NCBI GenBank assembly: GCA_905182515.1
Contig: CAJJBW010000008.1
Span: 1 to 64,000, forward strand
Direction: 5' to 3'
Origin: an uncultured Candidatus Poseidoniales archaeon
GTDB taxonomy: Archaea; Thermoplasmatota; Poseidoniia; Poseidoniales; Thalassarchaeaceae
DNA length: 64,000 nt
In this document: positions 1-64,000 of the stretch, one piece after another
Layout of the letters: each line of letters starts with the position of its first letter
How positions within the stretch are numbered: the stretch's first letter is position 1
Program-made: the position numbers and the translations under genes
Notes under the pieces: model-generated
Databases searched by the model: none
The model's input: the letters and a program-made list of their open reading frames with translations, nothing else
Told to the model about the DNA's origin: nothing

Positions 1-32
1 TATTATGCTTAGAAAAAATGGAGGAAAAAAAT

Positions 33-341
33 ATGAATAATAAAAATAAAATGAGTGGACTAAGTATGTTGCTAGCTTTAACATCAATTGTGATGATTGC
101 TAGTGGAGTACAAGCTGAACAAACTGGGGATATGGCAGTAGCATATGCTAAGCTAGGTGCTGGAATAGCTTTGGGATTATGTGGAATTGGGACTGGTTTA
201 AGCCAAGGCCCGATTGGAGCAGCAGCTGTAGGTATGATTGCAGAAGATAGTAGTAAGTTCGTTAACGGACTAATCTTTACAGCTTTACCTGAGACCATTG
301 TACTTTTCGGATTCTTAGCTCTATTCTTACTTAATCCGTAA
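33..341 (+). CDS. atpK: A-type ATP synthase subunit K (membrane rotor proteolipid)
   Basis: Proteolipid of the membrane rotor ring that carries ions through the A-type ATP synthase. The 102-residue product has a first hydrophobic segment (about 8-27) that may be a cleaved leader, followed by the two-helix hairpin: glycine-rich helix 1 with GTGLSQGPIG and helix 2 with ALPETIVLFGF, whose Glu is the ion-binding carboxylate. The Thr next to that Glu and the Gln in helix 1 would fit either proton or sodium coupling; this cannot be settled by reading. A GGAGG at 20-24 lies eight bases before the ATG at 33, favouring it over the ATG at 18. First complete gene of the K-E-C-F-A-B-D operon; subunit I would lie upstream of the window. 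Confidence 0.9.
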   Translation: MNNKNKMSGLSMLLALTSIVMIASGVQAEQTGDMAVAYAKLGAGIALGLCGIGTGLSQGPIGAAAVGMIAEDSSKFVNGLIFTALPETIVLFGFLALFLLNP

Positions 342-376
342 TATTAACGCAGAGCAAGAAAAAGGGGAGATATTAT

Positions 377-934
377 ATGACATTGGACGCATTAGCAAAT
401 GAAATTGCATCACAGGCCAAAGTCGAAGCTAAATTGATTATTTCGGCGGCTAAAGAACAAGCAAAACAAATAGAAGAAAAAGCCAAGGAAGAATACTCTT
501 CTTTGTCTTCAGATATGAAAGTCCGTGCGGAAAGAGAGAGCGCCCAATTAGCAGTTGAACTAGTGGCATCTGCTAAACAAGCAAACCAAAAACATCTTTT
601 AATCGCAAAACGCGAAGAATTAGATGAAACTTGGAACTCAATACGAACAGCAGTTTCTTCTCCTAATCTCGAAGGTCGTTCCGATATGTTGAAAGATCTT
701 TTAGATGAAGCAGGTAAAACTGGAGAGGGAATGATCCTTCACCCAGTTACAATTGATCGTAAGACACTAGAAAATGGAAGTTTTGCTATTGGTGACGATG
801 TTGAAGGTTTGGGGGGTTTTGTCCTCGAGTCCAAAGATGGCTCAATAGTACTTGATTATCGTTTCGATAATCGCCTAGAGGATGCATGGAAAAATAATCT
901 TGGCTCTGTGAATAAAATGTTATTTGATAATTAA
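377..934 (+). CDS. atpE: A-type ATP synthase subunit E (peripheral stalk)
   Basis: Peripheral-stalk subunit that links the catalytic head to the membrane stator. The 185-residue protein has a long charged N-terminal helix (about residues 8-80, rich in Ala, Lys and Glu, with repeated AKEQAKQ-like patches) followed by a globular C-terminal half containing GGFVLESKDGSIVLDYRFDN, which matches the end of the E-subunit family. The ATG at 377 has AGGGGAGAT just upstream. It sits between K and C in the usual archaeal gene order. Confidence 0.88.
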   Translation: MTLDALANEIASQAKVEAKLIISAAKEQAKQIEEKAKEEYSSLSSDMKVRAERESAQLAVELVASAKQANQKHLLIAKREELDETWNSIRTAVSSPNLEGRSDMLKDLLDEAGKTGEGMILHPVTIDRKTLENGSFAIGDDVEGLGGFVLESKDGSIVLDYRFDNRLEDAWKNNLGSVNKMLFDN

Positions 935-946
935 GTGGTGAAAATT

Positions 947-2002
947 ATGTCTGGAGTAGTTAGTGGCCGATCTAATATTTACAATGCTTCGGCTCGAGCC
1001 AAAGCACGTAAAGCATCACTAATTGATCAAACACGTATGCGCCAATTGTTACAACTTGGTCCCGAATCAATCGGTGCAAGCATCAGTGAATTAGGATATA
1101 GAAATGAAATGGACATATATGCGACCAGAATGAGTGGGGCAGATGCTGTTGAGGCAGCGCTTTTTCATAATTTAGATAATGATTTAGCAGAAGTACTTCA
1201 CTTTTGTCAAGGGCCACTTAAATCTATTGTATCGGTTTACGTAGAGCGTTTTGCTTATGAAAAAGCTAAAACTGTATTGCGTGCGGTAAATGGAGGATGT
1301 TCTTTTGAATTAATAGAGTCACAAATACTCCCGTCTGAAAATCCTATGAATGCGTCGTGGCTTGATATAGTTAGAAATGTCGAAACCGTACATGACGCTG
1401 CTGCTGCCATGGAAGGGACTCCTTGGGGCAGGGAACTTTCAAAATTATCTGATTCTGATGCTACTCTTGAGCAAATGGAGGATGCCTTGGATCGCCAATA
1501 TTATGATTATGCATTAAAAATTTCTAAAGGCAAAGACTCCAATATTCATCTTATGAAATATATTAGGACAGAAATAGATCATAGAAATATAATTAATCAA
1601 TTCCGTGAGCTCCGTCAGAATATTTCTCCAGAAAGGCGCTCACAGATGGTTATCCATGGTGGTAGAATACAGAAATCAATAATGTCACAAGCCTCACAAG
1701 CTACTTCTCAAGATGCTATTATTGATTCACTTAGGAGAAGTAATTCTTTCGATGATGAAGGCTTTGATGACGCGATCCAAGAATCAAAAAATAATGAATC
1801 ATTAGATCCCATTGCAACCCTGCTGAAACACAAAAGGCACGCAATGCTAAAGCGTTTTTCTTATCTTAATCCTGTTTCTGCATTTCCCGTTATTTATTAT
1901 ATTGAGAGAAAAATTCTCGAAATTCAAAATCTTCGTCTTCTTGTGCGCGGGAAGGCAATCGGACTTTCGTCTGATTTATTGGAAGGGCACATGGACTTTT
2001 GA
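947..2002 (+). CDS. atpC: A-type ATP synthase subunit C (central-stalk adaptor)
   Basis: Subunit C (V-type subunit d equivalent) is the funnel-shaped helical adaptor that seats the central rotor D-F on the K ring. The protein of about 351 residues is mostly helical and contains the family-like FSYLNPVSAFPVIYYIERKI segment near its C-terminus, followed by NLRLLVRGK. A GTG at 935 opens the frame directly after the stop of atpE, but AGTGGTGA at 934-941 is a good ribosome site for the ATG at 947, which gives the N-terminus MSGVVSGRSNIYNASARAKA. Near-zero spacing to atpE implies translational coupling. Confidence 0.87.
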   Translation: MSGVVSGRSNIYNASARAKARKASLIDQTRMRQLLQLGPESIGASISELGYRNEMDIYATRMSGADAVEAALFHNLDNDLAEVLHFCQGPLKSIVSVYVERFAYEKAKTVLRAVNGGCSFELIESQILPSENPMNASWLDIVRNVETVHDAAAAMEGTPWGRELSKLSDSDATLEQMEDALDRQYYDYALKISKGKDSNIHLMKYIRTEIDHRNIINQFRELRQNISPERRSQMVIHGGRIQKSIMSQASQATSQDAIIDSLRRSNSFDDEGFDDAIQESKNNESLDPIATLLKHKRHAMLKRFSYLNPVSAFPVIYYIERKILEIQNLRLLVRGKAIGLSSDLLEGHMDF

Positions 2003-2015
2003 GGTGATTTAAGAT

Positions 2016-2315
2016 ATGCAAATTGCAGTAGTAGGTTCTCATGACTTCACACTTGGATTTCAATTAGCAGGGGTTTTAAAATTATACAATCCTAAAAATT
2101 TAGAAGAAATGACTAAAACTATGAAGTCACTTTTAAATGAAAAAGAAGTAGGAGTTATTGTTATAGATAATTCTGAATTATTACGTCTCCCAGAAAGATT
2201 GCGAACGCAACTATCGGAGAGCATTACGCCCACAGTTTTGGGCATTGGGACAGAAGAGGATAATACCCTCCGAGAGTCTATCAAGTCGGCACTAGGAGTC
2301 GATTTGTGGAAGTAA
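2016..2315 (+). CDS. atpF: A-type ATP synthase subunit F
   Basis: Small central-stalk subunit that binds subunit D in the rotor. The 99-residue product has the Rossmann-like pattern of the family: MQIAVVGSHDFTLGFQLAG at the N-terminus (family pattern G-x-x-D-x-x-x-G-F-x-L-A-G) and VIVIDNSELLRLP in the middle. Start ATG 2016 follows GAGGTGAT. Lies 13 bases after atpC and ahead of the catalytic subunit genes, as in most archaeal operons. Confidence 0.9.
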   Translation: MQIAVVGSHDFTLGFQLAGVLKLYNPKNLEEMTKTMKSLLNEKEVGVIVIDNSELLRLPERLRTQLSESITPTVLGIGTEEDNTLRESIKSALGVDLWK

Positions 2316-2349
2316 ATCCTAGGAAAAAATAAAAGGAAGTGAATTAAAT

Positions 2350-4092
2350 ATGAGTGAAGAAAATGGAGTAATTTATCGCATATCTGGGCCAGTTGTAACT
2401 GCAGTAGGGATATCCCCAAGGATGTACGAAGTCGTCCGTGTTGGCGATGAAGGCCTGATGGGAGAAGTTATTGAATTACATGGTGATCAATCCGTAATAC
2501 AAGTATACGAAGAAACATCAGGAGTCAGACCTGGGGAACCCGTCATTAGAACAGGACAAACTCTTTCGGTTCAACTGGGGCCAGGACTCTTAACTAAGAT
2601 TTACGATGGAATCCAGAGGCCTCTGCCTGAACTAGAGAAGACTATGGGCGTTTTCATCAAAAGAGGAGTCGACGCGGATGGGCTAGATTTAGGAAAAAAC
2701 TGGGATTTCAAAGCTACTGCTAAACCAGGAGACTCTGTTTCTTCCGGTGATATAATTGGTACAGTCCAAGAAACAAAAACAATTGAACACAGGGTAATGA
2801 TGCCCCCTGGCAAATCTGGGGTAATTAAAAATATTAATTCAGGAGAATTTAATGTAACACAAACAGTCTGTACTCTTGAAGATGGAACTGAGGTACAAAT
2901 GATGCAAAAATGGCCAGTGCGTACTCCTCGCCCATTTACAAAGAAACATGCTCCAGAAGTTCCTTTGCAAACCGGTCAAAGAATTTTAGATTTCTTATTC
3001 CCCTTGGCTAAAGGTGGAACTGCTGGAATTCCAGGGCCGTTTGGTTCAGGAAAAACTGTTACTCAGCAACAATTAGCTAAATGGTCAGATGCTGATATTG
3101 TTGTTTATATTGGATGCGGTGAACGTGGTAATGAAATGACTGAGGTCTTAGATGAATTCCCTCATCTCATAGATCCTAAGACTGGTGAAGCACTCATGAA
3201 TAGAACTACTATGATTGCCAACACTTCGAATATGCCAGTGGCAGCAAGAGAAGCATCTGTGTATACAGGCATTACAATTGCAGAATACTTTAGAGATATG
3301 GGTTATGATGTCGCACTCATGGCAGATTCTACAAGTCGTTGGGCAGAAGCAATGCGTGAAATTTCTTCCCGTCTTGAGGAGATGCCCGGTGAAGAAGGAT
3401 ATCCAGCATATCTTTCTAGCCGACTTGCTGAATTCTATGAAAGGGCAGGGCGTGTCGAAACTCTCTCTGGAGGTGATGGTTCAGTTTCAGTCATTGGTGC
3501 AGTATCACCACCTGGAGGAGATATATCTGAACCAGTAAGCCAAGGAACTCTACGTATTGTTAAAGTATTCTGGGGTCTAGACGCAGGTCTTGCAAGGCAG
3601 AGACATTTTCCCGCAATTAATTGGTTAAATTCTTATTCTCTTTATCCTCCTTCTTTGGACCAATGGTATAGAGATAATATCAAAAGTGATTTCCCAGAAA
3701 TAAGGACAGAGATTAGTGCGTTATTACAAGTAGAAGCAGAGTTACAAGAGATTGTTCAGTTAGTTGGTTCCGATGCCTTACCTGTTGATCAACAGCTCAC
3801 TCTTGAAGTAGCCCGTATGATTAGAGAGTATTTCTTACAGCAAAATGCGTTCCACGATGTAGATACTTACACTGATTTAAAACTACAATATACTATGGCT
3901 AAGGCCATACTCTCGTTCCAAGAAGAATCTAAGAAAGCTCTCGCCGGAGGGGCCGCGCTTGAAGATGTAGTCAACGTTCCTGCCCGTACGGACTTAATGA
4001 GAGGCAGATTCGAATCTGGATATGCAGATAAGATCGAAGAGTTGTTAGATAATATGAATAAACAAATCGCCGATACTATGGAGGCTAACTAA
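2350..4092 (+). CDS. atpA: A-type ATP synthase catalytic subunit A
   Basis: Catalytic ATP-binding subunit of the A1 head. At 580 residues it has full family length, including the characteristic non-homologous insertion in the N-terminal third. The P-loop is GPFGSGKTV (about residues 229-237), with the GERGNEM segment just after, and [16 protein letters not shown] around residues 325-340. It starts at ATG 2350 after AGGAAGTGA. The stop is followed after one base by the atpB start. No intein or frameshift is present. Confidence 0.97.
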
Positions 4093-4093
4093 A

Positions 4094-5479
4094 ATGACTG
4101 GAAAAGAATATAGGACTATAACTGATGTAAAAGGACCTCTTGTGTTTTTGAATAAAACCGAACCTGTTGCCTTTGGAGAAATTGTAGAATTACGCCTCAC
4201 TGATGGCACATTGAAGAATGGACAAGTTCTAGATACATCTGATGATCAAGTTATTGTTCAGGTTTTCGAAGGCACTGCTTCAATCGATAAGCAAACTGGA
4301 ATTAAATTCCTTGGCGATGTATTTAAGTTACCAGTTAGCACAGATATGATTGGACGGATTCTTGATGGAGCAGGGCGCCCAAGAGATGGCGGACCTGCGA
4401 TTGTAGCAGATGAAAAGGCTGACATCATTGGCGCGGCTATCAATCCTTATTCAAGGCAAAGTCCAGATACATTTATTCAAACTGGAATATCTGCAATTGA
4501 TGCTTGTACGTCATTAGTACGTGGGCAGAAATTACCTATCTTTAGTGCTTCAGGACTTCCTCACAATGATATCGCATTACAAATAGCAAGGCAAGCTAAA
4601 CTTGTTGACAGCGATGACGACTTCGTTGTAGTTTTCTGTGCTATGGGGATAACAGCCGAAGAATACAATTTCTTCGTACATGATTTGGAGAGAACAGGAG
4701 CTCTAGAGAATGCTTGCCTTTTCGTTAACCTTGCCGATGATCCAGCAGTTGAGAGATTGATAACTCCTAGATTAGCCCTTACTGCTGCTGAATATCTTGC
4801 CTTTGAGAAGGATTACCACGTATTGGTAATCTACACAGACATGACAAATTACTGTGAATCTCTACGTCAAATTGGTGCAGCAAGAGAAGAAGTTCCAGGT
4901 AGAAGGGGATATCCAGGATACATGTATACTGACTTAGCAATGTTGTATGAAAGAGCAGGACTAGTGAAAGGGAAGAAAGGTTCTATAACTCAATTTCCAA
5001 TTTTGACAATGCCTGGTGATGATATTACTCATCCGATACCAGATCTTTCTGGCTACATCACAGAAGGCCAGATTGTAATATCTCGTGAACTCCATCAAAA
5101 AGGAATATACCCTCCAATCAATGTACTTCCTTCATTATCACGCTTAATGAATGCAGGCATAGGAGATGGAAAGACGCGGGAAGATCATAAATCTGTTTCT
5201 GACCAACTCTATGCTGCGTATGCTCAAGGAAGAGAACTACGTGGATTAGTCGCCATTGTTGGCGAGGATGCCCTTAATGAACGTGATTTACAATTATTAA
5301 AATTCGCAGATATATTTGAAAATAAATTCTTAAGGCAAAGCCGTGATGAAGAACGTTCTATAAATGAAGGAACCCTTGATTATGCGTGGGAACTACTTGC
5401 AAATATCGATACTAAATATTTAGTACGCCTTGATCAAAAATGGATTGATAAATACCATCCAACGGAAAAGAAGGTTTAA
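4094..5479 (+). CDS. atpB: A-type ATP synthase regulatory subunit B
   Basis: Non-catalytic nucleotide-binding partner of subunit A in the A3B3 head. The 461-residue protein shows the expected beta-barrel start ([14 protein letters not shown]), [21 protein letters not shown], the degenerate P-loop region [12 protein letters not shown] in place of a Walker A motif, and the [20 protein letters not shown] and [11 protein letters not shown] blocks typical of B subunits. Starts one base after atpA ends, so translation is almost certainly coupled. Confidence 0.97.
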
Positions 5480-5512
5480 TTTTTAAAATAATTATGTTGG
5501 AGGATTTGAGAG

Positions 5513-6130
5513 ATGGCATTAGACATCAAACCGACACGTTCGGAACTAATTAATTTAAAACGTAGGATTAAACAAACTGCTAGCGGTTACAATCTTTTAA
5601 AAATGAAAAGAGATGGACTATTCTTTGAATTTAGGACATTACTGGCAGAGATGATTGCAGCACGAGAGGAACTTGTAGGCACTTATCGCGATGCATTAAA
5701 ATCAATCGCTCTCGCATCTTCTATTGAGGGTGGTTTAGCGGTTAAAAGTGCTGCTATAGCTGCTACTTCCGGGCCGGAAGTCATGGTTTCACGAAGGAAT
5801 ATAATGGGCGTGGTAGTTCCAAAGGTAGATGGTACAAACTTGACGACAACTGTTGAAACAAGGCCCACTGGCATAATCGGAGGGTCGCCATATATCGATG
5901 AATCTGCAGATTCTTACTCAATTTTAATAGCAAAAATAGTCAAAGCAGCAGAAATGGAAGCAACTTTGAAGAGATTATTAGAAGAAATTGAAGCAACTAA
6001 GAGAAGAGTCAATGCATTAGAGTTCGTTGTTATTCCTGAAATGAAAGAAGCACAAAGTTTCATCCAATTGCGCCTTGAAGAGATGGAAAGAGAAGAGACA
6101 TTTAGGTTAAAGAGATTTAAGAATAAGTAA
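5513..6130 (+). CDS. atpD: A-type ATP synthase subunit D (central rotor shaft)
   Basis: Long antiparallel coiled-coil shaft that rotates inside the A3B3 head. The 205-residue product begins with IKPTRSELINLKRRIKQ and LLKMKRDGLFFEF, the signature N-terminal helix, and ends with the long C-terminal helix including RRVNALEFVVIPEM. A ribosome site TTGGAGGAT precedes ATG 5513. It closes the operon; no further ATPase gene follows. Confidence 0.93.
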   Translation: MALDIKPTRSELINLKRRIKQTASGYNLLKMKRDGLFFEFRTLLAEMIAAREELVGTYRDALKSIALASSIEGGLAVKSAAIAATSGPEVMVSRRNIMGVVVPKVDGTNLTTTVETRPTGIIGGSPYIDESADSYSILIAKIVKAAEMEATLKRLLEEIEATKRRVNALEFVVIPEMKEAQSFIQLRLEEMEREETFRLKRFKNK

Positions 6131-6209
6131 TTTTAGATATTCTACTTGCTCTTGGTACGAGGTATCTTATCATCTAACATTACCGGCTAGTTCAAGGAGG
6201 GACTTCAAA

Positions 6210-8627
6210 TTGAGTAATTCCAAACCCTTAATCTTAGATTCAGAAACATGGGGTAATCAGGAACTATATGAGGTAATTTCATCAAGATATTTTATTCTAG
6301 GCATTGAATCGACAAAAATAGCATCATGGGAAGTCAAAGGCGCAAACGGTTTAGATTCAAGTAATTCATTAATATTGCTAAATAAGCACCTTGAATCTAT
6401 GGGATTGATTGGTACACTTAGCCAGGATTCTATACCGATTCTTAGTATAATTGCATTACCTCCTTCAACTGATATCTTAAAGAAGTGGCAACAATTTTCA
6501 ATTTGGGCCCTGATGTCCTTGTTCTTGACAATTGTTGGTTCAGAGTGGTTAGGAAGATATGATTCAAACAAAGAAATAATGAGTCTAAGTACCATTCAAG
6601 AATCTTTGATTTTCTTCACTATCCCTGTGATTTTCTCATTATTGTTTGCTAGTTATTCAAGGGCAATTATAGCTAATATGAGTAACTTAGAAACCGGTTT
6701 CATCATACCAATAATATTCCCGATATTATATCCTACATGGCCATTTGGCATGGCTGGGTTGCTTTCTCAAAAAAGAATTGACCATTTGCCCTTCCCCTCA
6801 AGAAAAAAACTTGCAATAATAGAGTCCATAATTCCTGTGACTCTCATTATATTTGGGTCTATATTGACTATTATAGGCTTATTTCTAACTTCTGATGAAC
6901 CTCCGGGGATGACAAAATCTCCAATAATTTTTACTGTAAATACTTTAACGCAATCATTTGCACATATTCTTTTGGGAGATATTATAGAATTAAGATTGCA
7001 ATGGCTCCACCCAACTGGAATTTCTGGAATTGGACTATCAATGATTGGATGGATTCTTCTTTTACCAATCCCTGGATTCCCTGGAGACAGAGTTCTTTAC
7101 TCATTACTGGGGCCATCTAAGATAGAATCGGGAAATCACCAAACATTATTATTTATTGGTTCACTAATAATGATGATAGTTATTTTCTCATCTATGGATT
7201 ATTTGCCTTGGTTATTCCTTTCTGCCTTTGCAGCGTGGCAACGCTTCAGCCCAGAAAATGTAATCGACCCACTTGTGATTGACAAAAGTAAAGAAATAGG
7301 GCAGAATTTTAAATTAAGATTTAGTGCATTTTTAATTTTTCTAATCATACTTGGATTCCCGGGATTGACTCCTATGTCCACTTTTGATAATTATGATTCG
7401 GGTTTATCAACCGAAAATTGGAAGGATGAAATTTATTACGAAAATGATGAAAATATAGAGTTATTCATAGAACTAAAACCTCAAGGAATTTTACCTGTAT
7501 CAGGGTTCTTACAATTTAATATAGAAGGTAGTCAATCCGAATTATGGGATATAAATTCCAATTGCATCATCGTCAATATTTGTTACTTCAATAATGTCAC
7601 TCATAATGACAAAGGCCAATTGAAAATAATACTTAATCCTCCGGATTTAATCGTAGAGGAGAAATTATACCTTAGGATAGTCATAGATGTTTTCAACAAT
7701 GAAAAAGAGCATTTAATCTTATTATCTAACCCAAATCATTCAGGGCCAAATGAAGTCTTTTGGAAGATAATAGATGATAGTGAGGCACCTATTATTTGCA
7801 CAAAAATAAATGTTCTTCCTGGTGAAACTGGTAATTTATCAATTACTAGTCCATATTGGAATATCCTAAATTCCACTTCCTTGGAAGATGGAATAAATGA
7901 TTTATGCCTCCAAGGTCACGAAGGTGCATTATTTTCTTCCAATTATACTGATCGCCAATTTCGTCAATACGGGCCATCAGTGTATTTTGATAGAGACAAT
8001 AACTCTACTATGACTTGGTCGATGCCAATTGAAAATACTATTCCAAAAATTATGATTTCTGGTACAGAATGGCAAATACCAAGATGGTTTAATTCTGTTA
8101 ACACTACTTATTCCATAATCTATGGGTCTAGTAATCCATCTTTCTGTAAGTCAACTAGTTCAGTCAATGCAGTCAGTTCTAATTGGACATGGTTGATGGA
8201 AGCATATTCTCCAATTAAATTCCAACAAGGAGAAGTAGTAAACGGTACAGTAATCATCCCTTCTGAAGGTTGGTTAATGTTATGCGATGGGCAGATTCCA
8301 GTCTCAAAATATTTAATTACTGAGGGTTTAGATATTATTATTGATAATTTTTCTATTGGTGAAAGCATCAAAACTCAAAATTTCACAATATATAACCGAG
8401 AATCTAAATCTATGGCTATTTCAATTGAATGGCACGGAGACTCAACAAATACTGATGTATGGGACGTCCAAATCCCATCTTATGTGAATTCAAATGAAAG
8501 TGTAAACGTAGTCATAAATACAAAAAGTTCAGATATTCTTTATCGTACTTCTTGGGTTGATATTGATGATAATGGAATAATAATTCATCTTGCAGCAAGG
8601 TGCTCAATAGATGGGTGTTCTAATTGA
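6210..8627 (+). CDS. Multipass membrane protein related to site-2 proteases (M50) but without catalytic motifs
   Basis: An 805-residue membrane protein starting at TTG 6210 behind AAGGAGGGA. Residues about 105-395 contain some eight or nine hydrophobic spans arranged like the EGY/site-2 protease family: a GFIIPIIFP segment, then KRIDHLPFPSRKKLA, then LHPTGISGIGLSMIGW and LLPIPGFPGDRVLYSLLG. In active family members these positions read tGF-IP-fP, Kr-mPFpsR, HPlafAg-vGl and NLlPvgqLDGGh. The HExxH zinc motif is missing (the equivalent stretch is near LLFASYSRA) and the LDG motif is altered to PGD, so I infer a pseudoprotease. The last roughly 420 residues are hydrophilic and Asn/Ser-rich with many N-x-S/T sites, presumably outside the cell. 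Overlaps panE by four bases. Confidence 0.6.
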   Translation: MSNSKPLILDSETWGNQELYEVISSRYFILGIESTKIASWEVKGANGLDSSNSLILLNKHLESMGLIGTLSQDSIPILSIIALPPSTDILKKWQQFSIWALMSLFLTIVGSEWLGRYDSNKEIMSLSTIQESLIFFTIPVIFSLLFASYSRAIIANMSNLETGFIIPIIFPILYPTWPFGMAGLLSQKRIDHLPFPSRKKLAIIESIIPVTLIIFGSILTIIGLFLTSDEPPGMTKSPIIFTVNTLTQSFAHILLGDIIELRLQWLHPTGISGIGLSMIGWILLLPIPGFPGDRVLYSLLGPSKIESGNHQTLLFIGSLIMMIVIFSSMDYLPWLFLSAFAAWQRFSPENVIDPLVIDKSKEIGQNFKLRFSAFLIFLIILGFPGLTPMSTFDNYDSGLSTENWKDEIYYENDENIELFIELKPQGILPVSGFLQFNIEGSQSELWDINSNCIIVNICYFNNVTHNDKGQLKIILNPPDLIVEEKLYLRIVIDVFNNEKEHLILLSNPNHSGPNEVFWKIIDDSEAPIICTKINVLPGETGNLSITSPYWNILNSTSLEDGINDLCLQGHEGALFSSNYTDRQFRQYGPSVYFDRDNNSTMTWSMPIENTIPKIMISGTEWQIPRWFNSVNTTYSIIYGSSNPSFCKSTSSVNAVSSNWTWLMEAYSPIKFQQGEVVNGTVIIPSEGWLMLCDGQIPVSKYLITEGLDIIIDNFSIGESIKTQNFTIYNRESKSMAISIEWHGDSTNTDVWDVQIPSYVNSNESVNVVINTKSSDILYRTSWVDIDDNGIIIHLAARCSIDGCSN

Positions 8628-9574
8628 GAGTAGCAATATTAGGGCTAGGTTCAATCGGAGGAATTTTCCTTTCTTCTCTTGCCGATTCTTCTGCTGATAT
8701 AATTGTAGTTTGCCGGGGGATAAAATCTCAATTAATCTCCAATGATGGAATTATCCTTTATGCCCCTGAGGGCACTATAGATACAATACCTGCAGATATG
8801 TTTACATTAATTGATAGTGAATTAGGTCCAATTCCTAATACTATGCGTAAATCTTGTGATGTAGCTATAATTTGTGGAAAAGCTAATTCTACACCCATAC
8901 TCGCTGAAATGGCATATGAGTTATTATCAGATGCAGGAATTGTCATGAGTATACAAAACGGCCTAGGGCATTCTGAATATTTATGTAAAAAGTTTGGACA
9001 AAGAAGAGTGTTAGGATCTACTGTGACTCATGGGGCTTGGCATTCTCAAAACTCATTTCATTGGGAAGGTAGAGGGGTTGTGAAAATGGGAAATTTAGAA
9101 GGCGGAGCCCCTTCAAAGCAAGAATCTGAACTTTTCAAACTGTTAGATAATTCTAACTTATCACCAATATGGAGTGAAGATATAAATAAAGAAATTTGGA
9201 TAAAATTATTAATTAATATCGCAATTAACCCACTATGTGCTATTACTGGTTTAAAGAATGGTGCAATAAAATCTATCCCCTTAATGTGGGATCAAGCAGT
9301 TGCATCCATGAGTGAAGCCTCTCAAATTGCTATCGCATCAGGAATTAATATCTCTGACGTTAATTTTGAAAACTTGCTTGACGAAATCGTCACATCAACT
9401 GCTAATAACCGTTGTTCAATGTTACAAGATATAATGGCAAATAAACCAACAGAAATAGAAACATTATGTGGAGAAATAGTAAAAAGAGGAGAATCTTTTG
9501 GAATCCCTACTCCTTTAAATTCAATGCTTTTAACTTTGATTGAAGGAATAGAAAACTCTTCGAATTTTGAATAA
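8624..9574 (+). CDS. panE: 2-dehydropantoate 2-reductase (ketopantoate reductase)
   Basis: Reduces ketopantoate to pantoate with NADPH, a step on the way to CoA. The 316-residue product begins with the Rossmann motif VAILGLGSIGG, has SIQNGLGHSEYLCKKFG and VLGSTVTHGAW typical of the family, and the helical C-terminal domain with WIKLLINIAINPLCAITGLKNG, which includes the conserved Lys and Asn of the active site. Start is TTG at 8624, overlapping the TGA of the preceding gene. A second CoA gene, the PPAT-DPCK fusion, lies 21 kb away. Confidence 0.88.
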   Translation: MRVAILGLGSIGGIFLSSLADSSADIIVVCRGIKSQLISNDGIILYAPEGTIDTIPADMFTLIDSELGPIPNTMRKSCDVAIICGKANSTPILAEMAYELLSDAGIVMSIQNGLGHSEYLCKKFGQRRVLGSTVTHGAWHSQNSFHWEGRGVVKMGNLEGGAPSKQESELFKLLDNSNLSPIWSEDINKEIWIKLLINIAINPLCAITGLKNGAIKSIPLMWDQAVASMSEASQIAIASGINISDVNFENLLDEIVTSTANNRCSMLQDIMANKPTEIETLCGEIVKRGESFGIPTPLNSMLLTLIEGIENSSNFE

Positions 9575-9582
9575 ATATTTTG

Positions 9583-10476
9583 TCACCTTTGGCATTTAGG
9601 GCAATAAAATGTTGATCTATTTGATTGAATTATTCTTTTAATTTTGCTATCACATTCAATATTCAAACAATTTTTTCCTTCTCTCCCATAAACCATAAAT
9701 GAACTAGGAAAATAACCTAATGAATTATCTCCATCTACGCCTCTAAAATCCTGTAGAGTTGATCCGCCCGCATCTATTGCCTCCGTCATGACAGAGTGTG
9801 TTTGAAAAACAATATTGTTAATGTGTTTACTAATGATTGATTTTCCAACGACACTATCTGCAGTTCTCTTGGGTGAAATACCCGATCTATTGAGTATTTC
9901 ACACACATATATATTACCAAGTCCAGCGATTATTTTCTGATCAAGTAAAGCACTTTTGATACTTATTTTTCTACCTCTTAATTTATCTGCTAGATATTTC
10001 GGAGTCAAAGAATTTGGAGTTGGTTCAGGTCCAATATTCTTTAATAATTTATGAGTTTTCTCTTCATTTGTATTCATAATATCCATTATTCCAAATCTTC
10101 GATGGTCAGAATAAACTCCTTTTCCTCCATCGTCTAGGTAGATGACAACCCAATCATGAGGTCCGTTTCCACTGCCAAGCTCAGCACCATATGCAAATCT
10201 GCCTGGAACACCGCTTTTACCTTCTCCAAGCAATGTCCATCTTCCACTCATTCCAAGATGGCACAACCACGTTATATCATTTTCTAATCTAATTAATAGA
10301 TATTTTGCACGTCTATCTATCGCTAGTACTTTCCTACCTTCTATTTCGGATTGAAGATCCTTTGGAAATGGAAATCTCAAATCATTTCTTCGTAATTCAA
10401 TGTGGATAATGACTCTTCCTAATAAATGATTTTCGAGCCCTCTACGCACAGTTTCTACTTCAGGTAATTCTGGCAC
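9583..10476 (-). CDS. mutM: Formamidopyrimidine-DNA glycosylase (Fpg)
   Basis: Base-excision repair glycosylase/lyase that removes oxidised purines. The 297-residue protein has the whole bacterial family signature: N-terminal PELPEVETVRRGL, with Pro as the catalytic nucleophile after Met removal and Glu next to it; DRRAKYLLI with the conserved Lys; the helix-two-turn-helix GLGNIYVCEIL; and a C-terminal four-cysteine zinc finger (CLNIEC and CPKC). The initiator must be the GTG at 10476, because Pro2 chemistry fixes the N-terminus. Fpg is common in bacteria and rare in archaea, which suggests transfer. Confidence 0.95.
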   Translation of the reverse strand: MPELPEVETVRRGLENHLLGRVIIHIELRRNDLRFPFPKDLQSEIEGRKVLAIDRRAKYLLIRLENDITWLCHLGMSGRWTLLGEGKSGVPGRFAYGAELGSGNGPHDWVVIYLDDGGKGVYSDHRRFGIMDIMNTNEEKTHKLLKNIGPEPTPNSLTPKYLADKLRGRKISIKSALLDQKIIAGLGNIYVCEILNRSGISPKRTADSVVGKSIISKHINNIVFQTHSVMTEAIDAGGSTLQDFRGVDGDNSLGYFPSSFMVYGREGKNCLNIECDSKIKRIIQSNRSTFYCPKCQR

Positions 10477-10545
10477 ATTTATGCGCAGAGGTCATTACTC
10501 AATGATAGTGCCGCTCAATAAAATATTTTAAATTAATATTTTCAA

Positions 10546-11247
10546 TCACTCCATCCTACAATTGAATAGGATATGATGTTCCTCGAGACCCCTTAAGTCA
10601 ATCCTCTCAATAATCCTTAATCTTGAATCTTTAAGTATTTTCTCAGCATTCTCAAACCTTTTTTTTATATCTCCTTCGGAAACTCTCTCACTTGCCCCCT
10701 TTAAACTAAGTAAACCAACTCCTCCTGACTTGAGGAACTTTTCAGATATTTTTACAAATGTTTTTGCTTGATCAGCAACGCTCAAATCTTGATGAAACCA
10801 ATCAACCTTCTTATTGATAAAGGGGGATAATTCAGTTATGCTCCTCGCATCAGCTAACAAGGGTACAATACCAGGCCTTTTATCACATAATTGAACTAAA
10901 TCTCGCATCATACGAGGGGAAATATCTACGGCTAAAATATGGCCTTTATGGTGGTTACCGGAGCCGCAAATACAATCATGGATATGGCTAACAGTCCCTC
11001 CAATTGAAGCCCCAAGATATAGGCAGTTTTCACCAGTTTTAGGTAACATTTCACTAGGATCATTTTTTGTCCTAAGTAAGGATGCTGCCACCTTAGATTT
11101 TGTAGGATCCCAATATCTCCATTCATTACGTCCATCTCTTTTCCTCCTTTCTTTTCTTACTGAAACGCCCTTTACAGCATTTCTAGTCCAAATACTACGG
11201 CCTTCTTTTCTAACGCCCCATCCTAAGGGTATTGGCCGCCTTCCTAT
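10546..11247 (-). CDS. flpA: Fibrillarin, box C/D sRNP 2'-O-methyltransferase, with apparent AUA start
   Basis: Methyltransferase of the box C/D RNP that 2'-O-methylates rRNA and tRNA. The Rossmann core shows ENCLYLGASIGGTVSHIHD (SAM site), ILAVDISPRMMRDL and VDWFHQDLSV. The first conventional start is GTG at 11091, but conserved family sequence continues in frame upstream: WRYWDPTKSK equals the WDPxRSKLAA motif, and further up GVRKEGRSIWTRNAVKGVSV matches the N-terminal domain. That frame opens after a TAG and contains no ATG, GTG or TTG. AGGAAGTGAT at 11251-11260 is an almost perfect Shine-Dalgarno site followed by ATA ATA, so I place the start at the ATA at 11247 (about 233 residues, normal family length). 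Directly downstream of nop5, its partner. Confidence 0.85.
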   Translation of the reverse strand: MGRRPIPLGWGVRKEGRSIWTRNAVKGVSVRKERRKRDGRNEWRYWDPTKSKVAASLLRTKNDPSEMLPKTGENCLYLGASIGGTVSHIHDCICGSGNHHKGHILAVDISPRMMRDLVQLCDKRPGIVPLLADARSITELSPFINKKVDWFHQDLSVADQAKTFVKISEKFLKSGGVGLLSLKGASERVSEGDIKKRFENAEKILKDSRLRIIERIDLRGLEEHHILFNCRME

Positions 11248-11250
11248 TAT

Positions 11251-11260
11251 ATCACTTCCT
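11251..11260 (-). promoter_or_regulatory. Shine-Dalgarno site deciding the fibrillarin start
   Basis: AGGAAGTGAT on the minus strand differs at one base from AGGAGGTGAT, the perfect complement of the archaeal 16S 3' end. It overlaps the TGA stop of nop5 (11252-11254) and is followed immediately by ATA ATA GGA. Seven bases separate AGGAAG from the second ATA. No ATG, GTG or TTG exists in the fibrillarin frame before 11091. Confidence 0.65.
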
Positions 11261-12256
11261 TTTAGGGGGATTTGGAAATTTATCTATAATTGTTTTCACT
11301 TCTTTAAAAATTTCTTCAATTTCACTTTCTCCCCATGGTTTTCCGTCGAAATGATCAATTCTTACTGCAATACTTGCCTTCCCTGCTATGTATCTTGCAA
11401 CTTTACCCCTGACCCATCTCGGAGATTTACTCACTTGAGGCATAGAAAACAATACCGATCCATGTTTTGGAGGGGGCGCTCCATTCCTATGGGCTGCCAT
11501 GGCAGCATCTGCTCCAAGAACTTGCAATGAACCCGACGGCATTCTTGCTAATCTTTCTCTACTGCCTGCAAGCACTACTAGTTTGGATGCCCCTAAAGGC
11601 CCTAATAATGCTGATAATGAGGGTATATATTCTAAAGCTAGCAATCTTATTGAATCTTCATGGTCACTCATCCTGTTTGATAGTCCAATTACAGATTCAC
11701 AATGTTTCTTCATGGTACTCCATTCATTATGAGCAGGAGTATGCAGTGGCGAAACGGTCTCTAATGAAGTCGCAACTTCTTGAATTGTGTCACAAAAAGC
11801 TACTGTTTCAATAATATTTTTTCTTTTAATCTCCAAATTTAATTCTGTTAGAAACAAACCAATCCACTCAATACAACGAGACTCACTAGTTGTCCAAGCC
11901 GATCGTATTTCATTAGCCGATGAAACTAACATATCCATTCGTCTATCGATATTCCCTGAAGATTCAGCAACTCCTAGTTTGGCCATGTTAATTAGTGCCT
12001 TTTCAAACAATTCTCTTTCTTCATTGGAATATTCTGGCCAATTTGGGTCATCTAGGTGCCCCTGTGGGTGGATCTTAACATTGTCAAATCTATCAAATAG
12101 AATTTTGGCTTCGTTACTTAACCTTCCCTTTTTCAATTCAAATAATCTCTTTGCAACAGAGGATATGCTCTTACTTGAATTCCATAATATTTCATCAATT
12201 ACGACTCCATCATCATTTAAAATTCGGGCTAGCCTCCAATCATAGTGAACTTGCAC
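11252..12256 (-). CDS. nop5: Nop5 (Nop56/58-like box C/D sRNP core protein)
   Basis: Scaffold of the box C/D methylation complex: it binds the L7Ae-RNA platform through its Nop domain and recruits fibrillarin through its N-terminal domain. The 334-residue protein has a divergent N-terminal region, a coiled-coil middle, and a clear Nop domain in the last third: YIPSLSALLGPLGASKLVVLAGS, GSLQVLGADAAM, then PPPKHGSVLF, and KVARYIAGKASIAVRIDHFDG. It ends in the basic PNPPKRK tail normal for archaeal Nop5. The stop overlaps the ribosome site of fibrillarin, so the two interacting proteins are made from one coupled message. Confidence 0.93.
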   Translation of the reverse strand: MQVHYDWRLARILNDDGVVIDEILWNSSKSISSVAKRLFELKKGRLSNEAKILFDRFDNVKIHPQGHLDDPNWPEYSNEERELFEKALINMAKLGVAESSGNIDRRMDMLVSSANEIRSAWTTSESRCIEWIGLFLTELNLEIKRKNIIETVAFCDTIQEVATSLETVSPLHTPAHNEWSTMKKHCESVIGLSNRMSDHEDSIRLLALEYIPSLSALLGPLGASKLVVLAGSRERLARMPSGSLQVLGADAAMAAHRNGAPPPKHGSVLFSMPQVSKSPRWVRGKVARYIAGKASIAVRIDHFDGKPWGESEIEEIFKEVKTIIDKFPNPPKRK

Positions 12257-12342
12257 GATACTCCGAGGAGTTATGGCGCTTCAACGGTGCGGAGAGGTAA
12301 ATTTTTACGAAGTAATGATTAACTATACTCTATCGGCATTGT

Positions 12343-12717
12343 ATGGACCTCAGGATAATCGCATTAGTCGCATCCGGAGGGGCCCTTGGTGCCGTGCTAA
12401 GATACGTATTACCTTCTCTTATCCCTGGTCAAAATAATATATTTAGCACACTGGGAATAAACTTAGTCGGATCTTTAATGCTCGGGTTATTATTAGGATT
12501 ATTAGCCGCAGGGATTGAAATCAGTGATGAATTAATTCTATTAATTGGAACTGGATTTCTTGGTGCTTTTACAACTATGTCTACATTTGCATTTGAGGCA
12601 ATGGAAACAACTCAAGAGAACTATATTTCTGGCTTATCATATATTTTGATAACTGTTTTAGGCAGTATATCTTTGGCGTGGCTAGGTTATTCAGCAATGA
12701 TACAAATAGCCTCTTAA
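12343..12717 (+). CDS. crcB: CrcB/Fluc-type fluoride channel
   Basis: Small four-helix membrane protein of the dual-topology dimeric fluoride exporter family. The 124-residue product has the family marks GGALGAVLRYVL near the N-terminus, STLGINLVGSLMLGLLLG with the conserved Asn, and GTGFLGAFTTMSTFAFE with the Thr/Ser/Phe track. A single copy implies a homodimer. It is divergent from nop5; the 86-base gap contains no convincing fluoride riboswitch. Confidence 0.92.
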   Translation: MDLRIIALVASGGALGAVLRYVLPSLIPGQNNIFSTLGINLVGSLMLGLLLGLLAAGIEISDELILLIGTGFLGAFTTMSTFAFEAMETTQENYISGLSYILITVLGSISLAWLGYSAMIQIAS

Positions 12718-12808
12718 CCATCATTTTTGATAGTTTCAATAGAATCATTGAATAATCATTCGTTGGACGGCTATATGGTTCTAGTAATAGAAAGGAGATG
12801 TAATTAAG

Positions 12809-13189
12809 ATGTTTTGTCCAATATGTGGGTCCCTGTCATTTCCGGATGCCAAAAAAAATATCAAGTGCCCAGATTACAAATGTGGATATGAAGGTCCTCT
12901 AACTGGCCCTGATGGTAAGGGCGGTAAATTTATTGATCCAATGTCAGGAGAAGAAATCGACTTGACAAATGCCACTGCAAGAAATGCCTCAAAATCACTC
13001 AAACACCTCACAGAAGTTGTAGAGGAAGAAGTTGCAAGAGGAACTTTAAGGGTTGGCGATTATATTTGCCCTACTTGTGAGGAGAACAGAGTTTATGTAT
13101 GGATGCAACAAACTAGGTCCTCTGATGAACCTGAAACTAAAATGTGTACCTGCGAGGCTTGTGGCAAAAGATGGCGCGAGTATCAGTGA
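12809..13189 (+). CDS. tfs: Transcription elongation factor S (TFS/TFIIS-like)
   Basis: Stimulates transcript cleavage by backtracked archaeal RNA polymerase. The 126-residue protein has an N-terminal zinc ribbon (CPICG and CPDYKCG, residues 3-26) and a C-terminal TFIIS-type zinc ribbon: CPTCEENRVYVWMQQTRSSDEPE with the catalytic Asp-Glu, then CTCEACGKRWREY. AAAGGAGATG upstream is a strong ribosome site for ATG 12809. Next to PCNA, so transcription and replication factors are adjacent. Confidence 0.95.
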   Translation: MFCPICGSLSFPDAKKNIKCPDYKCGYEGPLTGPDGKGGKFIDPMSGEEIDLTNATARNASKSLKHLTEVVEEEVARGTLRVGDYICPTCEENRVYVWMQQTRSSDEPETKMCTCEACGKRWREYQ

Positions 13190-13255
13190 TTTTCCAATCT
13201 CTCTTTACGAACTATCAATAACCCCCGACTACTACCAATGAAAGTAGGTGTGTGT

Positions 13256-14005
13256 ATGCTAAGGGTTACTGCTAAACAACAATTAATGCGCGAGATTGTA
13301 GAACTTCTTTCAGTTCTTACGGAAGAGGCAAAATTAGTTTGGGGAGAAAAAGGACTCCATGTAACTGTAGTTGATGGTTCACATGTAGCCTTATTATCTG
13401 CTACAATAGCCGATGAATGCTTTGAGACTTATGAAGTTGAACAAGTAGAGATAGGTTTAGAATTAGGAAAAATGAGGGATTTATTAACATTAGCAGGCCC
13501 TAATGATTTGGTTGAATTAGATTATGACGAATCTTTTGGTGCTATTAATGTTAGAGTAGGGGAAGTTCATAGAATACTTAGAGGGGTCGATCCTGCTACT
13601 ATGAATAATCCAAATATTCCAAGTCTAGATTTTAAATGTAAAGCAACTATAGGTTCTGATAGGCTTTCTCGCTCACTTAGGGCTGCAAAGTTTGTTGGGG
13701 AAATTGTTGACCTAAGTCTAGATCAAACTCATATGACAGTATCAATAACTGTAGAGGCCGGAGAAGGAGTAAATGTCAGGTTTGAATCTGGGGAACTTAG
13801 TGAATTAGTTTGTCCAGCGCCAACTCAATCATCATATTCTTTACAATTTTTAGATCCACTTACTAGGAAATTAGCTGGAGGGCTAACCGAAAATGTAACT
13901 CTGGAGTTCCAAGAAAAATATCCTTTAAGACTAACGTGGAATAGTAACCAAGGGGGAGCCAGTTGGACGTATTTCTTAGCACCTCGAGTGACAAATGACC
14001 CGTGA
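13256..14005 (+). CDS. pcn: PCNA sliding clamp
   Basis: Ring-shaped processivity factor for DNA polymerase and clamp-binding repair enzymes. The product of about 249 residues has the two-domain clamp pattern: EAKLVWGEKGLHVTVVDGSHVALL, VEQVEIGLELGKMRDLL, the interdomain region VDPATMNNPNIPSLDF, and a C-terminal block with FQEKYPLRLTW and WTYFLAPRV in place of the usual YPLKI and Y-LAPR. The frame opens at ATG 13238, but AGGTG at 13244-13248 points to ATG 13256, which also gives normal family length. Probably a homotrimer. Confidence 0.93.
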   Translation: MLRVTAKQQLMREIVELLSVLTEEAKLVWGEKGLHVTVVDGSHVALLSATIADECFETYEVEQVEIGLELGKMRDLLTLAGPNDLVELDYDESFGAINVRVGEVHRILRGVDPATMNNPNIPSLDFKCKATIGSDRLSRSLRAAKFVGEIVDLSLDQTHMTVSITVEAGEGVNVRFESGELSELVCPAPTQSSYSLQFLDPLTRKLAGGLTENVTLEFQEKYPLRLTWNSNQGGASWTYFLAPRVTNDP

Positions 14006-14013
14006 ACTCATGA

Positions 14014-15120
14014 ATGAGTAGTACTTGGCATCTATTGATGACTCATACTACTTGTGTTATTGTCCCTAGCGTAAATAATCCTGAAGAACTAAGTATAGCA
14101 TTAGATGGTTTGCTACTACAAGATAAAAAAATAGATGAAATAGTAGTTGTAGGGCCATCTAATGACCCAGGGCGCCTGATAGCAGAAAAGAAAAACATTA
14201 GATTTATTGACGACAAAGGTTCCAAAAATCGTGCTGATGCATGCAATGTGGCTATAGAATCTACTACCTCTGACATAATATTATTCACGGATGATGATGT
14301 AATAGTTCCAAAAACATGGGCAGGATCAATTTTAAAATGGTATTCAAGAGAAGAGGTGGCAGGAGTTGGCGGACCAAATTTTGCACCAGTAGATGAATCT
14401 ACCTTTTGGCAAAAAGTGATAGATGTAACGTTTTGTAGTACTATATTCACATCTGGTACAAATTATGGTAAAGTTGGTATTAATGAACTGGAAGAAGTAG
14501 ACCAATTACCGGGAGTTAATAGCAGTTACCGGCGCAAGGTTATCGAAGAAGCAGGTGGATTTGACAAAGGTTCAATAGGTGCAGAAGATGTAATTCTAGA
14601 TTACCGAGTACGAATGAATGGGAATAAATTGTGGACAGATAAAAATGCCATAATGTGGCACCGTAGAAGAAATATTTCTAGAGTTAAAAAACAAATTAGA
14701 AATTATGGTTTAGTCAGGGCATTGGCCAGTAATCAATATTCAGAATTAAAATCACCGATGCATGTTGCGGTGGCTCTTTTTCCTCTATTGGTTATTTCAT
14801 CATTTTTATTCTTTTTTTGGGGCATTGCAAATGAGGGTTTGGCATGGCCAGAATTTTGGGACATAAGATTGTCAACTGTACCAATGGGGAGTTCCCGAAT
14901 TGGAGTTCACACACTTCCTACTTTGATTATATTGTACAATATTTTAGCTTGGTATGGATCATGGAAAGGGCAATCACCTTCTAAATCAAAAGCCACAATT
15001 TTCTTTTCTCCAATGGTGTCGTATATACTTCATTGGAATTATGGAATTGGTATTTTAAACGGATGGTATAGAATTTTGATAGGTAATCCTGGCTTACAAG
15101 TTGACGATAAGATACGCTAA
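14014..15120 (+). CDS. Family 2 glycosyltransferase, membrane-associated
   Basis: Predicted inverting glycosyltransferase with a GT-A fold. Residues about 10-230 hold the nucleotide-sugar domain: TTCVIVPSVNNPEELSIAL, a first acidic pair after IRFID, ILFTDDDVIVP as the metal-binding DxD-type motif (about residue 90), LPGVNSSYRRKVIEEAGGFD and GAEDVILDYRVRM as the acceptor-site ED motif. Two or three hydrophobic segments follow (about 250-275, 300-315 and near the end), placing it at the membrane, perhaps for glycan or glycolipid assembly. The start may be 14014 or the internal ATG at 14038. Substrate unknown. Confidence 0.8.
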   Translation: MSSTWHLLMTHTTCVIVPSVNNPEELSIALDGLLLQDKKIDEIVVVGPSNDPGRLIAEKKNIRFIDDKGSKNRADACNVAIESTTSDIILFTDDDVIVPKTWAGSILKWYSREEVAGVGGPNFAPVDESTFWQKVIDVTFCSTIFTSGTNYGKVGINELEEVDQLPGVNSSYRRKVIEEAGGFDKGSIGAEDVILDYRVRMNGNKLWTDKNAIMWHRRRNISRVKKQIRNYGLVRALASNQYSELKSPMHVAVALFPLLVISSFLFFFWGIANEGLAWPEFWDIRLSTVPMGSSRIGVHTLPTLIILYNILAWYGSWKGQSPSKSKATIFFSPMVSYILHWNYGIGILNGWYRILIGNPGLQVDDKIR

Positions 15121-15123
15121 TAT

Positions 15124-15816
15124 CTATTTTTTAAAATCCCGGCCTATTAGAAATGTCTTTGTTCGAGGCCTCCAGAAGATTACGGTAAAAAAACCAATGA
15201 AAAATCCACCAAATATCAAATTTAACCAACCTTCCGTTATGTAGCCTTCAGTAGCATTGAAATAAGCCCATAAAAAAGAAGGAATTATTCCAAATAATAA
15301 ACTAATTAAAAATTCTTCAATTGCTAATTTAACCTTATTTGGAGATTTTGGTAAACGAAAATTATTTTTACCATGCTCATAGTTTTTTATTTTCCTAACA
15401 ATTCTGAAATATCTATTTTCCTCATAACACTTATCTAAATATATTGTTGAAGGAACACCGTTCTCCCATTTACGTCCTATTTTAATATCCCATGAAAAAT
15501 CTATGAAAACTCGTCCATCACAATATTTATTCCAATATGAATTTCTTATCTTATCTCCTAATTCTTCTATTCCATCATTACCAAACAACTTTTCTTGTTT
15601 TCTAGCCAATTCCCATTCGGCTTCCGATGCCAATGTGCATTCTCCTGAGGACAACAATTTTTTGACTATGTCTTTTTCAATGGGCATTGATGATATCTCA
15701 AAACTATATTCAATCTTGTTTTCATGCCTAGGCCCAATACTTCCAAATAAGATTGATCTATTATCAGACCCAATGAAAACTTCTCCAGGTTTTACCTCAA
15801 CCCATTCAATTTCCAT
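15124..15816 (-). CDS. Degenerate FGE/sulfatase-modifying-like protein with membrane tail
   Basis: 230 residues. The N-terminal 145 residues look like a shrunken formylglycine-generating-enzyme (FGE-sulfatase, C-type-lectin-like) domain: WVEVKPGEVFIGSDN resembles V-GGeF-MGS, LASEAEWELARKQ resembles LPtEaEWEyAaR, and RYFRIVRK resembles GFRvar. The catalytic cysteines are not apparent, so enzymatic activity is doubtful. The C-terminus has two hydrophobic helices (about 165-185 and 195-215), making it a tail-anchored membrane protein. It lies 11 bases downstream of the ABC exporter and may be co-transcribed with it. Confidence 0.5.
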   Translation of the reverse strand: MEIEWVEVKPGEVFIGSDNRSILFGSIGPRHENKIEYSFEISSMPIEKDIVKKLLSSGECTLASEAEWELARKQEKLFGNDGIEELGDKIRNSYWNKYCDGRVFIDFSWDIKIGRKWENGVPSTIYLDKCYEENRYFRIVRKIKNYEHGKNNFRLPKSPNKVKLAIEEFLISLLFGIIPSFLWAYFNATEGYITEGWLNLIFGGFFIGFFTVIFWRPRTKTFLIGRDFKK

Positions 15817-15827
15817 TATTTTATCAC

Positions 15828-17726
15828 CTAATTATCAATTTCCCCAGTTTGAATAGACCATTGAGATGCATATACGTTATTATTTGAAACTAACTGGTCA
15901 TGAGTCCCGCGTTCAACTATGGATCCATCAACTAATGCTATAATTTCATCAGAATTACGTATAGTGGCCAATCTATGGGCAACTGCAATTGTGATTCTCT
16001 TCCTATCGTTTTCTGAATTACCAAAGAGAGATTGCTGGATCCTCTTTTCAGTTTCAGCATCTAAAGCAGCACTTGCCTCATCTAAGATGAGTAAATCGGG
16101 ATTATTTAGAAGCGCACGAGCCAAACTAACTCTTGCTCGTTGCCCTCCTGATAACATCACTCCCCGGTCTCCTACCATAGTGTCAATCCCCTGTGGAAGT
16201 TTGGATGTAAATTCCCAAGCCCCTGCAGTCTCTAAGGCTTTTTTTATGTCTTCATCAGTAGCATTTCTGGCATATGCTATATTTTCACGTAGTGTACCAA
16301 AAAATAGAAAAGGCTCTTGAGAGACAAATCCAACTCTTTCTCTTATTGACTTTATTGAATATTCATTAATGTCGATTCCATTGATGAGGACTTTGCCCTG
16401 TTGTGGCTCATAAAATCTCTCTATTAGTTTTAGTATGGTACTTTTACCTGCTCCTGTGTGGCCCATGACGCCTAGAAAATTACCTGAAGACGCATTAAAT
16501 GATATGGTATTCAGAACATTCCCTTCAGATGAAGGATAAGAAAAGGAAACATTTTCAAAGGAAATTGATGTTATTTCACCTTCCAAATCCTTGGCCCCTT
16601 CTTTATCGAATATCGAAGGTTCTAAATCTATTATAGCAAATACTCTTTTTGATGAAGCCTCTCCTTTTTGTAATTGATTTAATAGTAAGCCTAGTATGAA
16701 CATCGGCATTGTCATCCTAGTTGATATAAGTAGAAACGTTACAAATTGTCCAACAGTAATCTGACCATCTTCCATTACCCATCCTCCGGCTGATACTAGT
16801 AATCCAAAGGATAGGCCAGCTACAATATATATTCCCGGGATGAAACGATTCCTTACTAATGCCGCATCAATTGATTGATCACGATAATCTCCACTCTGTC
16901 TACCTATTCTTGAACTCTCAAAGTCTGTGGCATTATATGCTTGAACTACTGTTATTCCGGATAATACATTTTCTAATATTGCAACTATGCCTCCAGTGCT
17001 TTCTCTAGTCTTTCGGTATTTTCTTTGAACCCTTGTTGAGAACCAAACAACCATAGGAACTATCAAAGCCAATGGTGCAAAAAGGATTAAGGCCAATGTT
17101 GGAGACATCCAAAACATTATTGAAAAAGCAGTTGCAAAAGTAATAGTAATTCGAATAATACTGGTACTTGCATCGGAGATAATATCTTCCAATTGTGCGA
17201 CATCTGCTGACAACACAGCCATCAAATTACCAGTTTGCCTGGTTTCAAAATAAGAAGCTTCCATGGCCATTAATGATTCAGTGGCATCCATTCTAATGTC
17301 GTGTTGTGCCATATATGCAGTTGATTGCCAAAGTTGATTACTAAGGCCCTGAAAAACTGCAAGGAAACTGAAGGAAATTAAAATCAATACCCCAAATCCC
17401 AATTCAACTGAGGTTATTGGCCCTACTGAGGGGAGAATGTCTGAAGTTACAAAACTTTTAATCGAACCATCAGTAAATGTCTTATCTCTATAATAATCAG
17501 CAGCCATCCCTATTGCAATAAACGGTATCAGGTCAAAAGCTCTTGCAACTCCATTAGTTAATATTCCTCCTAATGCCCTCTTCCAGTATCTTTTGAGATA
17601 AGGGACAATTCTCCAAATCTTTCGCCCTAATAGTTGCTTCTCGTCCAATAAATCTGAATTGTCTTTACTCAACCCAATACCACTAGAAACTTGCTCTCCA
17701 TCGTCATCAGACATATCTCCACGCAA
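15828..17726 (-). CDS. ABC exporter half-transporter (MsbA/multidrug type)
   Basis: A fused transmembrane and ATPase half-transporter expected to act as a homodimer exporting lipids or drugs. The 632-residue protein has six membrane helices between about residues 45 and 350 and an ATPase domain from about 385: Walker A GHTGAGKST, Q-loop VGFVSQEPFLF, signature LSGGQRARVSLARALL, Walker B LLILDEASAALD and the H-loop AVAHRLATI. All catalytic motifs are intact. The TTG at 17726 gives the longest frame; ATG 17714 is an alternative start. Substrate cannot be deduced. Confidence 0.9.
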   Translation of the reverse strand: MRGDMSDDDGEQVSSGIGLSKDNSDLLDEKQLLGRKIWRIVPYLKRYWKRALGGILTNGVARAFDLIPFIAIGMAADYYRDKTFTDGSIKSFVTSDILPSVGPITSVELGFGVLILISFSFLAVFQGLSNQLWQSTAYMAQHDIRMDATESLMAMEASYFETRQTGNLMAVLSADVAQLEDIISDASTSIIRITITFATAFSIMFWMSPTLALILFAPLALIVPMVVWFSTRVQRKYRKTRESTGGIVAILENVLSGITVVQAYNATDFESSRIGRQSGDYRDQSIDAALVRNRFIPGIYIVAGLSFGLLVSAGGWVMEDGQITVGQFVTFLLISTRMTMPMFILGLLLNQLQKGEASSKRVFAIIDLEPSIFDKEGAKDLEGEITSISFENVSFSYPSSEGNVLNTISFNASSGNFLGVMGHTGAGKSTILKLIERFYEPQQGKVLINGIDINEYSIKSIRERVGFVSQEPFLFFGTLRENIAYARNATDEDIKKALETAGAWEFTSKLPQGIDTMVGDRGVMLSGGQRARVSLARALLNNPDLLILDEASAALDAETEKRIQQSLFGNSENDRKRITIAVAHRLATIRNSDEIIALVDGSIVERGTHDQLVSNNNVYASQWSIQTGEIDN

Positions 17727-17769
17727 AGGATAAAGCGTTTCAATGTAACAGGTACCAAGGTAACAAAAT

Positions 17770-17844
17770 TGGTGCGCCCGCTGGGATTTGAACCCAGGAC
17801 ATGAGGTTGGAAACCTCAGGTGATAACCCCTTCACCACAGGCGC
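17770..17844 (-). tRNA. tRNA-Gly (anticodon UCC), CCA encoded
   Basis: On the minus strand, a seven-pair acceptor stem (GCGCCTG with CGGGCGC, one G-U pair), the D arm, an anticodon arm TGAGG-TTTCCAA-CCTCA with anticodon TCC, and a T arm with loop GGTTCAAATCC. The discriminator A is followed by a genome-encoded CCA at 17770-17772. No intron. Reads GGA and probably GGG glycine codons. Confidence 0.96.
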
Positions 17845-17923
17845 TTGTTAGGCGCGAACATATACCCTTTCAAAACCGATTCGGTTACATTTATTCAAAT
17901 GGAGGGGGCATGTCGGATTAGAT

Positions 17924-18112
17924 ATGATATTGAGGCAAAGGCTAGGGATATTGCTCATGATTATATTTCTTCCAATAAATGGGCCAATATTAAGATTACT
18001 TTTAACTTCTTTAGACTTACCAAATATTGGTGAATTCAAATTTTTTGTATTATGTATTTTTATGTTTATTATTGGTGCTATTATGACATTCACTCCAAAG
18101 TTAAAATTATGA
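17924..18112 (+). CDS. Small two-helix membrane protein, unknown function
   Basis: A 62-residue frame with two clear hydrophobic helices (about residues 8-27 and 40-56) separated by a short polar turn and ending in a basic KLKL tail, a composition unlike a chance frame. It is convergent with the downstream hydrolase gene and overlaps its end by six bases. No ribosome site is obvious and I recognise no family; it could be a spurious frame in the gap after the tRNA. Confidence 0.4.
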   Translation: MILRQRLGILLMIIFLPINGPILRLLLTSLDLPNIGEFKFFVLCIFMFIIGAIMTFTPKLKL

Positions 18113-18994
18113 GTATATCTCCTTTGGCCATTTTGAATGTACATTATTAATTAATGTAATTATTTCATTATCTGAAATGTCAGATTCCCATAATTTTTGG
18201 CATAATTGTTGTGTTCTCTTTGGTACTGTTTTGGGGCCAAGAACTGCGCCTGGCCTTCTAAAGTCATCTAAAAAATCTGTTTCCATGCCCCAAATAGAAT
18301 TAGATCTAGAAAATGTTTCTACGACTTTAGCGATACTTCCCTTTCCAACGTTGACGGTTGAACTTATCCCATTGGTAAAATCCCCACTTATGTCTGGAGG
18401 TGCAAAATGCCTTATTGTTCGCTTTTTAGGCATTTTAGATATTTCACACATTTTCGCTATATCGGAATATGTCTGAACTCCATTGTTCTCGACATGAAGT
18501 TGAATACTTACTTTTTCTTTAGCAGCCCTTTTCATTATTTTAAGCAATAATTCATTAGCTAATTTCCAAATATCACTATTTACGGGATAATGGGGTCTTC
18601 CTACTTCTCCTAGGCAAACAGCATTCTTTTCAGAAATATGTTCCAAAGCTAATTCAACGGCTTGGAGGTGTAATTCACTAGACTTTTCAATGCCCAAAGT
18701 CACAATTTGTTTTTCCCAAGAAACAGGATGAGGTCCTAAAATTACAGAAACATCTATCTCAAATTTATCTTTTACTATTTCTGCCATATCTAAAGTTTCA
18801 TCATATGCTATCCTGTATTCATCCAATGTTTTAGGCAGGTTATAAAAGTCGGGTTTATGGACTAGATTAATCGCAGTCCCACCTGACTGTTCAAAGTCGC
18901 TAATTGCATCTAAGAATCGATTATTTCTATCTAAGTGTATATGTTGATCTATAATTGGCCCTTTCCATACTCCATCTTCTAACATTTTTCTCAA
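18107..18994 (-). CDS. TatD-like TIM-barrel metal-dependent hydrolase
   Basis: 295 residues with the amidohydrolase/TatD pattern: an N-terminal metal site DQHIHLDRNNRF, GGTAINLVHKPDF, a central CLGEVGRPHYPV with the bridging Glu, QLHVENNG giving a later His ligand, TIRHFAPP, and GMETDFLDDFRRPGAVLGPKTVP carrying the final Asp. This fits the archaeal predicted metal-dependent hydrolases of the TIM-barrel fold; the substrate is unknown. TTG start at 18994 overlaps the stop of the TBP-like gene by four bases, so it is the last gene of a three-gene coupled unit. Confidence 0.75.
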   Translation of the reverse strand: MRKMLEDGVWKGPIIDQHIHLDRNNRFLDAISDFEQSGGTAINLVHKPDFYNLPKTLDEYRIAYDETLDMAEIVKDKFEIDVSVILGPHPVSWEKQIVTLGIEKSSELHLQAVELALEHISEKNAVCLGEVGRPHYPVNSDIWKLANELLLKIMKRAAKEKVSIQLHVENNGVQTYSDIAKMCEISKMPKKRTIRHFAPPDISGDFTNGISSTVNVGKGSIAKVVETFSRSNSIWGMETDFLDDFRRPGAVLGPKTVPKRTQQLCQKLWESDISDNEIITLINNVHSKWPKEIYS

Positions 18995-19527
18995 GCCAGT
19001 GCGCCTTCTTTCTCAAGCTGTTCTAGCCAGTATTTAGTTGCTAATTCTGCAACCCGTTTAGATGTTTGACCCAAAACTACTCCTCTACCGTTATTGAATA
19101 AAATTATTCTGCAATTATGCCTCTTTGCATCTATTCTTAGAGCACCAATTTTTTCATCTAAAACTATGTCAGTAAATCTATCTTCAGCCAACTCAATTAA
19201 AACCGCCTTTCCAAGTGCAAACTCTACTAAAATTTCTCCTTTTTCAAAATTTAATTTTTCATCAGACATTCCAATACTTAGTAGGAACTTCTGTACTATC
19301 GATTTCGCAACCTCTTGTCTGGAAATATTGTGTACGATTACAGCCCCAGAGGGATCAATCACTATAGTTGATTTTGGATTCTCATAGGCAATAATGACAT
19401 ATTCTCCATTTCTTATCCCTCCAGCTAAGGTCACCGCATCATGGTGTTTTACTGGAATCTGAGAAATAAATTTGAATGTCTGTGTTTCTACCTTAAATGA
19501 GTTTTCATGCAATTCCATAATATTCAT
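18991..19527 (-). CDS. TBP-like (TATA-binding-protein fold) duplicated protein, unknown role
   Basis: 178 residues from an ATG that overlaps the upstream stop as ATGA (19524-19527). It reads like a degenerate TATA-binding protein: two repeats, each with strand-strand-helix endings. Repeat 1 has NPKSTIVIDPSGAVIVHN followed by a helix SRQEVAKSIVQKFLLSIG, comparable with TBP EPK-a-LiFsSGKmVcTGAKS plus its helix. Repeat 2 has RIILFNNGRGVVLGQTSKR followed by AELATKYWLEQLEKEG. Of the TBP DNA-kinking phenylalanines only the ILF one is evident. Length matches archaeal TBP (about 180). Whether it binds DNA is unknown; it may be a protein-interaction derivative. Confidence 0.5.
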   Translation of the reverse strand: MNIMELHENSFKVETQTFKFISQIPVKHHDAVTLAGGIRNGEYVIIAYENPKSTIVIDPSGAVIVHNISRQEVAKSIVQKFLLSIGMSDEKLNFEKGEILVEFALGKAVLIELAEDRFTDIVLDEKIGALRIDAKRHNCRIILFNNGRGVVLGQTSKRVAELATKYWLEQLEKEGALA

Positions 19528-20333
19528 TCCCCTCTTATTTCTTCTATTTCGATACAATTATTTATTTCATCAACAAGCAGTCCAAGATGGGCTTGATGGA
19601 CCGGCACAAGTAATGATGGTTCGGAACCACTACTTTCATCAACTCTTCTATTCCTTAAATCCGCTAATGCACCCCTTATTCTGGAGGCAAATCTTCCATC
19701 GCGCTGCTTTATTAATTCTTTTGTAAGGCCTCTATTATCTTCCATCCACCACGATGCACAAGAAGCAGATGCTGCACCCAAATCAGAATCAATATTTTTC
19801 CCTCTCTGGACCTTTGATGTAGCTCTCAACCTATTTTTTGCATATCTTCTGGACTTAGTTAAAGTCCCAAGTAAATGAATTATTTTAACTTGATTATCTG
19901 CGCAATTAATGTACCATTCTTCCCATTTTTCATCATTAATTTCAGGTATAATGGAATATATTGGCCTCTCTCCTGAGTTTTCAGCATGATGGATTAATCT
20001 TGTTGGCTCTGGATCAGGTATTTTTGGGCCATCTACGTCCAATATTTGAATATCTTTCAACAATAATCCCATTCCAGAACCAGATGCTAACACGGCTTGA
20101 ACATTTATTCCTGGATTTTGTATTTCTAGCTCGTCTTCTTTTTTTAGTATTGCAATGTCGTCGGATGAATACAATAAAGCCAAACCATCCCATTTTCTCA
20201 ATCTCATTGTACTCGGCATCATTATACATGGTAAATGCGGCCAAAATATTATTTTTCCACCATCTGGATCGTCATATGTCACTGCATCCCAACTCAAGGC
20301 TGGTATCTCCATGTTGCCGGGACGGGCTATCAT
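19524..20333 (-). CDS. Conserved-looking protein of unknown function
   Basis: 269 residues starting at ATG 20333, first gene of a coupled trio with the TBP-like protein and the TIM-barrel hydrolase (ATGA overlap). The N-terminal half is rich in beta-type sequence (ALSWDAVTYDDPDGGKIIFWPHLP, LLLKDIQILDVDGPKIP) and includes a PSTMRLRKWDG patch; the C-terminal third is charged and helical (KSRRYAKNRLRATSKVQRG, RFASRIRGALADLRNRRVDES). No membrane segment, signal peptide or catalytic motif that I recognise. Overlap with its neighbours suggests a shared process. Confidence 0.7.
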   Translation of the reverse strand: MIARPGNMEIPALSWDAVTYDDPDGGKIIFWPHLPCIMMPSTMRLRKWDGLALLYSSDDIAILKKEDELEIQNPGINVQAVLASGSGMGLLLKDIQILDVDGPKIPDPEPTRLIHHAENSGERPIYSIIPEINDEKWEEWYINCADNQVKIIHLLGTLTKSRRYAKNRLRATSKVQRGKNIDSDLGAASASCASWWMEDNRGLTKELIKQRDGRFASRIRGALADLRNRRVDESSGSEPSLLVPVHQAHLGLLVDEINNCIEIEEIRGE

Positions 20334-20419
20334 GATTCAAATAAACTGTGGAAATGTATCTATTTGACAATATTATACTGAAGTATTCAAGGAGTATGAC
20401 TTAGCATGGAAGATTGATA

Positions 20420-20872
20420 ATGATGGAAAATCCATATTCACTTGAACCCGTTGTCCTTCTAAATGAGGTATTTCCCGGCCATACTAATGCTCTCAATACT
20501 CTTTTTGGAGGGCATTTGATGAGTATAATGGACACCAGTGCAGGAATGGCTGCTTCAAAATTTGCCCATAGGGAATTTGTGACCATTTCTGTAGATGCAT
20601 TAAAATTTCGTAAACCAGCATATCAAGGCGATATAATAAGAACAACTGCCAGAGTAGTTTGGACATCCCCTCGAACTGCGGGTTTACATGTAACTTCTTG
20701 CCGAATGTCACGCTCTGAATGGGAAGGAGATGAGATATGCTCAGGATTCTTTTTTATGGTAGCAATAGATGAATCCATGAATCCAATTAAAATTCCTCAA
20801 TTCATTCCAAAGTCTGATGAAGAAATAAAATTATGGAATCTTGCAAAATCTGCAAGAGATGCTATGATGTAG
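20420..20872 (+). CDS. Hotdog-fold acyl-CoA thioesterase (YciA/ACOT family)
   Basis: Predicted hydrolysis of acyl-CoA to free acid and CoA. The protein of about 150 residues carries the acyl-CoA hydrolase pattern: NEVFPGHTNALNTLFGGHLMSIMDTSAGMAA, with the Asn, the FGG loop and the catalytic Asp at the start of the hotdog helix, then FVTISVDALKFRKPAYQGDII. The start is ambiguous among TTG 20414 and ATGs at 20420 and 20423; no clear ribosome site is present, so the message may be leaderless or short-leadered. Confidence 0.87.
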   Translation: MMENPYSLEPVVLLNEVFPGHTNALNTLFGGHLMSIMDTSAGMAASKFAHREFVTISVDALKFRKPAYQGDIIRTTARVVWTSPRTAGLHVTSCRMSRSEWEGDEICSGFFFMVAIDESMNPIKIPQFIPKSDEEIKLWNLAKSARDAMM

Positions 20873-20919
20873 TTGATATAAACCATACATTTCAACAAGG
20901 TAAATATTCTGGGATTGAT

Positions 20920-21903
20920 ATGCCCGTCCTCAATGTAGCCTTAATCGGTTCGGAAAGTTTCGCCAGAAGCATTGGAAAAAGAGGGGATGTACGAGACATA
21001 GAATCTTATGTTTTCAAAGAAGGTTCGGGAGAAGGCGCGAAAATCATTTCATTTCTTAGACCGTTAAAGCACCCTGATAGTATCAGGCCACTATTGTCTG
21101 TGCTAAATGTTGCAAAGGTAGGAATAATTGAAGTTTCAAAAATTGATGCCGCATTTGGTGAAATATTAGTTTCTTTTTCCAGTGCGGGTATTGATAAAGG
21201 AATGATTATTATTAATCCCGAAGAAGGTATTTGGATAGATGAGGGCCAAATAAACGTGATCATATCTCAAGCTGGTTTACCATGGAAAGTATATACTTCT
21301 ATGCCCGAACCACATGAAATACGCTCTATTATATTAGATATGTTTGATAAAAGGAATAAACCGGAGGAGGAATTAATACTTCCAATTGACCAGCATTTTG
21401 TTGTCCAAGGGATAGGCTTAGTAGGAATTGGTTATGTTCAATCGGGAGAAGTTAAAAAACACGATGCGATTGAGGCATTACCTCTTATTGAAAGTGGAAT
21501 TGTTAGGAGTTTACAAGTTATGGATGATGATGTTGACTCTGCCGTTTCAGGAGATAGAGTAGGGCTCGCAATCAGAAATTTACGTGAAGAAGCACTACAA
21601 AAAGGATGCATAATTATTCATCCTGGCTCCAAAGTATTGGACAAACATTCTTCTTCTATTTTTTCATTAAATAAAGCACCATTTCAGAAAAAGGAGTTAA
21701 AAAAAGATGATATTATTCACGCTTCATCAGATTTACAGTTTGTCGTAGGTAGGGTAATGAGCATTAATGAAAATAATATCCATGTCAACTGGGATAGCCC
21801 TTTATGGATGCGTAATAACCAAAATAATAGTGTAATAATTGTTCAATTAGATGCATCTCCAATGAGAATTATTGGAACAGCGTCTAATTTTACTTCGGTA
21901 TGA
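20920..21903 (+). CDS. EF-Tu/SelB-like pseudo-GTPase
   Basis: About 327 residues from ATG 20920; the frame opens at 20833 inside the thioesterase gene, but recognisable sequence starts only at MPVLNVALIGSESFARSIGKRGD. The N-terminal region resembles an elongation-factor G domain whose P-loop has decayed (GSESFARSIGK instead of GHVDHGKS/T) and which lacks DxxG and NKxD. From about residue 165 FVVQGIGLVGIGYVQSGEVKKHDAIEALP is a typical EF-Tu domain 2, followed by a domain 3-like barrel. Archaea are known to carry such nucleotide-binding-dead relatives of SelB/EF1A; the role here is unknown. Confidence 0.65.
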   Translation: MPVLNVALIGSESFARSIGKRGDVRDIESYVFKEGSGEGAKIISFLRPLKHPDSIRPLLSVLNVAKVGIIEVSKIDAAFGEILVSFSSAGIDKGMIIINPEEGIWIDEGQINVIISQAGLPWKVYTSMPEPHEIRSIILDMFDKRNKPEEELILPIDQHFVVQGIGLVGIGYVQSGEVKKHDAIEALPLIESGIVRSLQVMDDDVDSAVSGDRVGLAIRNLREEALQKGCIIIHPGSKVLDKHSSSIFSLNKAPFQKKELKKDDIIHASSDLQFVVGRVMSINENNIHVNWDSPLWMRNNQNNSVIIVQLDASPMRIIGTASNFTSV

Positions 21904-21949
21904 TGTTCGTTTGATGAAAAACGTATTATTATCTTGCTAACTTTAGCAT

Positions 21950-21959
21950 TATTTTATAC
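21950..21959 (+). promoter_or_regulatory. TATA box for a probable leaderless transcript
   Basis: TTATTTTATA centred about 30 bases before ATG 21986, with no Shine-Dalgarno sequence between. Archaeal transcription starts about 25 bases after the TATA centre, which would be at or next to the start codon. Confidence 0.4.
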
Positions 21960-21985
21960 CTAATGCATGAGCCTGCGCTAATTGG

Positions 21986-23551
21986 ATGTATTCAGCCGGG
22001 CTTAAAGGCCCGACTGGAGAGGGGAGAACCGAGTTAATCGGGAACCTTTCTCTTGTTGGGGTAAAAGGGAACTTTTGCGCAGTTCTTTCCGAACGTGAAT
22101 TAACACTTGAGAGGATAGATGGTAAAGGCATAAGATTAAACTTAGCAAGTATAAATGCCACTAGAGCTTTAAAAATACCCTATCTGCCTAATGGATTAAT
22201 CCCTCTAGGTTTGATTTCTATAGCACTAGGAATTACTGCGATGACCATTCCCTATGGTATAATACCCGTTATGTTTGGAATTTTAGTAATTTCCATGAAC
22301 CTTTATTCCAGATATTCAATACTATCTATAGAGACTAACTCTGGAGACAGGCACCTCATTGCGGGAAGTGAAGGAGTATTACTTCGACTAACCCTTATGA
22401 TATCACGTTTGATGCATGGCAGCGATATAAAAGAAGCCAGGCTGGGCCTAGAAAATCTAGAAAATGAAATACCTACTTACCCTTCCTTTACTTATGCCGG
22501 AGGGATAACAATCAAATCTAGTAAAGGTTTGTTAAATTCAGTCCAACTAGAGGAAAAAAATTCTATGCCATCAGATGAATTTTCATCTAATTATTCATTA
22601 TCTGATACAATAGTTAAAAAAACTGTTAATTCAGAATATCCAAATAATAATTTAGATATTATTTCCTATGACGATGATAAATCAGCCTACGAGGGCGCGT
22701 GGGGGGGCCGAACTCCTCCTCCTTGGTATTCTGAGAAAGAACAAAAAACTGATGAGGATAACCGAATAGATTCAGCATTATCAGATGCAGTAGGGCATAT
22801 GGACATGTTTGGCGGTAATATTGATATGTTTGGAGAAGGAGGTTTACTCGACCATGCTCCGTCAATTGAAACTAATTCCGACAATCTTAATTTACCTCAA
22901 GAGGATAATGAATTAGCTTTATCTAGTGCTAAATTATTAAAAAAAGCCTTTAAATCACATGGGGAGCCCAACGAAGGCTATGAAAATTTATACAACCTTC
23001 CTAAACCTACTGAAATTGCTGTTCGAGAAGAATGCAGATCAGGAGTAGTAAGACAAGCAAAAGCAATCCAGGAACTAAAAAGTAAAAGAGACGAATTAAA
23101 TTATGTACCAAAAACCTCGAATTTAGAAGAATTCCCAGCTTTAAGAAATTTGGCTTACAATTTGGGAGAATCAAGATTTAAAGTCAAAGGAGTAAATTAC
23201 CAAAATAAAAAATTTGGATGGATCGATAGGATATTACGGCCCCCCATAACTTCTGGTAGAAAACCTTCATCTCAGAATTCTCATGATGATATACCAGGAA
23301 AAAATGCAAAAGTTAGATTTCAAACTTCCCAACATTTAAGGCTAAGATCTGACCAAGAGCACCAATCTAATGTAGGGAAACTGACTATGAGGTCACCGAG
23401 AACAAATTCTAATGATTCGGCTAGGAAAGCATTAAATGTCATCTCAGCAAGAATTTCAAACGATGAAAAAAGATTAAGATTTAACCAATTACACTCTACA
23501 AATTCGGTATCAGAAAATCATATACTTCCTGGAATTAAGAAGTTATTGTAA
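21986..23551 (+). CDS. Membrane protein with disordered C-terminal region, unknown function
   Basis: 521 residues. Residues 1-70 form a beta-rich soluble segment (LIGNLSLVGVKGNFCAVLSERELTLERID), then two hydrophobic helices at about 72-110 (GLIPLGLISIALGITAM and GIIPVMFGILVISMNLY), a second small folded part to about 165, and a long polar, low-complexity tail rich in Ser, Asn, Lys and Glu. The layout resembles PH-like membrane-binding proteins, but I cannot assign a family. No ribosome site precedes ATG 21986; TTATTTTATA at 21950-21959 lies where a TATA box would for a leaderless transcript. Convergent with the PfkB gene, overlapping it by nine bases. Confidence 0.65.
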   Translation: MYSAGLKGPTGEGRTELIGNLSLVGVKGNFCAVLSERELTLERIDGKGIRLNLASINATRALKIPYLPNGLIPLGLISIALGITAMTIPYGIIPVMFGILVISMNLYSRYSILSIETNSGDRHLIAGSEGVLLRLTLMISRLMHGSDIKEARLGLENLENEIPTYPSFTYAGGITIKSSKGLLNSVQLEEKNSMPSDEFSSNYSLSDTIVKKTVNSEYPNNNLDIISYDDDKSAYEGAWGGRTPPPWYSEKEQKTDEDNRIDSALSDAVGHMDMFGGNIDMFGEGGLLDHAPSIETNSDNLNLPQEDNELALSSAKLLKKAFKSHGEPNEGYENLYNLPKPTEIAVREECRSGVVRQAKAIQELKSKRDELNYVPKTSNLEEFPALRNLAYNLGESRFKVKGVNYQNKKFGWIDRILRPPITSGRKPSSQNSHDDIPGKNAKVRFQTSQHLRLRSDQEHQSNVGKLTMRSPRTNSNDSARKALNVISARISNDEKRLRFNQLHSTNSVSENHILPGIKKLL

Positions 23552-24508
23552 TCCGACCATTCTTCTATAGTCATCAACTCTGGCATGATATACGCCTCTC
23601 TGTAAATTAATCAAATTTGTTGAACCCAATCCTCCTATTGTAAAAGATGCAGTAACTGTTGCTTGAACTAATGCATTTCTCAAAACTTCTCTATCTTCCA
23701 TCATATTTCCACTGCCTATCATATTTGATAGAAACGCACCTGCAAATGAATCTCCACATCCTGTAGGGTCAACTATATCCTTAGTAGGGTATGAGGGTAA
23801 AACTATTATCCCGCATGGCATATATGCTAACACTCCTGAACTACCTCTTTTGATGATTAGCCCTCTAGGGCCATCGCCTGCAGCCTTACCTCCGTGCAAA
23901 GCTTCTCCTGAGATAATTTTTTCAGCGGCCTTTGTAAGAATATTTTCTTTTGCTATTGCACACACTTCTTCCTCATTCAAGATGGCGATATCTACCTTTC
24001 TTAACGCATCAGATAATGTTTCTAATTCTGTATCAATCCATAACATGAAGGTATCTAAAACAGAAATTTTTACATTAGTACTTTGCTCCAATACTGAGAT
24101 TTGAGAGAGAGGATGCATATTTGCGCAAAATAATATTTCAGGATTATCCCAGTATTCCGGGATTATTGGTTCAAAGTCAGCTAAAACATTAACTTCTGTT
24201 GAAATAGTTTGAGCATTTTCCATCGCACCTTCATATTTTCCTGACCATCTGAAAGTTTTACCTTTCATTTTAGTAATGCCTGTAATGTCTAATCCTTTAC
24301 TCTCTAGCATTCCTAAATCTTGATTTTGAAAATCTTCACCGACAGGCCCAATAATTCCAACTCTTGGGGGTAATCCTGGTATTTTTGGTAAGTGAAAAAC
24401 AGCAGATATGCTAGAGTGTACTGCAGACCCTCCAATTATATCAGAACCACTGGCCTCAGGAGTTTCTAAATCATCATAACCGATACTTCCAACAATTACC
24501 AAATCCAT
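23543..24508 (-). CDS. PfkB-family carbohydrate kinase
   Basis: Sugar or nucleoside kinase of the ribokinase fold. The 321-residue protein has LVIVGSIGYDDLETP at the N-terminus, GGSAVHSSISAVFH, GPVGEDFQNQDLGMLESKGLD, AILNEEEVCAIA and the C-terminal signature VDPTGCGDSFAGAFLSNM with the anion hole and catalytic Asp. The substrate cannot be read from the motifs. It starts one base after the end of the biotin carboxylase gene upstream, so the two are likely one transcript. Confidence 0.85.
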   Translation of the reverse strand: MDLVIVGSIGYDDLETPEASGSDIIGGSAVHSSISAVFHLPKIPGLPPRVGIIGPVGEDFQNQDLGMLESKGLDITGITKMKGKTFRWSGKYEGAMENAQTISTEVNVLADFEPIIPEYWDNPEILFCANMHPLSQISVLEQSTNVKISVLDTFMLWIDTELETLSDALRKVDIAILNEEEVCAIAKENILTKAAEKIISGEALHGGKAAGDGPRGLIIKRGSSGVLAYMPCGIIVLPSYPTKDIVDPTGCGDSFAGAFLSNMIGSGNMMEDREVLRNALVQATVTASFTIGGLGSTNLINLQRGVYHARVDDYRRMVGLQ

Positions 24509-24509
24509 C

Positions 24510-25856
24510 TTAATCGACCTCTTTCATTAGTTGAGGGTGTTCTTCCAAGTAATTAATTGTTACATCTCCATTTTTAAAATCTTTTTCTTTCAGTATTTTT
24601 TTATGCAACGGTATCAACGTATCAACTCCAGTAAGTATCACCTCATTTAAGGTGGCAGACATCTTATTTATTGCCTCCATTCTTGTAGGGGCCCAACATA
24701 TTATCTTAGCGATTAGTGAGTCGAATGACGAGGGAATAGTGTATCCAGTATGGGCATGCGAATCTACCCTAACTCCTTGTCCTCCAGGCCAAATACATTC
24801 CCAAATTTTACCGGGAGATGGCTCTAAAGTCCAAGAATTTTCAGCATTAATTCTTACTTCTATGGCATGTCCTTTGATATTAATTTCATTCTGTTTGATT
24901 GGTAATTTTTCGCCCGCTGCAACTCTTATTCCTAAAGCAACAAGATCCACACCTGTGATCATTTCAGTAATCGTATGTTCTACTTGAACTCGTGGATTAA
25001 CCTCTAGGAAATAGAAATTTCCATCATTATCTCTTAAGAACTCAAAAGTGGCAAGACCCTCATAACCTACTGATTTCGCCCCTTTTATTACTATGTCTCC
25101 AATAGTTTTCCTTACTTCATCAGAAAGCCATGGGCCTTCTTCTAATATCTTTTGATGTCTTCTTTGTATGGAACAACACCTTTCTCCAAAATATACTGCA
25201 TTTTTTCCATCTGCTAGGATTTGAAATTCTATATGTTGGGCGCCCTGAATAAATTTCTCTATGAATACTCGTTCATCTCCGAATGCAGAAAGTGCCCTCC
25301 CTTGGCAAAGGGTCAAAGCACTACTAAATTCACTTTCTTTAGTAACTACTTGCATTCCTATTCCTCCTCCTCCTGCAGCAGCTTTGATAATTAATGGAAA
25401 ACCTATCCGATTTGCAACCTTAATTGCCTGTTCTACATTCAATACTGGGTCATCTGTGCCGTCAGCTATTGGTAATCCTGCTTTAGACATTATTTTTCTA
25501 GCAGATATTTTATCCCCCAATAGTCTTAGGACCTTAGAATTTGGTCCAATAAATTTGATTTCTTCTTCCTCAAGTCTTCTAGCGAATGTAGGGTTTTCTG
25601 CCAAAAAACCATATCCAGGGTGAACAGCATCCGCACCAACTTCCTTTGCTATTTTTACTATTTCTTCAATATCTAAGTAAGATGCCAAAGGGTCATTACG
25701 AGGTATAAATACTCCTTCATCTGCTAATCTAACCGGCAATGATAACCGATCCTCCTTTCCATAAATAATCACAACTTCAATTCCTAATGAGCGAAGAGAC
25801 CTAAGGATTCTGAGGGCTATCTCTCCTCTATTTGCTATTAATACGCGGCGGAACAT
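24510..25856 (-). CDS. accC: Biotin carboxylase subunit (acetyl/propionyl-CoA carboxylase)
   Basis: ATP-grasp enzyme that carboxylates biotin on a carrier protein. The 448-residue protein has FRRVLIANRGEIALRILRSL, the VHPGYGFLAEN motif, the glycine-rich ATP loop KAAAGGGGIGMQVV, FIEKFIQGAQHIEFQI, ERCCSIQRRHQKILEE and FLEVNPRVQVEHTITEM, all complete. Biotin carrier and carboxyltransferase genes are not in the window. In archaea this subunit usually serves an acyl-CoA carboxylase used for propionyl-CoA or CO2-fixation chemistry; which applies here is unknown. Confidence 0.95.
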   Translation of the reverse strand: MFRRVLIANRGEIALRILRSLRSLGIEVVIIYGKEDRLSLPVRLADEGVFIPRNDPLASYLDIEEIVKIAKEVGADAVHPGYGFLAENPTFARRLEEEEIKFIGPNSKVLRLLGDKISARKIMSKAGLPIADGTDDPVLNVEQAIKVANRIGFPLIIKAAAGGGGIGMQVVTKESEFSSALTLCQGRALSAFGDERVFIEKFIQGAQHIEFQILADGKNAVYFGERCCSIQRRHQKILEEGPWLSDEVRKTIGDIVIKGAKSVGYEGLATFEFLRDNDGNFYFLEVNPRVQVEHTITEMITGVDLVALGIRVAAGEKLPIKQNEINIKGHAIEVRINAENSWTLEPSPGKIWECIWPGGQGVRVDSHAHTGYTIPSSFDSLIAKIICWAPTRMEAINKMSATLNEVILTGVDTLIPLHKKILKEKDFKNGDVTINYLEEHPQLMKEVD

Positions 25857-25900
25857 TCTACTACCTGTTGAAAATCGAATGCAATCTACTCTTTAATGAT

Positions 25901-27304
25901 TCAGTATACATCTCTGAGGTATCTTTTCTCTGTTTTCATCAAAGTGGTTTCGACATATTCGGTGGCCTCTTTAGCATTCATCTCACCATGTTCTTCACAA
26001 ATGTTAATTAATGTTTGATGTACATCTTTTGCCATTCTAGATTTATCTCCACAGACATAAAAATACCCTCCGTTACTAATCCAATTCCATATTTCAGCAC
26101 CGTTTTTATTCATGAGGTGTTGGACATAAACCTTTTCTGTGCCATCTCTGGACCAAGCAAGATCATGCTTATCGAGGATATTTCGATTCTTCCAATCATC
26201 CATTTCTTCTTTATAATAATATTCTCCTTCCTCAGTCCAATCACCAAAGAACAGCCAGTTTCTTCCTTTATCATTATTCAAATCTCTTTGTTGAAGGAAT
26301 GCCCTAAAAGGAGCAATTCCAGTACCTGGGCCAACCATGATACAATCTGTATCTCCATTTTTGGGTAAAATAAATGATCTAGTAGGGGACATAAATACTC
26401 CAATGGGAGTTTCATCAACTTTACATCTATCTGACAGATATCCAGTAGTCAGTCCGGCCTTATCTCTATCGTGGTAACTGTATCGTACTATCCCAATGGT
26501 CAAATGAACAGTTCCAGGTTCAAATTCCGGGCTACTCGCTATTGAATATAGCCTAGGCTTTAATCTGTCCATTCCATTAATAAATTCCTGTGGTGTAAAT
26601 ATTATATTGCTAAAATCTCCAAGCGCATCAACATAATCTCTTGTCCACATGTAATCTTCCATTGCATCACTATTTGTTGTCAATTCACTCCAAAGTTCGA
26701 AACTTGGATTACTTATTGAACCTATTTCGGTGTAATCTTGAGGGACATCTTCTCCCAGGCCACTGCCCTCCCAATCAACTACCAAAACCCCATTATCTTC
26801 AGATATTCTCTGTCTTTTTATAATCTTAAATTCAATACTATCAGAATCAGCTTCCATATGTTCTCCTAGCATATTAATCCATTTTTTCGAAACTCTGTGA
26901 ATTTCATATCGAGTTGAAAGAGCCTCATGAAGGCTACAATTACCTAAATTTGTTTCAACCTCCTCTTCTCCGTTAAAACCACACATTGTAAGTAGCTTAC
27001 TGACGATTTCAGGTGGACAAATTGGTATTACGCCTAAAGCATCTCCTGCTTTATACTCTAATCCAGATTCACCTAAATCAAAAACCATATGTCGTGTTTC
27101 TTTGCCTGATCCTGCTCCATTTAATATGAAATTTTGAGTCAAACTAGATGTATATGGGTTTTTGGCACTCCATTGATTATGTTTTTTATCCTCACTCTTT
27201 TTCTTGTCTTGGATATTTGTTTCTATCATAGGCTCAATTACCTCGCTACTATCGCCGACAGGCCCACGATCTAGTTTAATTTTACTATTTTTTATATCCG
27301 ACAT
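25901..27304 (-). CDS. CysJ-type FAD/NADPH reductase without flavodoxin domain
   Basis: 467-residue diflavin-reductase-like protein lacking the FMN domain. After a polar N-terminal stretch of about 45 residues comes NPYTSSLTQNFILNGAGSGKETRHM and YKAGDALGVIP, the typical start of the CysJ FAD module. PRLYSIASSPEFEPG binds FAD, and the NADPH half has MVGPGTGIAPFRAFLQQRD, NWLFFGDWTEEGEYYYKEEM, YVQHLMNKNG and FYVCGDKSRMAKDVHQTL. It probably passes electrons from NADPH to a separate acceptor. No sulfite reductase gene is nearby, so the partner is unknown. Confidence 0.85.
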   Translation of the reverse strand: MSDIKNSKIKLDRGPVGDSSEVIEPMIETNIQDKKKSEDKKHNQWSAKNPYTSSLTQNFILNGAGSGKETRHMVFDLGESGLEYKAGDALGVIPICPPEIVSKLLTMCGFNGEEEVETNLGNCSLHEALSTRYEIHRVSKKWINMLGEHMEADSDSIEFKIIKRQRISEDNGVLVVDWEGSGLGEDVPQDYTEIGSISNPSFELWSELTTNSDAMEDYMWTRDYVDALGDFSNIIFTPQEFINGMDRLKPRLYSIASSPEFEPGTVHLTIGIVRYSYHDRDKAGLTTGYLSDRCKVDETPIGVFMSPTRSFILPKNGDTDCIMVGPGTGIAPFRAFLQQRDLNNDKGRNWLFFGDWTEEGEYYYKEEMDDWKNRNILDKHDLAWSRDGTEKVYVQHLMNKNGAEIWNWISNGGYFYVCGDKSRMAKDVHQTLINICEEHGEMNAKEATEYVETTLMKTEKRYLRDVY

Positions 27305-27428
27305 GATATTTCCCCGAATGCGTTATACCTTCGAATTGAAACCTGTTTATCAATGGATACTGTAAAAGATTAGACATTTTGCTGCATTGCAAGCGATTAA
27401 GTCAAGTCATGGGCCTCTATCGAAGGCC

Positions 27429-28229
27429 ATGGCCCGTATTGACTTCTTAGGTACTGGAAATGCATTTGCTCCACATGGCCGACTTCATGCATTGGCTATT
27501 ATTGACAAACAAATAATAATTGATGCTCCTCCCACTTTGATATTCCAATTACGAAAAGCAAAAATCGATACCGCATCTATAAAACATATTTTATTTACCC
27601 ACTGGCATGCTGATCATACTTTCGGATTTCCATTTTTCTTATTGGAAAGAAAATATATTTCTGATGCAGAAGGGGATAAAAATTTAACAATTCACCTTAG
27701 GCCGAATGGGAAATTTTTTCTTACTAATCTCTGTAATCTAGGTTTTCCAAGAAGTTTGGAAGATGATTATGATGATGTAGCGGAATGGAACGAGTCCGAA
27801 AAATCTACTTTGTCTGGCACCGATTGGAAATTCGAAAGGTTTGCTGTATGTCATACTCCTGAAACTGACCCTCATGGTTACGAATTAACTCATGAAAATG
27901 GCTTCGTATTACTTCATTGTGGAGATTCAGGTCCATGTGAAGAAATAGAATTAAGAGCAGGAAAAGCAGATGTGATAGTTCTAGAAATGGGGATGCCTGA
28001 TATTGGAAATTTTCCCCATCATCATACTCCTAAGGATATTATTTCATTTTCCAAACGTTTCCCTAATAAACTGATATTAGTGACACACAATTATGCTAGT
28101 TCAAAAGGAAGATTAGAAGGTTTCCAAACCCCTGTATTGCCCAATGGAATACATCAATTGGAAGACGGAGATTTTTTGATTATCAGAGATAACGGTACGT
28201 TCAAGTTGGGCAACATTGACATCCAATAA
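27429..28229 (+). CDS. Metallo-beta-lactamase-fold hydrolase (RNase Z-like)
   Basis: About 266 residues from ATG 27429; a TTG at 27387 would add 14 residues. Zinc-site motifs are ARIDFLGTGNAFAPHGR, the core HWHADHTFG, VCHTPETDPHGYE, LLHCGDSGPCEEIE with the bridging Asp, and LVTHNYAS for the final His. The GTGNAF/GR start resembles RNase Z and arylsulfatase-type branches, but the RNase Z substrate-binding arm is not evident. Role unknown; it lies upstream of the possible origin and cdc6. Confidence 0.75.
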   Translation: MARIDFLGTGNAFAPHGRLHALAIIDKQIIIDAPPTLIFQLRKAKIDTASIKHILFTHWHADHTFGFPFFLLERKYISDAEGDKNLTIHLRPNGKFFLTNLCNLGFPRSLEDDYDDVAEWNESEKSTLSGTDWKFERFAVCHTPETDPHGYELTHENGFVLLHCGDSGPCEEIELRAGKADVIVLEMGMPDIGNFPHHHTPKDIISFSKRFPNKLILVTHNYASSKGRLEGFQTPVLPNGIHQLEDGDFLIIRDNGTFKLGNIDIQ

Positions 28230-28408
28230 TTTAATTAATAATGTATTTTATATTTTTTAAAAGTACAAAGAATGCTTGTATAAATTTAACTCGTAAGTCA
28301 CCCTTATTATCTTTGACTTACTCGGGAGAAGACATGTGCTTGCGCGTATTTTACTAGGTTAGATAAATATGTGCGTTAGGATATAATGTAGAGGCTTTGT
28401 GATTCATT
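28230..28408. other. Candidate replication origin region beside cdc6
   Basis: A 179-base AT-rich gap just upstream of orc1/cdc6, the usual place for an archaeal origin. It starts with AT-rich sequence (about 28230-28290), followed by a perfect eight-base inverted repeat GTAAGTCA (28293-28300) and TGACTTAC (28314-28321), and then two related TGTGC-type words around 28334-28375 (TGTGCTTGCGCG and TGTGCGTTAGG). An archaeal ORB consensus with a G-string was not found, so this is a positional and structural inference. A cdc6 promoter must also lie here. Confidence 0.35.
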
Positions 28409-29647
28409 ATGGACGGGAATATTTTTGAAAAAATCCTCGGACAGGAAAGCCTCTTTATTGACAGAAAGGCTTTCGACCACGCATTTGAACCATCAAGACT
28501 ACCTCATAGGGATCACGAAGTAAATTCTCTGGTAAAAAACTTAGTTGATGCCCTACAAGGGCATATTCCCTCAAATATGTTATTGTATGGGGTACCAGGG
28601 GCTGGAAAGACTGTAGTTACTAGATACGTTTTAGCGCAACTTAGGGAGAAAGGAAATGAGTTGAATCAGAATGTTTGTACTTATGAGGTAAATTGCAGAA
28701 GTGTAGATACGAAATACAGAGTTGTGCAATACATGGCCGCTCAACTTTACGAACGAGGTGATCACATTGTCCCATTCACTGGTTGGCCAACAGATCGTGT
28801 ATTGGAAACACTTGTCCAACGAATGGATAGGCTAGGCGGAGTTCACATTATAGTCCTTGATGAGATTGATAATTTGGTCTCTAGGGCTGGCGATGGTTTA
28901 CTCTATAATTTGACTAATCTCAACACTAGATTAACAAAAGCCAGGTGTTGCATAATCGGCATAAGTAACGATTTAAATTTTACACAACAATTGGATCCAA
29001 GAGTAACTTCAAGACTCAGTCAAGAAGATATTGTATTTCATCCATATGGGGCATTAGAAATCGAAAATATTCTATCAGAAAGAGTTGAAAAAGGACTGAA
29101 AGAAGATGTGCTCCAAACTGGTGTAGTTGGTTTATGCTCTGCATTGGCAGCACAAGAGCACGGCGATGCACGTAGGGCACTTGATTTATTACGAATTTCT
29201 GTACAAAAAGCTGAACAAAGCTCCCAATGTAAAGTAGATACTAGACACGTTAAGATGGCACAAAGCCAACTCGAATATGATCAAGTTACTCCTGTCCTAA
29301 AGACACTTCCATTGCATCAAAAACTAGTTTTGTTCTCAATATGTTTGAACGAACAAAATGGATTGAGAAATATCTCGACAGGAGATGTATTTAGGACATA
29401 TTCCGACGCCTGTATTAAAATTGAAGTTGAGGCACTGACAACCAGGAGAGTTTCTTCTCTTCTTAACGAACTGGATACATTGGGGCTAATCATTGCTAGG
29501 AATGTTAGCAAGGGCCGCGGAGGTAGGAGCAAACAAGTCAATTCTGCAATACCAAAAGCAATCGATGCGATATCTCTGATGAGTGACCACGAACCATTGG
29601 TAAATGAAGCATCTTCAGGTAAATATAAGCTTCAATCACAGTTGTAG
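28409..29647 (+). CDS. cdc6: Orc1/Cdc6 replication initiator
   Basis: AAA+ initiator that recognises the origin and loads the MCM helicase. The 412-residue protein has the family N-terminal linker FEPSRLPHRDHEV, Walker A GVPGAGKTV (about residue 61), Walker B IIVLDEIDNLVSRAGDGLLYNL, sensor 1 IIGISNDLNF, and sensor 2 HGDARRALDLLR. A C-terminal winged helix follows from about residue 300 (LPLHQKLVLFSICL and RRVSSLLNELDTLGLI). Start ATG 28409 has no strong ribosome site. Confidence 0.96.
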   Translation: MDGNIFEKILGQESLFIDRKAFDHAFEPSRLPHRDHEVNSLVKNLVDALQGHIPSNMLLYGVPGAGKTVVTRYVLAQLREKGNELNQNVCTYEVNCRSVDTKYRVVQYMAAQLYERGDHIVPFTGWPTDRVLETLVQRMDRLGGVHIIVLDEIDNLVSRAGDGLLYNLTNLNTRLTKARCCIIGISNDLNFTQQLDPRVTSRLSQEDIVFHPYGALEIENILSERVEKGLKEDVLQTGVVGLCSALAAQEHGDARRALDLLRISVQKAEQSSQCKVDTRHVKMAQSQLEYDQVTPVLKTLPLHQKLVLFSICLNEQNGLRNISTGDVFRTYSDACIKIEVEALTTRRVSSLLNELDTLGLIIARNVSKGRGGRSKQVNSAIPKAIDAISLMSDHEPLVNEASSGKYKLQSQL

Positions 29648-29701
29648 TTAAATTTCTCCTCTCGATAATCATTATATCAAGATGTCAATTCGGAATGTCT
29701 A

Positions 29702-30244
29702 ATGAAAGGCGATGCTGTTGACTGGAATTCTTCTTTGAGGAGGCCTAGTATGCCTCTATCTTTGACTGCTACTGTACTTGGTACTTGGGCAATAATCTTA
29801 TCCATAGTCAATATTTCGATAGGTGCGTATTCACCTGGGAGGAAAGCACTTTGGTCAGGATTCATTACTCAGTCCCGTGAATCAAATACTGTAAATATGG
29901 GCATAGTTTTGGATGATTTAATATTTTTAGGATTAGGCACTTTTATTTGCTTAGTTGGAGTCATTGGTATGCGGAGTTCTCTAGAAAAAAGACCAAAGGG
30001 AGATAATGAATCATTGACGCCCTTCCTCCAATCAAGATTGAATGCCTTTTTTAATAATTTGACTACATTGGAAAGTGGATTATTAAGCACATTATCAAGT
30101 TGGTTAATTTGTATTGGAATTATTTTTTACTTTGCATGGTGCATTTCATATAATACATGGCTAGACCCTGGGGTTTATTCTGTTACGATTAGTTTTGTTT
30201 CATTTGGGATTGGACTCTATGTTTTAGATAATACAAAGAATTAA
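29702..30244 (+). CDS. Four-helix membrane protein, unknown function
   Basis: 180 residues with about four hydrophobic helices (near 20-45, 68-90, 125-145 and 152-175) and a charged loop between helices 2 and 3 (RSSLEKRPKGDNES). No recognisable motif. Starts 54 bases after cdc6 on the same strand and is convergent with the CoA-biosynthesis fusion, overlapping its end by four bases. Confidence 0.65.
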   Translation: MKGDAVDWNSSLRRPSMPLSLTATVLGTWAIILSIVNISIGAYSPGRKALWSGFITQSRESNTVNMGIVLDDLIFLGLGTFICLVGVIGMRSSLEKRPKGDNESLTPFLQSRLNAFFNNLTTLESGLLSTLSSWLICIGIIFYFAWCISYNTWLDPGVYSVTISFVSFGIGLYVLDNTKN

Positions 30245-31287
30245 TTTTTTATTCTTTCAAATTTTTCTATTATCTTTCTGCATCTGGATTTGGTTTCTTC
30301 TTTTGTTATTCTAACCACCAATCCTTTATGTGGTTGCCCATAAATTACTACTGTTCCAAGAGGGGCCAATAAGTGAATTATTAAGGGGGCAAGGTCTTCT
30401 TCACCGTCTATTCTTATTATTGAAGAAGATCTATTATCAATCCATGAGTTTAGGGATTTTTTACACGCATTAAGTAATGACAATGTTAATTCTCCTGGGG
30501 GATTTATACATTCTATTAATTGATCATAGTTTTCAAATCTAATTTCATTCGCTTTAGGCCAGTCTTCTCTTTTTGTTTTGCCATCAATAAAGGCAATATT
30601 TGCGCAAAAACCTAAATTTTCTAGAGTCAAAGTGGAAACATCACCAACTGAGATTAAGGGGACGTTGTCATTTTGATATTTTTTAATTGCTATCTGCATA
30701 GCAATTTTTGGATTTTCTTCCGGGCCTTCAATTAATTCACCAAAAGGTCCCTTCAATTCCTGACTAACTTCCTTTGTCATCTTTAATACAGCTGAATTAT
30801 CTATTATGTCGCCTGTATCATTTTTTTTAATTTGAATCCAAGATGCACCACTACGATCAATTCCACCATCTCTTATTCTGGTGCTTGAGATTGGTAAATT
30901 ATCCCATGCCATGGCATGCGCAACTCGAATAATCTCTAATTCGTCTAAATTGTTATCTTTTCTCATTATGTTTATCTTGACGCAAATCTCTACAGTCTCT
31001 TCTGTGCAAATTATTGCAGTTGCATTAGGATGAGTTGGTGCTGGACCAAAATCATCTATTAATACGCCGAATTTAATATTTCCTTTTTGTTCCAAATCTA
31101 AATTATTGATTATTTCAGCTTTACGATCTTCCCAACTCAAAGTCATTGGATTTTTATTTTTGGCAATCTCATCTGATATTATCCATATCTCTATCTTGGA
31201 GCATTTTCTTAACGCTTCTTTTATTAATTTATAATGCCCTAGGTGAAATCTATCAAATGTCCCTCCTATTAGGCCGATGTCATGCAT
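30241..31287 (-). CDS. Fused pantetheine-phosphate adenylyltransferase and GTP-dependent dephospho-CoA kinase
   Basis: A 348-residue two-domain fusion covering the last two steps of CoA synthesis. Residues 1 to about 165 are an archaeal-type PPAT nucleotidyltransferase: LIGGTFDRFHLGHYKLI with the GxFDxxHxGH-type motif, and ISSTRIRDG as the (I)SST-R-I motif. Residues about 175-348 are a DUF359 kinase: GPFGELIEG, ISVGDVSTLTLENLG, AFIDGKTKRE, then IRIDGEEDLAPLIIHLLAPLGTVVIYGQPHKGLVVR. The two are separate genes in most archaea. It starts at ATG 31287 after GTAGTGATC. The structured RNA on the same strand ends about 35 bases upstream, so the RNA could be a leader of this gene or an independent transcript. 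Confidence 0.88.
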   Translation of the reverse strand: MHDIGLIGGTFDRFHLGHYKLIKEALRKCSKIEIWIISDEIAKNKNPMTLSWEDRKAEIINNLDLEQKGNIKFGVLIDDFGPAPTHPNATAIICTEETVEICVKINIMRKDNNLDELEIIRVAHAMAWDNLPISSTRIRDGGIDRSGASWIQIKKNDTGDIIDNSAVLKMTKEVSQELKGPFGELIEGPEENPKIAMQIAIKKYQNDNVPLISVGDVSTLTLENLGFCANIAFIDGKTKREDWPKANEIRFENYDQLIECINPPGELTLSLLNACKKSLNSWIDNRSSSIIRIDGEEDLAPLIIHLLAPLGTVVIYGQPHKGLVVRITKEETKSRCRKIIEKFERIKN

Positions 31288-31321
31288 ATGATCACTACTG
31301 ATTGTTTTTAACTTATTTTTT

Positions 31322-31612
31322 CAGTGTGCCCCGAGGTGTAACGGTCACCTTCATTGTGTTAACTCTGGCGCCTGACCCACCCCGGGACGTCTGTCGGACT
31401 GTGTGGTAGTCCCTTGATTCATTCCTTTCAGTCCTCTGGGGACCTTTTCACAATCCGGCCACTTGTTTGCTCCATAGATCATACCTTTCGGTCACCATGG
31501 TCTTCGACAAGTGGTTTCCCATAACGTGGTACCGTCACTCATTCTAAACCTCCGGCGTGGTGGTTTCGTCGTGACGGTGTTGCCGCTTGGGCATTTGGTC
31601 CTAAGTGTCTCT
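31322..31612 (-). ncRNA. Structured RNA of unknown class, about 290 nt
   Basis: A G+C-rich island without an open frame in AT-rich surroundings. Four consecutive helices pair with near-perfect complementarity: 31571-31578 with 31531-31538; 31507-31514 with 31459-31466; 31449-31457 with 31395-31403; 31378-31388 with 31328-31338. Three mismatched positions are G-U pairs only if the minus strand is transcribed (on the plus strand they are A-C), and a GACC-GAAA-GGT tetraloop also favours minus. An ATTAAATAA TATA box at 31631-31639 lies about 25 bases upstream. AUGA recurs on the 3' side of each hairpin, and ACA follows the last two. Conserved RNase P and SRP blocks are not visible, so the family is open: divergent RNase P RNA, an H/ACA-like RNA, or a leader of the CoA gene. 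Confidence 0.7.
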
Positions 31613-31630
31613 ACTTGAAGAACATCTCGG

Positions 31631-31639
31631 TTATTTAAT
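31631..31639 (-). promoter_or_regulatory. TATA box for the structured RNA
   Basis: ATTAAATAA on the minus strand, overlapping the stop codon of the upstream large winged-helix gene. It is about 25 bases before the inferred RNA 5' end near 31610, the normal archaeal spacing. Confidence 0.45.
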
Positions 31640-34210
31640 GATTATTTTCTTTAATTTTTCTTTCATTGGAAATCCTGAACATCTTAGGAATATCCTTGCC
31701 ATAATTTCTGTATTCCCTTTGGTTGCCTCGGTTATTGAAAAATTAGGCCATTTTTCTACTGGCTGTGCCAACCATCCTGATAATTCATGTGTTCTACCTT
31801 TTTTTGGAGTTAAATTTCTTAATGAACAATCCAATGCTTCATAAAAATCATTAATTGAATCACTTTCTAAGCTATTTTTTTCCCTTTTTAGGTCAGTTAG
31901 TATTGAATAATCCCATCCTGGATGTACTTTTGATGATATTCCTGGGGCATCAATATTTTCGCCCTCAGGCCTTAAAATTGTTGAACACCATGGTATTTCT
32001 AACTTCAATACCCATTTCATTTTATCATCTCTCAAAGCATTTCTGAGTAGATTTTGCGCTTCTATTGCCCACCAATCTGATGGCATTTCCTTGAGAACAA
32101 ATCCCAACTCTTCTCTATTTAATTTTTTATTATTTAATATCATGTCTAACATATTAGACCAAATTTGAAATTGATTATCGGGTGGCATAGTCTTATTCTT
32201 GTTTTTTAACTTTAGCATCATCGTATCAACTTCCGTTACATCTTTAATTTTCTTTGTATAGAGCCAATGTATTCCTTTTATGGCTGGTAGGGAATCAAGA
32301 GGAGGGTGTCTTATCCATGCATCTATCGCCCATTCTCGCATATCATTATGCATATTCTCTGGCATCCAAGCTGCATTAGAAAGAAATTGTGCTGCTATCC
32401 AAGAAACTCCTATGGATGCACTATTGGAATCTATTGCTGGCCTCGATCTAAGAAAAATATCTGGATCATCTCTTAATTTAATTCCCATCGATTCCGAAAA
32501 TTTACCTAATACTGGTGGAGGGGCCTCGTTTGCTACTTCTACTAGTCTTTCAATTGGTAAATAATTTAAGTCTAGAAGTGCAAGCCACTCTGGATCAAGC
32601 CTCCCTCTCAATCTTTGCCACCTTGGCCACCTCCCTCTAGGGGGCGAGGCTATCCACGATGCCAATGGATATCGCGCTTCAATTTGATTTGACCACTCTT
32701 CATCTCCTAAAGGGTATTGAGAAATTGAAGATTTAACTATTGAATAGTATTCATCATCTAACAGTTCAGGGACAAAATCGCTATTTGCCTCTATGGACAT
32801 AATATCCCATGGGCTTATTGTTGTCTGTAATGATTCTTCAAAACTATTTTCTTGATATTGACTTTCTATTAATTTTAAAGGTATTTTTCCTTCCTTTGTA
32901 TGGAAATTGAACCAAGGTAAAGGCCTATGTGAGTTTGTATCTAACTTATCATAATTTTCGAACTGAGTAATTTGTTTTTTCAGTATAAGCAGCCGTAAAT
33001 TTGAATAAGATTCAACTAGGGAAAGAGTATTTTCAGATATTTTATCATTTAGGTCAAGAACCAATGGTGATTTATCTTTATCTTTTATGGCCCATATAAT
33101 TAATGATTCTACTGAGGACTTTTTTAGTCCACGAGTGTCGATATTTCTGGAATATGATTTTTCAGAGAAAATACTAACTCCCCAATCATTCCTAAATTTT
33201 CTCCATGTTGAATCTGAAACTCTAATACGCTTATTCTTAATTATTTTGTCCTGTAAAGCCGTCAACCTCTTCTTTCTTTCTTGATTTGTTATTCTTGGAT
33301 GAACTATTTCTATCCAATATTTCAGTGCACCCAATGGATATGTTGTTTCTCCTGAATCTAAGCCTCTCAAGTCTCCAATTAATAATGCATTTTTCTTAGC
33401 AGTCCTCAGTAGCATTGATTTGTATAAACTATCATTTATGATTCCTATGATGGCTTCTTTAGGTTTTATTAAGGGCATCATGTCATGACATTCACCTAAA
33501 GTCCATGATCCTCGATGATAGATGTTTTCTGTGAGTGGAGGTCTAGGCTTTTCCTTCGGAGGATTAAACCATTTACTTGTTGACGCTGTTATGGCTCCAT
33601 TTTTATTCAGAATTTTCCCTCGCATGATTCCTATTACCTGTGGTTTTTCCAGATATGATTCGATACTTAGGGGATTAGGTTTTTCTGGCTGTTCAGTAAT
33701 TCTCTCCATGGTATCTAAATTAAACCATTTAAGGCTAGATTCATTTAATGTAGCCCAGTTCCAAGATACCCCCTCATTTCCACTAGAATCAGGCAATCTG
33801 TCAGGGACTAATGCCAAAGGATTCTTGGGCTTTTCTAGAAATCCAAAAAGTATGTCGTCGCCTTCATGATATAGGATGCTATATTTCTCTAGTTCTCTTG
33901 GTATTGGAAGCGATAATAATGCTTTGAACCATTCATCAGAATTTAATGAATGCCACCCTCTTTCACTTAGGCTAATTTTCGCCCCTCTACTGCCAGTAAT
34001 CAAGTCACTAGATACCAATCCTTCCTCTCTCATTTTTCTTATTTCAGCCGATGCATGAGGTACTCTCAACCCTACTAGTTGAGCTAAATCACTAACCGTT
34101 TCCGCTTCCTCAGATAATCTAATCATCATCCTCAAACGGTGCTTACTTCTAATTTTTTTTGGTGTTATTTTTACATCTCCTGTAGGGATGTTACTGAAAT
34201 CATTCGACAC
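31631..34210 (-). CDS. Large protein with N-terminal winged helix-turn-helix, unknown function
   Basis: 859 residues. Residues about 14-85 form a MarR/ArsR-like winged helix: KHRLRMMIRLSEEAETVSDLAQLVGLR, a recognition helix HASAEIRKMREEG, and a wing with SRGAKISLSERG. The remaining 770 residues are Trp- and Arg-rich, with repeated blocks such as PPRGRWPRWQRLRGRLDPEW and AWMPENMHNDMREWAIDAWIRHPP, which look alpha-helical; no catalytic motif or membrane helix is evident. It is divergent from two small winged-helix genes across a gap full of short palindromes, which suggests it is a regulator acting on its own control region. This is inference. Confidence 0.65.
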   Translation of the reverse strand: MSNDFSNIPTGDVKITPKKIRSKHRLRMMIRLSEEAETVSDLAQLVGLRVPHASAEIRKMREEGLVSSDLITGSRGAKISLSERGWHSLNSDEWFKALLSLPIPRELEKYSILYHEGDDILFGFLEKPKNPLALVPDRLPDSSGNEGVSWNWATLNESSLKWFNLDTMERITEQPEKPNPLSIESYLEKPQVIGIMRGKILNKNGAITASTSKWFNPPKEKPRPPLTENIYHRGSWTLGECHDMMPLIKPKEAIIGIINDSLYKSMLLRTAKKNALLIGDLRGLDSGETTYPLGALKYWIEIVHPRITNQERKKRLTALQDKIIKNKRIRVSDSTWRKFRNDWGVSIFSEKSYSRNIDTRGLKKSSVESLIIWAIKDKDKSPLVLDLNDKISENTLSLVESYSNLRLLILKKQITQFENYDKLDTNSHRPLPWFNFHTKEGKIPLKLIESQYQENSFEESLQTTISPWDIMSIEANSDFVPELLDDEYYSIVKSSISQYPLGDEEWSNQIEARYPLASWIASPPRGRWPRWQRLRGRLDPEWLALLDLNYLPIERLVEVANEAPPPVLGKFSESMGIKLRDDPDIFLRSRPAIDSNSASIGVSWIAAQFLSNAAWMPENMHNDMREWAIDAWIRHPPLDSLPAIKGIHWLYTKKIKDVTEVDTMMLKLKNKNKTMPPDNQFQIWSNMLDMILNNKKLNREELGFVLKEMPSDWWAIEAQNLLRNALRDDKMKWVLKLEIPWCSTILRPEGENIDAPGISSKVHPGWDYSILTDLKREKNSLESDSINDFYEALDCSLRNLTPKKGRTHELSGWLAQPVEKWPNFSITEATKGNTEIMARIFLRCSGFPMKEKLKKIIIK

Positions 34211-34261
34211 TAATTTACTCCTCTGAATTAATCTAAATGAATTATATGTATAATATTAACT

Positions 34262-34371
34262 GTTATAGTTACTATTAGTTACACATTTCCACTGGAATAG
34301 TTATTACTATTGAAATATATACTTTATATAATTAAAAAACGACTCTTTTTTTACAACAAAATGTAACTAAT
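34262..34371. promoter_or_regulatory. Cluster of palindromic operator-like sites in a divergent promoter
   Basis: The 248-base gap between the divergent winged-helix genes is very AT-rich. It holds an 11-base palindrome ATAGTTACTAT (34265-34275), overlapped by ATTAGTTACA (34274-34283), whose exact inverse TGTAACTAAT recurs at 34362-34371, and a 16-base palindrome AATAGTTATTACTATT (34296-34311). The shared core is TAGTTA. TATA-like sequences (TATATAATTAAA near 34325) lie among them. This looks like a regulator-binding array. Confidence 0.45.
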
Positions 34372-34458
34372 TATGGTAATATCTTACAGAAGCATTATAT
34401 TACCCCCCGCTCTCCTGAGTAATATGGTTCGATTACGCGGACTATGGAGGTTAATTAA

Positions 34459-34743
34459 TTGATTAAAATGGAGGAAGAAAATATACGTAATAGTATTAGA
34501 AAATTTTTAATTAAAAAACCTAGAAATACTGCAGAAATATCTTTCTGGCTTTCAAAAATAAATAAATTATCAAATATCGATTTAGCAGAATTTCTTGAAT
34601 CCGATACTGGCATTGTGCGTATTGGGGAAATACGTAATAGTGGCGTCATAGATCCTTCTAATTCACTTTCTGAGTGGGCTACCAAAGAGTGGGCTGAAGA
34701 CCATAGAAGGCACATGGTTGATGATTTAACTGGGGGTTATTGA
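34459..34743 (+). CDS. Small winged-helix-like protein, unknown function
   Basis: 94 residues beginning at TTG 34459; GGAGG at 34446-34450 stands eight bases before it, which supports TTG over the ATG at 34468. Basic helical N-terminus (NIRNSIRKFLIKKPRNTAEI), then a probable recognition helix and wing (SFWLSKINKL, GIVRIGEIRNSG). The C-terminal WATKEWAEDHRRHM is charged. The layout resembles a small winged-helix DNA-binding domain and parallels the next gene, which starts one base after this one stops. Confidence 0.6.
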   Translation: MIKMEEENIRNSIRKFLIKKPRNTAEISFWLSKINKLSNIDLAEFLESDTGIVRIGEIRNSGVIDPSNSLSEWATKEWAEDHRRHMVDDLTGGY

Positions 34744-34744
34744 T

Positions 34745-35005
34745 ATGAGAACTACGAGACTAAGACAAAAAATAAAGAAATTTTTAGATTTAAGAGGGGA
34801 AGCTAATACAACTGAAATATTGGAACATGTCAACTCAACCATGAGGCATGGTACTACTCCTCAGCAACTAGGCAATGTTTTATCTAAAGATAAAGATATA
34901 TTGAAAATAGCCACTACTAAAAGAGGAGGGGCATTATCTGGGAGATATGAAATCTGTGTGTGGCAACTAAGGCCCGGGACTTTAGATTCTGAAAATAAGA
35001 TTTAA
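34745..35005 (+). CDS. Small winged-helix-like protein, partner of the preceding gene
   Basis: 86 residues: RQKIKKFLDLRGEANTTEILEHVNST is a helix-turn-helix-like opening, TPQQLGNVLSKDKDILKI a recognition-helix-like stretch, and RGGALSGRYEICVWQL a probable beta wing. Its length and plan match the preceding gene (helix, NT-A/TEI motif, LGNVL versus LAEFL, then D-I-KI/VRI), so the two look like diverged tandem duplicates. Coupled to it by a one-base gap. Role unknown, probably DNA binding. Confidence 0.62.
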   Translation: MRTTRLRQKIKKFLDLRGEANTTEILEHVNSTMRHGTTPQQLGNVLSKDKDILKIATTKRGGALSGRYEICVWQLRPGTLDSENKI

Positions 35006-35022
35006 CTTCCCCTTCGTAATAA

Positions 35023-36030
35023 TCACTCTAATTCTTCTGCCCATTCGCCACTTCTGGCTTTATGATTCATCTCTGCCCTCTTTAAAAATGACTGCTGACT
35101 ACTTTCCGCAGTTCCTACTGCCCATTCTTTCAATGCTTCGGCCTGCAACGCTCTACCATAGGAAAAAGATAATTCCCAAGGTTGTTTGATGTCCATTTTA
35201 TTCATAATATTTAGATGAGCGGTCGCATCTTCATCAGACTGCCCTCCAGATAAGAAAACAATGCCCGGTATTTCTTTTGGTACATGTTTACTTAAGCATT
35301 CAATAGTCAATTCAGCGATATTCTTTCTAGTTATTTCTTCTGAATTGTTATTCCCAGGTAATATCATATTTGGTTTTAATAATGCCCCAGGGAGATGAAC
35401 TCCTTGCATTATACATTCTGAAAATGTTTCATCCAAAATTTTGGATGTTACTTCTAAACATCGTTGGGATGTGTGATCTCCTTCCATCAAAACTTCAGGC
35501 TCAATTATAGGTACTAATCCTTGTTCTTGACAAATTGCAGCATATCTTGCAAGTGCATGAGCGTTCACCTTTATGCATGCATCACTCGGCATACCATCTT
35601 GAATTGTTATTACTGCTCTCCATTTGGCAAACCTGGCTCCTAATTGGTAATACTCTATGCACCTATCTCTTAATCCGTCTAAACCTTCCGTAATTTTTTC
35701 ACCATTGTGATTAGCTAGTTCTTTAGCTCCCGTATCTACTTTAATTCCAGGATATACTCCTCTTTTCAGCATGGCTCCGGGAATAGACTCTCCATTGTCC
35801 ATGTGTTGTCTTATTGTTTCATCATAAAGTATAACTCCGCTAATTGAATTTTCATAACCTTTAGTTGCGAATAAATTTACCCTGTATGCCCGTCTATTAC
35901 TTTCTGTTGCCTCAACTCCTACTGCCTCCAATCTTTTTGACATTGTTCCATTACTTTCATCTGCAGCCAAAATTCCTTTTCCAGGTGCAACTAAATCGTT
36001 TGCTATTTTTTCAAGGCTATTTGTATCCAT
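35023..36030 (-). CDS. Class I fructose-1,6-bisphosphate aldolase (animal/bacterial type)
   Basis: Schiff-base aldolase cleaving or forming fructose 1,6-bisphosphate. About 335 residues with IANDLVAPGKGILAADESNGTMSKRL, NRRAYRVNLFAT, VILYDETIRQ, GVYPGIKVDTG, RFAKWRAVITI, VPIIEPEVLMEGDH, the active Lys in GALLKPNMILPG, and VFLSGGQSDEDATAHLN. This is the eukaryotic/proteobacterial class I family, not the DhnA-type typical of archaea, so transfer is likely. The frame opens at TTG 36060 but the ATG at 36030 gives the normal N-terminus. Last gene of an operon with glpX. Confidence 0.92.
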   Translation of the reverse strand: MDTNSLEKIANDLVAPGKGILAADESNGTMSKRLEAVGVEATESNRRAYRVNLFATKGYENSISGVILYDETIRQHMDNGESIPGAMLKRGVYPGIKVDTGAKELANHNGEKITEGLDGLRDRCIEYYQLGARFAKWRAVITIQDGMPSDACIKVNAHALARYAAICQEQGLVPIIEPEVLMEGDHTSQRCLEVTSKILDETFSECIMQGVHLPGALLKPNMILPGNNNSEEITRKNIAELTIECLSKHVPKEIPGIVFLSGGQSDEDATAHLNIMNKMDIKQPWELSFSYGRALQAEALKEWAVGTAESSQQSFLKRAEMNHKARSGEWAEELE

Positions 36031-36092
36031 ACTATCTCTATCTACGCGGAAATGGACCAAGGAAATGAATCCATCGTTAGGAAGTTTGCTAT

Positions 36093-37064
36093 TTACCTTT
36101 CAGAAGTTAAAATTTTATGTTCTTTATTTTTAACATCTATTATTTCTGATTGAACTACATACATCCCCTTTTCATTAGATCTAACACCTTTTGTTCGGCC
36201 ATCGCATACTCCGCTGCCAATAAACAGCGCATCATCAGAAGAACACAATTCATCACGATCCCAAATTTTTTCAATATCGTCATCAATCATCCTTTCTGCT
36301 CGTTCGCGGTGTCCCTCATTCTTGAATACCAATCTACCTTCAAAAGGGGCACCTAATCCTCTCAAAGCCGTTGCAGTAATCACTCCTTCAGGGGCAGCTC
36401 CAATGCCCATCAACATATCAATGTCTGAATTAGGGTCTGCAGCATTTAGGGCTGCAGTTACATCACCATCTCCAATTAATTTAATATTTACATCATATTC
36501 CTTTAATTCTTTAATTAATTCAACATGCCTAGGTCTATCCATAACAACTACTTTTAATTCATTTGACTTTTTACCAAGCACCGAAGCCGCCGATTCAATA
36601 TTATAAGATGTACCTGCTTCTAAACTAATTTCTTTAATTAATTCTGGCGAGCCTGCTATTTTATCCATATAACAATCAGGTGCATGGAGCAACTCCCCTC
36701 TGGGTGCTGCTGCCAATACTGCCATTGCATTAGGTAAATTAAATGCCACATGATTTGTACACTCCAATGGATCAACCGCTATGTCTATTGACATCGCTTC
36801 AGGATTACCTTGCATTGAGCCCAAAGGTTCTCCAATCCATAACATAGGGGCATCATCACGTTCACCTTCTCCAATTGCTACCCTTCCGTCAAAAGGGACT
36901 GTGTCGAAAACACTTCTCATTGCTTCTACTGCTGCTCCATCGGCTGCTTTACCATCGTTAAGGCCAATCCAAGCTGCTGCTGCTATCGCTGCAGATTCTG
37001 TTGCATCTAGGAAATATTTCTCCAAGTCTTTTGTCGGCATACTCTCCGCAAAGCAACTAGGCAT
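36093..37064 (-). CDS. glpX: Class II fructose-1,6-bisphosphatase (GlpX)
   Basis: Gluconeogenic phosphatase acting on the product of the adjacent aldolase. 323 residues with ATESAAIAAAAWIGLNDGKAADGAAVEAMR, VAIGEGERDDAPMLWIGEPLG, the metal site SIDIAVDPLECTN, MGIGAAPEGVITATALRGLG and GVCDGRTKGVR. GlpX is mainly bacterial; many archaea use a class V bifunctional aldolase/phosphatase instead. Its ATG directly follows the moaC stop, so the two are coupled. Confidence 0.94.
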   Translation of the reverse strand: MPSCFAESMPTKDLEKYFLDATESAAIAAAAWIGLNDGKAADGAAVEAMRSVFDTVPFDGRVAIGEGERDDAPMLWIGEPLGSMQGNPEAMSIDIAVDPLECTNHVAFNLPNAMAVLAAAPRGELLHAPDCYMDKIAGSPELIKEISLEAGTSYNIESAASVLGKKSNELKVVVMDRPRHVELIKELKEYDVNIKLIGDGDVTAALNAADPNSDIDMLMGIGAAPEGVITATALRGLGAPFEGRLVFKNEGHRERAERMIDDDIEKIWDRDELCSSDDALFIGSGVCDGRTKGVRSNEKGMYVVQSEIIDVKNKEHKILTSER

Positions 37065-37595
37065 TCAATTATGCGGTTGTTGCTTGTTCTTTTCCAAAAC
37101 CCTGATTCCTTCAATTCCCGTGTCCGGATATTGTCCAAATGAATTTTTCTCTATAGATTTGAGCATATCCCATGCGCACAATAATCCCGCGCTCACTCCG
37201 CACAAAGCTTCCATTTCTACTCCTGTATTCCAATGAGAAACCACGGAAACATTACACCTCAAGGAATTCCCTTCTAATTCCCATTTGATATTACAACCTT
37301 CAATAGGTATGACGTGGCAATGAGGTATCATTCTAGGTGTTTCTTTTACCGCTTGAATCGCAGCAACAGTTGACGCTTCTCTCACATCTCCTTTACTTGT
37401 TCTTCCATTTTTCACAATATCTATGGCCTCTTTACTCAAACGCAAAATTCCGGTAGCCTTTGCAGTTCTCCTTACCTTTGGTTTAGAACTAATATCTATT
37501 ATGCCGTCCCAACTTCCGTCCATCTTACTACTTCTAGTAGAGTGGACATATATTTTACTATTGTCAATTAATGGTTTTTTCCTTTTTGAAACCAA
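37065..37595 (-). CDS. moaC: Cyclic pyranopterin monophosphate synthase (MoaC)
   Basis: Molybdenum-cofactor enzyme converting the MoaA product to cyclic pyranopterin monophosphate. 176 residues with GIIDISSKPKVRRTAKATG, IPHCHVIPIEGCNIKWEL and TGVEMEALCGVSAGLLCAWDMLK, which carry the conserved active-site Lys, His and Asp/Glu residues. A basic N-terminal extension of about 25 residues precedes the core. Five bases after moaE and directly before glpX. Confidence 0.94.
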   Translation of the reverse strand: MVSKRKKPLIDNSKIYVHSTRSSKMDGSWDGIIDISSKPKVRRTAKATGILRLSKEAIDIVKNGRTSKGDVREASTVAAIQAVKETPRMIPHCHVIPIEGCNIKWELEGNSLRCNVSVVSHWNTGVEMEALCGVSAGLLCAWDMLKSIEKNSFGQYPDTGIEGIRVLEKNKQQPHN

Positions 37596-37599
37596 AATT

Positions 37600-38022
37600 C
37601 TAACCTAGCCCCTTCTTCCAAATTATGCCATCTTCACTTATTTCTTTCTTCCATAATGGGGCTTGTTTTTTCAATTCATCAATAACCCAACTACATGCTG
37701 CAAAACCTTCTGCCCTATGGATTGAGGCTACATGGATGCAAACTATTGGCTCCTTTGGTTTCACATTCCCAACCCGGTGTGAAATAATTACTTTTTTCAC
37801 TCCAAACTTTGCAATGGACTTATTGGCTATTTCTTCGAGAACCTGAGGTAATTTTTCTTCCCATGAATCAAAAACTAATTCTTTTATTTTCAATGAATTA
37901 TCTATTCCTCTTGTTAAACCTATGAATGAAACTATGCTCCCACATTCTTCTCTGTCTATCATTTTTCTAAGTTTATCTGGTTCTAATTTGTCAGACTCAA
38001 CAGTTATTATGACATCTTCCAT
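37600..38022 (-). CDS. moaE: Molybdopterin synthase large subunit (MoaE)
   Basis: Catalytic subunit that, with MoaD, inserts sulfur into the pyranopterin. 140 residues with CGSIVSFIGLTRGID, LVFDSWEEKLPQVLEEIA, ISHRVGNVKPKEPIVCIHVASIHRAEGF and the C-terminal PLWKKEISEDGIIWKKG, including the conserved WKKE lysines. No MoaD, MoaA or molybdoenzyme is in this window. First gene of the MoaE-MoaC-GlpX-aldolase operon. Confidence 0.93.
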   Translation of the reverse strand: MEDVIITVESDKLEPDKLRKMIDREECGSIVSFIGLTRGIDNSLKIKELVFDSWEEKLPQVLEEIANKSIAKFGVKKVIISHRVGNVKPKEPIVCIHVASIHRAEGFAACSWVIDELKKQAPLWKKEISEDGIIWKKGLG

Positions 38023-38104
38023 ATTATCCTCCGGGGTGTATCGGGACTTGAATACAACGGAAATAACCCAATTGTTGAAGTTCAGGACTCTATCCGTCTA
38101 AACC

Positions 38105-39331
38105 ATGGGGGATAACTCCTTACATATTTTAGGAGCAGGATTGTCTGGCCTTGCGGCAGCAACAATACTGGCCAATGCAGGTAAAGAAGTACATGTATAT
38201 GATATTCGCAAAGATAGCGGTTCGCGCTTCGATGGAGATTTTCAAGGTATAGAAAACTGGACCTCATCTCCTGATTTTTTCGATGAAATGAGAAGTTGGG
38301 GCCTTAACCCTGAATCTTTTAAATCTAATGATTTTAGTGTAGTTGATCTAGCACATCCTGATGATGTCATAACTCAACCTATAACTGAATCAATTGCATT
38401 TCGAGTCGTAGAGAGAGGTACTGATGAACATTGTATAGATCAAGGGATGAAACGTATGGCCTTAGATGCAGGAGTCAACATCCACTATGAGATACGTAAA
38501 CCCCCAGAAGAGTGTAATATTATTGCGGCAGGTCCAAAGGAATCAAGTGCAGTTGCATTTGGAGAAATTTTTCATACAGATCACCCTAATCATGTAACTC
38601 TACAATTAAATGACAAACTAGCACCAGGGGCTTATTCTTATTTGATTATAATAGATGGAATTGGATTAATTTGTACATGCCTATGGAGGCAACAAAAAAA
38701 GAGTGGTAAATATCTGAATGAAACTATAGCATGGTATGAAAGTAAGTATGAATTAAATAGACGACCTATCAAGAGAGTTGGCGGTAAAGGGGATTTTTCC
38801 TTACCTAAAAAATATATTCATGAAGGACGCTATTATGTTGGTGAAGCAGGAGGTTTACAAGATTTCATGTGGGGTTTTGGGATGAGATATGCAATCACAA
38901 GTGGCGTTTTAGCCGCTAAAGGGATCCTTGGAGAATGCGATTATGAAATTGAAATACGTAGGAGGCTTATACCATTGGTAAAATCAAGCGCCACCAACCG
39001 ATTTCTGTTGAATAGAGTTGGCGATAGAGGATTTAAATTAGCAGCTAGATATTGGATGTGGGACCAAAAACGTAAAGGAGATGGTTTGGCGTTTTTGCGT
39101 TGGCTTTATTCACCTGGTATTTTCCGTAAACTCTTATGGCCTTTTGTTAAATTCGGTATGCTGAGGAAAAAACAATTATCGGACGGCCGCATGGTGAATA
39201 GAATGCCATTCAGAAAAGCACTCAAACGTGATTCATGGGAGCCGAGTGCAAGAGGTTTAGAAATTGGTAAACAATGGGATGTAGTCAGGAAGTCAGGCGC
39301 CAAATTATCATTTAAAGAATCAGATGCATGA
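38105..39331 (+). CDS. FAD-dependent oxidoreductase related to geranylgeranyl reductases
   Basis: 408 residues. The N-terminal dinucleotide-binding fold LHILGAGLSGLAAATILANAG with a following acidic residue (VHVYDIR) binds FAD. C-terminal GRYYVGEAGGLQDFMWGFGMRYAITSGVLAAKGI is the second FAD contact of the geranylgeranyl reductase/p-hydroxybenzoate hydroxylase family. Lipid double-bond reduction or isoprenoid oxidation are plausible roles; the specific substrate is unknown. The last 100 residues are basic and may bind the membrane surface. Confidence 0.72.
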   Translation: MGDNSLHILGAGLSGLAAATILANAGKEVHVYDIRKDSGSRFDGDFQGIENWTSSPDFFDEMRSWGLNPESFKSNDFSVVDLAHPDDVITQPITESIAFRVVERGTDEHCIDQGMKRMALDAGVNIHYEIRKPPEECNIIAAGPKESSAVAFGEIFHTDHPNHVTLQLNDKLAPGAYSYLIIIDGIGLICTCLWRQQKKSGKYLNETIAWYESKYELNRRPIKRVGGKGDFSLPKKYIHEGRYYVGEAGGLQDFMWGFGMRYAITSGVLAAKGILGECDYEIEIRRRLIPLVKSSATNRFLLNRVGDRGFKLAARYWMWDQKRKGDGLAFLRWLYSPGIFRKLLWPFVKFGMLRKKQLSDGRMVNRMPFRKALKRDSWEPSARGLEIGKQWDVVRKSGAKLSFKESDA

Positions 39332-39385
39332 TATCTGGCCTTTATCCTCCGCTTGATTGAAATAACCTATCATATTGCCATCATC

Positions 39386-40246
39386 ATGACCTCTTGGCCC
39401 GAACTAAAACCAATGCCTAATAATTTGGTAAATTATGGTGTAACAGATAATGGTATTGCAATTATTGAACTTATATCAGATACTGATGGTAAACCTCTCT
39501 CTGAAGGTAGGACTTCAGTGAATACTTATACTCGTGAAATGTGGGAAGATATAGATCACGCAATTCTTAATGCAAGATTTGATGGAGAAGTTTCAGTTAT
39601 ATTGCTAACTGGTCATGGTGAAAAATTCTTCTCAGCAGGAGCAAGTATTAATTATCTAAATACCCTATCTCCTCGATACAAATACTTTTTCTGCTTACAT
39701 GCAAATGAAACTCTTTCCCGTCTTGAGCAAACTCCAAAATTAGTTATTGCGGCCTTAAATGGCCATACAGTAGGAGGAGGTCTTGAAATAGCTATGGCCG
39801 CAGATATAAGAATTGCACACAAAGGAAATTTCCAAATCGGTTTGCCAGAAGTATCACTTGGTGTACTTGCAGGAACTGGCGGCACTGCTCGACTTGCACG
39901 CCTGGTTGGGAAAGCAAGGGCAATGGAAATAATGGTTACAGGTAGAAAATTTTCTTTTGAAGAAGCCCGTGATATGGACCTGGTTCATGATATATATGAT
40001 AGTGTGGGATTAAATGATTTCAGGACTGATGTATTAGATTATGCTAGTCAATTCACACTCCCTCTTGCTGCTGCAAAGGCTATTGGCAACATCAAGAGAA
40101 GTGTCCAGAGTGGTATCGAAATACCCCTTGAGTCACATCTCGCCTTGGAACGTGAATTGCAATCAGATTTATTCCAATCAGAAGATGCCAAAGAAGGAAT
40201 AGCATCTTATGTTGAGAGGCGGACTCCAAGGTTCAAAGGCAAATAA
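39386..40246 (+). CDS. Enoyl-CoA hydratase/isomerase family protein
   Basis: Crotonase-fold enzyme acting on an unsaturated acyl-CoA. It has the oxyanion-hole segments EKFFSAGASINYL and AALNGHTVGGGLEIAMAADIRIA, then LPEVSLGVLAGTGGTARLARLVG, with a Glu at the first catalytic position (PEVSLG) and Gly at the second. The frame opens at TTG 39353, but ATG 39386 or 39413 is the likelier start. First of four genes with a di-iron oxygenase and a 3-hydroxyacyl-CoA dehydrogenase, suggesting a CoA-ester ring-opening or beta-oxidation route. Confidence 0.88.
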   Translation: MTSWPELKPMPNNLVNYGVTDNGIAIIELISDTDGKPLSEGRTSVNTYTREMWEDIDHAILNARFDGEVSVILLTGHGEKFFSAGASINYLNTLSPRYKYFFCLHANETLSRLEQTPKLVIAALNGHTVGGGLEIAMAADIRIAHKGNFQIGLPEVSLGVLAGTGGTARLARLVGKARAMEIMVTGRKFSFEEARDMDLVHDIYDSVGLNDFRTDVLDYASQFTLPLAAAKAIGNIKRSVQSGIEIPLESHLALERELQSDLFQSEDAKEGIASYVERRTPRFKGK

Positions 40247-40310
40247 ATTTGACCTTATTATACATTATTCTATACATTTATTCATATACTAATTACTTAT
40301 CGGCAAATTT

Positions 40311-41453
40311 ATGTCAGGTACAGAAATAGTGGAAGATTATTCTCCAAACTTCGAAGCATGGATAAATGACTTTAGTGAATGGCAGACTAGAATAGGATTT
40401 GACCCATCATGGCTCGGAGATTATAGATTCGATATTAAGTTCGATTGGGATACTGCTGGAAACAAAATCGAATTCGGTGATTTCGAAGGAATGCCAAAAT
40501 GGGAAAGAAGAATGCAAATTCCTCAACAAAATATTAGAGATGCTATAATTACTATGATTAGTGTCCAAGGAGATACAGAATTCGCTAGTGTTGAACAGCA
40601 AAATCATCTACTTGATACTGCGCCTACTGAATATGATAAGAAATCTGCATTAAGGATAATGTGCGAGGAACAAAGGCATGGCTGGCAGATGGCGTATGTA
40701 TTGTGTACATATTTTGGAGAGCAAGGTGTAAGGGAAGCCTCAAAATTACTAGAAAGAAATGCTCTAGAAGGAACTAGAATTCTTGGCTCATTCAATGCCC
40801 CCATAGATCATTGGTTAGATTTTTTCTGTTTCACTCATTTTATTGACAGAGATGGAAAATACCAATTAAAAATGCTCAGTACATCATCTTTCAAACCTTT
40901 AGCAGCATCCATGGGTCCAATGTTAAAGGAGGAATCATTCCACCTTGGAACAGGTGCAAACGGCCTCAGAAGAATTGTCAAACAAGGAGTTATTCCCTGC
41001 GAGTTACTTCAAAAATATTTGAATAAGTGGATTAGTACCGGGCTTGATTTATTTGGAACTGATGATTCTACTAGCGCTCAGTGGGCATATGTCTATGGAG
41101 TCAAGGGAAGGTATGATGAACGAGAAAGTGATATTGATGCAGATCGTGAACACCTCAATGAGGCAAGTAGAGAATTATATTTCCAGGAGTTGCGGGATGA
41201 GATGCGCAGAATCAGCTCTGCTAGAAAAGAAGGAGAGCCAGATTTATTCATACCTTCCGATAAATTTAATCGCGGAATAGGGATGTATGCAGGTTTAAAA
41301 TACACAATTACCGGTGAGGAATTTGAGGGCTCTGATGATGATTATGAAACTTATCTAATTAGTGTCCTCCCTACACAGGAAGATGAAAACAAGCTGATGA
41401 ATGATTATATGAAACAAGACTGGATCCAATATCGAGAATGGAAAGGAAATTAA
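40311..41453 (+). CDS. BoxB/PaaA-like di-iron acyl-CoA epoxidase (oxygenase component)
   Basis: 380-residue ferritin-like protein with two E-x2-H-type iron motifs: IMCEEQRHGWQMAYVLC (Glu and His, about residues 120-136) and MLKEESFHLGTGANGL (about 205-220), plus Glu/Asp residues in the paired helices (EFASVEQQNHL; DHWLDFFCFTHFIDRD). This is the layout of benzoyl-CoA 2,3-epoxidase BoxB and phenylacetyl-CoA epoxidase PaaA. Closest by eye to BoxB, though shorter than the roughly 470 residues of bacterial BoxB. Placed between an enoyl-CoA hydratase and a 3-hydroxyacyl-CoA dehydrogenase. The reductase partner is not adjacent. Confidence 0.72.
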   Translation: MSGTEIVEDYSPNFEAWINDFSEWQTRIGFDPSWLGDYRFDIKFDWDTAGNKIEFGDFEGMPKWERRMQIPQQNIRDAIITMISVQGDTEFASVEQQNHLLDTAPTEYDKKSALRIMCEEQRHGWQMAYVLCTYFGEQGVREASKLLERNALEGTRILGSFNAPIDHWLDFFCFTHFIDRDGKYQLKMLSTSSFKPLAASMGPMLKEESFHLGTGANGLRRIVKQGVIPCELLQKYLNKWISTGLDLFGTDDSTSAQWAYVYGVKGRYDERESDIDADREHLNEASRELYFQELRDEMRRISSARKEGEPDLFIPSDKFNRGIGMYAGLKYTITGEEFEGSDDDYETYLISVLPTQEDENKLMNDYMKQDWIQYREWKGN

Positions 41454-41470
41454 TGGGACTTGGTGATTAA

Positions 41471-42034
41471 ATGCAACACGTATCACTTTTAGCATTCAAT
41501 AAAGAAAAATGTAAGCCATTTTTTGATAATTTGACTAATTTTTTTAATGATCATCATCATTCAGAAAAACAAAATCCCGATGAATATGAAAAACTACTCT
41601 ATATGGTAAAGCGCCCATATGATGATAATATGTTGGATATGGTAGATAATTGGATGAATCTTAGTAAAAGAGATTGGAAAGGAGAAACCACACGTGAAGT
41701 CAAACTAGCACTTTATGCAATCAGATATCCTGACACATTATTAATTGATAGTTTCACGCAAAAAGCAAGATCAGATATCCATAGATTATCTGCATATCTT
41801 CATTTTACTCATCATACATATGCAATTTGGGATGAAGATACCCGTAAAGGCCTCGTTAAATTAGGAATTAATATCCCTCCTACTACTGTTGCAGATCCAT
41901 TTATTTATGGCGCATACGTCAGTGCAATAGAATTACTAAAAGATGTTGCCCCATTCACTTGCTTTTTGGAGCATGACATCCCTCGTCAAAGGTTATTTCA
42001 GGCTGCTCTTGCTGCTTATGGCCGCCAAGAATGA
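41471..42034 (+). CDS. Protein of unknown function in the acyl-CoA oxygenase cluster
   Basis: 187 residues, soluble and mostly helical, with a His-rich stretch (FFNDHHHSEKQ), VKRPYDDNMLDMVDNWMNL, and HFTHHTYAIWDEDTRKGLVKLG, which could fold like a helix-hairpin-helix glycosylase or a cofactor-binding bundle; neither is proven. Starts 17 bases after the oxygenase gene and overlaps the dehydrogenase as ATGA, so it is co-expressed with both and may be an accessory to them. Confidence 0.65.
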   Translation: MQHVSLLAFNKEKCKPFFDNLTNFFNDHHHSEKQNPDEYEKLLYMVKRPYDDNMLDMVDNWMNLSKRDWKGETTREVKLALYAIRYPDTLLIDSFTQKARSDIHRLSAYLHFTHHTYAIWDEDTRKGLVKLGINIPPTTVADPFIYGAYVSAIELLKDVAPFTCFLEHDIPRQRLFQAALAAYGRQE

Positions 42035-42954
42035 GCAACGCATATGGACCAGGAAGTATGTCACAGCACATGGTCATCGGGGTCGTTGCGGTAATAGGGG
42101 CTGGAACTATGGGTGCAGGAATAGCTCAAATATCAGCACAATGTGGTTGGGAAACTAGAATTTTTGATACTTCTGCCAAGAGTCTTGATACTGCAATTTC
42201 TAATATCGATTCATTTTGGGATAAAGGAATATCTATTGGCAAGACCACTCAAATCCAAAAAGATATTTGGAATTCAAAATTATCCATTCATACTGAACTA
42301 AAAAATGCAGTTTATGGGGCTGATTTGGTTATCGAAGCGGTACCTGAAATAATGGAACTAAAACAAGAATTATTTTCAAAAATAGAGGAGTTAGTTTCTA
42401 GTAACACAATTCTCGCAACTAATACTTCTAGCCTTTCTATCTCAGAAATTGCTACTGCTACTAATTCTCCAGAACGGGTAATAGGAATGCACTTCTTCAA
42501 TCCTGTTCCAATAATGAAACTACTTGAGATTGTACGCCACGATCTCTGCTCGGAAGAAACTATAGAAATGGTAAAATCTATTGGAGAAAAAATGGGTAAA
42601 ACTAATATCATCGTCCAAGATGTTCCTGGTTTTGCTACTAGTAGATTAGGAGTAGTATTAGGTAATGAAGCAATAAGAATGCTCGCGGAAGGAGTAGCCT
42701 CTGCTAGTGATATTGATACAGCAATGATGCTTGGATATAAACATCCAATTGGCCCATTAGAACTATCTGACTTGGTCGGATTGGATGTTCGTAAAGATAT
42801 ACTTTCTAATCTTGCTTCTTCATTTTCTGATGACACATATCTCCCTCATCCTTTACTTGTCGAAATGGTCTCTAAAGGAGAACTTGGGAAAAAAACTGGA
42901 AAAGGGATCTATGACTGGTCGTCTGGTAGTAAGGTAGATAGGACAAAACTATGA
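42031..42954 (+). CDS. 3-hydroxyacyl-CoA dehydrogenase (HbdA/PaaH type)
   Basis: NAD-dependent oxidation of 3-hydroxyacyl-CoA to 3-ketoacyl-CoA. 307 residues: VAVIGAGTMGAGIAQISAQ as the Rossmann motif, DLVIEAVPEIMELKQELF, ILATNTSSLSISEIA, RVIGMHFFNPVPIMKLLEIV with the catalytic His, VQDVPGFATSRLG, and PIGPLELSDLVGLDV with the helical C-terminal domain. The start may be ATG 42031 (overlapping the upstream stop) or ATG 42058. Fourth gene of the cluster. Confidence 0.92.
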   Translation: MSNAYGPGSMSQHMVIGVVAVIGAGTMGAGIAQISAQCGWETRIFDTSAKSLDTAISNIDSFWDKGISIGKTTQIQKDIWNSKLSIHTELKNAVYGADLVIEAVPEIMELKQELFSKIEELVSSNTILATNTSSLSISEIATATNSPERVIGMHFFNPVPIMKLLEIVRHDLCSEETIEMVKSIGEKMGKTNIIVQDVPGFATSRLGVVLGNEAIRMLAEGVASASDIDTAMMLGYKHPIGPLELSDLVGLDVRKDILSNLASSFSDDTYLPHPLLVEMVSKGELGKKTGKGIYDWSSGSKVDRTKL

Positions 42955-42963
42955 GGAATTAAT

Positions 42964-43233
42964 TTGTCATTTTCAGTAGAGCTAATAGGACTATTTGCAG
43001 GTTTTTTAGGAGTTATTGCATGGATTCCTCAAATTAAAGAAGTGTGGTTTGAACAATCTCATGAGGGGATTTCTCTGCCTACTTTTTGGCTAATTTCAGC
43101 TGCACTGTTATTATGGCTACTTTATGGGATAATTATTGGCTCATACTCAATTATGATTTCTAATATATCTGCACTTATTTGTATTATACTCGTCATTACT
43201 GGAGTTAAGAAACTCCGTTCTAAAGAAATATAA
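42964..43233 (+). CDS. SemiSWEET-type sugar transporter (PQ-loop)
   Basis: 89-residue three-helix half-transporter that would dimerise to move a small sugar or metabolite across the membrane. It has the PQ-loop motif AWIPQIKEVW in helix 1, GISLPTFWLISAALLLWLLYGI in helix 2 and a third helix ending in a basic KKLRSKEI. The TTG at 42964 follows AGGAATTAA. Length and motif match the MtN3/SemiSWEET family. Confidence 0.88.
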   Translation: MSFSVELIGLFAGFLGVIAWIPQIKEVWFEQSHEGISLPTFWLISAALLLWLLYGIIIGSYSIMISNISALICIILVITGVKKLRSKEI

Positions 43234-43415
43234 TGTTATTCTGATTGCGCCAATACAATATCGGAATAGAAATCTTCCTCTTGTATTAAAATTACTATTT
43301 TTATTGCTTATTTATTCACTATATTCAGATATTCCTTTCCCTACTTTATCTGAACCTCTCTAAGCTCCAATTGTAGAAAATATAAAACTTCTTTAATATT
43401 CTTATTATTTTCATT

Positions 43416-43931
43416 TTATGTGCATTTAGATTGACTTAGATTAACTTTTGTCATATGTTTTGTAAAATCCAGGACTCTATCATCATTTACTCCGAGGTCG
43501 CTAATACCAATTCTTGATTTTGAATAAATATTCATTACGGTGACTTCGTTTTCACAATGAAGATTGATGATAAAATCATCGGGGAACTTCCAAATCAATG
43601 TCCTAAATACGACATGGAGTTGATTATCCCATTCTCCTAAAATACTTGTTCCTAGTTCTCCTTCGGACCATTTCTTTGCTTCTTCAATTACCTCACTCAT
43701 ACTTGAATTAAAACGAATTTCGGTTCTACCTTCTCCTCTATATGGTTCTGGGCCAACCATCGTACAATTCATAGATTTTTCTGGACATGATTCTGGAAAT
43801 TCTTCAGGAGTTATGATTCTATCTGGGGCGATAATTTGAATACACATCACCGCAGTGAGATAAAAAATTATGATAAATATTGTAACGTAAACTCGCTTCT
43901 TTGTTAATTTATAAGAGGTCAATAATTTCAC
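43416..43931 (-). CDS. DUF1499-like membrane-anchored protein
   Basis: 171 residues with one N-terminal transmembrane helix (about 14-34) and an extracytoplasmic domain. FPESCPEKSMNCTMVGPE resembles the CP-S-NCV start of DUF1499, and the C-terminal IWKFPDDFIINLHCENEVTVMNIYSKSRIGISDLGVNDDRV matches its FVDDvef/RSaSRvGysDlGvNRkR core. Function unknown for the family. ATGA overlap with the end of grpE shows they are coupled. Confidence 0.75.
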   Translation of the reverse strand: MKLLTSYKLTKKRVYVTIFIIIFYLTAVMCIQIIAPDRIITPEEFPESCPEKSMNCTMVGPEPYRGEGRTEIRFNSSMSEVIEEAKKWSEGELGTSILGEWDNQLHVVFRTLIWKFPDDFIINLHCENEVTVMNIYSKSRIGISDLGVNDDRVLDFTKHMTKVNLSQSKCT

Positions 43932-44452
43932 CCTTCTGACACAATCACTTTTGTTGGCCGAAGTACTCTACCATGTAACTTATAACCTTCTTCTATGACT
44001 TCAATAATGTCTCCGGGATTTTTTCCTTCTGGACATGGGATTGAAGCTATTGATTCCATGCAACTTGGGTCGAATTGACCTTTTTCAATTTCTATTTTCA
44101 TAACACCTTCTAATCTTAGTGAATTAATCATTCCTTCTAATGTCAGTTTTATTCCCTCAATCAATGATTCAGAAGCGGCTTTTTCATTTGAACTAGTATT
44201 AATTGCTCTTGTTAAATTATCAATCATTGGTAACAGACGGGTTGCCAAAGAACTACCTCCATATTTACTTAATTCATTCCTATCTCGAATCGCACGCTGC
44301 CTAACATTTACAATTTCTGCAGCAGAATATTGTATCTCCTTTTCTAGAAAATCTATTTTTTCTTGCATTTCAACTAGAGGATCTCCGACTTCTTCTAGTT
44401 CTATACTCTCTTCCTCTTCTGTAGGAGGGGCCTCTTCCGGATTGTCTGACAC
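43928..44452 (-). CDS. grpE: GrpE nucleotide-exchange factor for DnaK
   Basis: Releases ADP from DnaK in the Hsp70 cycle. 174 residues: an acidic N-terminus, a long coiled-coil helix (about 25-75 with VNVRQRAIRDRNELSKYG), and the beta-domain signature with PGDIIEVIEEGYKLHGRVLRPTKVIVSEG. DnaK and DnaJ are not next to it in this window, unlike the usual archaeal GrpE-DnaK-DnaJ cluster. The system reached archaea by transfer from bacteria. Confidence 0.92.
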   Translation of the reverse strand: MSDNPEEAPPTEEEESIELEEVGDPLVEMQEKIDFLEKEIQYSAAEIVNVRQRAIRDRNELSKYGGSSLATRLLPMIDNLTRAINTSSNEKAASESLIEGIKLTLEGMINSLRLEGVMKIEIEKGQFDPSCMESIASIPCPEGKNPGDIIEVIEEGYKLHGRVLRPTKVIVSEG

Positions 44453-44494
44453 GCCACTGCGTCCCCTATTTCATTCAAGAATCCGATGGTTATT

Positions 44495-46264
44495 TTATTC
44501 AACATAGAAGTATTCTCCAGCAACTTTCTGTTCCCGGTCTTTCCTACTTCCTGGCTTATTTATTCTAGGTCGATGTGAATCGTGATCTCTTCTAAAAGTT
44601 ATATCGACATTGGATAGGAATTTATTCATCCCTTTTCTCAAACTCAATGGTCCAATTGCATTGCCATGCTTCCCTCCTTCTCCATTAAAAACTAATAAAG
44701 AATCACTAACAATATCTATGAAATAAATATCATGATCAATAACAAATGCTGCCTTTTCATTACTTTCCATAGTTCTCCTTATTGCCTTTGCAGTTTCCAT
44801 TCTAGCATTGGCATCTAGGTGTGCACTCGGCTCATCAAATAAATATAAATCCGCTTCTTTTCCAAGACAAATTGCTATACTGACGGCTTGTAATTCTCCT
44901 CCAGATAGCTTTTTTGATTGTAACTCTAACATTTTATCAATTTTTAGAGGTCTTATTACTTGGGTGTGGAACTCTCCTGATCTCCATTTCATGCCAATCT
45001 CGGTATCTAGCCAATTTTGTACATTCCCTTCAAATTCTGTATTGACGTGTTGTGGCTTATAGGAAATTTTTGCATCGGTAGTACACCATCCCTGATCTGG
45101 TTCAATCTCCCCCGCTATCAACCTAGCCATTGTTGTTTTTCCAGTCGCATTTGGTCCAACAACTCCTACAACTTCTGCTGATTTAACTTCTCCTTTTCCC
45201 GTTACTAACTTAAAATCTCCCAAAGTTTTTTCCATGTCTCCCCATTGTAAAATCGGCTGCCCAATTTCCTCTCCTCTAGTTCGCCCCCTTAGGAATCGAA
45301 TTGGCTTATCTCTTATGCGCACATTTTCTTCAACCAAGAAACCATCAAGGTATGCATTTATTGCTCCTCTTGTAGTCCTTGAAGGCGTAAATATGCCATA
45401 TGCTCCTCTATCTCCGTAGATAATATGTAGCATATCACATAATACATCCAATATCGCCAAGTCATGTTCAACAACTATGACTCTCTTCCCTCTATTGGCT
45501 AAATCTTGAATTATCCCGACCATCCTCATTCGTTCGTAAATATCAAGATATGATGAAGGCTCATCAAAAAAATATACATCAGCATCTTTTAATATCGTTG
45601 CGCATATTGCAACTCTCTGCAATTCCCCTCCAGAGAGGGCGTCTAGATTACGATCTAATAGGTGGTTTATACCAATTAATTCGGCATATTTTTCCAACTC
45701 ACCAGAGTCATCGACGCGTTCCAATAATCCGCTGACCTTCCCGCTCCATAACTTGGGTAACTTATCGATATATTGAGGCTTGACTGCTATTTTTATTTCT
45801 CCTTCGGATAATAAAATGAGATAATCTCGTAATTCACCTCGTGGAAATGTACTTATTATGTCTCCCCAATCCGTTGGTGGATCTATCCAATCTCCAAGAT
45901 TGGGCATTACAGAGCCTGAAAGAAGATTAATCGCAGTAGATTTTCCTATTCCATTCGGTCCGAGAATTCCTACAACGGATTTCTGCTTCGGTGTAGGCAG
46001 ACGAAATAGTCTAAATCCGTTGAGGCTATATCTATGTGTCATATCTGCCTTAAGTTCTTCTGGCAGATTAATTACTTTAACCGCGTCTCCAGGGCAAAGT
46101 TTGGCGCGAGTAAAACATACTGGACACGCCTCTTCAAGAATTTTACACTTATTTTCTTCAACTTGAATGCACTCTCCTCCGCACGTTCCTGCATATTTCT
46201 GCAAGTAATTAAATGCAGAACTATTAGGCTTGCATCTTTCTTGTATTAATACTGCAATCCTGAT
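44495..46264 (-). CDS. ABCE1/Rli1 ribosome-recycling ATPase, with apparent AUC/AUU start
   Basis: Splits ribosomes after termination. Twin ATPase domains: Walker A GPNGIGKST and GPNATGKTT, signatures LSGGELQRVAI and LSGGELQAVSI, Walker B FFDEPSSYLD and LFDEPSAHLD, and the hinge. The first conventional start is TTG 46204, but in-frame sequence upstream reads RIAVLIQERCKP, the family N-terminus (MRIAVID-DRCQPK). No ATG, GTG or TTG exists in that frame back to a stop; ATT ATC stands exactly where Met would be, after AGGGGCGAT. Starting at ATC 46264 gives 589 residues, the family norm. The Fe-S domain is divergent: seven cysteines with altered spacing (CGGEC, ACPVC and KLCPG) instead of the usual eight. 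Confidence 0.9.
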   Translation of the reverse strand: MRIAVLIQERCKPNSSAFNYLQKYAGTCGGECIQVEENKCKILEEACPVCFTRAKLCPGDAVKVINLPEELKADMTHRYSLNGFRLFRLPTPKQKSVVGILGPNGIGKSTAINLLSGSVMPNLGDWIDPPTDWGDIISTFPRGELRDYLILLSEGEIKIAVKPQYIDKLPKLWSGKVSGLLERVDDSGELEKYAELIGINHLLDRNLDALSGGELQRVAICATILKDADVYFFDEPSSYLDIYERMRMVGIIQDLANRGKRVIVVEHDLAILDVLCDMLHIIYGDRGAYGIFTPSRTTRGAINAYLDGFLVEENVRIRDKPIRFLRGRTRGEEIGQPILQWGDMEKTLGDFKLVTGKGEVKSAEVVGVVGPNATGKTTMARLIAGEIEPDQGWCTTDAKISYKPQHVNTEFEGNVQNWLDTEIGMKWRSGEFHTQVIRPLKIDKMLELQSKKLSGGELQAVSIAICLGKEADLYLFDEPSAHLDANARMETAKAIRRTMESNEKAAFVIDHDIYFIDIVSDSLLVFNGEGGKHGNAIGPLSLRKGMNKFLSNVDITFRRDHDSHRPRINKPGSRKDREQKVAGEYFYVE

Positions 46265-46267
46265 AAT

Positions 46268-46276
46268 ATCGCCCCT
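46268..46276 (-). promoter_or_regulatory. Shine-Dalgarno site before the Rli1 near-cognate start
   Basis: AGGGGCGAT on the minus strand, resembling AGGAGGTGAT, is followed directly by ATT ATC AGG ATT GCA. The ATC is seven bases from AGGGG, the same spacing as AGGAAG to the second ATA of the fibrillarin gene. Confidence 0.5.
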
Positions 46277-46329
46277 TGAAATCTTCTCAATACTTCTAAT
46301 ATTTAGGATGGCCTATTATTAATTATAAT

Positions 46330-47622
46330 TTAGATAGCCAGGAATCTATAGCGGATGTAAACATATCCAGCGAGAGTGATTTTTTCAGTCTTTGATAACT
46401 GAACTCTACTACTAAATACATCTCCATCTCTTTTCTTTATTTTTTTCAATATTGAACTATAAAAAGCCGCCATTGCTGCAGGAGAATACCTGGAAGACTT
46501 ATCTAATAGAGGGAGTAATTTAAATGCCTTATCTCTATATGAATTTGCCCTTTCAATGTAATGTTCAACGAAAGGTTTCCATCCGGGATGATTAACAATA
46601 TCTTGATTGTTCAATATGTCGTTTTCACTAATTCCATATCTTGCTAAATCATCTATGGGTAAGTAGATTCTATTTCTTTTCGCATCTTCAGCAACGTCTC
46701 TCAATATATTTACCAATTGCATAAATATTCCCCATGATTCAGCATATTCTTTAGCCTTTATATTGTCATAACCATAAATTTCTATACAAACTAAGCCAAC
46801 AGTTGAAGCTACTCTGTAACAATAAGCGTACAAATCCTCAAAATTTTGATATCTATTCATGTGAAAGTCATCTTCCATTCCGCTCACCATGTCATCAAGT
46901 AATTGCCTAGGAATTCCAAAAGTATTTACTGTATCCTTTATGGCCATAAATATGGGGTCAGTAGAAGTCACTTTGCCATATGCTGTTGATAATTTCTTCC
47001 TGTAATAAAATAATTGCGACATTTTGTCATTATATGAACTCCTGTCAAGTACGGCCTCTCCTTTACTTAGATCTTCTATGGCATCTCTGTACTTTATTGA
47101 TTCGGGGTCATTAGTAGAGCCCCCTGGGAAAATATCAACAAAATCTCCATCTGCTATGTCATCAGCTCTTCTACAGAATGCATAATATGCACAAATTGCC
47201 CTCCTCTCAAAATCCGGGAGGTACTTGAATGAATGATAAAAATTTCCCGCTTCTCGCCTTGTCAATTCTTCACAGTATTCATATGCAGTTTTAATCATAT
47301 GATCAGGAACTTCAGACTCCTTCCATATCGGGGCATCTATGTGTCTGAATGGATTTGTCAACTCACCTCTAGATCCAATGGCGCCCATAAAAATAGCACC
47401 CTCTCTAATGGTTTCTAATGCCGTAATACTAATTGCTCTAGTGGCCTCTTTCGTGAGATCTACCGCGGCACGGACTATTTCTATCCGCTTAGGCTCATTT
47501 TCGGCTTCAATCAAAGATATGGTTTGTTTTATGGCGACTTCATTAAAGTCTCCAAAATCAGAAACTTGCCGTTCCACCATAGTTCTCAGGTTGTCCGGTT
47601 TTAATGTTGTCTTGAAGTTCAC
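46330..47622 (-). CDS. Squalene/phytoene synthase family protein (HpnD/CrtB-like)
   Basis: Head-to-head prenyl-diphosphate condensing enzyme. 430 residues; an N-terminal extension of about 110 residues precedes the catalytic domain. Aspartate-rich motifs are YAFCRRADDIADGDF (about residues 148-160) and NILRDVAEDAKRNRIYLP (about 300-318), with VASTVGLVCIEIYGY between. By eye it resembles CrtB phytoene synthases and HpnD. Follows a second family member on the same strand, 66 bases apart, so the organism has a dedicated squalene or C40 pathway. Confidence 0.85.
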   Translation of the reverse strand: MNFKTTLKPDNLRTMVERQVSDFGDFNEVAIKQTISLIEAENEPKRIEIVRAAVDLTKEATRAISITALETIREGAIFMGAIGSRGELTNPFRHIDAPIWKESEVPDHMIKTAYEYCEELTRREAGNFYHSFKYLPDFERRAICAYYAFCRRADDIADGDFVDIFPGGSTNDPESIKYRDAIEDLSKGEAVLDRSSYNDKMSQLFYYRKKLSTAYGKVTSTDPIFMAIKDTVNTFGIPRQLLDDMVSGMEDDFHMNRYQNFEDLYAYCYRVASTVGLVCIEIYGYDNIKAKEYAESWGIFMQLVNILRDVAEDAKRNRIYLPIDDLARYGISENDILNNQDIVNHPGWKPFVEHYIERANSYRDKAFKLLPLLDKSSRYSPAAMAAFYSSILKKIKKRDGDVFSSRVQLSKTEKITLAGYVYIRYRFLAI

Positions 47623-47688
47623 TATAGGATGTTCCCTTCAAAAATTTAATTTTTATTAAAAAAATAATTGAAAGTATGGTACATATTT

Positions 47689-48702
47689 TTATTTATTCAT
47701 TTTCAATAATTTCAAACTTCTACTTCTGGAAATTGATGCCATAATCGCCTTTCTTAATATTATTTTTATTTCAGATCTTGTGACTTTAATTGTGTTTTCA
47801 TTATCTAATATATTCTCACTTCTTAATAAATTTAATGTCCTCTGCCCGATTAAAACTGGTAACATACATGATAGTCTTAACATATATTGATTATTTGGTA
47901 TTATCTTTATGTATTCAATAGCATCACTCAAATAGTGTTCGGCTTTAATTACATATGATTCATATAATGGTCGGAATTTATTCATATTCCTCATATCTAA
48001 CAAATCTTCTACAATAAGTCCATGATCAGACAAACTCTCATGAGGGATATAACAGCGCCCCATTCTTAAGTCATCAGGAATGTCTCTTAATATATTTATT
48101 AATTGTAATGCTTTACCAAAATTTATTGCTTTTTCAAAAAACCTTTCTCTATTTTCTTCATTTAAATCAAAAAGATGGTTTAAGGACATATGTGTCCAAA
48201 ATTCTCCAACACAACCGGCAACCATGTACGTATATTCATCCAATTCTTCTTCACTAGCAATTGCAATAATGGATTTTTCAGATTCCCCTGTAAACCGTTC
48301 TAGGTCTAGGGTTTGTCCATTAATTATTATTCTCAAACATTCTCTAATTTTTTCTCTATCACTCATTTTAAATATTGTAGATTTTTCAAGTGCATCTATT
48401 GGAACTTCTGCATTTAATAATAGATTTCTTTCTGCTAAATTATTTTGCTGATAAGATAAATCAGTAAAATCCGGCAATACTCCTTTAGCAGTTTGAATTC
48501 TATCGTTATAAAGTCCTAAAAGTTCTATCAATTGTTCTTTATCCTCAATATTTGAATCAGCAATTGTGTCCGAAAGCCTCGCCAATAAATACATTAAACT
48601 TATTTGATCACGAATTTTTCTAGGTAAAAATTTCAGTGTTAAGTAAAATGATCTAGAGGTTCCTTTTAACATTATTTTCATATGTTTTTTTGAATTATCC
48701 AT
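47689..48702 (-). CDS. Squalene/phytoene synthase family protein (HpnC/squalene-synthase-like)
   Basis: 337 residues with GTSRSFYLTLKFLPRKIRDQIS, MYLLARLSDTIADSNIED as the first Asp-rich motif, YMVAGCVGEFWTHMSL and INILRDIPDDLRMGRCYIP as the second. The SRSFYLT and DTIAD forms resemble squalene synthases more than phytoene synthases, but function cannot be assigned by reading. No C-terminal membrane anchor. It lies between sucD and the second paralogue on the minus strand. Confidence 0.85.
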   Translation of the reverse strand: MDNSKKHMKIMLKGTSRSFYLTLKFLPRKIRDQISLMYLLARLSDTIADSNIEDKEQLIELLGLYNDRIQTAKGVLPDFTDLSYQQNNLAERNLLLNAEVPIDALEKSTIFKMSDREKIRECLRIIINGQTLDLERFTGESEKSIIAIASEEELDEYTYMVAGCVGEFWTHMSLNHLFDLNEENRERFFEKAINFGKALQLINILRDIPDDLRMGRCYIPHESLSDHGLIVEDLLDMRNMNKFRPLYESYVIKAEHYLSDAIEYIKIIPNNQYMLRLSCMLPVLIGQRTLNLLRSENILDNENTIKVTRSEIKIILRKAIMASISRSRSLKLLKMNK

Positions 48703-48798
48703 GTTATCAGTGCCCCCTTTGAGCGTATTAGGTACTTCACCTCATCTTAAAACTTGTATAGTTTGATTACCTCATAACATTACTAATTATCATAATCA

Positions 48799-49719
48799 TT
48801 ATCTAAGATTATGTTCTTTAAGTGCCTTTAATAATACATTACCAATTTCTGAAGGATCGCGAGCAACATATATTCCTGCCTTCTCAAATGCAGCAAATTT
48901 CTCTTCCGCAGTCCCCTTACCTCCTGATATTATTGCACCTGCATGCCCCATTCTTTTTCCTGGAGGGGCGGTGGAACCAGCAACAAATCCAACTATGGGT
49001 TTACTCATATTTTTAGCAGCCCATTCAGCAGCTTCTTCTTCAGCAGAACCCCCTATTTCTCCAATCATTACTATGGCTTCTGTTTGGGGATCTTTCTCAA
49101 ACGCATCTAGGCAATCAATAAATCCAGTCCCATTAACTGGATCCCCTCCTATTCCTACACATGTAGACTGACCTTCATCAACACTCATGGTTTGAGCTAC
49201 AGCCTCATAAGTCAAAGTCCCACTCTTGGATACAATGCCTATTTTTCCTTTAGCATGAATAAAACCTGGCATAATTCCAACTTTGCAACCTCCTTGATCC
49301 CCAGGGGTTATTATTCCAGGACAATTTGGTCCTATTAATCGAACATCTGGGCATTTTTCAATGTTAGCAACCGCGTTTACCATGTCAAGAATTGGTATTC
49401 CTTCAGTAATGCAGACTATCAATCCGCCTCCATTTTGTTGAAATGAGTTTGCAGCTTCTATTATTGCTGCTGCTGCGAATCGCGCAGGAACATAAATCAC
49501 ACTTACATCCGCATTTGTATTTTCAATTGCTTCAGACATCGTATTAAATACCGGAACTTCCTTTTCTGATAGTTTTATTTTTTGACCGCCCTTTCCAGGA
49601 GTTACTCCCCCTACTACATTAGTCCTATACTCCACCATCATTGTGCCATGAAATGTCCCTTGGTTACCTGTTATTCCTTGAATTAAAATCTTACTTTCTT
49701 CATTAATCCAAATAGACAT
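48799..49719 (-). CDS. sucD: Succinyl-CoA synthetase alpha subunit
   Basis: CoA-binding and phosphohistidine subunit of the TCA-cycle ligase. 306 residues: [71 protein letters not shown] and the active site [20 protein letters not shown] with the phosphorylated His. The stop and start of sucC and sucD share one base, giving translational coupling. Confidence 0.97.
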
Positions 49720-50927
49720 TAAGCATCACCCCTAGTCAGTGAAACTATTTTTTCAGCACCCTCGGCAAGTGTATTGGTGGTGTGGACATTTAAATTACTT
49801 TGATCAAGAACTTCCTTTCCTTTTACGTGGTTTGTTCCTGAGAACCTAACTACTAATGGAACCGCAAGCCCAATTTCGGCAGAAGCCTGAATGACACTTC
49901 TAGCAACCATGTCACATTGAATTATTCCTCCAAATATATTTACTAGAATCCCTTCGACATTTTTATCTTCTAAAATTATCTCAAATGCTGCAGTGATAGA
50001 TTCACGAGTCGCTCCTCCTCCTATGTCCAAGAAATTCGCCGGTTCTCCTCCGTAGAGTTTTATGACGTCCATTGAAGCCATTGCCAATCCAGCCCCGTTG
50101 ACCAAACACCCAATATTCCCCTCTAGCTTCACATACGAAAGGCCATATTCATGAGCTCTTATTTCTACATCTTCTTCTTCAGAAAAATCACGTAATTCAT
50201 TTCTCCAAGGATGTCTGAAGTCAGCACTATCATCAAAGCCCACTTTACCATCAAGTGCAATCATTTCTCCTGATTCACTTTTTACAAGTGGATTTATCTC
50301 AATCATGGAACAATCTCTTTCTGTAAACATTGCGTATAATGAATCTAACATGGATGCCAATTCTTCTTGAGATTTATCAGATAATCCTAGTGCGGCAGCA
50401 AGAGACATAGAATCTTCTCTGGATAATCCATTTAATGGATCAGCCCAGATTTTATGTATCGCCTCCGGATTGTTTTCAGCTACTTCTTCTATATCCATTC
50501 CTCCTTCTGTAGAGGCCATTACCAATACTGACTTATTTTCCCTATCGACTAAAAGTGCTAGATAATATTCATGTTCTATTTTACATCCCGTCTCTATGTA
50601 TAAATTATTAACAATTTTGCCTTCCTTACCTGTTTGCTTTGTTACCAGCCTATTTCCAATTATTGCGGTTGAATATTCTCTAACTTCTTCTTTTGAGAAT
50701 GCTATCTTAACTCCTCCTTCCATTACTAACTCTCCTGATTCAGGATTATACAAGTTTCCCTTGCCTCTTCCGCCTGCATGAATTTGACTTTTAACTGCTA
50801 CAACCTTTGATTCTAATTCCTCATAGGCATTTAAAGCGTCCTCTACTGTTAAGCAATGAATTCCCTTAACTACTATAATTCCTGAATCATGAAAAATAGA
50901 CTTCGCTTGATATTCGTGAATATTCAT
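49719..50927 (-). CDS. sucC: Succinyl-CoA synthetase beta subunit
   Basis: ATP-grasp nucleotide-binding subunit of succinyl-CoA ligase. 402 residues: [97 protein letters not shown] and [15 protein letters not shown]. Complete and full length. Whether it uses ATP or GTP cannot be read from the sequence. Confidence 0.97.
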
Positions 50928-51028
50928 GTCAGGCCCACATGCTCTTTATCTTTGAAAGATGCGATAGATACATTCTACGTCATCCAAATATAGAAGGACT
51001 CAAATGATAGTTGCCGTGAGCAATAAAT

Positions 51029-51988
51029 ATGGAAGTTATTGTCCTGGTGGGCGGATTTGGAACTAGATTGAGGCCCTGGACTGAAGATAGGGCAAAACCA
51101 TTACTTCCAATCTTAGATAAAACCATTTTGGAGAGAGTAATTGAAGTAATTCCTGAAGAATTAATCTCAAGAGTGATTATTGCAGCAGGGTATGGTGTAG
51201 AGCAGATAAGGGACTTTTTTTCGAAAAAAGATACTAGCTATGAAGTAATAATTTCTGTTGAGGGCGAACCATTAGGCACAGGGGGAGCAGTCGGTTTAGC
51301 AAGTAAGAATTTGACCAAAGAAGGTCCTGTTTTGGTTTTAAACGGCGATTTAATTTCAAGTATTGATGTAAAAGCACTCCTGTCACATCATTATGATAAA
51401 GGAGCAAAAGCAACATTATCTCTATGGGAAGTTGAAAATCCAAGTAGATTTGGAGTATGTGATTTAGATGATAATGGACTAATCCGTCGATTCCAAGAAA
51501 AACCAGAACCAGGTACCGAATTTTCCAATTACATCAATGCTGGTTGTGTAATAATTGAGAAAGAAATTTTAGATAACTTCTCTTCAGAAAGGCATAGTAT
51601 GGAGAGAGTAGTTTTCCCGCCAATTGCGGAAGCAGGTCAAATGGCTGGGCTTGTTTTCTCTGGTTATTTTGTAGATGCAGGGACTCCTCTTTCCTTTATT
51701 GAAGCCGCTCAGGTTTGTATAGATAATAATAGATTTAATTCAGGAAAAAAGATAAAAAATTCATGGTTTGCAGAAGAAACAGATGGAATAAAAACTGTCA
51801 ATAGATGCGCTATTGGACTCAATGTTTCCATTGATTCTACTGCTATTTTATCAGATTGCGTTGTTTTAAAAGATGCAATAATTGGAAAAAATTCATATTT
51901 AGAAAGATGTCTAATTGGCGAAGGATCAATAATATCCGAAGGCACGACTCTTTCTGATAAGGTAATTGGACACCATACTATCCAGTGA
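51029..51988 (+). CDS. Sugar-phosphate nucleotidyltransferase (mannose-1-phosphate guanylyltransferase-like)
   Basis: Makes NDP-sugar from NTP and a sugar 1-phosphate. 319 residues: EVIVLVGGFGTRLRPWTEDRAKPLLPI is the nucleotide-binding signature (G-G-x-G-T-R-L-x-P plus KP), VLVLNGDLISS carries the metal-binding Asp, and FQEKPEPG and NYINAGCVIIEKEIL complete the active site. The last 70 residues form a short left-handed beta-helix (ALSDCVVLKDAIIGKNSYLERCLIG type hexads). Probable supplier of activated sugar for surface glycans. Confidence 0.87.
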   Translation: MEVIVLVGGFGTRLRPWTEDRAKPLLPILDKTILERVIEVIPEELISRVIIAAGYGVEQIRDFFSKKDTSYEVIISVEGEPLGTGGAVGLASKNLTKEGPVLVLNGDLISSIDVKALLSHHYDKGAKATLSLWEVENPSRFGVCDLDDNGLIRRFQEKPEPGTEFSNYINAGCVIIEKEILDNFSSERHSMERVVFPPIAEAGQMAGLVFSGYFVDAGTPLSFIEAAQVCIDNNRFNSGKKIKNSWFAEETDGIKTVNRCAIGLNVSIDSTAILSDCVVLKDAIIGKNSYLERCLIGEGSIISEGTTLSDKVIGHHTIQ

Positions 51989-52029
51989 TAACTTTTTAGC
52001 GATATTGTAAAATTATAGATGCCTGTCCC

Positions 52030-52698
52030 ATGACTATGTCTGGGCACCTTGTAGTTGTCAACTTCAAAACTTATGAAACCGCACACGGAGTTTCTGCTGA
52101 AGAATTAGCCCTAATTATGTCAAATATTGAGACTGAAGCCCGCCTAATTGCTGTCGTCTCTGCATTTGACTTGTCGTCAGTAGTCTCCATAGCGCCTGAT
52201 TTAGAGGTCTGGACTCAACATTTAGATCCTATCCAATTTGGGTCAAATACCGGTTGGTTGCACCCCGAAACTGCAGTAGAAAGAGGCGCAAAAGGAACTC
52301 TAATTAACCATGCAGAGCATAAGATAAGTATTGAGAAAATAGCTATGTTATTAGATCAAGTCCCTGAAGATTTTATCGTATGCGCTTGCGCTGCCGATAT
52401 CGAGGAGGCAAGAGCCCTAACAGCAGTAGGTCCTACGTATGTTGCTGTTGAACCACCTGAGTTAATTGGAGGGGATATTTCAGTCACAACCGCGGACCCC
52501 AATATCATCACTGGAACTGCAGATGCTGTTCGAGAAATATCTGATAAGGTTGGAATATTGTGCGGTGCAGGTATAAAAAATGGAAATGATGTAGCTATGG
52601 CAATAAAACTCGGAACATCAGGAGTGTTACTTGCAAGCGGAGTCACTAAATCCGATAATCCCAAATTAGCTTTAGAAAATTTGATATCTCAAATTTGA
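52030..52698 (+). CDS. tpiA: Triosephosphate isomerase (archaeal type)
   Basis: Interconverts dihydroxyacetone phosphate and glyceraldehyde 3-phosphate. The 222-residue product has the short archaeal length. VVNFKTYE contains the catalytic Lys, TLINHAEHKIS the electrophilic His, VAVEPPELIGG the catalytic Glu, and LCGAGIKNGNDV with GTSGVLLASGV binds phosphate. Starts 41 bases after the nucleotidyltransferase. Pairs functionally with the aldolase and FBPase found elsewhere in the window. Confidence 0.95.
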   Translation: MTMSGHLVVVNFKTYETAHGVSAEELALIMSNIETEARLIAVVSAFDLSSVVSIAPDLEVWTQHLDPIQFGSNTGWLHPETAVERGAKGTLINHAEHKISIEKIAMLLDQVPEDFIVCACAADIEEARALTAVGPTYVAVEPPELIGGDISVTTADPNIITGTADAVREISDKVGILCGAGIKNGNDVAMAIKLGTSGVLLASGVTKSDNPKLALENLISQI

Positions 52699-52756
52699 AT
52701 AAATATTTTATACTAATCAGTTATTTTAATATATTTAGTAATATACAGAAGAGTAC

Positions 52757-53293
52757 ATGTGGCCGTTTGGGAAGAAGACATTTGACCTTATTGATGATCG
52801 CTGGCTTAGAGTAAAAGGCATACCGCAAGAATATAGGGACGCATTTAATCGTAAGAGTAAAGGTATAAAAATGGAAATTAATAGAAATAAAGAAAAACTC
52901 TCCGATGCAGAAAATATGGTATCTGAGCATGATTCTCAAATTCGTGAAAATGAACTAAAGAAAACAAGATTAACAGATCAGCAAAATGATTTGAAATCTC
53001 GCGATGATGCCAAAAACAGCCAAGAACTCCAAAGAATAACTGCCGAAATCGAGTTATCTACTGGGATAATAGATAGACTCAGTGCTGAAAAAATAAAATT
53101 TGGGCAAACAATTGATAATACCAATGAGGCAATTAAAATGCTTCAGATGATTCTAAATAAAAATGTAATCAATCCAGAGCAGTTAGTTCAAAGTCCGATT
53201 TGGGCCTCTGGAGATCAATTAGAAGATATCCGAGATAATCTTCCTAGGGTAACTGATATTGATAACTCAGATATATTACATAATGAAGAATAA
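52757..53293 (+). CDS. Coiled-coil protein, first of a three-gene set
   Basis: 178 residues. A short hydrophobic start MWPFGKKTFDLIDDRWLRV, then a long charged coiled coil (about 30-130; EINRNKEKLSDAENMVSEHDSQI, ELQRITAEIELSTGIIDRLSAEK) and an acidic C-terminus. No family recognised. Length, helical content and basic-to-acidic polarity resemble ESCRT-III/Snf7 or PspA-type membrane-remodelling proteins, but no signature proves it. The next gene follows without a gap. Confidence 0.7.
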   Translation: MWPFGKKTFDLIDDRWLRVKGIPQEYRDAFNRKSKGIKMEINRNKEKLSDAENMVSEHDSQIRENELKKTRLTDQQNDLKSRDDAKNSQELQRITAEIELSTGIIDRLSAEKIKFGQTIDNTNEAIKMLQMILNKNVINPEQLVQSPIWASGDQLEDIRDNLPRVTDIDNSDILHNEE

Positions 53294-53305
53294 ATGAGGG
53301 ATCAA

Positions 53306-53782
53306 ATGAGCCGACCAATTTATGATCGTTTGGCTAAAATGCCAAAGAAAAAACTCGATAAACTTGAATATGATCACCAACAACATCTTGTCAGATTTAT
53401 GAATGCAAAAGATGGTAAATCAGATGAAATACAATCAATGGAGAAAAAATATTCAAAATTAAAAGATAAAGCAACTAAAGAAATTACTATTTCCATTCCT
53501 AGGGTATTGGGTACTGCTATGGAAATGAGACAAATAAAAGCTGAAATTTTAATCTCAAGAAGTGTATTGGCCCTTTTACGCTCAAATCAATTTTATCACA
53601 GATTTATGGTAATGTTAATTCAAGATACCAAGGCGGGAGTTCAATATGACCCAGAAAAAGTCAAAAATTTAATACCATTAGAATTCTCTGAATTGATTGG
53701 TGAATCTATAGTATCTACAAATATGGATGGAATTTTGAGTGATCTCAAAAATGAAATCGATTCTAACATAGGAGGGCAATGA
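53306..53782 (+). CDS. Helical protein, second of a three-gene coiled-coil set
   Basis: About 158 residues from ATG 53306, which has GAGGGATC just before it; ATG 53294 directly after the upstream stop is the alternative. Basic N-terminus (YDRLAKMPKKKLDKLEYDHQQHLVRFM), a central helix with ISIPRVLGTAMEMRQIKAEILIS, and a C-terminal part with LIPLEFSELIGESIV. No transmembrane helix and no known family. It is followed after one base by the third gene. Confidence 0.68.
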   Translation: MSRPIYDRLAKMPKKKLDKLEYDHQQHLVRFMNAKDGKSDEIQSMEKKYSKLKDKATKEITISIPRVLGTAMEMRQIKAEILISRSVLALLRSNQFYHRFMVMLIQDTKAGVQYDPEKVKNLIPLEFSELIGESIVSTNMDGILSDLKNEIDSNIGGQ

Positions 53783-53783
53783 T

Positions 53784-54230
53784 ATGATAGCATGGTTTTC
53801 ACATAGTAGGATCCGATCATTTGTCAAACTTTCTACCAAGAAGCAAAATAATATTAAAACCGAACTTGACGTCAAATTTAGCGAACAGAGAAAAATTTTA
53901 GACTCAAGGATATCTTATGCTAAAGATAGTGCAAGGAAAGCCGACAGACTTCTATCTAGGGGCAAAAATGATAAGGCCAAAGAAGCAGTTAATAGTTTTA
54001 AGTTAGATTTAGCATCTAGTCAACCTGTTCTGAATGCGTATGTTAGCACCTCTTTGGAAAAAAATCTCTTCGAAGTAATGTCTATGGAAGGATTTGAATT
54101 TCCAGATTTATTAGGGGATTTAAGAAAGGATATCGACTTTGGTCTTTTTTCTGTTAATGCTTCTGATGAATTAGATGCAATTATTTCGACTGAAGTTGAT
54201 CCATTTACTGAATTAGGAATAGAACTTTGA
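53784..54230 (+). CDS. Coiled-coil protein, third of a three-gene set
   Basis: 148 residues, start ATG 53784 with AGGAGGGC upstream. N-terminal MIAWFSHSRIRSFVKLSTKKQNNI is amphipathic and basic, then a coiled coil (about 25-85) with YAKDSARKADRLLSRGKNDKAKEAVNSFKLDL. That pattern recalls the Snf7 core A-x-x-L-l-k-k-g-d-k-x-x-A-k-x-a-l. The acidic C-terminal part (DPFTELGIEL) could be a binding tail. Suggestive of an ESCRT-III-like filament protein, not proven. Confidence 0.68.
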   Translation: MIAWFSHSRIRSFVKLSTKKQNNIKTELDVKFSEQRKILDSRISYAKDSARKADRLLSRGKNDKAKEAVNSFKLDLASSQPVLNAYVSTSLEKNLFEVMSMEGFEFPDLLGDLRKDIDFGLFSVNASDELDAIISTEVDPFTELGIEL

Positions 54231-54235
54231 TTGAG

Positions 54236-54973
54236 TTAAGAACCAATATAAATTCTAGAAAGTATTTCTAAAAAACTAGGAATTTCAGGTGCCAATATTA
54301 TTAGCAAAGGAATCCCTATTCGTGGAGTAAAACTTTCCCAACCATCGGCCATGAGATAACAGAGATTTCTAATGTACGCCCATCTGGTAGCAAGTAAGAG
54401 GTATGTCAGAACAATCGATGAACAAGTTACGGCAGAGAATGAATTTATATGATTATTGAGTTCCAATGCCAATGCTGGATATCCGTTCAATCCTGAATGT
54501 ACCACAACACCATAAATTACCAATGCACCTACGGTTGTCGTCCCATCTTTTTTAGGTAAAGTTCCGAATATCGGATCTAATCCAAGGGTTAGGATTACTG
54601 ATACACAAAATATTCTAATAATTGAGATTAATTTGACTTCTGCGTTAGATACAAACAATGGTATTAGGCCCAATGTAAAGAATATTAGAAAAATCCCTAA
54701 AGTCCAGAATATCTTATTATCGAAGAATTTTAGCATTCTGTTGGTATAGTCTCTTAATTCCCTTTCATATGTTCCTCCAGGGCGACCTTGCCATTGAACT
54801 AACCATATTTCTTGAACTACAAATCCGACCGCCAAACTAAATATCAAGGCATCTGGAATTAGATTAATTGGAACTTCTTCAATACTTCCTACTAATAATC
54901 CAATAACTATGCTAATTATCAAATTCACTGGCACCGTTTTTAGGAAATCACTACCGTACACCTTACTCGCCAA
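54236..54973 (-). CDS. Multipass membrane protein, unknown function
   Basis: 245 residues with about six hydrophobic segments (near 10-30, 38-58, 92-112, 118-138, 150-170 and 178-200, with another near the C-terminus). No catalytic or transport motif recognised; the loop WQGRPGGTYERELRDYTNRML is basic and probably cytoplasmic. Convergent with the coiled-coil set. Confidence 0.65.
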   Translation of the reverse strand: MASKVYGSDFLKTVPVNLIISIVIGLLVGSIEEVPINLIPDALIFSLAVGFVVQEIWLVQWQGRPGGTYERELRDYTNRMLKFFDNKIFWTLGIFLIFFTLGLIPLFVSNAEVKLISIIRIFCVSVILTLGLDPIFGTLPKKDGTTTVGALVIYGVVVHSGLNGYPALALELNNHINSFSAVTCSSIVLTYLLLATRWAYIRNLCYLMADGWESFTPRIGIPLLIILAPEIPSFLEILSRIYIGS

Positions 54974-55063
54974 CTATGAATTAAATAAATCATCCCTGCA
55001 TTTAAATTTTCTTGAATAAACCGCAGTCTTTTTGTCTGTAACTATAATCGCTTACTGATTAGT

Positions 55064-55882
55064 ATGGGCGCTGGCGACACCGGAGAAATAAAGAAAATGA
55101 AAAAAAAAGCGTATAATAAGGAACTTTTTAGATTGCAACTAGAACTCATCAAATTACAAGAATGGGTCAAAGTCAAAGGACTCAAAGTAGTAGTCATTTT
55201 TGAAGGTCGAGATGCTGCAGGTAAAGGAGGAGTAATAAAGAGAATAACTCAGTATCTTAATCCTAGAGTGGCAAAAGTTGCTGCATTACCTGCGCCAACC
55301 GAACGGGAAAAGACGGAATGGTATTTTCAAAGATATGTGGACCATTTGCCTGCAGCAGGTGAAATCGTTCTTTTCGATCGAAGCTGGTATAATAGGGCTG
55401 GAGTGGAAAAAGTTATGGGTTTCTGTACGGAAAAAGAATATGAAAGTTTCCTTAGGGCTTGCCCTACATTTGAAAGAATGCTAATACGTTCTGACACCAT
55501 TCTGCTAAAATACTGGTTTTCTGTTTCCGATGAAGAACAATTGAAAAGATTTGAAGACAGATTGTCACAACCACACAAAAGATGGAAATTAAGTCCTATG
55601 GATTTAGAATCATTAACTAGGTGGGAGGAGTATTCAGAGGCCAAAGACAATATGTTTGCATACACAGATACCAAAAAATCACCATGGTATGTAGTAAACT
55701 CTGATGTTAAAAAACACGCACATATTAATTGCATCAGTCATTTATTGTCCCAAATATCTTATGAAGATCTAACTCCATCTAAAATAGAATTGCCAATTAG
55801 GAAAAAATCAAGAGGTTACATAAGGCCCCCTCAAGATGAACAAACTTTCGTTCCAAATTCCCACTTACAATTTACAGAATAA
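55064..55882 (+). CDS. ppk2: Polyphosphate kinase 2 (PPK2)
   Basis: Transfers phosphate between polyphosphate and nucleotides. 272 residues: Walker A FEGRDAAGKGGVI (about residue 46), lid and substrate region RVAKVAALPAPTEREKTEWYFQRYVDHLPA, Walker B VLFDRSWYNRAGVEKVMGF and FERMLIRSDTILLKYWFSVSDEEQ, then RRW-type RWKLSPMDLES. Family members use ADP, GDP or AMP; which one cannot be read here. Suggests polyphosphate as an energy or phosphate store. Confidence 0.95.
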   Translation: MGAGDTGEIKKMKKKAYNKELFRLQLELIKLQEWVKVKGLKVVVIFEGRDAAGKGGVIKRITQYLNPRVAKVAALPAPTEREKTEWYFQRYVDHLPAAGEIVLFDRSWYNRAGVEKVMGFCTEKEYESFLRACPTFERMLIRSDTILLKYWFSVSDEEQLKRFEDRLSQPHKRWKLSPMDLESLTRWEEYSEAKDNMFAYTDTKKSPWYVVNSDVKKHAHINCISHLLSQISYEDLTPSKIELPIRKKSRGYIRPPQDEQTFVPNSHLQFTE

Positions 55883-55899
55883 ATTTTTACAGTGATATC

Positions 55900-57123
55900 A
55901 TGTCAGTAAAATTTAATTCATTATTGCTAGTTATAGCCGTATTCTTATCAGGCTGTACCGGCATCCTAGATGTTGATGATGACGATGATGGTTTTATAGA
56001 TACAATGGATAAATTCCCAAATGATCCAAATGAATGGTCAGATAATGATGATGATGGAGTTGGCGATAATTCTGATCAAGACGATGATGATGATGGTTTT
56101 TCAGACTTACTTGAAATGGAATGTGTATCCGAACCATTGAATGCCACCTCAACTCCACTTGATAATGATGGAGATGGCATTTGCGATGAGTTAGATTCGG
56201 ACATTGATGGCGATGAATTACCTAATACTTGGGAAATTTCACATGGCTTTGACCCCTATGATGAAGATGACAAACTTATTTGCCACAATGAATCAAGATA
56301 CTGTTTAAGATCTTATGATAATTTCACATTTGCAGAAACTCATAACTCATTCTCTACAGTTGAAGATGGAGTTTGGATGGCAGTTAATCATATGACTGCA
56401 TTACAGGCACAATGGGATGGCGGAATTAGGGCATTTATGTTAGATACACATCATTTGTCAAAAGAAGATAATGAGTCCTATGATGTACGTTTTTGCCATG
56501 GAGATCCAAATTCTGATTTTCTTCATCCTTGTTCATACTCAGAAGTAAATGCGTATATATGGTTGAGTAATTTACATTCCTTGATGAATAATAGTAGTGG
56601 GGATGTCGTATCTATTTTATTGGAGAATTATGTCCCAGCAGAGCATTTGGATTTGTTATTTAATCAAACTGGCTTATCAGAATTAGTTTATATTCATAAT
56701 ATTGGAGATCTTTGGCCTTCACTGGGGGAAATGGTACTATCCGGTAAAAGATTAGTTGTTTTTTGGGATTGGCAATTCGATGAACAATATCCTTGGTTGC
56801 ATCATGCATGGACTTACAGTTGGGACAATCCCTATGGTGAAGATCAACAGTCTGAAATGTCTTGTAAGTTGAATCGTGGAGATCAAAGTCAGCCAGTTTG
56901 GCATCTTAATAATTGGCTCAGTAGTATTTATGGTTTTGCAGACCCTATTCGTTCAAAGGAAGTAAATGATTATGATGTCTTACTTCAAAGGGCTATAGAT
57001 TGTTGGCAAGAAAATGATAATCGACCAACTTTCATAGCCGTAGATTTCTGGGAAGATGGAGAACTACTCAATGTTACAAAATCTCTAAATGATATGCAAA
57101 ATTGGTCTATTGCTATTGAATAA
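55900..57123 (+). CDS. Lipoprotein with calcium-binding repeats and a PI-PLC-like domain
   Basis: 407 residues. An N-terminal signal with lipobox LSGC (Cys about residue 19), then three to four Asp-rich thrombospondin type 3-like repeats (DVDDDDDGFIDTMDKFPNDPNEW, DNDDDGVGDNSDQDDDDDGFSD, DNDGDGICDELDSDIDGD) that should bind calcium. From about residue 145 a phosphatidylinositol-specific phospholipase C X-like barrel follows: FTFAETHNSFST, WDGGIRAFMLDTHH, VRFCHGDPNS and GDVVSILLENYVPAEHL, with the two catalytic His positions. A cell-surface lipid or phosphodiester hydrolase is likely. Overlaps no neighbours; starts 17 bases after ppk2. Confidence 0.8.
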   Translation: MSVKFNSLLLVIAVFLSGCTGILDVDDDDDGFIDTMDKFPNDPNEWSDNDDDGVGDNSDQDDDDDGFSDLLEMECVSEPLNATSTPLDNDGDGICDELDSDIDGDELPNTWEISHGFDPYDEDDKLICHNESRYCLRSYDNFTFAETHNSFSTVEDGVWMAVNHMTALQAQWDGGIRAFMLDTHHLSKEDNESYDVRFCHGDPNSDFLHPCSYSEVNAYIWLSNLHSLMNNSSGDVVSILLENYVPAEHLDLLFNQTGLSELVYIHNIGDLWPSLGEMVLSGKRLVVFWDWQFDEQYPWLHHAWTYSWDNPYGEDQQSEMSCKLNRGDQSQPVWHLNNWLSSIYGFADPIRSKEVNDYDVLLQRAIDCWQENDNRPTFIAVDFWEDGELLNVTKSLNDMQNWSIAIE

Positions 57124-57195
57124 TATGAATATTAGTTAACATTTTTAATTGGAATAATCCCAAAGCAGATTATCTATTGCCGTGCCCCCTAGTTC

Positions 57196-57912
57196 ATGCA
57201 AAGGTGTGGAGCAACAGAGGTTTCGATGGCTCTTTCGTCCAATGAAGATGTATCTTTAATTCTGGTTCTTCGAGATACTACTGATAAAGATGTGTTGAGT
57301 ATTATGCAACTTGCAAAAGACAAAAATATCCCAATTAAAGAAGGCTCAGAAAGAGATTTATGGAGGATGGCAAGAGACAATAAAGGTCCAAATAAACCTC
57401 AAGTTTTGGCTCTTGTAGGCAGGAATCCTTATGATGGTATAGAAGAAACCCTTTCCAATGGAGGTATTGTTTGGTTACTTGCTGGGGCTAAATATCCTGT
57501 TAATATAGGATTTACTATCAGGACAGCCGAAGTTAGTGGTGCAAATGCAGTATTTATTGATAGTGAAATCAGTAATACTGAGAGAAAAGGTGCTCTCAGA
57601 GCCTCTATGAAAGCACACCGTTTCATACCAATACATTGGGTTAATGGTGAATCAATTGTAGATAAGGCAAAGTCCAATGGATTCAAAATTATATCAATCG
57701 AAGATGTTGGTAAAAAAACTCCTTGGGAGGAAGATTTAACTGGAAATATAATGCTTATAATAGGGGGGGAAAGATCGGGAATCTCCGATGCAATACTTCA
57801 GAAATCTGATAGTATTTTGAAAATACCAATGACTGGTTTTGTCCCCTCTTTTAATCTTCAGGCTCCTATGGCAATAGTTTCCGCAGAGGCACAGCGTCAA
57901 CGTTCTGCTTAA
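57196..57912 (+). CDS. SpoU/TrmH family RNA 2'-O-methyltransferase
   Basis: Knotted SPOUT-fold methyltransferase acting on tRNA or rRNA. 238 residues: an N-terminal RNA-binding part with KNIPIKEGSERDLWRMARDN, then the catalytic domain with YPVNIGFTIRTAEVSGANAVF (motif 1 with N-x-G-x-x-x-R-T-A), IIGGERSGISDAIL (motif 2) and LKIPMTGFVPSFNLQAPMAIV (motif 3). The target site cannot be deduced. Motif 3 is slightly altered from the usual IPM-G---SLNVS. Confidence 0.88.
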   Translation: MQRCGATEVSMALSSNEDVSLILVLRDTTDKDVLSIMQLAKDKNIPIKEGSERDLWRMARDNKGPNKPQVLALVGRNPYDGIEETLSNGGIVWLLAGAKYPVNIGFTIRTAEVSGANAVFIDSEISNTERKGALRASMKAHRFIPIHWVNGESIVDKAKSNGFKIISIEDVGKKTPWEEDLTGNIMLIIGGERSGISDAILQKSDSILKIPMTGFVPSFNLQAPMAIVSAEAQRQRSA

Positions 57913-57992
57913 CATAAAATTTTCTAATTATCAACTCACAGAGTGAAACTATTGACCCCTAATTTGATGGTACTACGCCTTGCCCTAGATAT

Positions 57993-59735
57993 GTGGAGAT
58001 ACCTGGTGAACTTACTTCAATGCTCGAAGGAGAACATGGTCCGACCAAACAAAAAGCTGCTCGTTTAGTGGTAGATCTAGCGGCTACGGCGGCTGCTACA
58101 AAATTTATTAGATGTAATAATTCGCATGTCTCTGGCGTCAGCGTGATAACTGGAGGGCACGGTTTAAGGAGATTTCTTTCAGATCTTTCGGGCGACCCTC
58201 AAGGTAAAGTCGTAATACCCACAACACTCAATTCTGCAGGTTGTGACTTGGAAAAAATTGATGAAATGGATATAGATTATCCCGATTTCTTAAAGTATCA
58301 ATTTGAGATAGTTCAGGCATATTCTGATTTAGGAATTGATGCTACTTTGTCCTGTACGCCTTATGATCAAGGGATTGACTCCGGTGAAGGCATTGGATCA
58401 TGGGCAGAATCCAATGCGGTTTGTTTCTCAAATTCTTATACTTCTTTAATTACAAATCGCGAATCTGGCCTATCTGCAATTGCTACTGCACTAACCGGAT
58501 GGGCTCCTTACTGGGGGTTACATATTCCCGAAAACCGTATTCCTAATATCCTTGTTAATGTTACTTGTGATATGTCAGATACTACAGATTGGAGTATACT
58601 TGGTGATTGGATAGGTAAGCAAATAAGGCCAGAGTGGAATTTACCTTGGGGCTCAATGCCGTATATTACTGGATTACCAAAACAAATTTCCTTTGAAATG
58701 CGTAAAGCACTTGCTGCTGCTGCTGCTAACTATGGATGTCCAATGTTGTGGATCGATGGGCATTCCTCAAAACCTGTTTCTAACAATTTTCAAGCGGAAA
58801 TTATTTTTGATAAGTCAGAATTATCTACTAGATATTTGGAGCTGTCACCAAAAGGAATTGTTGATTTAGTTGTAATAGGGTGTCCACAAGCCAGTATTGG
58901 AGAGGCCAGAGCAACTGCAGCAGCGGCCAGGGCACGGATGGAACTTGGTGAACAAATTGAGAATCAACGCCTATGGCTTTTCACAAGTCGGTATAATTAT
59001 GAAATCCTAGATGCAGATGGTACAGTAGGTATCTTGGAAGAGGCAGGCGTGCTAATTCTAAGGGACACTTGCCCCGAAGTAACTCCATATAATAGAAAAC
59101 ACTACAATCATATCTTAACTAATTCACTTAAGGCTGAGCATTATTTAACCAGCGGACTCAATCGTATGCCTACTAGTGTTGCAACAATACATGACTGCGT
59201 CTCTCATGCTTTCGACGATAAACTTCTGACTGGTCCCCGGCCTATTCTAAATTCAAAGACTACCAAGTCTATCGCTTCTGCAAAAATACATCAAAAATCA
59301 GATATTACGATAATGGGAAAAGGTTTACCGAGTCAAACTGAATGGAAGGTTACTGGTAAAGCACTGGTAACCGATGTTCCAATTACATACTTGGGCTATG
59401 TTAATCGAGATACAGGGGAAATAGAAGAACCCGGTCACCCCTTAGATGGAATTCTTATAGAAGATACTATCTTAATTTATCCAAAAGGTTCAGGTTCTAC
59501 AGTTGCGCCATTTGTTCTTATGGGGCTTATTTACACTAATAAAGGCCCTAAAGCAATAGTAAACACTGATGTTTGCCCTTTAACTTTGCCTGCAACTTCT
59601 CTACTAGACCTTCCTTATGCATACGGTTTCACCTCAGACCCAACTATTGAAATAAATACTGGCGATGAAGTAGAAATGTCCCTTAAAGAGGGGATTACCT
59701 GTCTCAAAGTACTGGTTAGAAATAGCGAGGATTGA
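57993..59735 (+). CDS. Mevalonate-5-phosphate dehydratase-like aconitase X, large and small subunits fused
   Basis: 580 residues starting at GTG 57993. Residues 1 to about 415 are the AcnX (DUF521) large subunit: LEGEHGPTKQKAARLVV, IPTTLNSAGCDLEKID, CTPYDQGIDSGEGIGSWAESNAVCFSNS with cluster-ligand Cys, and VVIGCPQASIGEARATA. Residues about 430-580 are the DUF126 swivel (small) subunit: GKALVTDVPITYLGYV, HPLDGILIEDTILIYPKGSGSTVAPFVLMGL and CPLTLPATSLLDLPY. In archaea this enzyme dehydrates mevalonate 5-phosphate in the modified mevalonate pathway, usually as two polypeptides. Hydroxyproline dehydratases are related, so substrate is inferred. Confidence 0.82.
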   Translation: MEIPGELTSMLEGEHGPTKQKAARLVVDLAATAAATKFIRCNNSHVSGVSVITGGHGLRRFLSDLSGDPQGKVVIPTTLNSAGCDLEKIDEMDIDYPDFLKYQFEIVQAYSDLGIDATLSCTPYDQGIDSGEGIGSWAESNAVCFSNSYTSLITNRESGLSAIATALTGWAPYWGLHIPENRIPNILVNVTCDMSDTTDWSILGDWIGKQIRPEWNLPWGSMPYITGLPKQISFEMRKALAAAAANYGCPMLWIDGHSSKPVSNNFQAEIIFDKSELSTRYLELSPKGIVDLVVIGCPQASIGEARATAAAARARMELGEQIENQRLWLFTSRYNYEILDADGTVGILEEAGVLILRDTCPEVTPYNRKHYNHILTNSLKAEHYLTSGLNRMPTSVATIHDCVSHAFDDKLLTGPRPILNSKTTKSIASAKIHQKSDITIMGKGLPSQTEWKVTGKALVTDVPITYLGYVNRDTGEIEEPGHPLDGILIEDTILIYPKGSGSTVAPFVLMGLIYTNKGPKAIVNTDVCPLTLPATSLLDLPYAYGFTSDPTIEINTGDEVEMSLKEGITCLKVLVRNSED

Positions 59736-59761
59736 TGACTTAAAACCTCTTCTCCCGGTTC

Positions 59762-61888
59762 GTGGCCGCTCCTCCTGCTCCTCATCCTTGCCAAGAATAT
59801 GATCTGGGAAAATTCGAAATATTGGCTAGAGACGGTGCTTCTAGAATTGGAAGACTTCATACAAAGCATGGTCCACTAAACACTCCTATGCTTTTGCCAG
59901 TCATTAATCCCAATATCAGGACAATTGAACCCAAAGAAATGTGGGAGAAATTTGGAATTGGAGGAATAATAACTAATTCCTACATAATATGGAAGCATGA
60001 TAAATTAAAAAATTTAATACTTGAAAAAGGTGTACATGAAGTACTAGATTTTCCAGGGGTAATTGTAACTGATTCAGGTACTTTCCAATCCTATGTATAC
60101 GGGGATGTGGAAGTAGGAGTTTCTGAAATAGTACAGTTTCAGAAAGATATTGGAGTAGATATAGGCACAATGCTAGATATTTTTGGACGTCCAGATATGT
60201 CCAGGTCACAACTTGAATATGCCGTCGAGGAAACAGCGAATAGAGCCACCGAATCTCTAAAAGTTGCAGGAAATAATTTACTCCTTAATGGACCAATTCA
60301 AGGTGGCTTACATGAAGACCTACGTGCCCTTTCAGGATCTCTGATGTCATCAATAGAGGGAGAACATCGTAATTTTGCTATACATCCAATTGGAGGAATA
60401 GTGCCATTAATGGAAAATCAGAGATATAAAGAATTATTTCAGATTCTATTATCTTCAAAATCTGAAATTCCTGCTAATCGTCCAATTCATTTCTTTGGTT
60501 GTGGGCACCCGCTATTATTTCCTCTTTCAATCGCTTTAGGGGTTGATATTTTTGATAGTGCGGCTTATGTATTGTTTGCAAGAGATGATAGACTTTTATC
60601 TCCTACAGGAACTATCAAATTACAAGATATCAATGAATGGCCGATATCTTCCAATGCGCTCTTTAGTACAACACCCGAAGAAGTAAAAAATATGGATAAA
60701 AATGAACGTACTTCATTACTATCACGTCATAATTTAGAAATTACTCAAGCGGAACTCTCCAGATGCAGAGCCGCAATCCGCGATGGGAAGATATGGCAAT
60801 TAGCGGAGCAAAGAAGCCACTGTTCACCACAACTAAGGACAGCATTCCTATGGGTTCTTGATCAATTAAACGAGGCTGGAGAAGGCCCGGTAGGTGAGTC
60901 AATTTTGGATATTATATCATCTACTAATCCAGTAAGGAAAGGCGGTGAATCTCTAAGTCATGATATAGAATTAAGGCCTCATATTTTACACCTACAAGCA
61001 CTCTTGGCCACCAGATGGAAAAGTCCTGGGTCATGGTGGGATGGTTCAACATCTGATCCAAAACGCTTAGTCATAATTGAAAAAAAAGCACCACCATGGA
61101 GAATTTCTTCCCTACAATCAATCATTTCATATCTTATTGAGGAGCCTAATACTATCCCTCTAATTGTTACTCCTTTAGGGATAATCCCTTTTTCCTTAGA
61201 GGATTTATCGCCATGGTGCCATTTAGATGGATCTAATGAAATGTGGAATATCAGTTATGATGAAGACGAAATTTTTGAATTTCTAGTTGATTTAGGGTTA
61301 GAGGAAATACCTTACATTATGGTACCTCCAGAATCTGATTATGATGACGATACTCCAAATAATGAACAAATAATGGATTGGCTTGATAGATGTGCTATAG
61401 TAGACAAATTAGCCCTTTTGTGTTCCATAAGTCCAAGCAATGGGTGCAAGTTTACTGAGGGTATGTCAAGTAGACGCTCAAATACCAACCGAATGGTAAA
61501 TGTATACGCTGATGGTAAACATATATTGTCTCCTAGATTATCAGATGGAGGAATTTCATTAACTCTTGAGGGTGCAAAAATTCTAGCTAAAATGTTCCCA
61601 GAAGTACCAAATTTTGAAAAAGAAGCTAAAGATTTAGAATATTCTGGAATTCCTAAAATTTGTATTATTGACGATGCAATACCATTTGTCGGAATAGGGA
61701 GAAATGTTATGCACGGATATATTTCAGGTGCCGATGAGCACATTATCCCTGGGCAGCCTTGCTTAGTTGTGGATTCACTGGGAAATCTTGTAGCCCATGG
61801 TACAGCATTAACAACTTCAACAGAGATGCGAGTTCTTAAAAAAGGAATTGCCGTTAAAATCAGAGGTGGGGCATTAAAGATTTCATAA
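59762..61888 (+). CDS. tgtA: Archaeosine tRNA-guanine transglycosylase (arcTGT), zinc cysteines absent
   Basis: Exchanges guanine 15 of tRNA for preQ0 in archaeosine synthesis. 708 residues: an N-terminal barrel with HGPLNTPMLLPVINPN, VTDSGTFQSYVYGD, IQGGLHEDLR, HPIGGIVPLM, FGCGHPLLFPLSIALGVDIFDSAAYVLFARDDR (catalytic Asp), an arc-specific insertion and a C-terminal PUA domain (FVGIGRNVMHGYISGADEHIIPGQPCLVV). The usual zinc site PCSCPVCS in this family reads WPISSNALFS here, so all three cysteines are lost, while the fourth ligand position (SRHNLE) remains. GTG 59762 is the start. Confidence 0.9.
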   Translation: MAAPPAPHPCQEYDLGKFEILARDGASRIGRLHTKHGPLNTPMLLPVINPNIRTIEPKEMWEKFGIGGIITNSYIIWKHDKLKNLILEKGVHEVLDFPGVIVTDSGTFQSYVYGDVEVGVSEIVQFQKDIGVDIGTMLDIFGRPDMSRSQLEYAVEETANRATESLKVAGNNLLLNGPIQGGLHEDLRALSGSLMSSIEGEHRNFAIHPIGGIVPLMENQRYKELFQILLSSKSEIPANRPIHFFGCGHPLLFPLSIALGVDIFDSAAYVLFARDDRLLSPTGTIKLQDINEWPISSNALFSTTPEEVKNMDKNERTSLLSRHNLEITQAELSRCRAAIRDGKIWQLAEQRSHCSPQLRTAFLWVLDQLNEAGEGPVGESILDIISSTNPVRKGGESLSHDIELRPHILHLQALLATRWKSPGSWWDGSTSDPKRLVIIEKKAPPWRISSLQSIISYLIEEPNTIPLIVTPLGIIPFSLEDLSPWCHLDGSNEMWNISYDEDEIFEFLVDLGLEEIPYIMVPPESDYDDDTPNNEQIMDWLDRCAIVDKLALLCSISPSNGCKFTEGMSSRRSNTNRMVNVYADGKHILSPRLSDGGISLTLEGAKILAKMFPEVPNFEKEAKDLEYSGIPKICIIDDAIPFVGIGRNVMHGYISGADEHIIPGQPCLVVDSLGNLVAHGTALTTSTEMRVLKKGIAVKIRGGALKIS

Positions 61889-61969
61889 TAATCATGAACG
61901 AGTTAGGGATTATTTGAAATGACTAGCGCCGAATGCATGTTTAATAATTAGTGAGCAGGTGCAACTAAA

Positions 61970-62968
61970 ATGTCAGAAGATATTAATCAAGAATGGGCTA
62001 TAGAGACTAAAAATCTCTGTAAGATGTACGGCCCACACTTGGCATTGGATGATGTAAATTTACGAATTCCAAAAGGTGCAGTAGGCGTACTCGGGCCAAA
62101 TGGAGCTGGAAAATCAACTCTTTTCAAGTGCATACTGGGTCTTATACAAATTACTTCAGGAAGCGGAAGTGTCCTTGGCTTTGATATTAGGACGGAAGGT
62201 AATTTGATTCGTTCAAAGATTGGATATATGCCAGAATATGATGCACTAGATCCCGGTTTATCTGCTATTGATCAAGTAAGGTATTCTGGAGAAATACTTG
62301 GTATGAATACAGATATTGCTACACAACGTGCCCACGAGGTATTGGAATATGTTGGTCTCAAAGAACAGAGATATAGGAAAATAGATACTTTCAGTTCTGG
62401 GATGAAACAAGCAACAAAGTTAGCCTGTGCATTAATACACGATCCTGAAATATTAATTTGCGATGAACCAACTAATGGTTTAGATAAAAGAGCCCGCAAA
62501 TTCATGCTAAATACTCTTAGAAGAACTGCTGAAGAGGGAGGTAGAACTGTATTATTGAGTAGTCACGTTATGGAAGATGTTCAAGAAGTATGTGATAGTA
62601 TTTTGATGATATATAAAGGAAAAGTAGTTCTTCAAAAAAGTATCGATGAGCTTGTTGAGCAGGTAGATTCTGAAATTGAATTAACAATATGGGGCGGTGC
62701 GTCAAATATGGAAATTCAACTAATTAAAAAAGGCTATAATGTTAGGAGGCTCGGTCGAATTTTAAGGGTGACTTTAATTGATGAAGATACTATTTCTGGA
62801 ATTTTAAAAGTCGCCGCAGAGTGCGGAGTCCAAGTACGCCAATTAAAAGAATATAAGCCAGATTTAGAAGATATTTTCCTCTTAATAATGGATAAATTAG
62901 GGGAAGAAATTAAAGTGACTTCTGATTTAATGACTGCCGAGCACTCAGGAGGTGTTTCTAATGCCTGA
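61970..62968 (+). CDS. ABC-2 type transporter ATPase
   Basis: ATP-binding subunit of an exporter. 332 residues: Walker A GPNGAGKSTLFK, Q-loop IGYMPEYDAL, signature FSSGMKQATKLACAL (divergent from LSGGQ), Walker B EILICDEPTNGLD and the H-loop LLSSHVMEDV. The C-terminal 90 residues form the extra domain found in ABC-2 ATPases. The start ATG 61970 has GCAGGTGC before it. It overlaps the permease gene by eight bases. Confidence 0.92.
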   Translation: MSEDINQEWAIETKNLCKMYGPHLALDDVNLRIPKGAVGVLGPNGAGKSTLFKCILGLIQITSGSGSVLGFDIRTEGNLIRSKIGYMPEYDALDPGLSAIDQVRYSGEILGMNTDIATQRAHEVLEYVGLKEQRYRKIDTFSSGMKQATKLACALIHDPEILICDEPTNGLDKRARKFMLNTLRRTAEEGGRTVLLSSHVMEDVQEVCDSILMIYKGKVVLQKSIDELVEQVDSEIELTIWGGASNMEIQLIKKGYNVRRLGRILRVTLIDEDTISGILKVAAECGVQVRQLKEYKPDLEDIFLLIMDKLGEEIKVTSDLMTAEHSGGVSNA

Positions 62969-63971
62969 TGATATTGACATTAGAAGTTCACAAACAAGAA
63001 TGGAGGTCGCATATGGCTCCGGAGATGGCGACGAGAATATGGTTGCCATAGTTGCAAAAAAAGAAGCAAGTCTAGGTACTATTTTTGATCAATCTTACAA
63101 GCCGTGGGATGGGGAATTAGGGCCCAGATGGATGCGTAATTACTCAATTTACCGACATCATGTATACGGCCTTTTCACAAGTAAAGGCCATAGATATTAT
63201 CACCCCTTCGTACGACTCACTATCTTGGTAATATTTTTAGCATCTCTAACGCCAATACCAATGTTATTCCTTTCGTCTCTTCTGCCGGGCCAGGATGGAG
63301 ATATTTTATCTAAAATGTGGGGAATTAATAGGTTCAACTTATGGGGGCAAATTTTAGGATATTTCCCTAGAAATCTATGTATGTGGCCTCTATTAACAGC
63401 ATTAGTCGTTGGGGGAATGATATCTGACGATAGAAGAAATGGAACTAGTGCGATATATTTTTCTCGCCCTATAAATCGTTTTGATTACACTGCAATGAAA
63501 TTTCTAAGTGTATCTGTAATTTTAGGTTTTGTAATACTATTCTCATATTTTGCATATTATACTTCCGCCATAGTTTTCCGTGGAGAAGGTTGGGCATATT
63601 TGATAGACACATTGCCATTATTCATCGGTGGAATGATATCTGGAATCATTTTGATAATAACATATACTTCAATTGGTTTAGCCTTATCAAGTATTAGCCA
63701 AAGTCGTTTTTTTGCAGCCATCGGTTTCCTTAGTGTCATATATGGGACTAAAATTATAGCTTTATTGATTGATTTGCAATTCGACACCTCAATAATGTAT
63801 ATTCTTAGTCCGTATGATTGTTTAGCACATTTAGGGCAGTTCTTACTTGGCTTGGAATTAAATTATAGTCACCCATTAGCATTTTCTATAGTATCTTTAA
63901 TATCTTTTAATATTATTTCTATGGGTATTTTGATATCTCGTATCAGCTCAATGGAGGTTACCAGGGAATGA
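62961..63971 (+). CDS. ABC-2 type transporter permease
   Basis: 336-residue membrane subunit partnering the preceding ATPase. The GTG at 62952 opens the frame, but GGAGG at 62948-62952 points to ATG 62961. A long cytoplasmic N-terminus (about 85 residues) is followed by about six helices from residue 90 on: IPMLFLSSLLPG, LLTALVVGGMISDDRRNGTSAIYFSRPINRFDYTAMKFL and later spans. The DDRRNGTSAIYFSRP block is typical of ABC-2 permeases. Substrate unknown; the operon continues beyond the window. Confidence 0.85.
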   Translation: MPDDIDIRSSQTRMEVAYGSGDGDENMVAIVAKKEASLGTIFDQSYKPWDGELGPRWMRNYSIYRHHVYGLFTSKGHRYYHPFVRLTILVIFLASLTPIPMLFLSSLLPGQDGDILSKMWGINRFNLWGQILGYFPRNLCMWPLLTALVVGGMISDDRRNGTSAIYFSRPINRFDYTAMKFLSVSVILGFVILFSYFAYYTSAIVFRGEGWAYLIDTLPLFIGGMISGIILIITYTSIGLALSSISQSRFFAAIGFLSVIYGTKIIALLIDLQFDTSIMYILSPYDCLAHLGQFLLGLELNYSHPLAFSIVSLISFNIISMGILISRISSMEVTRE

Positions 63972-64000
63972 GTGATTTAAATAAAAAAGCACCTTCAATA
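63968..64000 (+). CDS. Start of the next gene in the ABC-2 operon (partial)
   Basis: An ATG at 63968 overlaps the permease stop as ATGA and opens a frame beginning MSDLNKKAPSI to the window edge. Only eleven codons are visible; coupling to the permease suggests another transporter component, but this cannot be confirmed. Confidence 0.45.
   Translation, partial: MSDLNKKAPSI

Follow-up and report, generated by a model that had tools for sequence, protein, structure and literature searches.

Archaeal box H/ACA guide RNAs carry one hairpin or, rarely, two or three (reviewed in PMC7991803). Among those with three is the HgcG/Pab40 family (RF00064), represented by Pf7 in P. furiosus and Afu4 in A. 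fulgidus. In P. abyssi, motif 1 of Pab40 guides L2588, motif 2 is assigned to L1932 and motif 3 guides L2016, while motif 2 of A. fulgidus Afu4 is the reported guide of L2601 (PMC4652768). L2016 is the position of E. coli 1915 (PMC2584109); from numbering offsets L2588 would be E. coli 2496, and a rough offset of the same kind places L2601 near the A-loop. In a Haloferax volcanii RNA, a long spacer lies between two hairpins; HP1 has the equivalent of 2586 as its predicted target, and HP2, a homologue of Pf7 stem III, is a predicted guide for the equivalents of 1915 and 1917 (PMC2584109). This layout is unlike that of the RNA described below, whose hairpin 4 nonetheless resembles HP2 in its predicted target.

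The window examined here, a stretch of 64,000 nucleotides from an uncultured Candidatus Poseidoniales archaeon, carries a conserved four-hairpin RNA on its minus strand at positions 31325-31593. With a probability of about 0.93, it belongs to the box H/ACA guide RNAs, as a divergent member of the HgcG/Pab40 family that has four hairpins instead of three. Hairpins 2 to 4 are shared with known members as motifs 1 to 3, whereas the extra 5' hairpin, the absence of an ANA box from hairpins 1 and 2, and the failure of the Rfam model to recognize the RNA set it apart. A fourth hairpin has not been seen in known members of the family.

Structure and conservation

An earlier sequence-only reading had placed an unassigned, structured RNA, unlike RNase P or SRP RNA, within a G+C-rich island without an open reading frame on the minus strand at 31322-31612. 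The composition agrees (G+C of 0.47-0.54, against about 0.3-0.35 in the flanks), and no open reading frame was found on the minus strand of this interval. That strand folds at -103.9 kcal/mol compared with -82.8 +/- 4.65 kcal/mol for shuffled versions (z = -4.54), and none of 200 shuffles equaled it. A structured RNA does occupy the interval, the conserved portion of which is confined to 31325-31593 by an alignment of 30 genomes and by matches to two covariance models, R1 built from hairpins 3 and 4 (31325-31457) and R2 built from hairpin 1 (31518-31593). The RNA occurs once in the window's genome.

A DNA search recovered homologues from 32 of 59 relatives, every one in the window's own family (f1), and all four hairpins are visible in the 30-genome alignment. 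Both sides have changed in 13 of the 35 pairs in hairpins 3 and 4 and in 25 of the 39 pairs in hairpins 1 and 2. The corresponding covariation scores, 0.291 (0.163 in shuffles) and 0.414 (0.158 in shuffles), each lie above all 500 shuffles, and slid controls reach at most 0.101. Compensatory changes of the kind that the earlier reading proposed to look for in relatives are therefore present in all four hairpins. Together, the fold and the covariation show that the structure is real and is used as a single-stranded RNA of the minus strand. The columns that are invariant in the 30 sequences are largely the pocket strands, the GA and AUGA of the kink-turns, and the ACA boxes. Not every imperfection in the helices is a G-U pair, as had been supposed, since there are bulges and mismatches as well (C.A and G.G in hairpin 4, U.U at the top of hairpin 2, and an A bulge in hairpin 1).

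Two irregular copies were encountered among the relatives. One genome holds a second, partial copy comprising only hairpins 3 and 4 (G006:C54:12574-12690; 94% identical), possibly the product of contamination or of a fragmented contig. In another (G284:C31, locus L190), the match is split between hairpins 3 and 4 by an assembly gap, marked by a run of N and repeated flanking sequence.

H/ACA features of the four hairpins

Each hairpin consists of a lower stem, an internal pocket and an upper stem, with covariation in all four, and each carries a mostly invariant kink-turn composed of a 5' GA and a 3' NNN-GA. The AUGA noticed previously on the 3' side of the hairpins does recur, and can now be described more precisely as the 3' strand of the kink-turn. 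All positions given below are on the minus strand.

Hairpin 1 (31518-31591), found only in the order Poseidoniales, is defined by compensatory pairs and by a pocket (5' GCAAC, 31579-31583; 3' ACC(A), 31527-31530) that is nearly invariant in f1 and in the sister family f2. Its kink-turn is formed by GA at 31569-31570 and AAUGA at 31539-31543. Eight base pairs plus two sheared GA pairs separate pocket from bulge, giving the ten layers described for such RNAs (PMC4652768). Counts made by hand give about 9-10 layers from pocket to kink-turn in hairpins 1, 2 and 4, and 9-12 in hairpin 3 depending on the register; in archaeal H/ACA RNAs the expected distance from the pocket up to the K-turn or K-loop is about 8-11 layers. 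At its apex, hairpin 1 has the loop GCCGGAG (31551-31557), which hardly varies across most of f1 but could not be discerned in the f2 sequences read.

Hairpin 2 (31459-31514), delimited by invariant columns, covariation and the alignment of homologues to HgcG, has pocket strands CGAAG (31502-31506) and GCAA (31467-31470) and a kink-turn of GA (31492-31493) and UAUGA (31479-31483). Invariant columns, covariation and guide comparison define hairpin 3 (31396-31456), with its guide strands at 31442-31447 and 31405-31410 and its kink-turn of GA (31432-31433) and AAUGA (31419-31423). Hairpin 4 (31329-31387), recognized from invariant columns, covariation and a predicted target in 23S helix 69, combines pocket strands GGGUCA (31373-31378) and GUUAC (31338-31342) with a kink-turn of GA (31364-31365) and AAUGA (31351-31355).

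The ACA sequences that had been pointed out after the last two hairpins prove to be H/ACA boxes invariant in 30 of 30 sequences. The first, 3' of hairpin 3, is at 31392-31394; the second, at 31325-31327, lies 15 nt past the upper stem of hairpin 4 and constitutes the 3' end of the conserved RNA. Hairpins 3 and 4 are thus followed by an ANA box, 14-16 nt beyond the upper stem, and hairpins 1 and 2 are not; no conserved ANA box was found in the alignment 3' of either. Some motifs of the Pyrobaculum H/ACA-like RNAs also do without an ANA box (PMC4652768), but their lower stems are reduced or absent, whereas those of the window RNA are kept at 8-9 bp and covary.

Relationship to the HgcG/Pab40 family

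Rfam scans of the window, both at gathering thresholds and at E 10, yielded only a tRNA located elsewhere in the window and chance matches, and the window copy has no match to RF00064 at E 10. Its link to that family runs via intermediates. The R1 model recovers homologues from 117 of 293 Thermoplasmatota genomes. These comprise almost every f2 member searched, together with family f3 of the same class and several further families. When 14 of these homologues were scanned with Rfam, 12 matched RF00064. A single homologue (L141) exceeds the gathering score of 77, with 92.7 bits and an E value of 1.1e-24, and the other eleven fall below it, the next best at 69.1 bits, with E values from 2e-17 to 0.02 (0.0045 and 0.02 for the f2 homologues). 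The window RNA is therefore best regarded as a divergent HgcG RNA whose Rfam signal has faded. Thus, the RNA is no longer unassigned, and of the RNase P, SRP and H/ACA models that had been suggested as a check, H/ACA was the right class even though the window copy itself escapes detection.

Through the homologues, hairpins 2, 3 and 4 align with Pab40 motifs 1, 2 and 3. R2 located hairpin 1 in all nine f2 homologues fetched and in none of 11 loci from other families. It is either an addition of the order Poseidoniales or too diverged elsewhere to be recognized.

Predicted rRNA targets

In the proposed role, each hairpin would bind L7Ae at its kink-turn and also Cbf5-Nop10-Gar1. The two strands of its pocket would pair with the rRNA flanking a single uridine, which Cbf5 would be guided to turn into pseudouridine. 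Transcription, assembly into an RNP and pseudouridylation are all predictions from sequence for the window RNA. Cbf5 is encoded in the same genome (G000:C3:73228-74178), and Nop10 turned up in 27 of 30 relatives but not in the window's genome, which is 71% complete. In G003 (contigs C6 and C43) and G036 (C1, at 863482 and 1377648), the genes for 16S and 23S rRNA lie apart from each other.

Pocket strands complementary to the rRNA flanking an unpaired U-N dinucleotide (bracketed below) are found for every hairpin except hairpin 3 of the window's clade. For hairpins 1, 2 and 4, the best 23S sites are GGU[UU]GUUGC, UUGC[UA]CUUCG and GUAAC[UA]UGACCC, respectively, each in the own rRNA of eight of eight genomes. 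By alignment to E. coli rrlB, these would direct hairpin 1 to U2606 in the peptidyl transferase loop, hairpin 2 to U2496 at the edge of that loop, and hairpin 4 to U1915 in helix 69. Presumably these three positions equal yeast pseudouridines 2258, 2865 and 2975. Using wobble pairs, the pocket of hairpin 2 also fits a second 23S site, UUGU[UG]CUUUG (E. coli about 2610; position 2606 of the G003 23S rRNA).

With the register left free, shuffled pockets did as well in 117 of 300 trials for hairpin 1 and 45 of 300 for hairpin 4, which is weak and not significant alone, and in 11 of 300 for hairpin 2 and 15 of 300 for hairpin 3, which is moderate. In hairpin 1 the register is dictated by closing pairs that covary, so a second test kept the register fixed; a fully complementary site then has a chance probability of 0.0175 for each of hairpins 1 and 2 and 0.0375 for hairpin 4. 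The predicted targets of hairpins 2 and 4 match known Pab40 targets, which supports these two sites independently. Like Pab40, the RNA has three tandem motifs (hairpins 2 to 4), the third of which is complementary to the equivalent of E. coli 1915. The assignment of hairpin 1 to U2606 is the least certain, and this hairpin pairs with just 3 nt on its 3' side.

Altered guides in hairpin 3

Throughout f2, and in the majority of f1 genera that keep the older guides, the hairpin 3 strands AUGGGU and ACAACC form 6 + 6 pairs with the 23S A-loop, GGUUGU[UC]GCCCAU, which would make U2555 the target. This is not the L1932 given for Pab40 motif 2 (PMC4652768). No other rRNA site for these strands comes close to the A-loop fit, such a site arose in 0 of 400 shuffled rRNAs in fixed register, and similar guide strands were read in other families. 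U2586 (GGGUU[UA]GACC) was considered as a target and set aside; it leaves two nucleotides of the 3' guide strand unpaired and was judged less canonical than U2555.

Five genera (g1, g6, g8, g9 and g11), including that of the window, have AUAGGU-like strands (AAAGGU in the window) together with ACUACC. Both guide strands are mismatched to an A-loop that is unchanged. These mismatches, the 3-nt pairing of hairpin 1 and the missing ANA boxes of hairpins 1 and 2 would all suit an H/ACA RNA whose hairpin 1 has ceased to guide and become a structural platform, with hairpin 3 having done the same in the window's clade. That reading is unlikely, as f1 and f2 share a nearly unchanging hairpin 1 pocket that fits one 23S site, and the kink-turn and ACA box of hairpin 3 stay invariant.

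A guide RNA with a redirected hairpin can also be imagined. The new 3' strand, CUACCAC, fits 16S GUGGUAG[UC], a site whose A is absent from genera g3, g5 and g7 and from f2. Co-evolution of guide and target was entertained, as the guide change from A to U at first matched a 16S change from C to A in the genera compared, but lost its support once genus g4 proved to have this A in its 16S rRNA alongside the old guide. The 16S change was therefore earlier or independent. Hairpin 3 of the window's clade could still use the changed 16S site. It is decidedly doubtful that the full scheme holds, in which a single H/ACA RNA has expanded to four guides, two of them without ANA boxes, that all serve 23S functional centers (helix 69, the peptidyl transferase loop and the A-loop) and hairpin 3 of this clade has moved from the A-loop to 16S rRNA at about E. 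coli U555.

Gene context and alternative identities

Upstream of the RNA, a promoter-like element, ACCGAGATGTTCTTCAA (31615-31631, minus strand), lies about 22-38 nt 5' of hairpin 1 and aligns in relatives. The TATA box formerly placed at 31631-31639 is an AT-rich stretch that is not conserved. A ACCGANGNGTTCAT-like element is also present about 25-40 nt 5' of RNase P RNA in four relatives (L055-L058), and a related element precedes the window's tRNA at about 17867-17886 on the minus strand. The ACCGAnGnGTTCAT-like element thus precedes both HgcG and RNase P RNA, and possibly tRNA as well; it may be the form that the RNA-gene promoter (BRE/TATA) takes in this order.

The conserved RNA ends 37 nt before a gene on the same strand that encodes a CTP_transf_like-DUF359 fusion, and the order of winged-helix (wHTH) gene, RNA and PPAT gene is kept in f1 and, at L180-L182, in f2. 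Both observations would fit the suggestion that the RNA is a cis-acting leader of the PPAT-DPCK gene that controls CoA synthesis. This identity is nevertheless very improbable: the conserved loops match rRNA, no terminator-like site was found on the RNA's strand, and the RNA has its own promoter-like element, one that it has in common with RNase P RNA. The ends and pockets of the RNA are also of the guide type. Moreover, outside the order the family persists, with hairpins 3 and 4, and no CoA gene was noticed alongside at the three loci read. This gene order was not recognized at those loci, from f3, f18 and f6 (L183-L185), and therefore the linkage looks order-specific and the RNA phylum-wide. 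Elsewhere in the window, a Cdc6/Orc1 gene (Pfam Cdc6_C and Cdc6_lid) is found at 28409-29647 on the plus strand, so this region may lie close to an origin of replication.

A divergent RNase P or SRP RNA, to which the length near 290 nt and the many helices might point, can be dismissed, since neither RF00373 (archaeal RNase P) nor RF01857 (archaeal SRP) matches the window RNA at gathering or at E 10 and separate genes exist at other loci for RNase P RNA (33 of 36 genomes searched, with none found in the window's incomplete genome) and SRP RNA (31 of 36, including the window's genome at G000:C6:489-801). On this point the fold, the covariation and the separate loci uphold the sequence-only reading of a structured, non-coding RNA that is neither of the two.

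Implications

Read as a guide RNA, this locus brings into the HgcG/Pab40 family an order of marine archaea that is abundant, uncultured and beyond the reach of the Rfam model, and its four hairpins represent an unusual size for an archaeal H/ACA RNA. The pockets provide explicit, testable predictions of pseudouridines in the ribosomes of Poseidoniales. Furthermore, hairpin 3 and the A-loop would offer a natural case in which guide strands have changed and the rRNA target has not.
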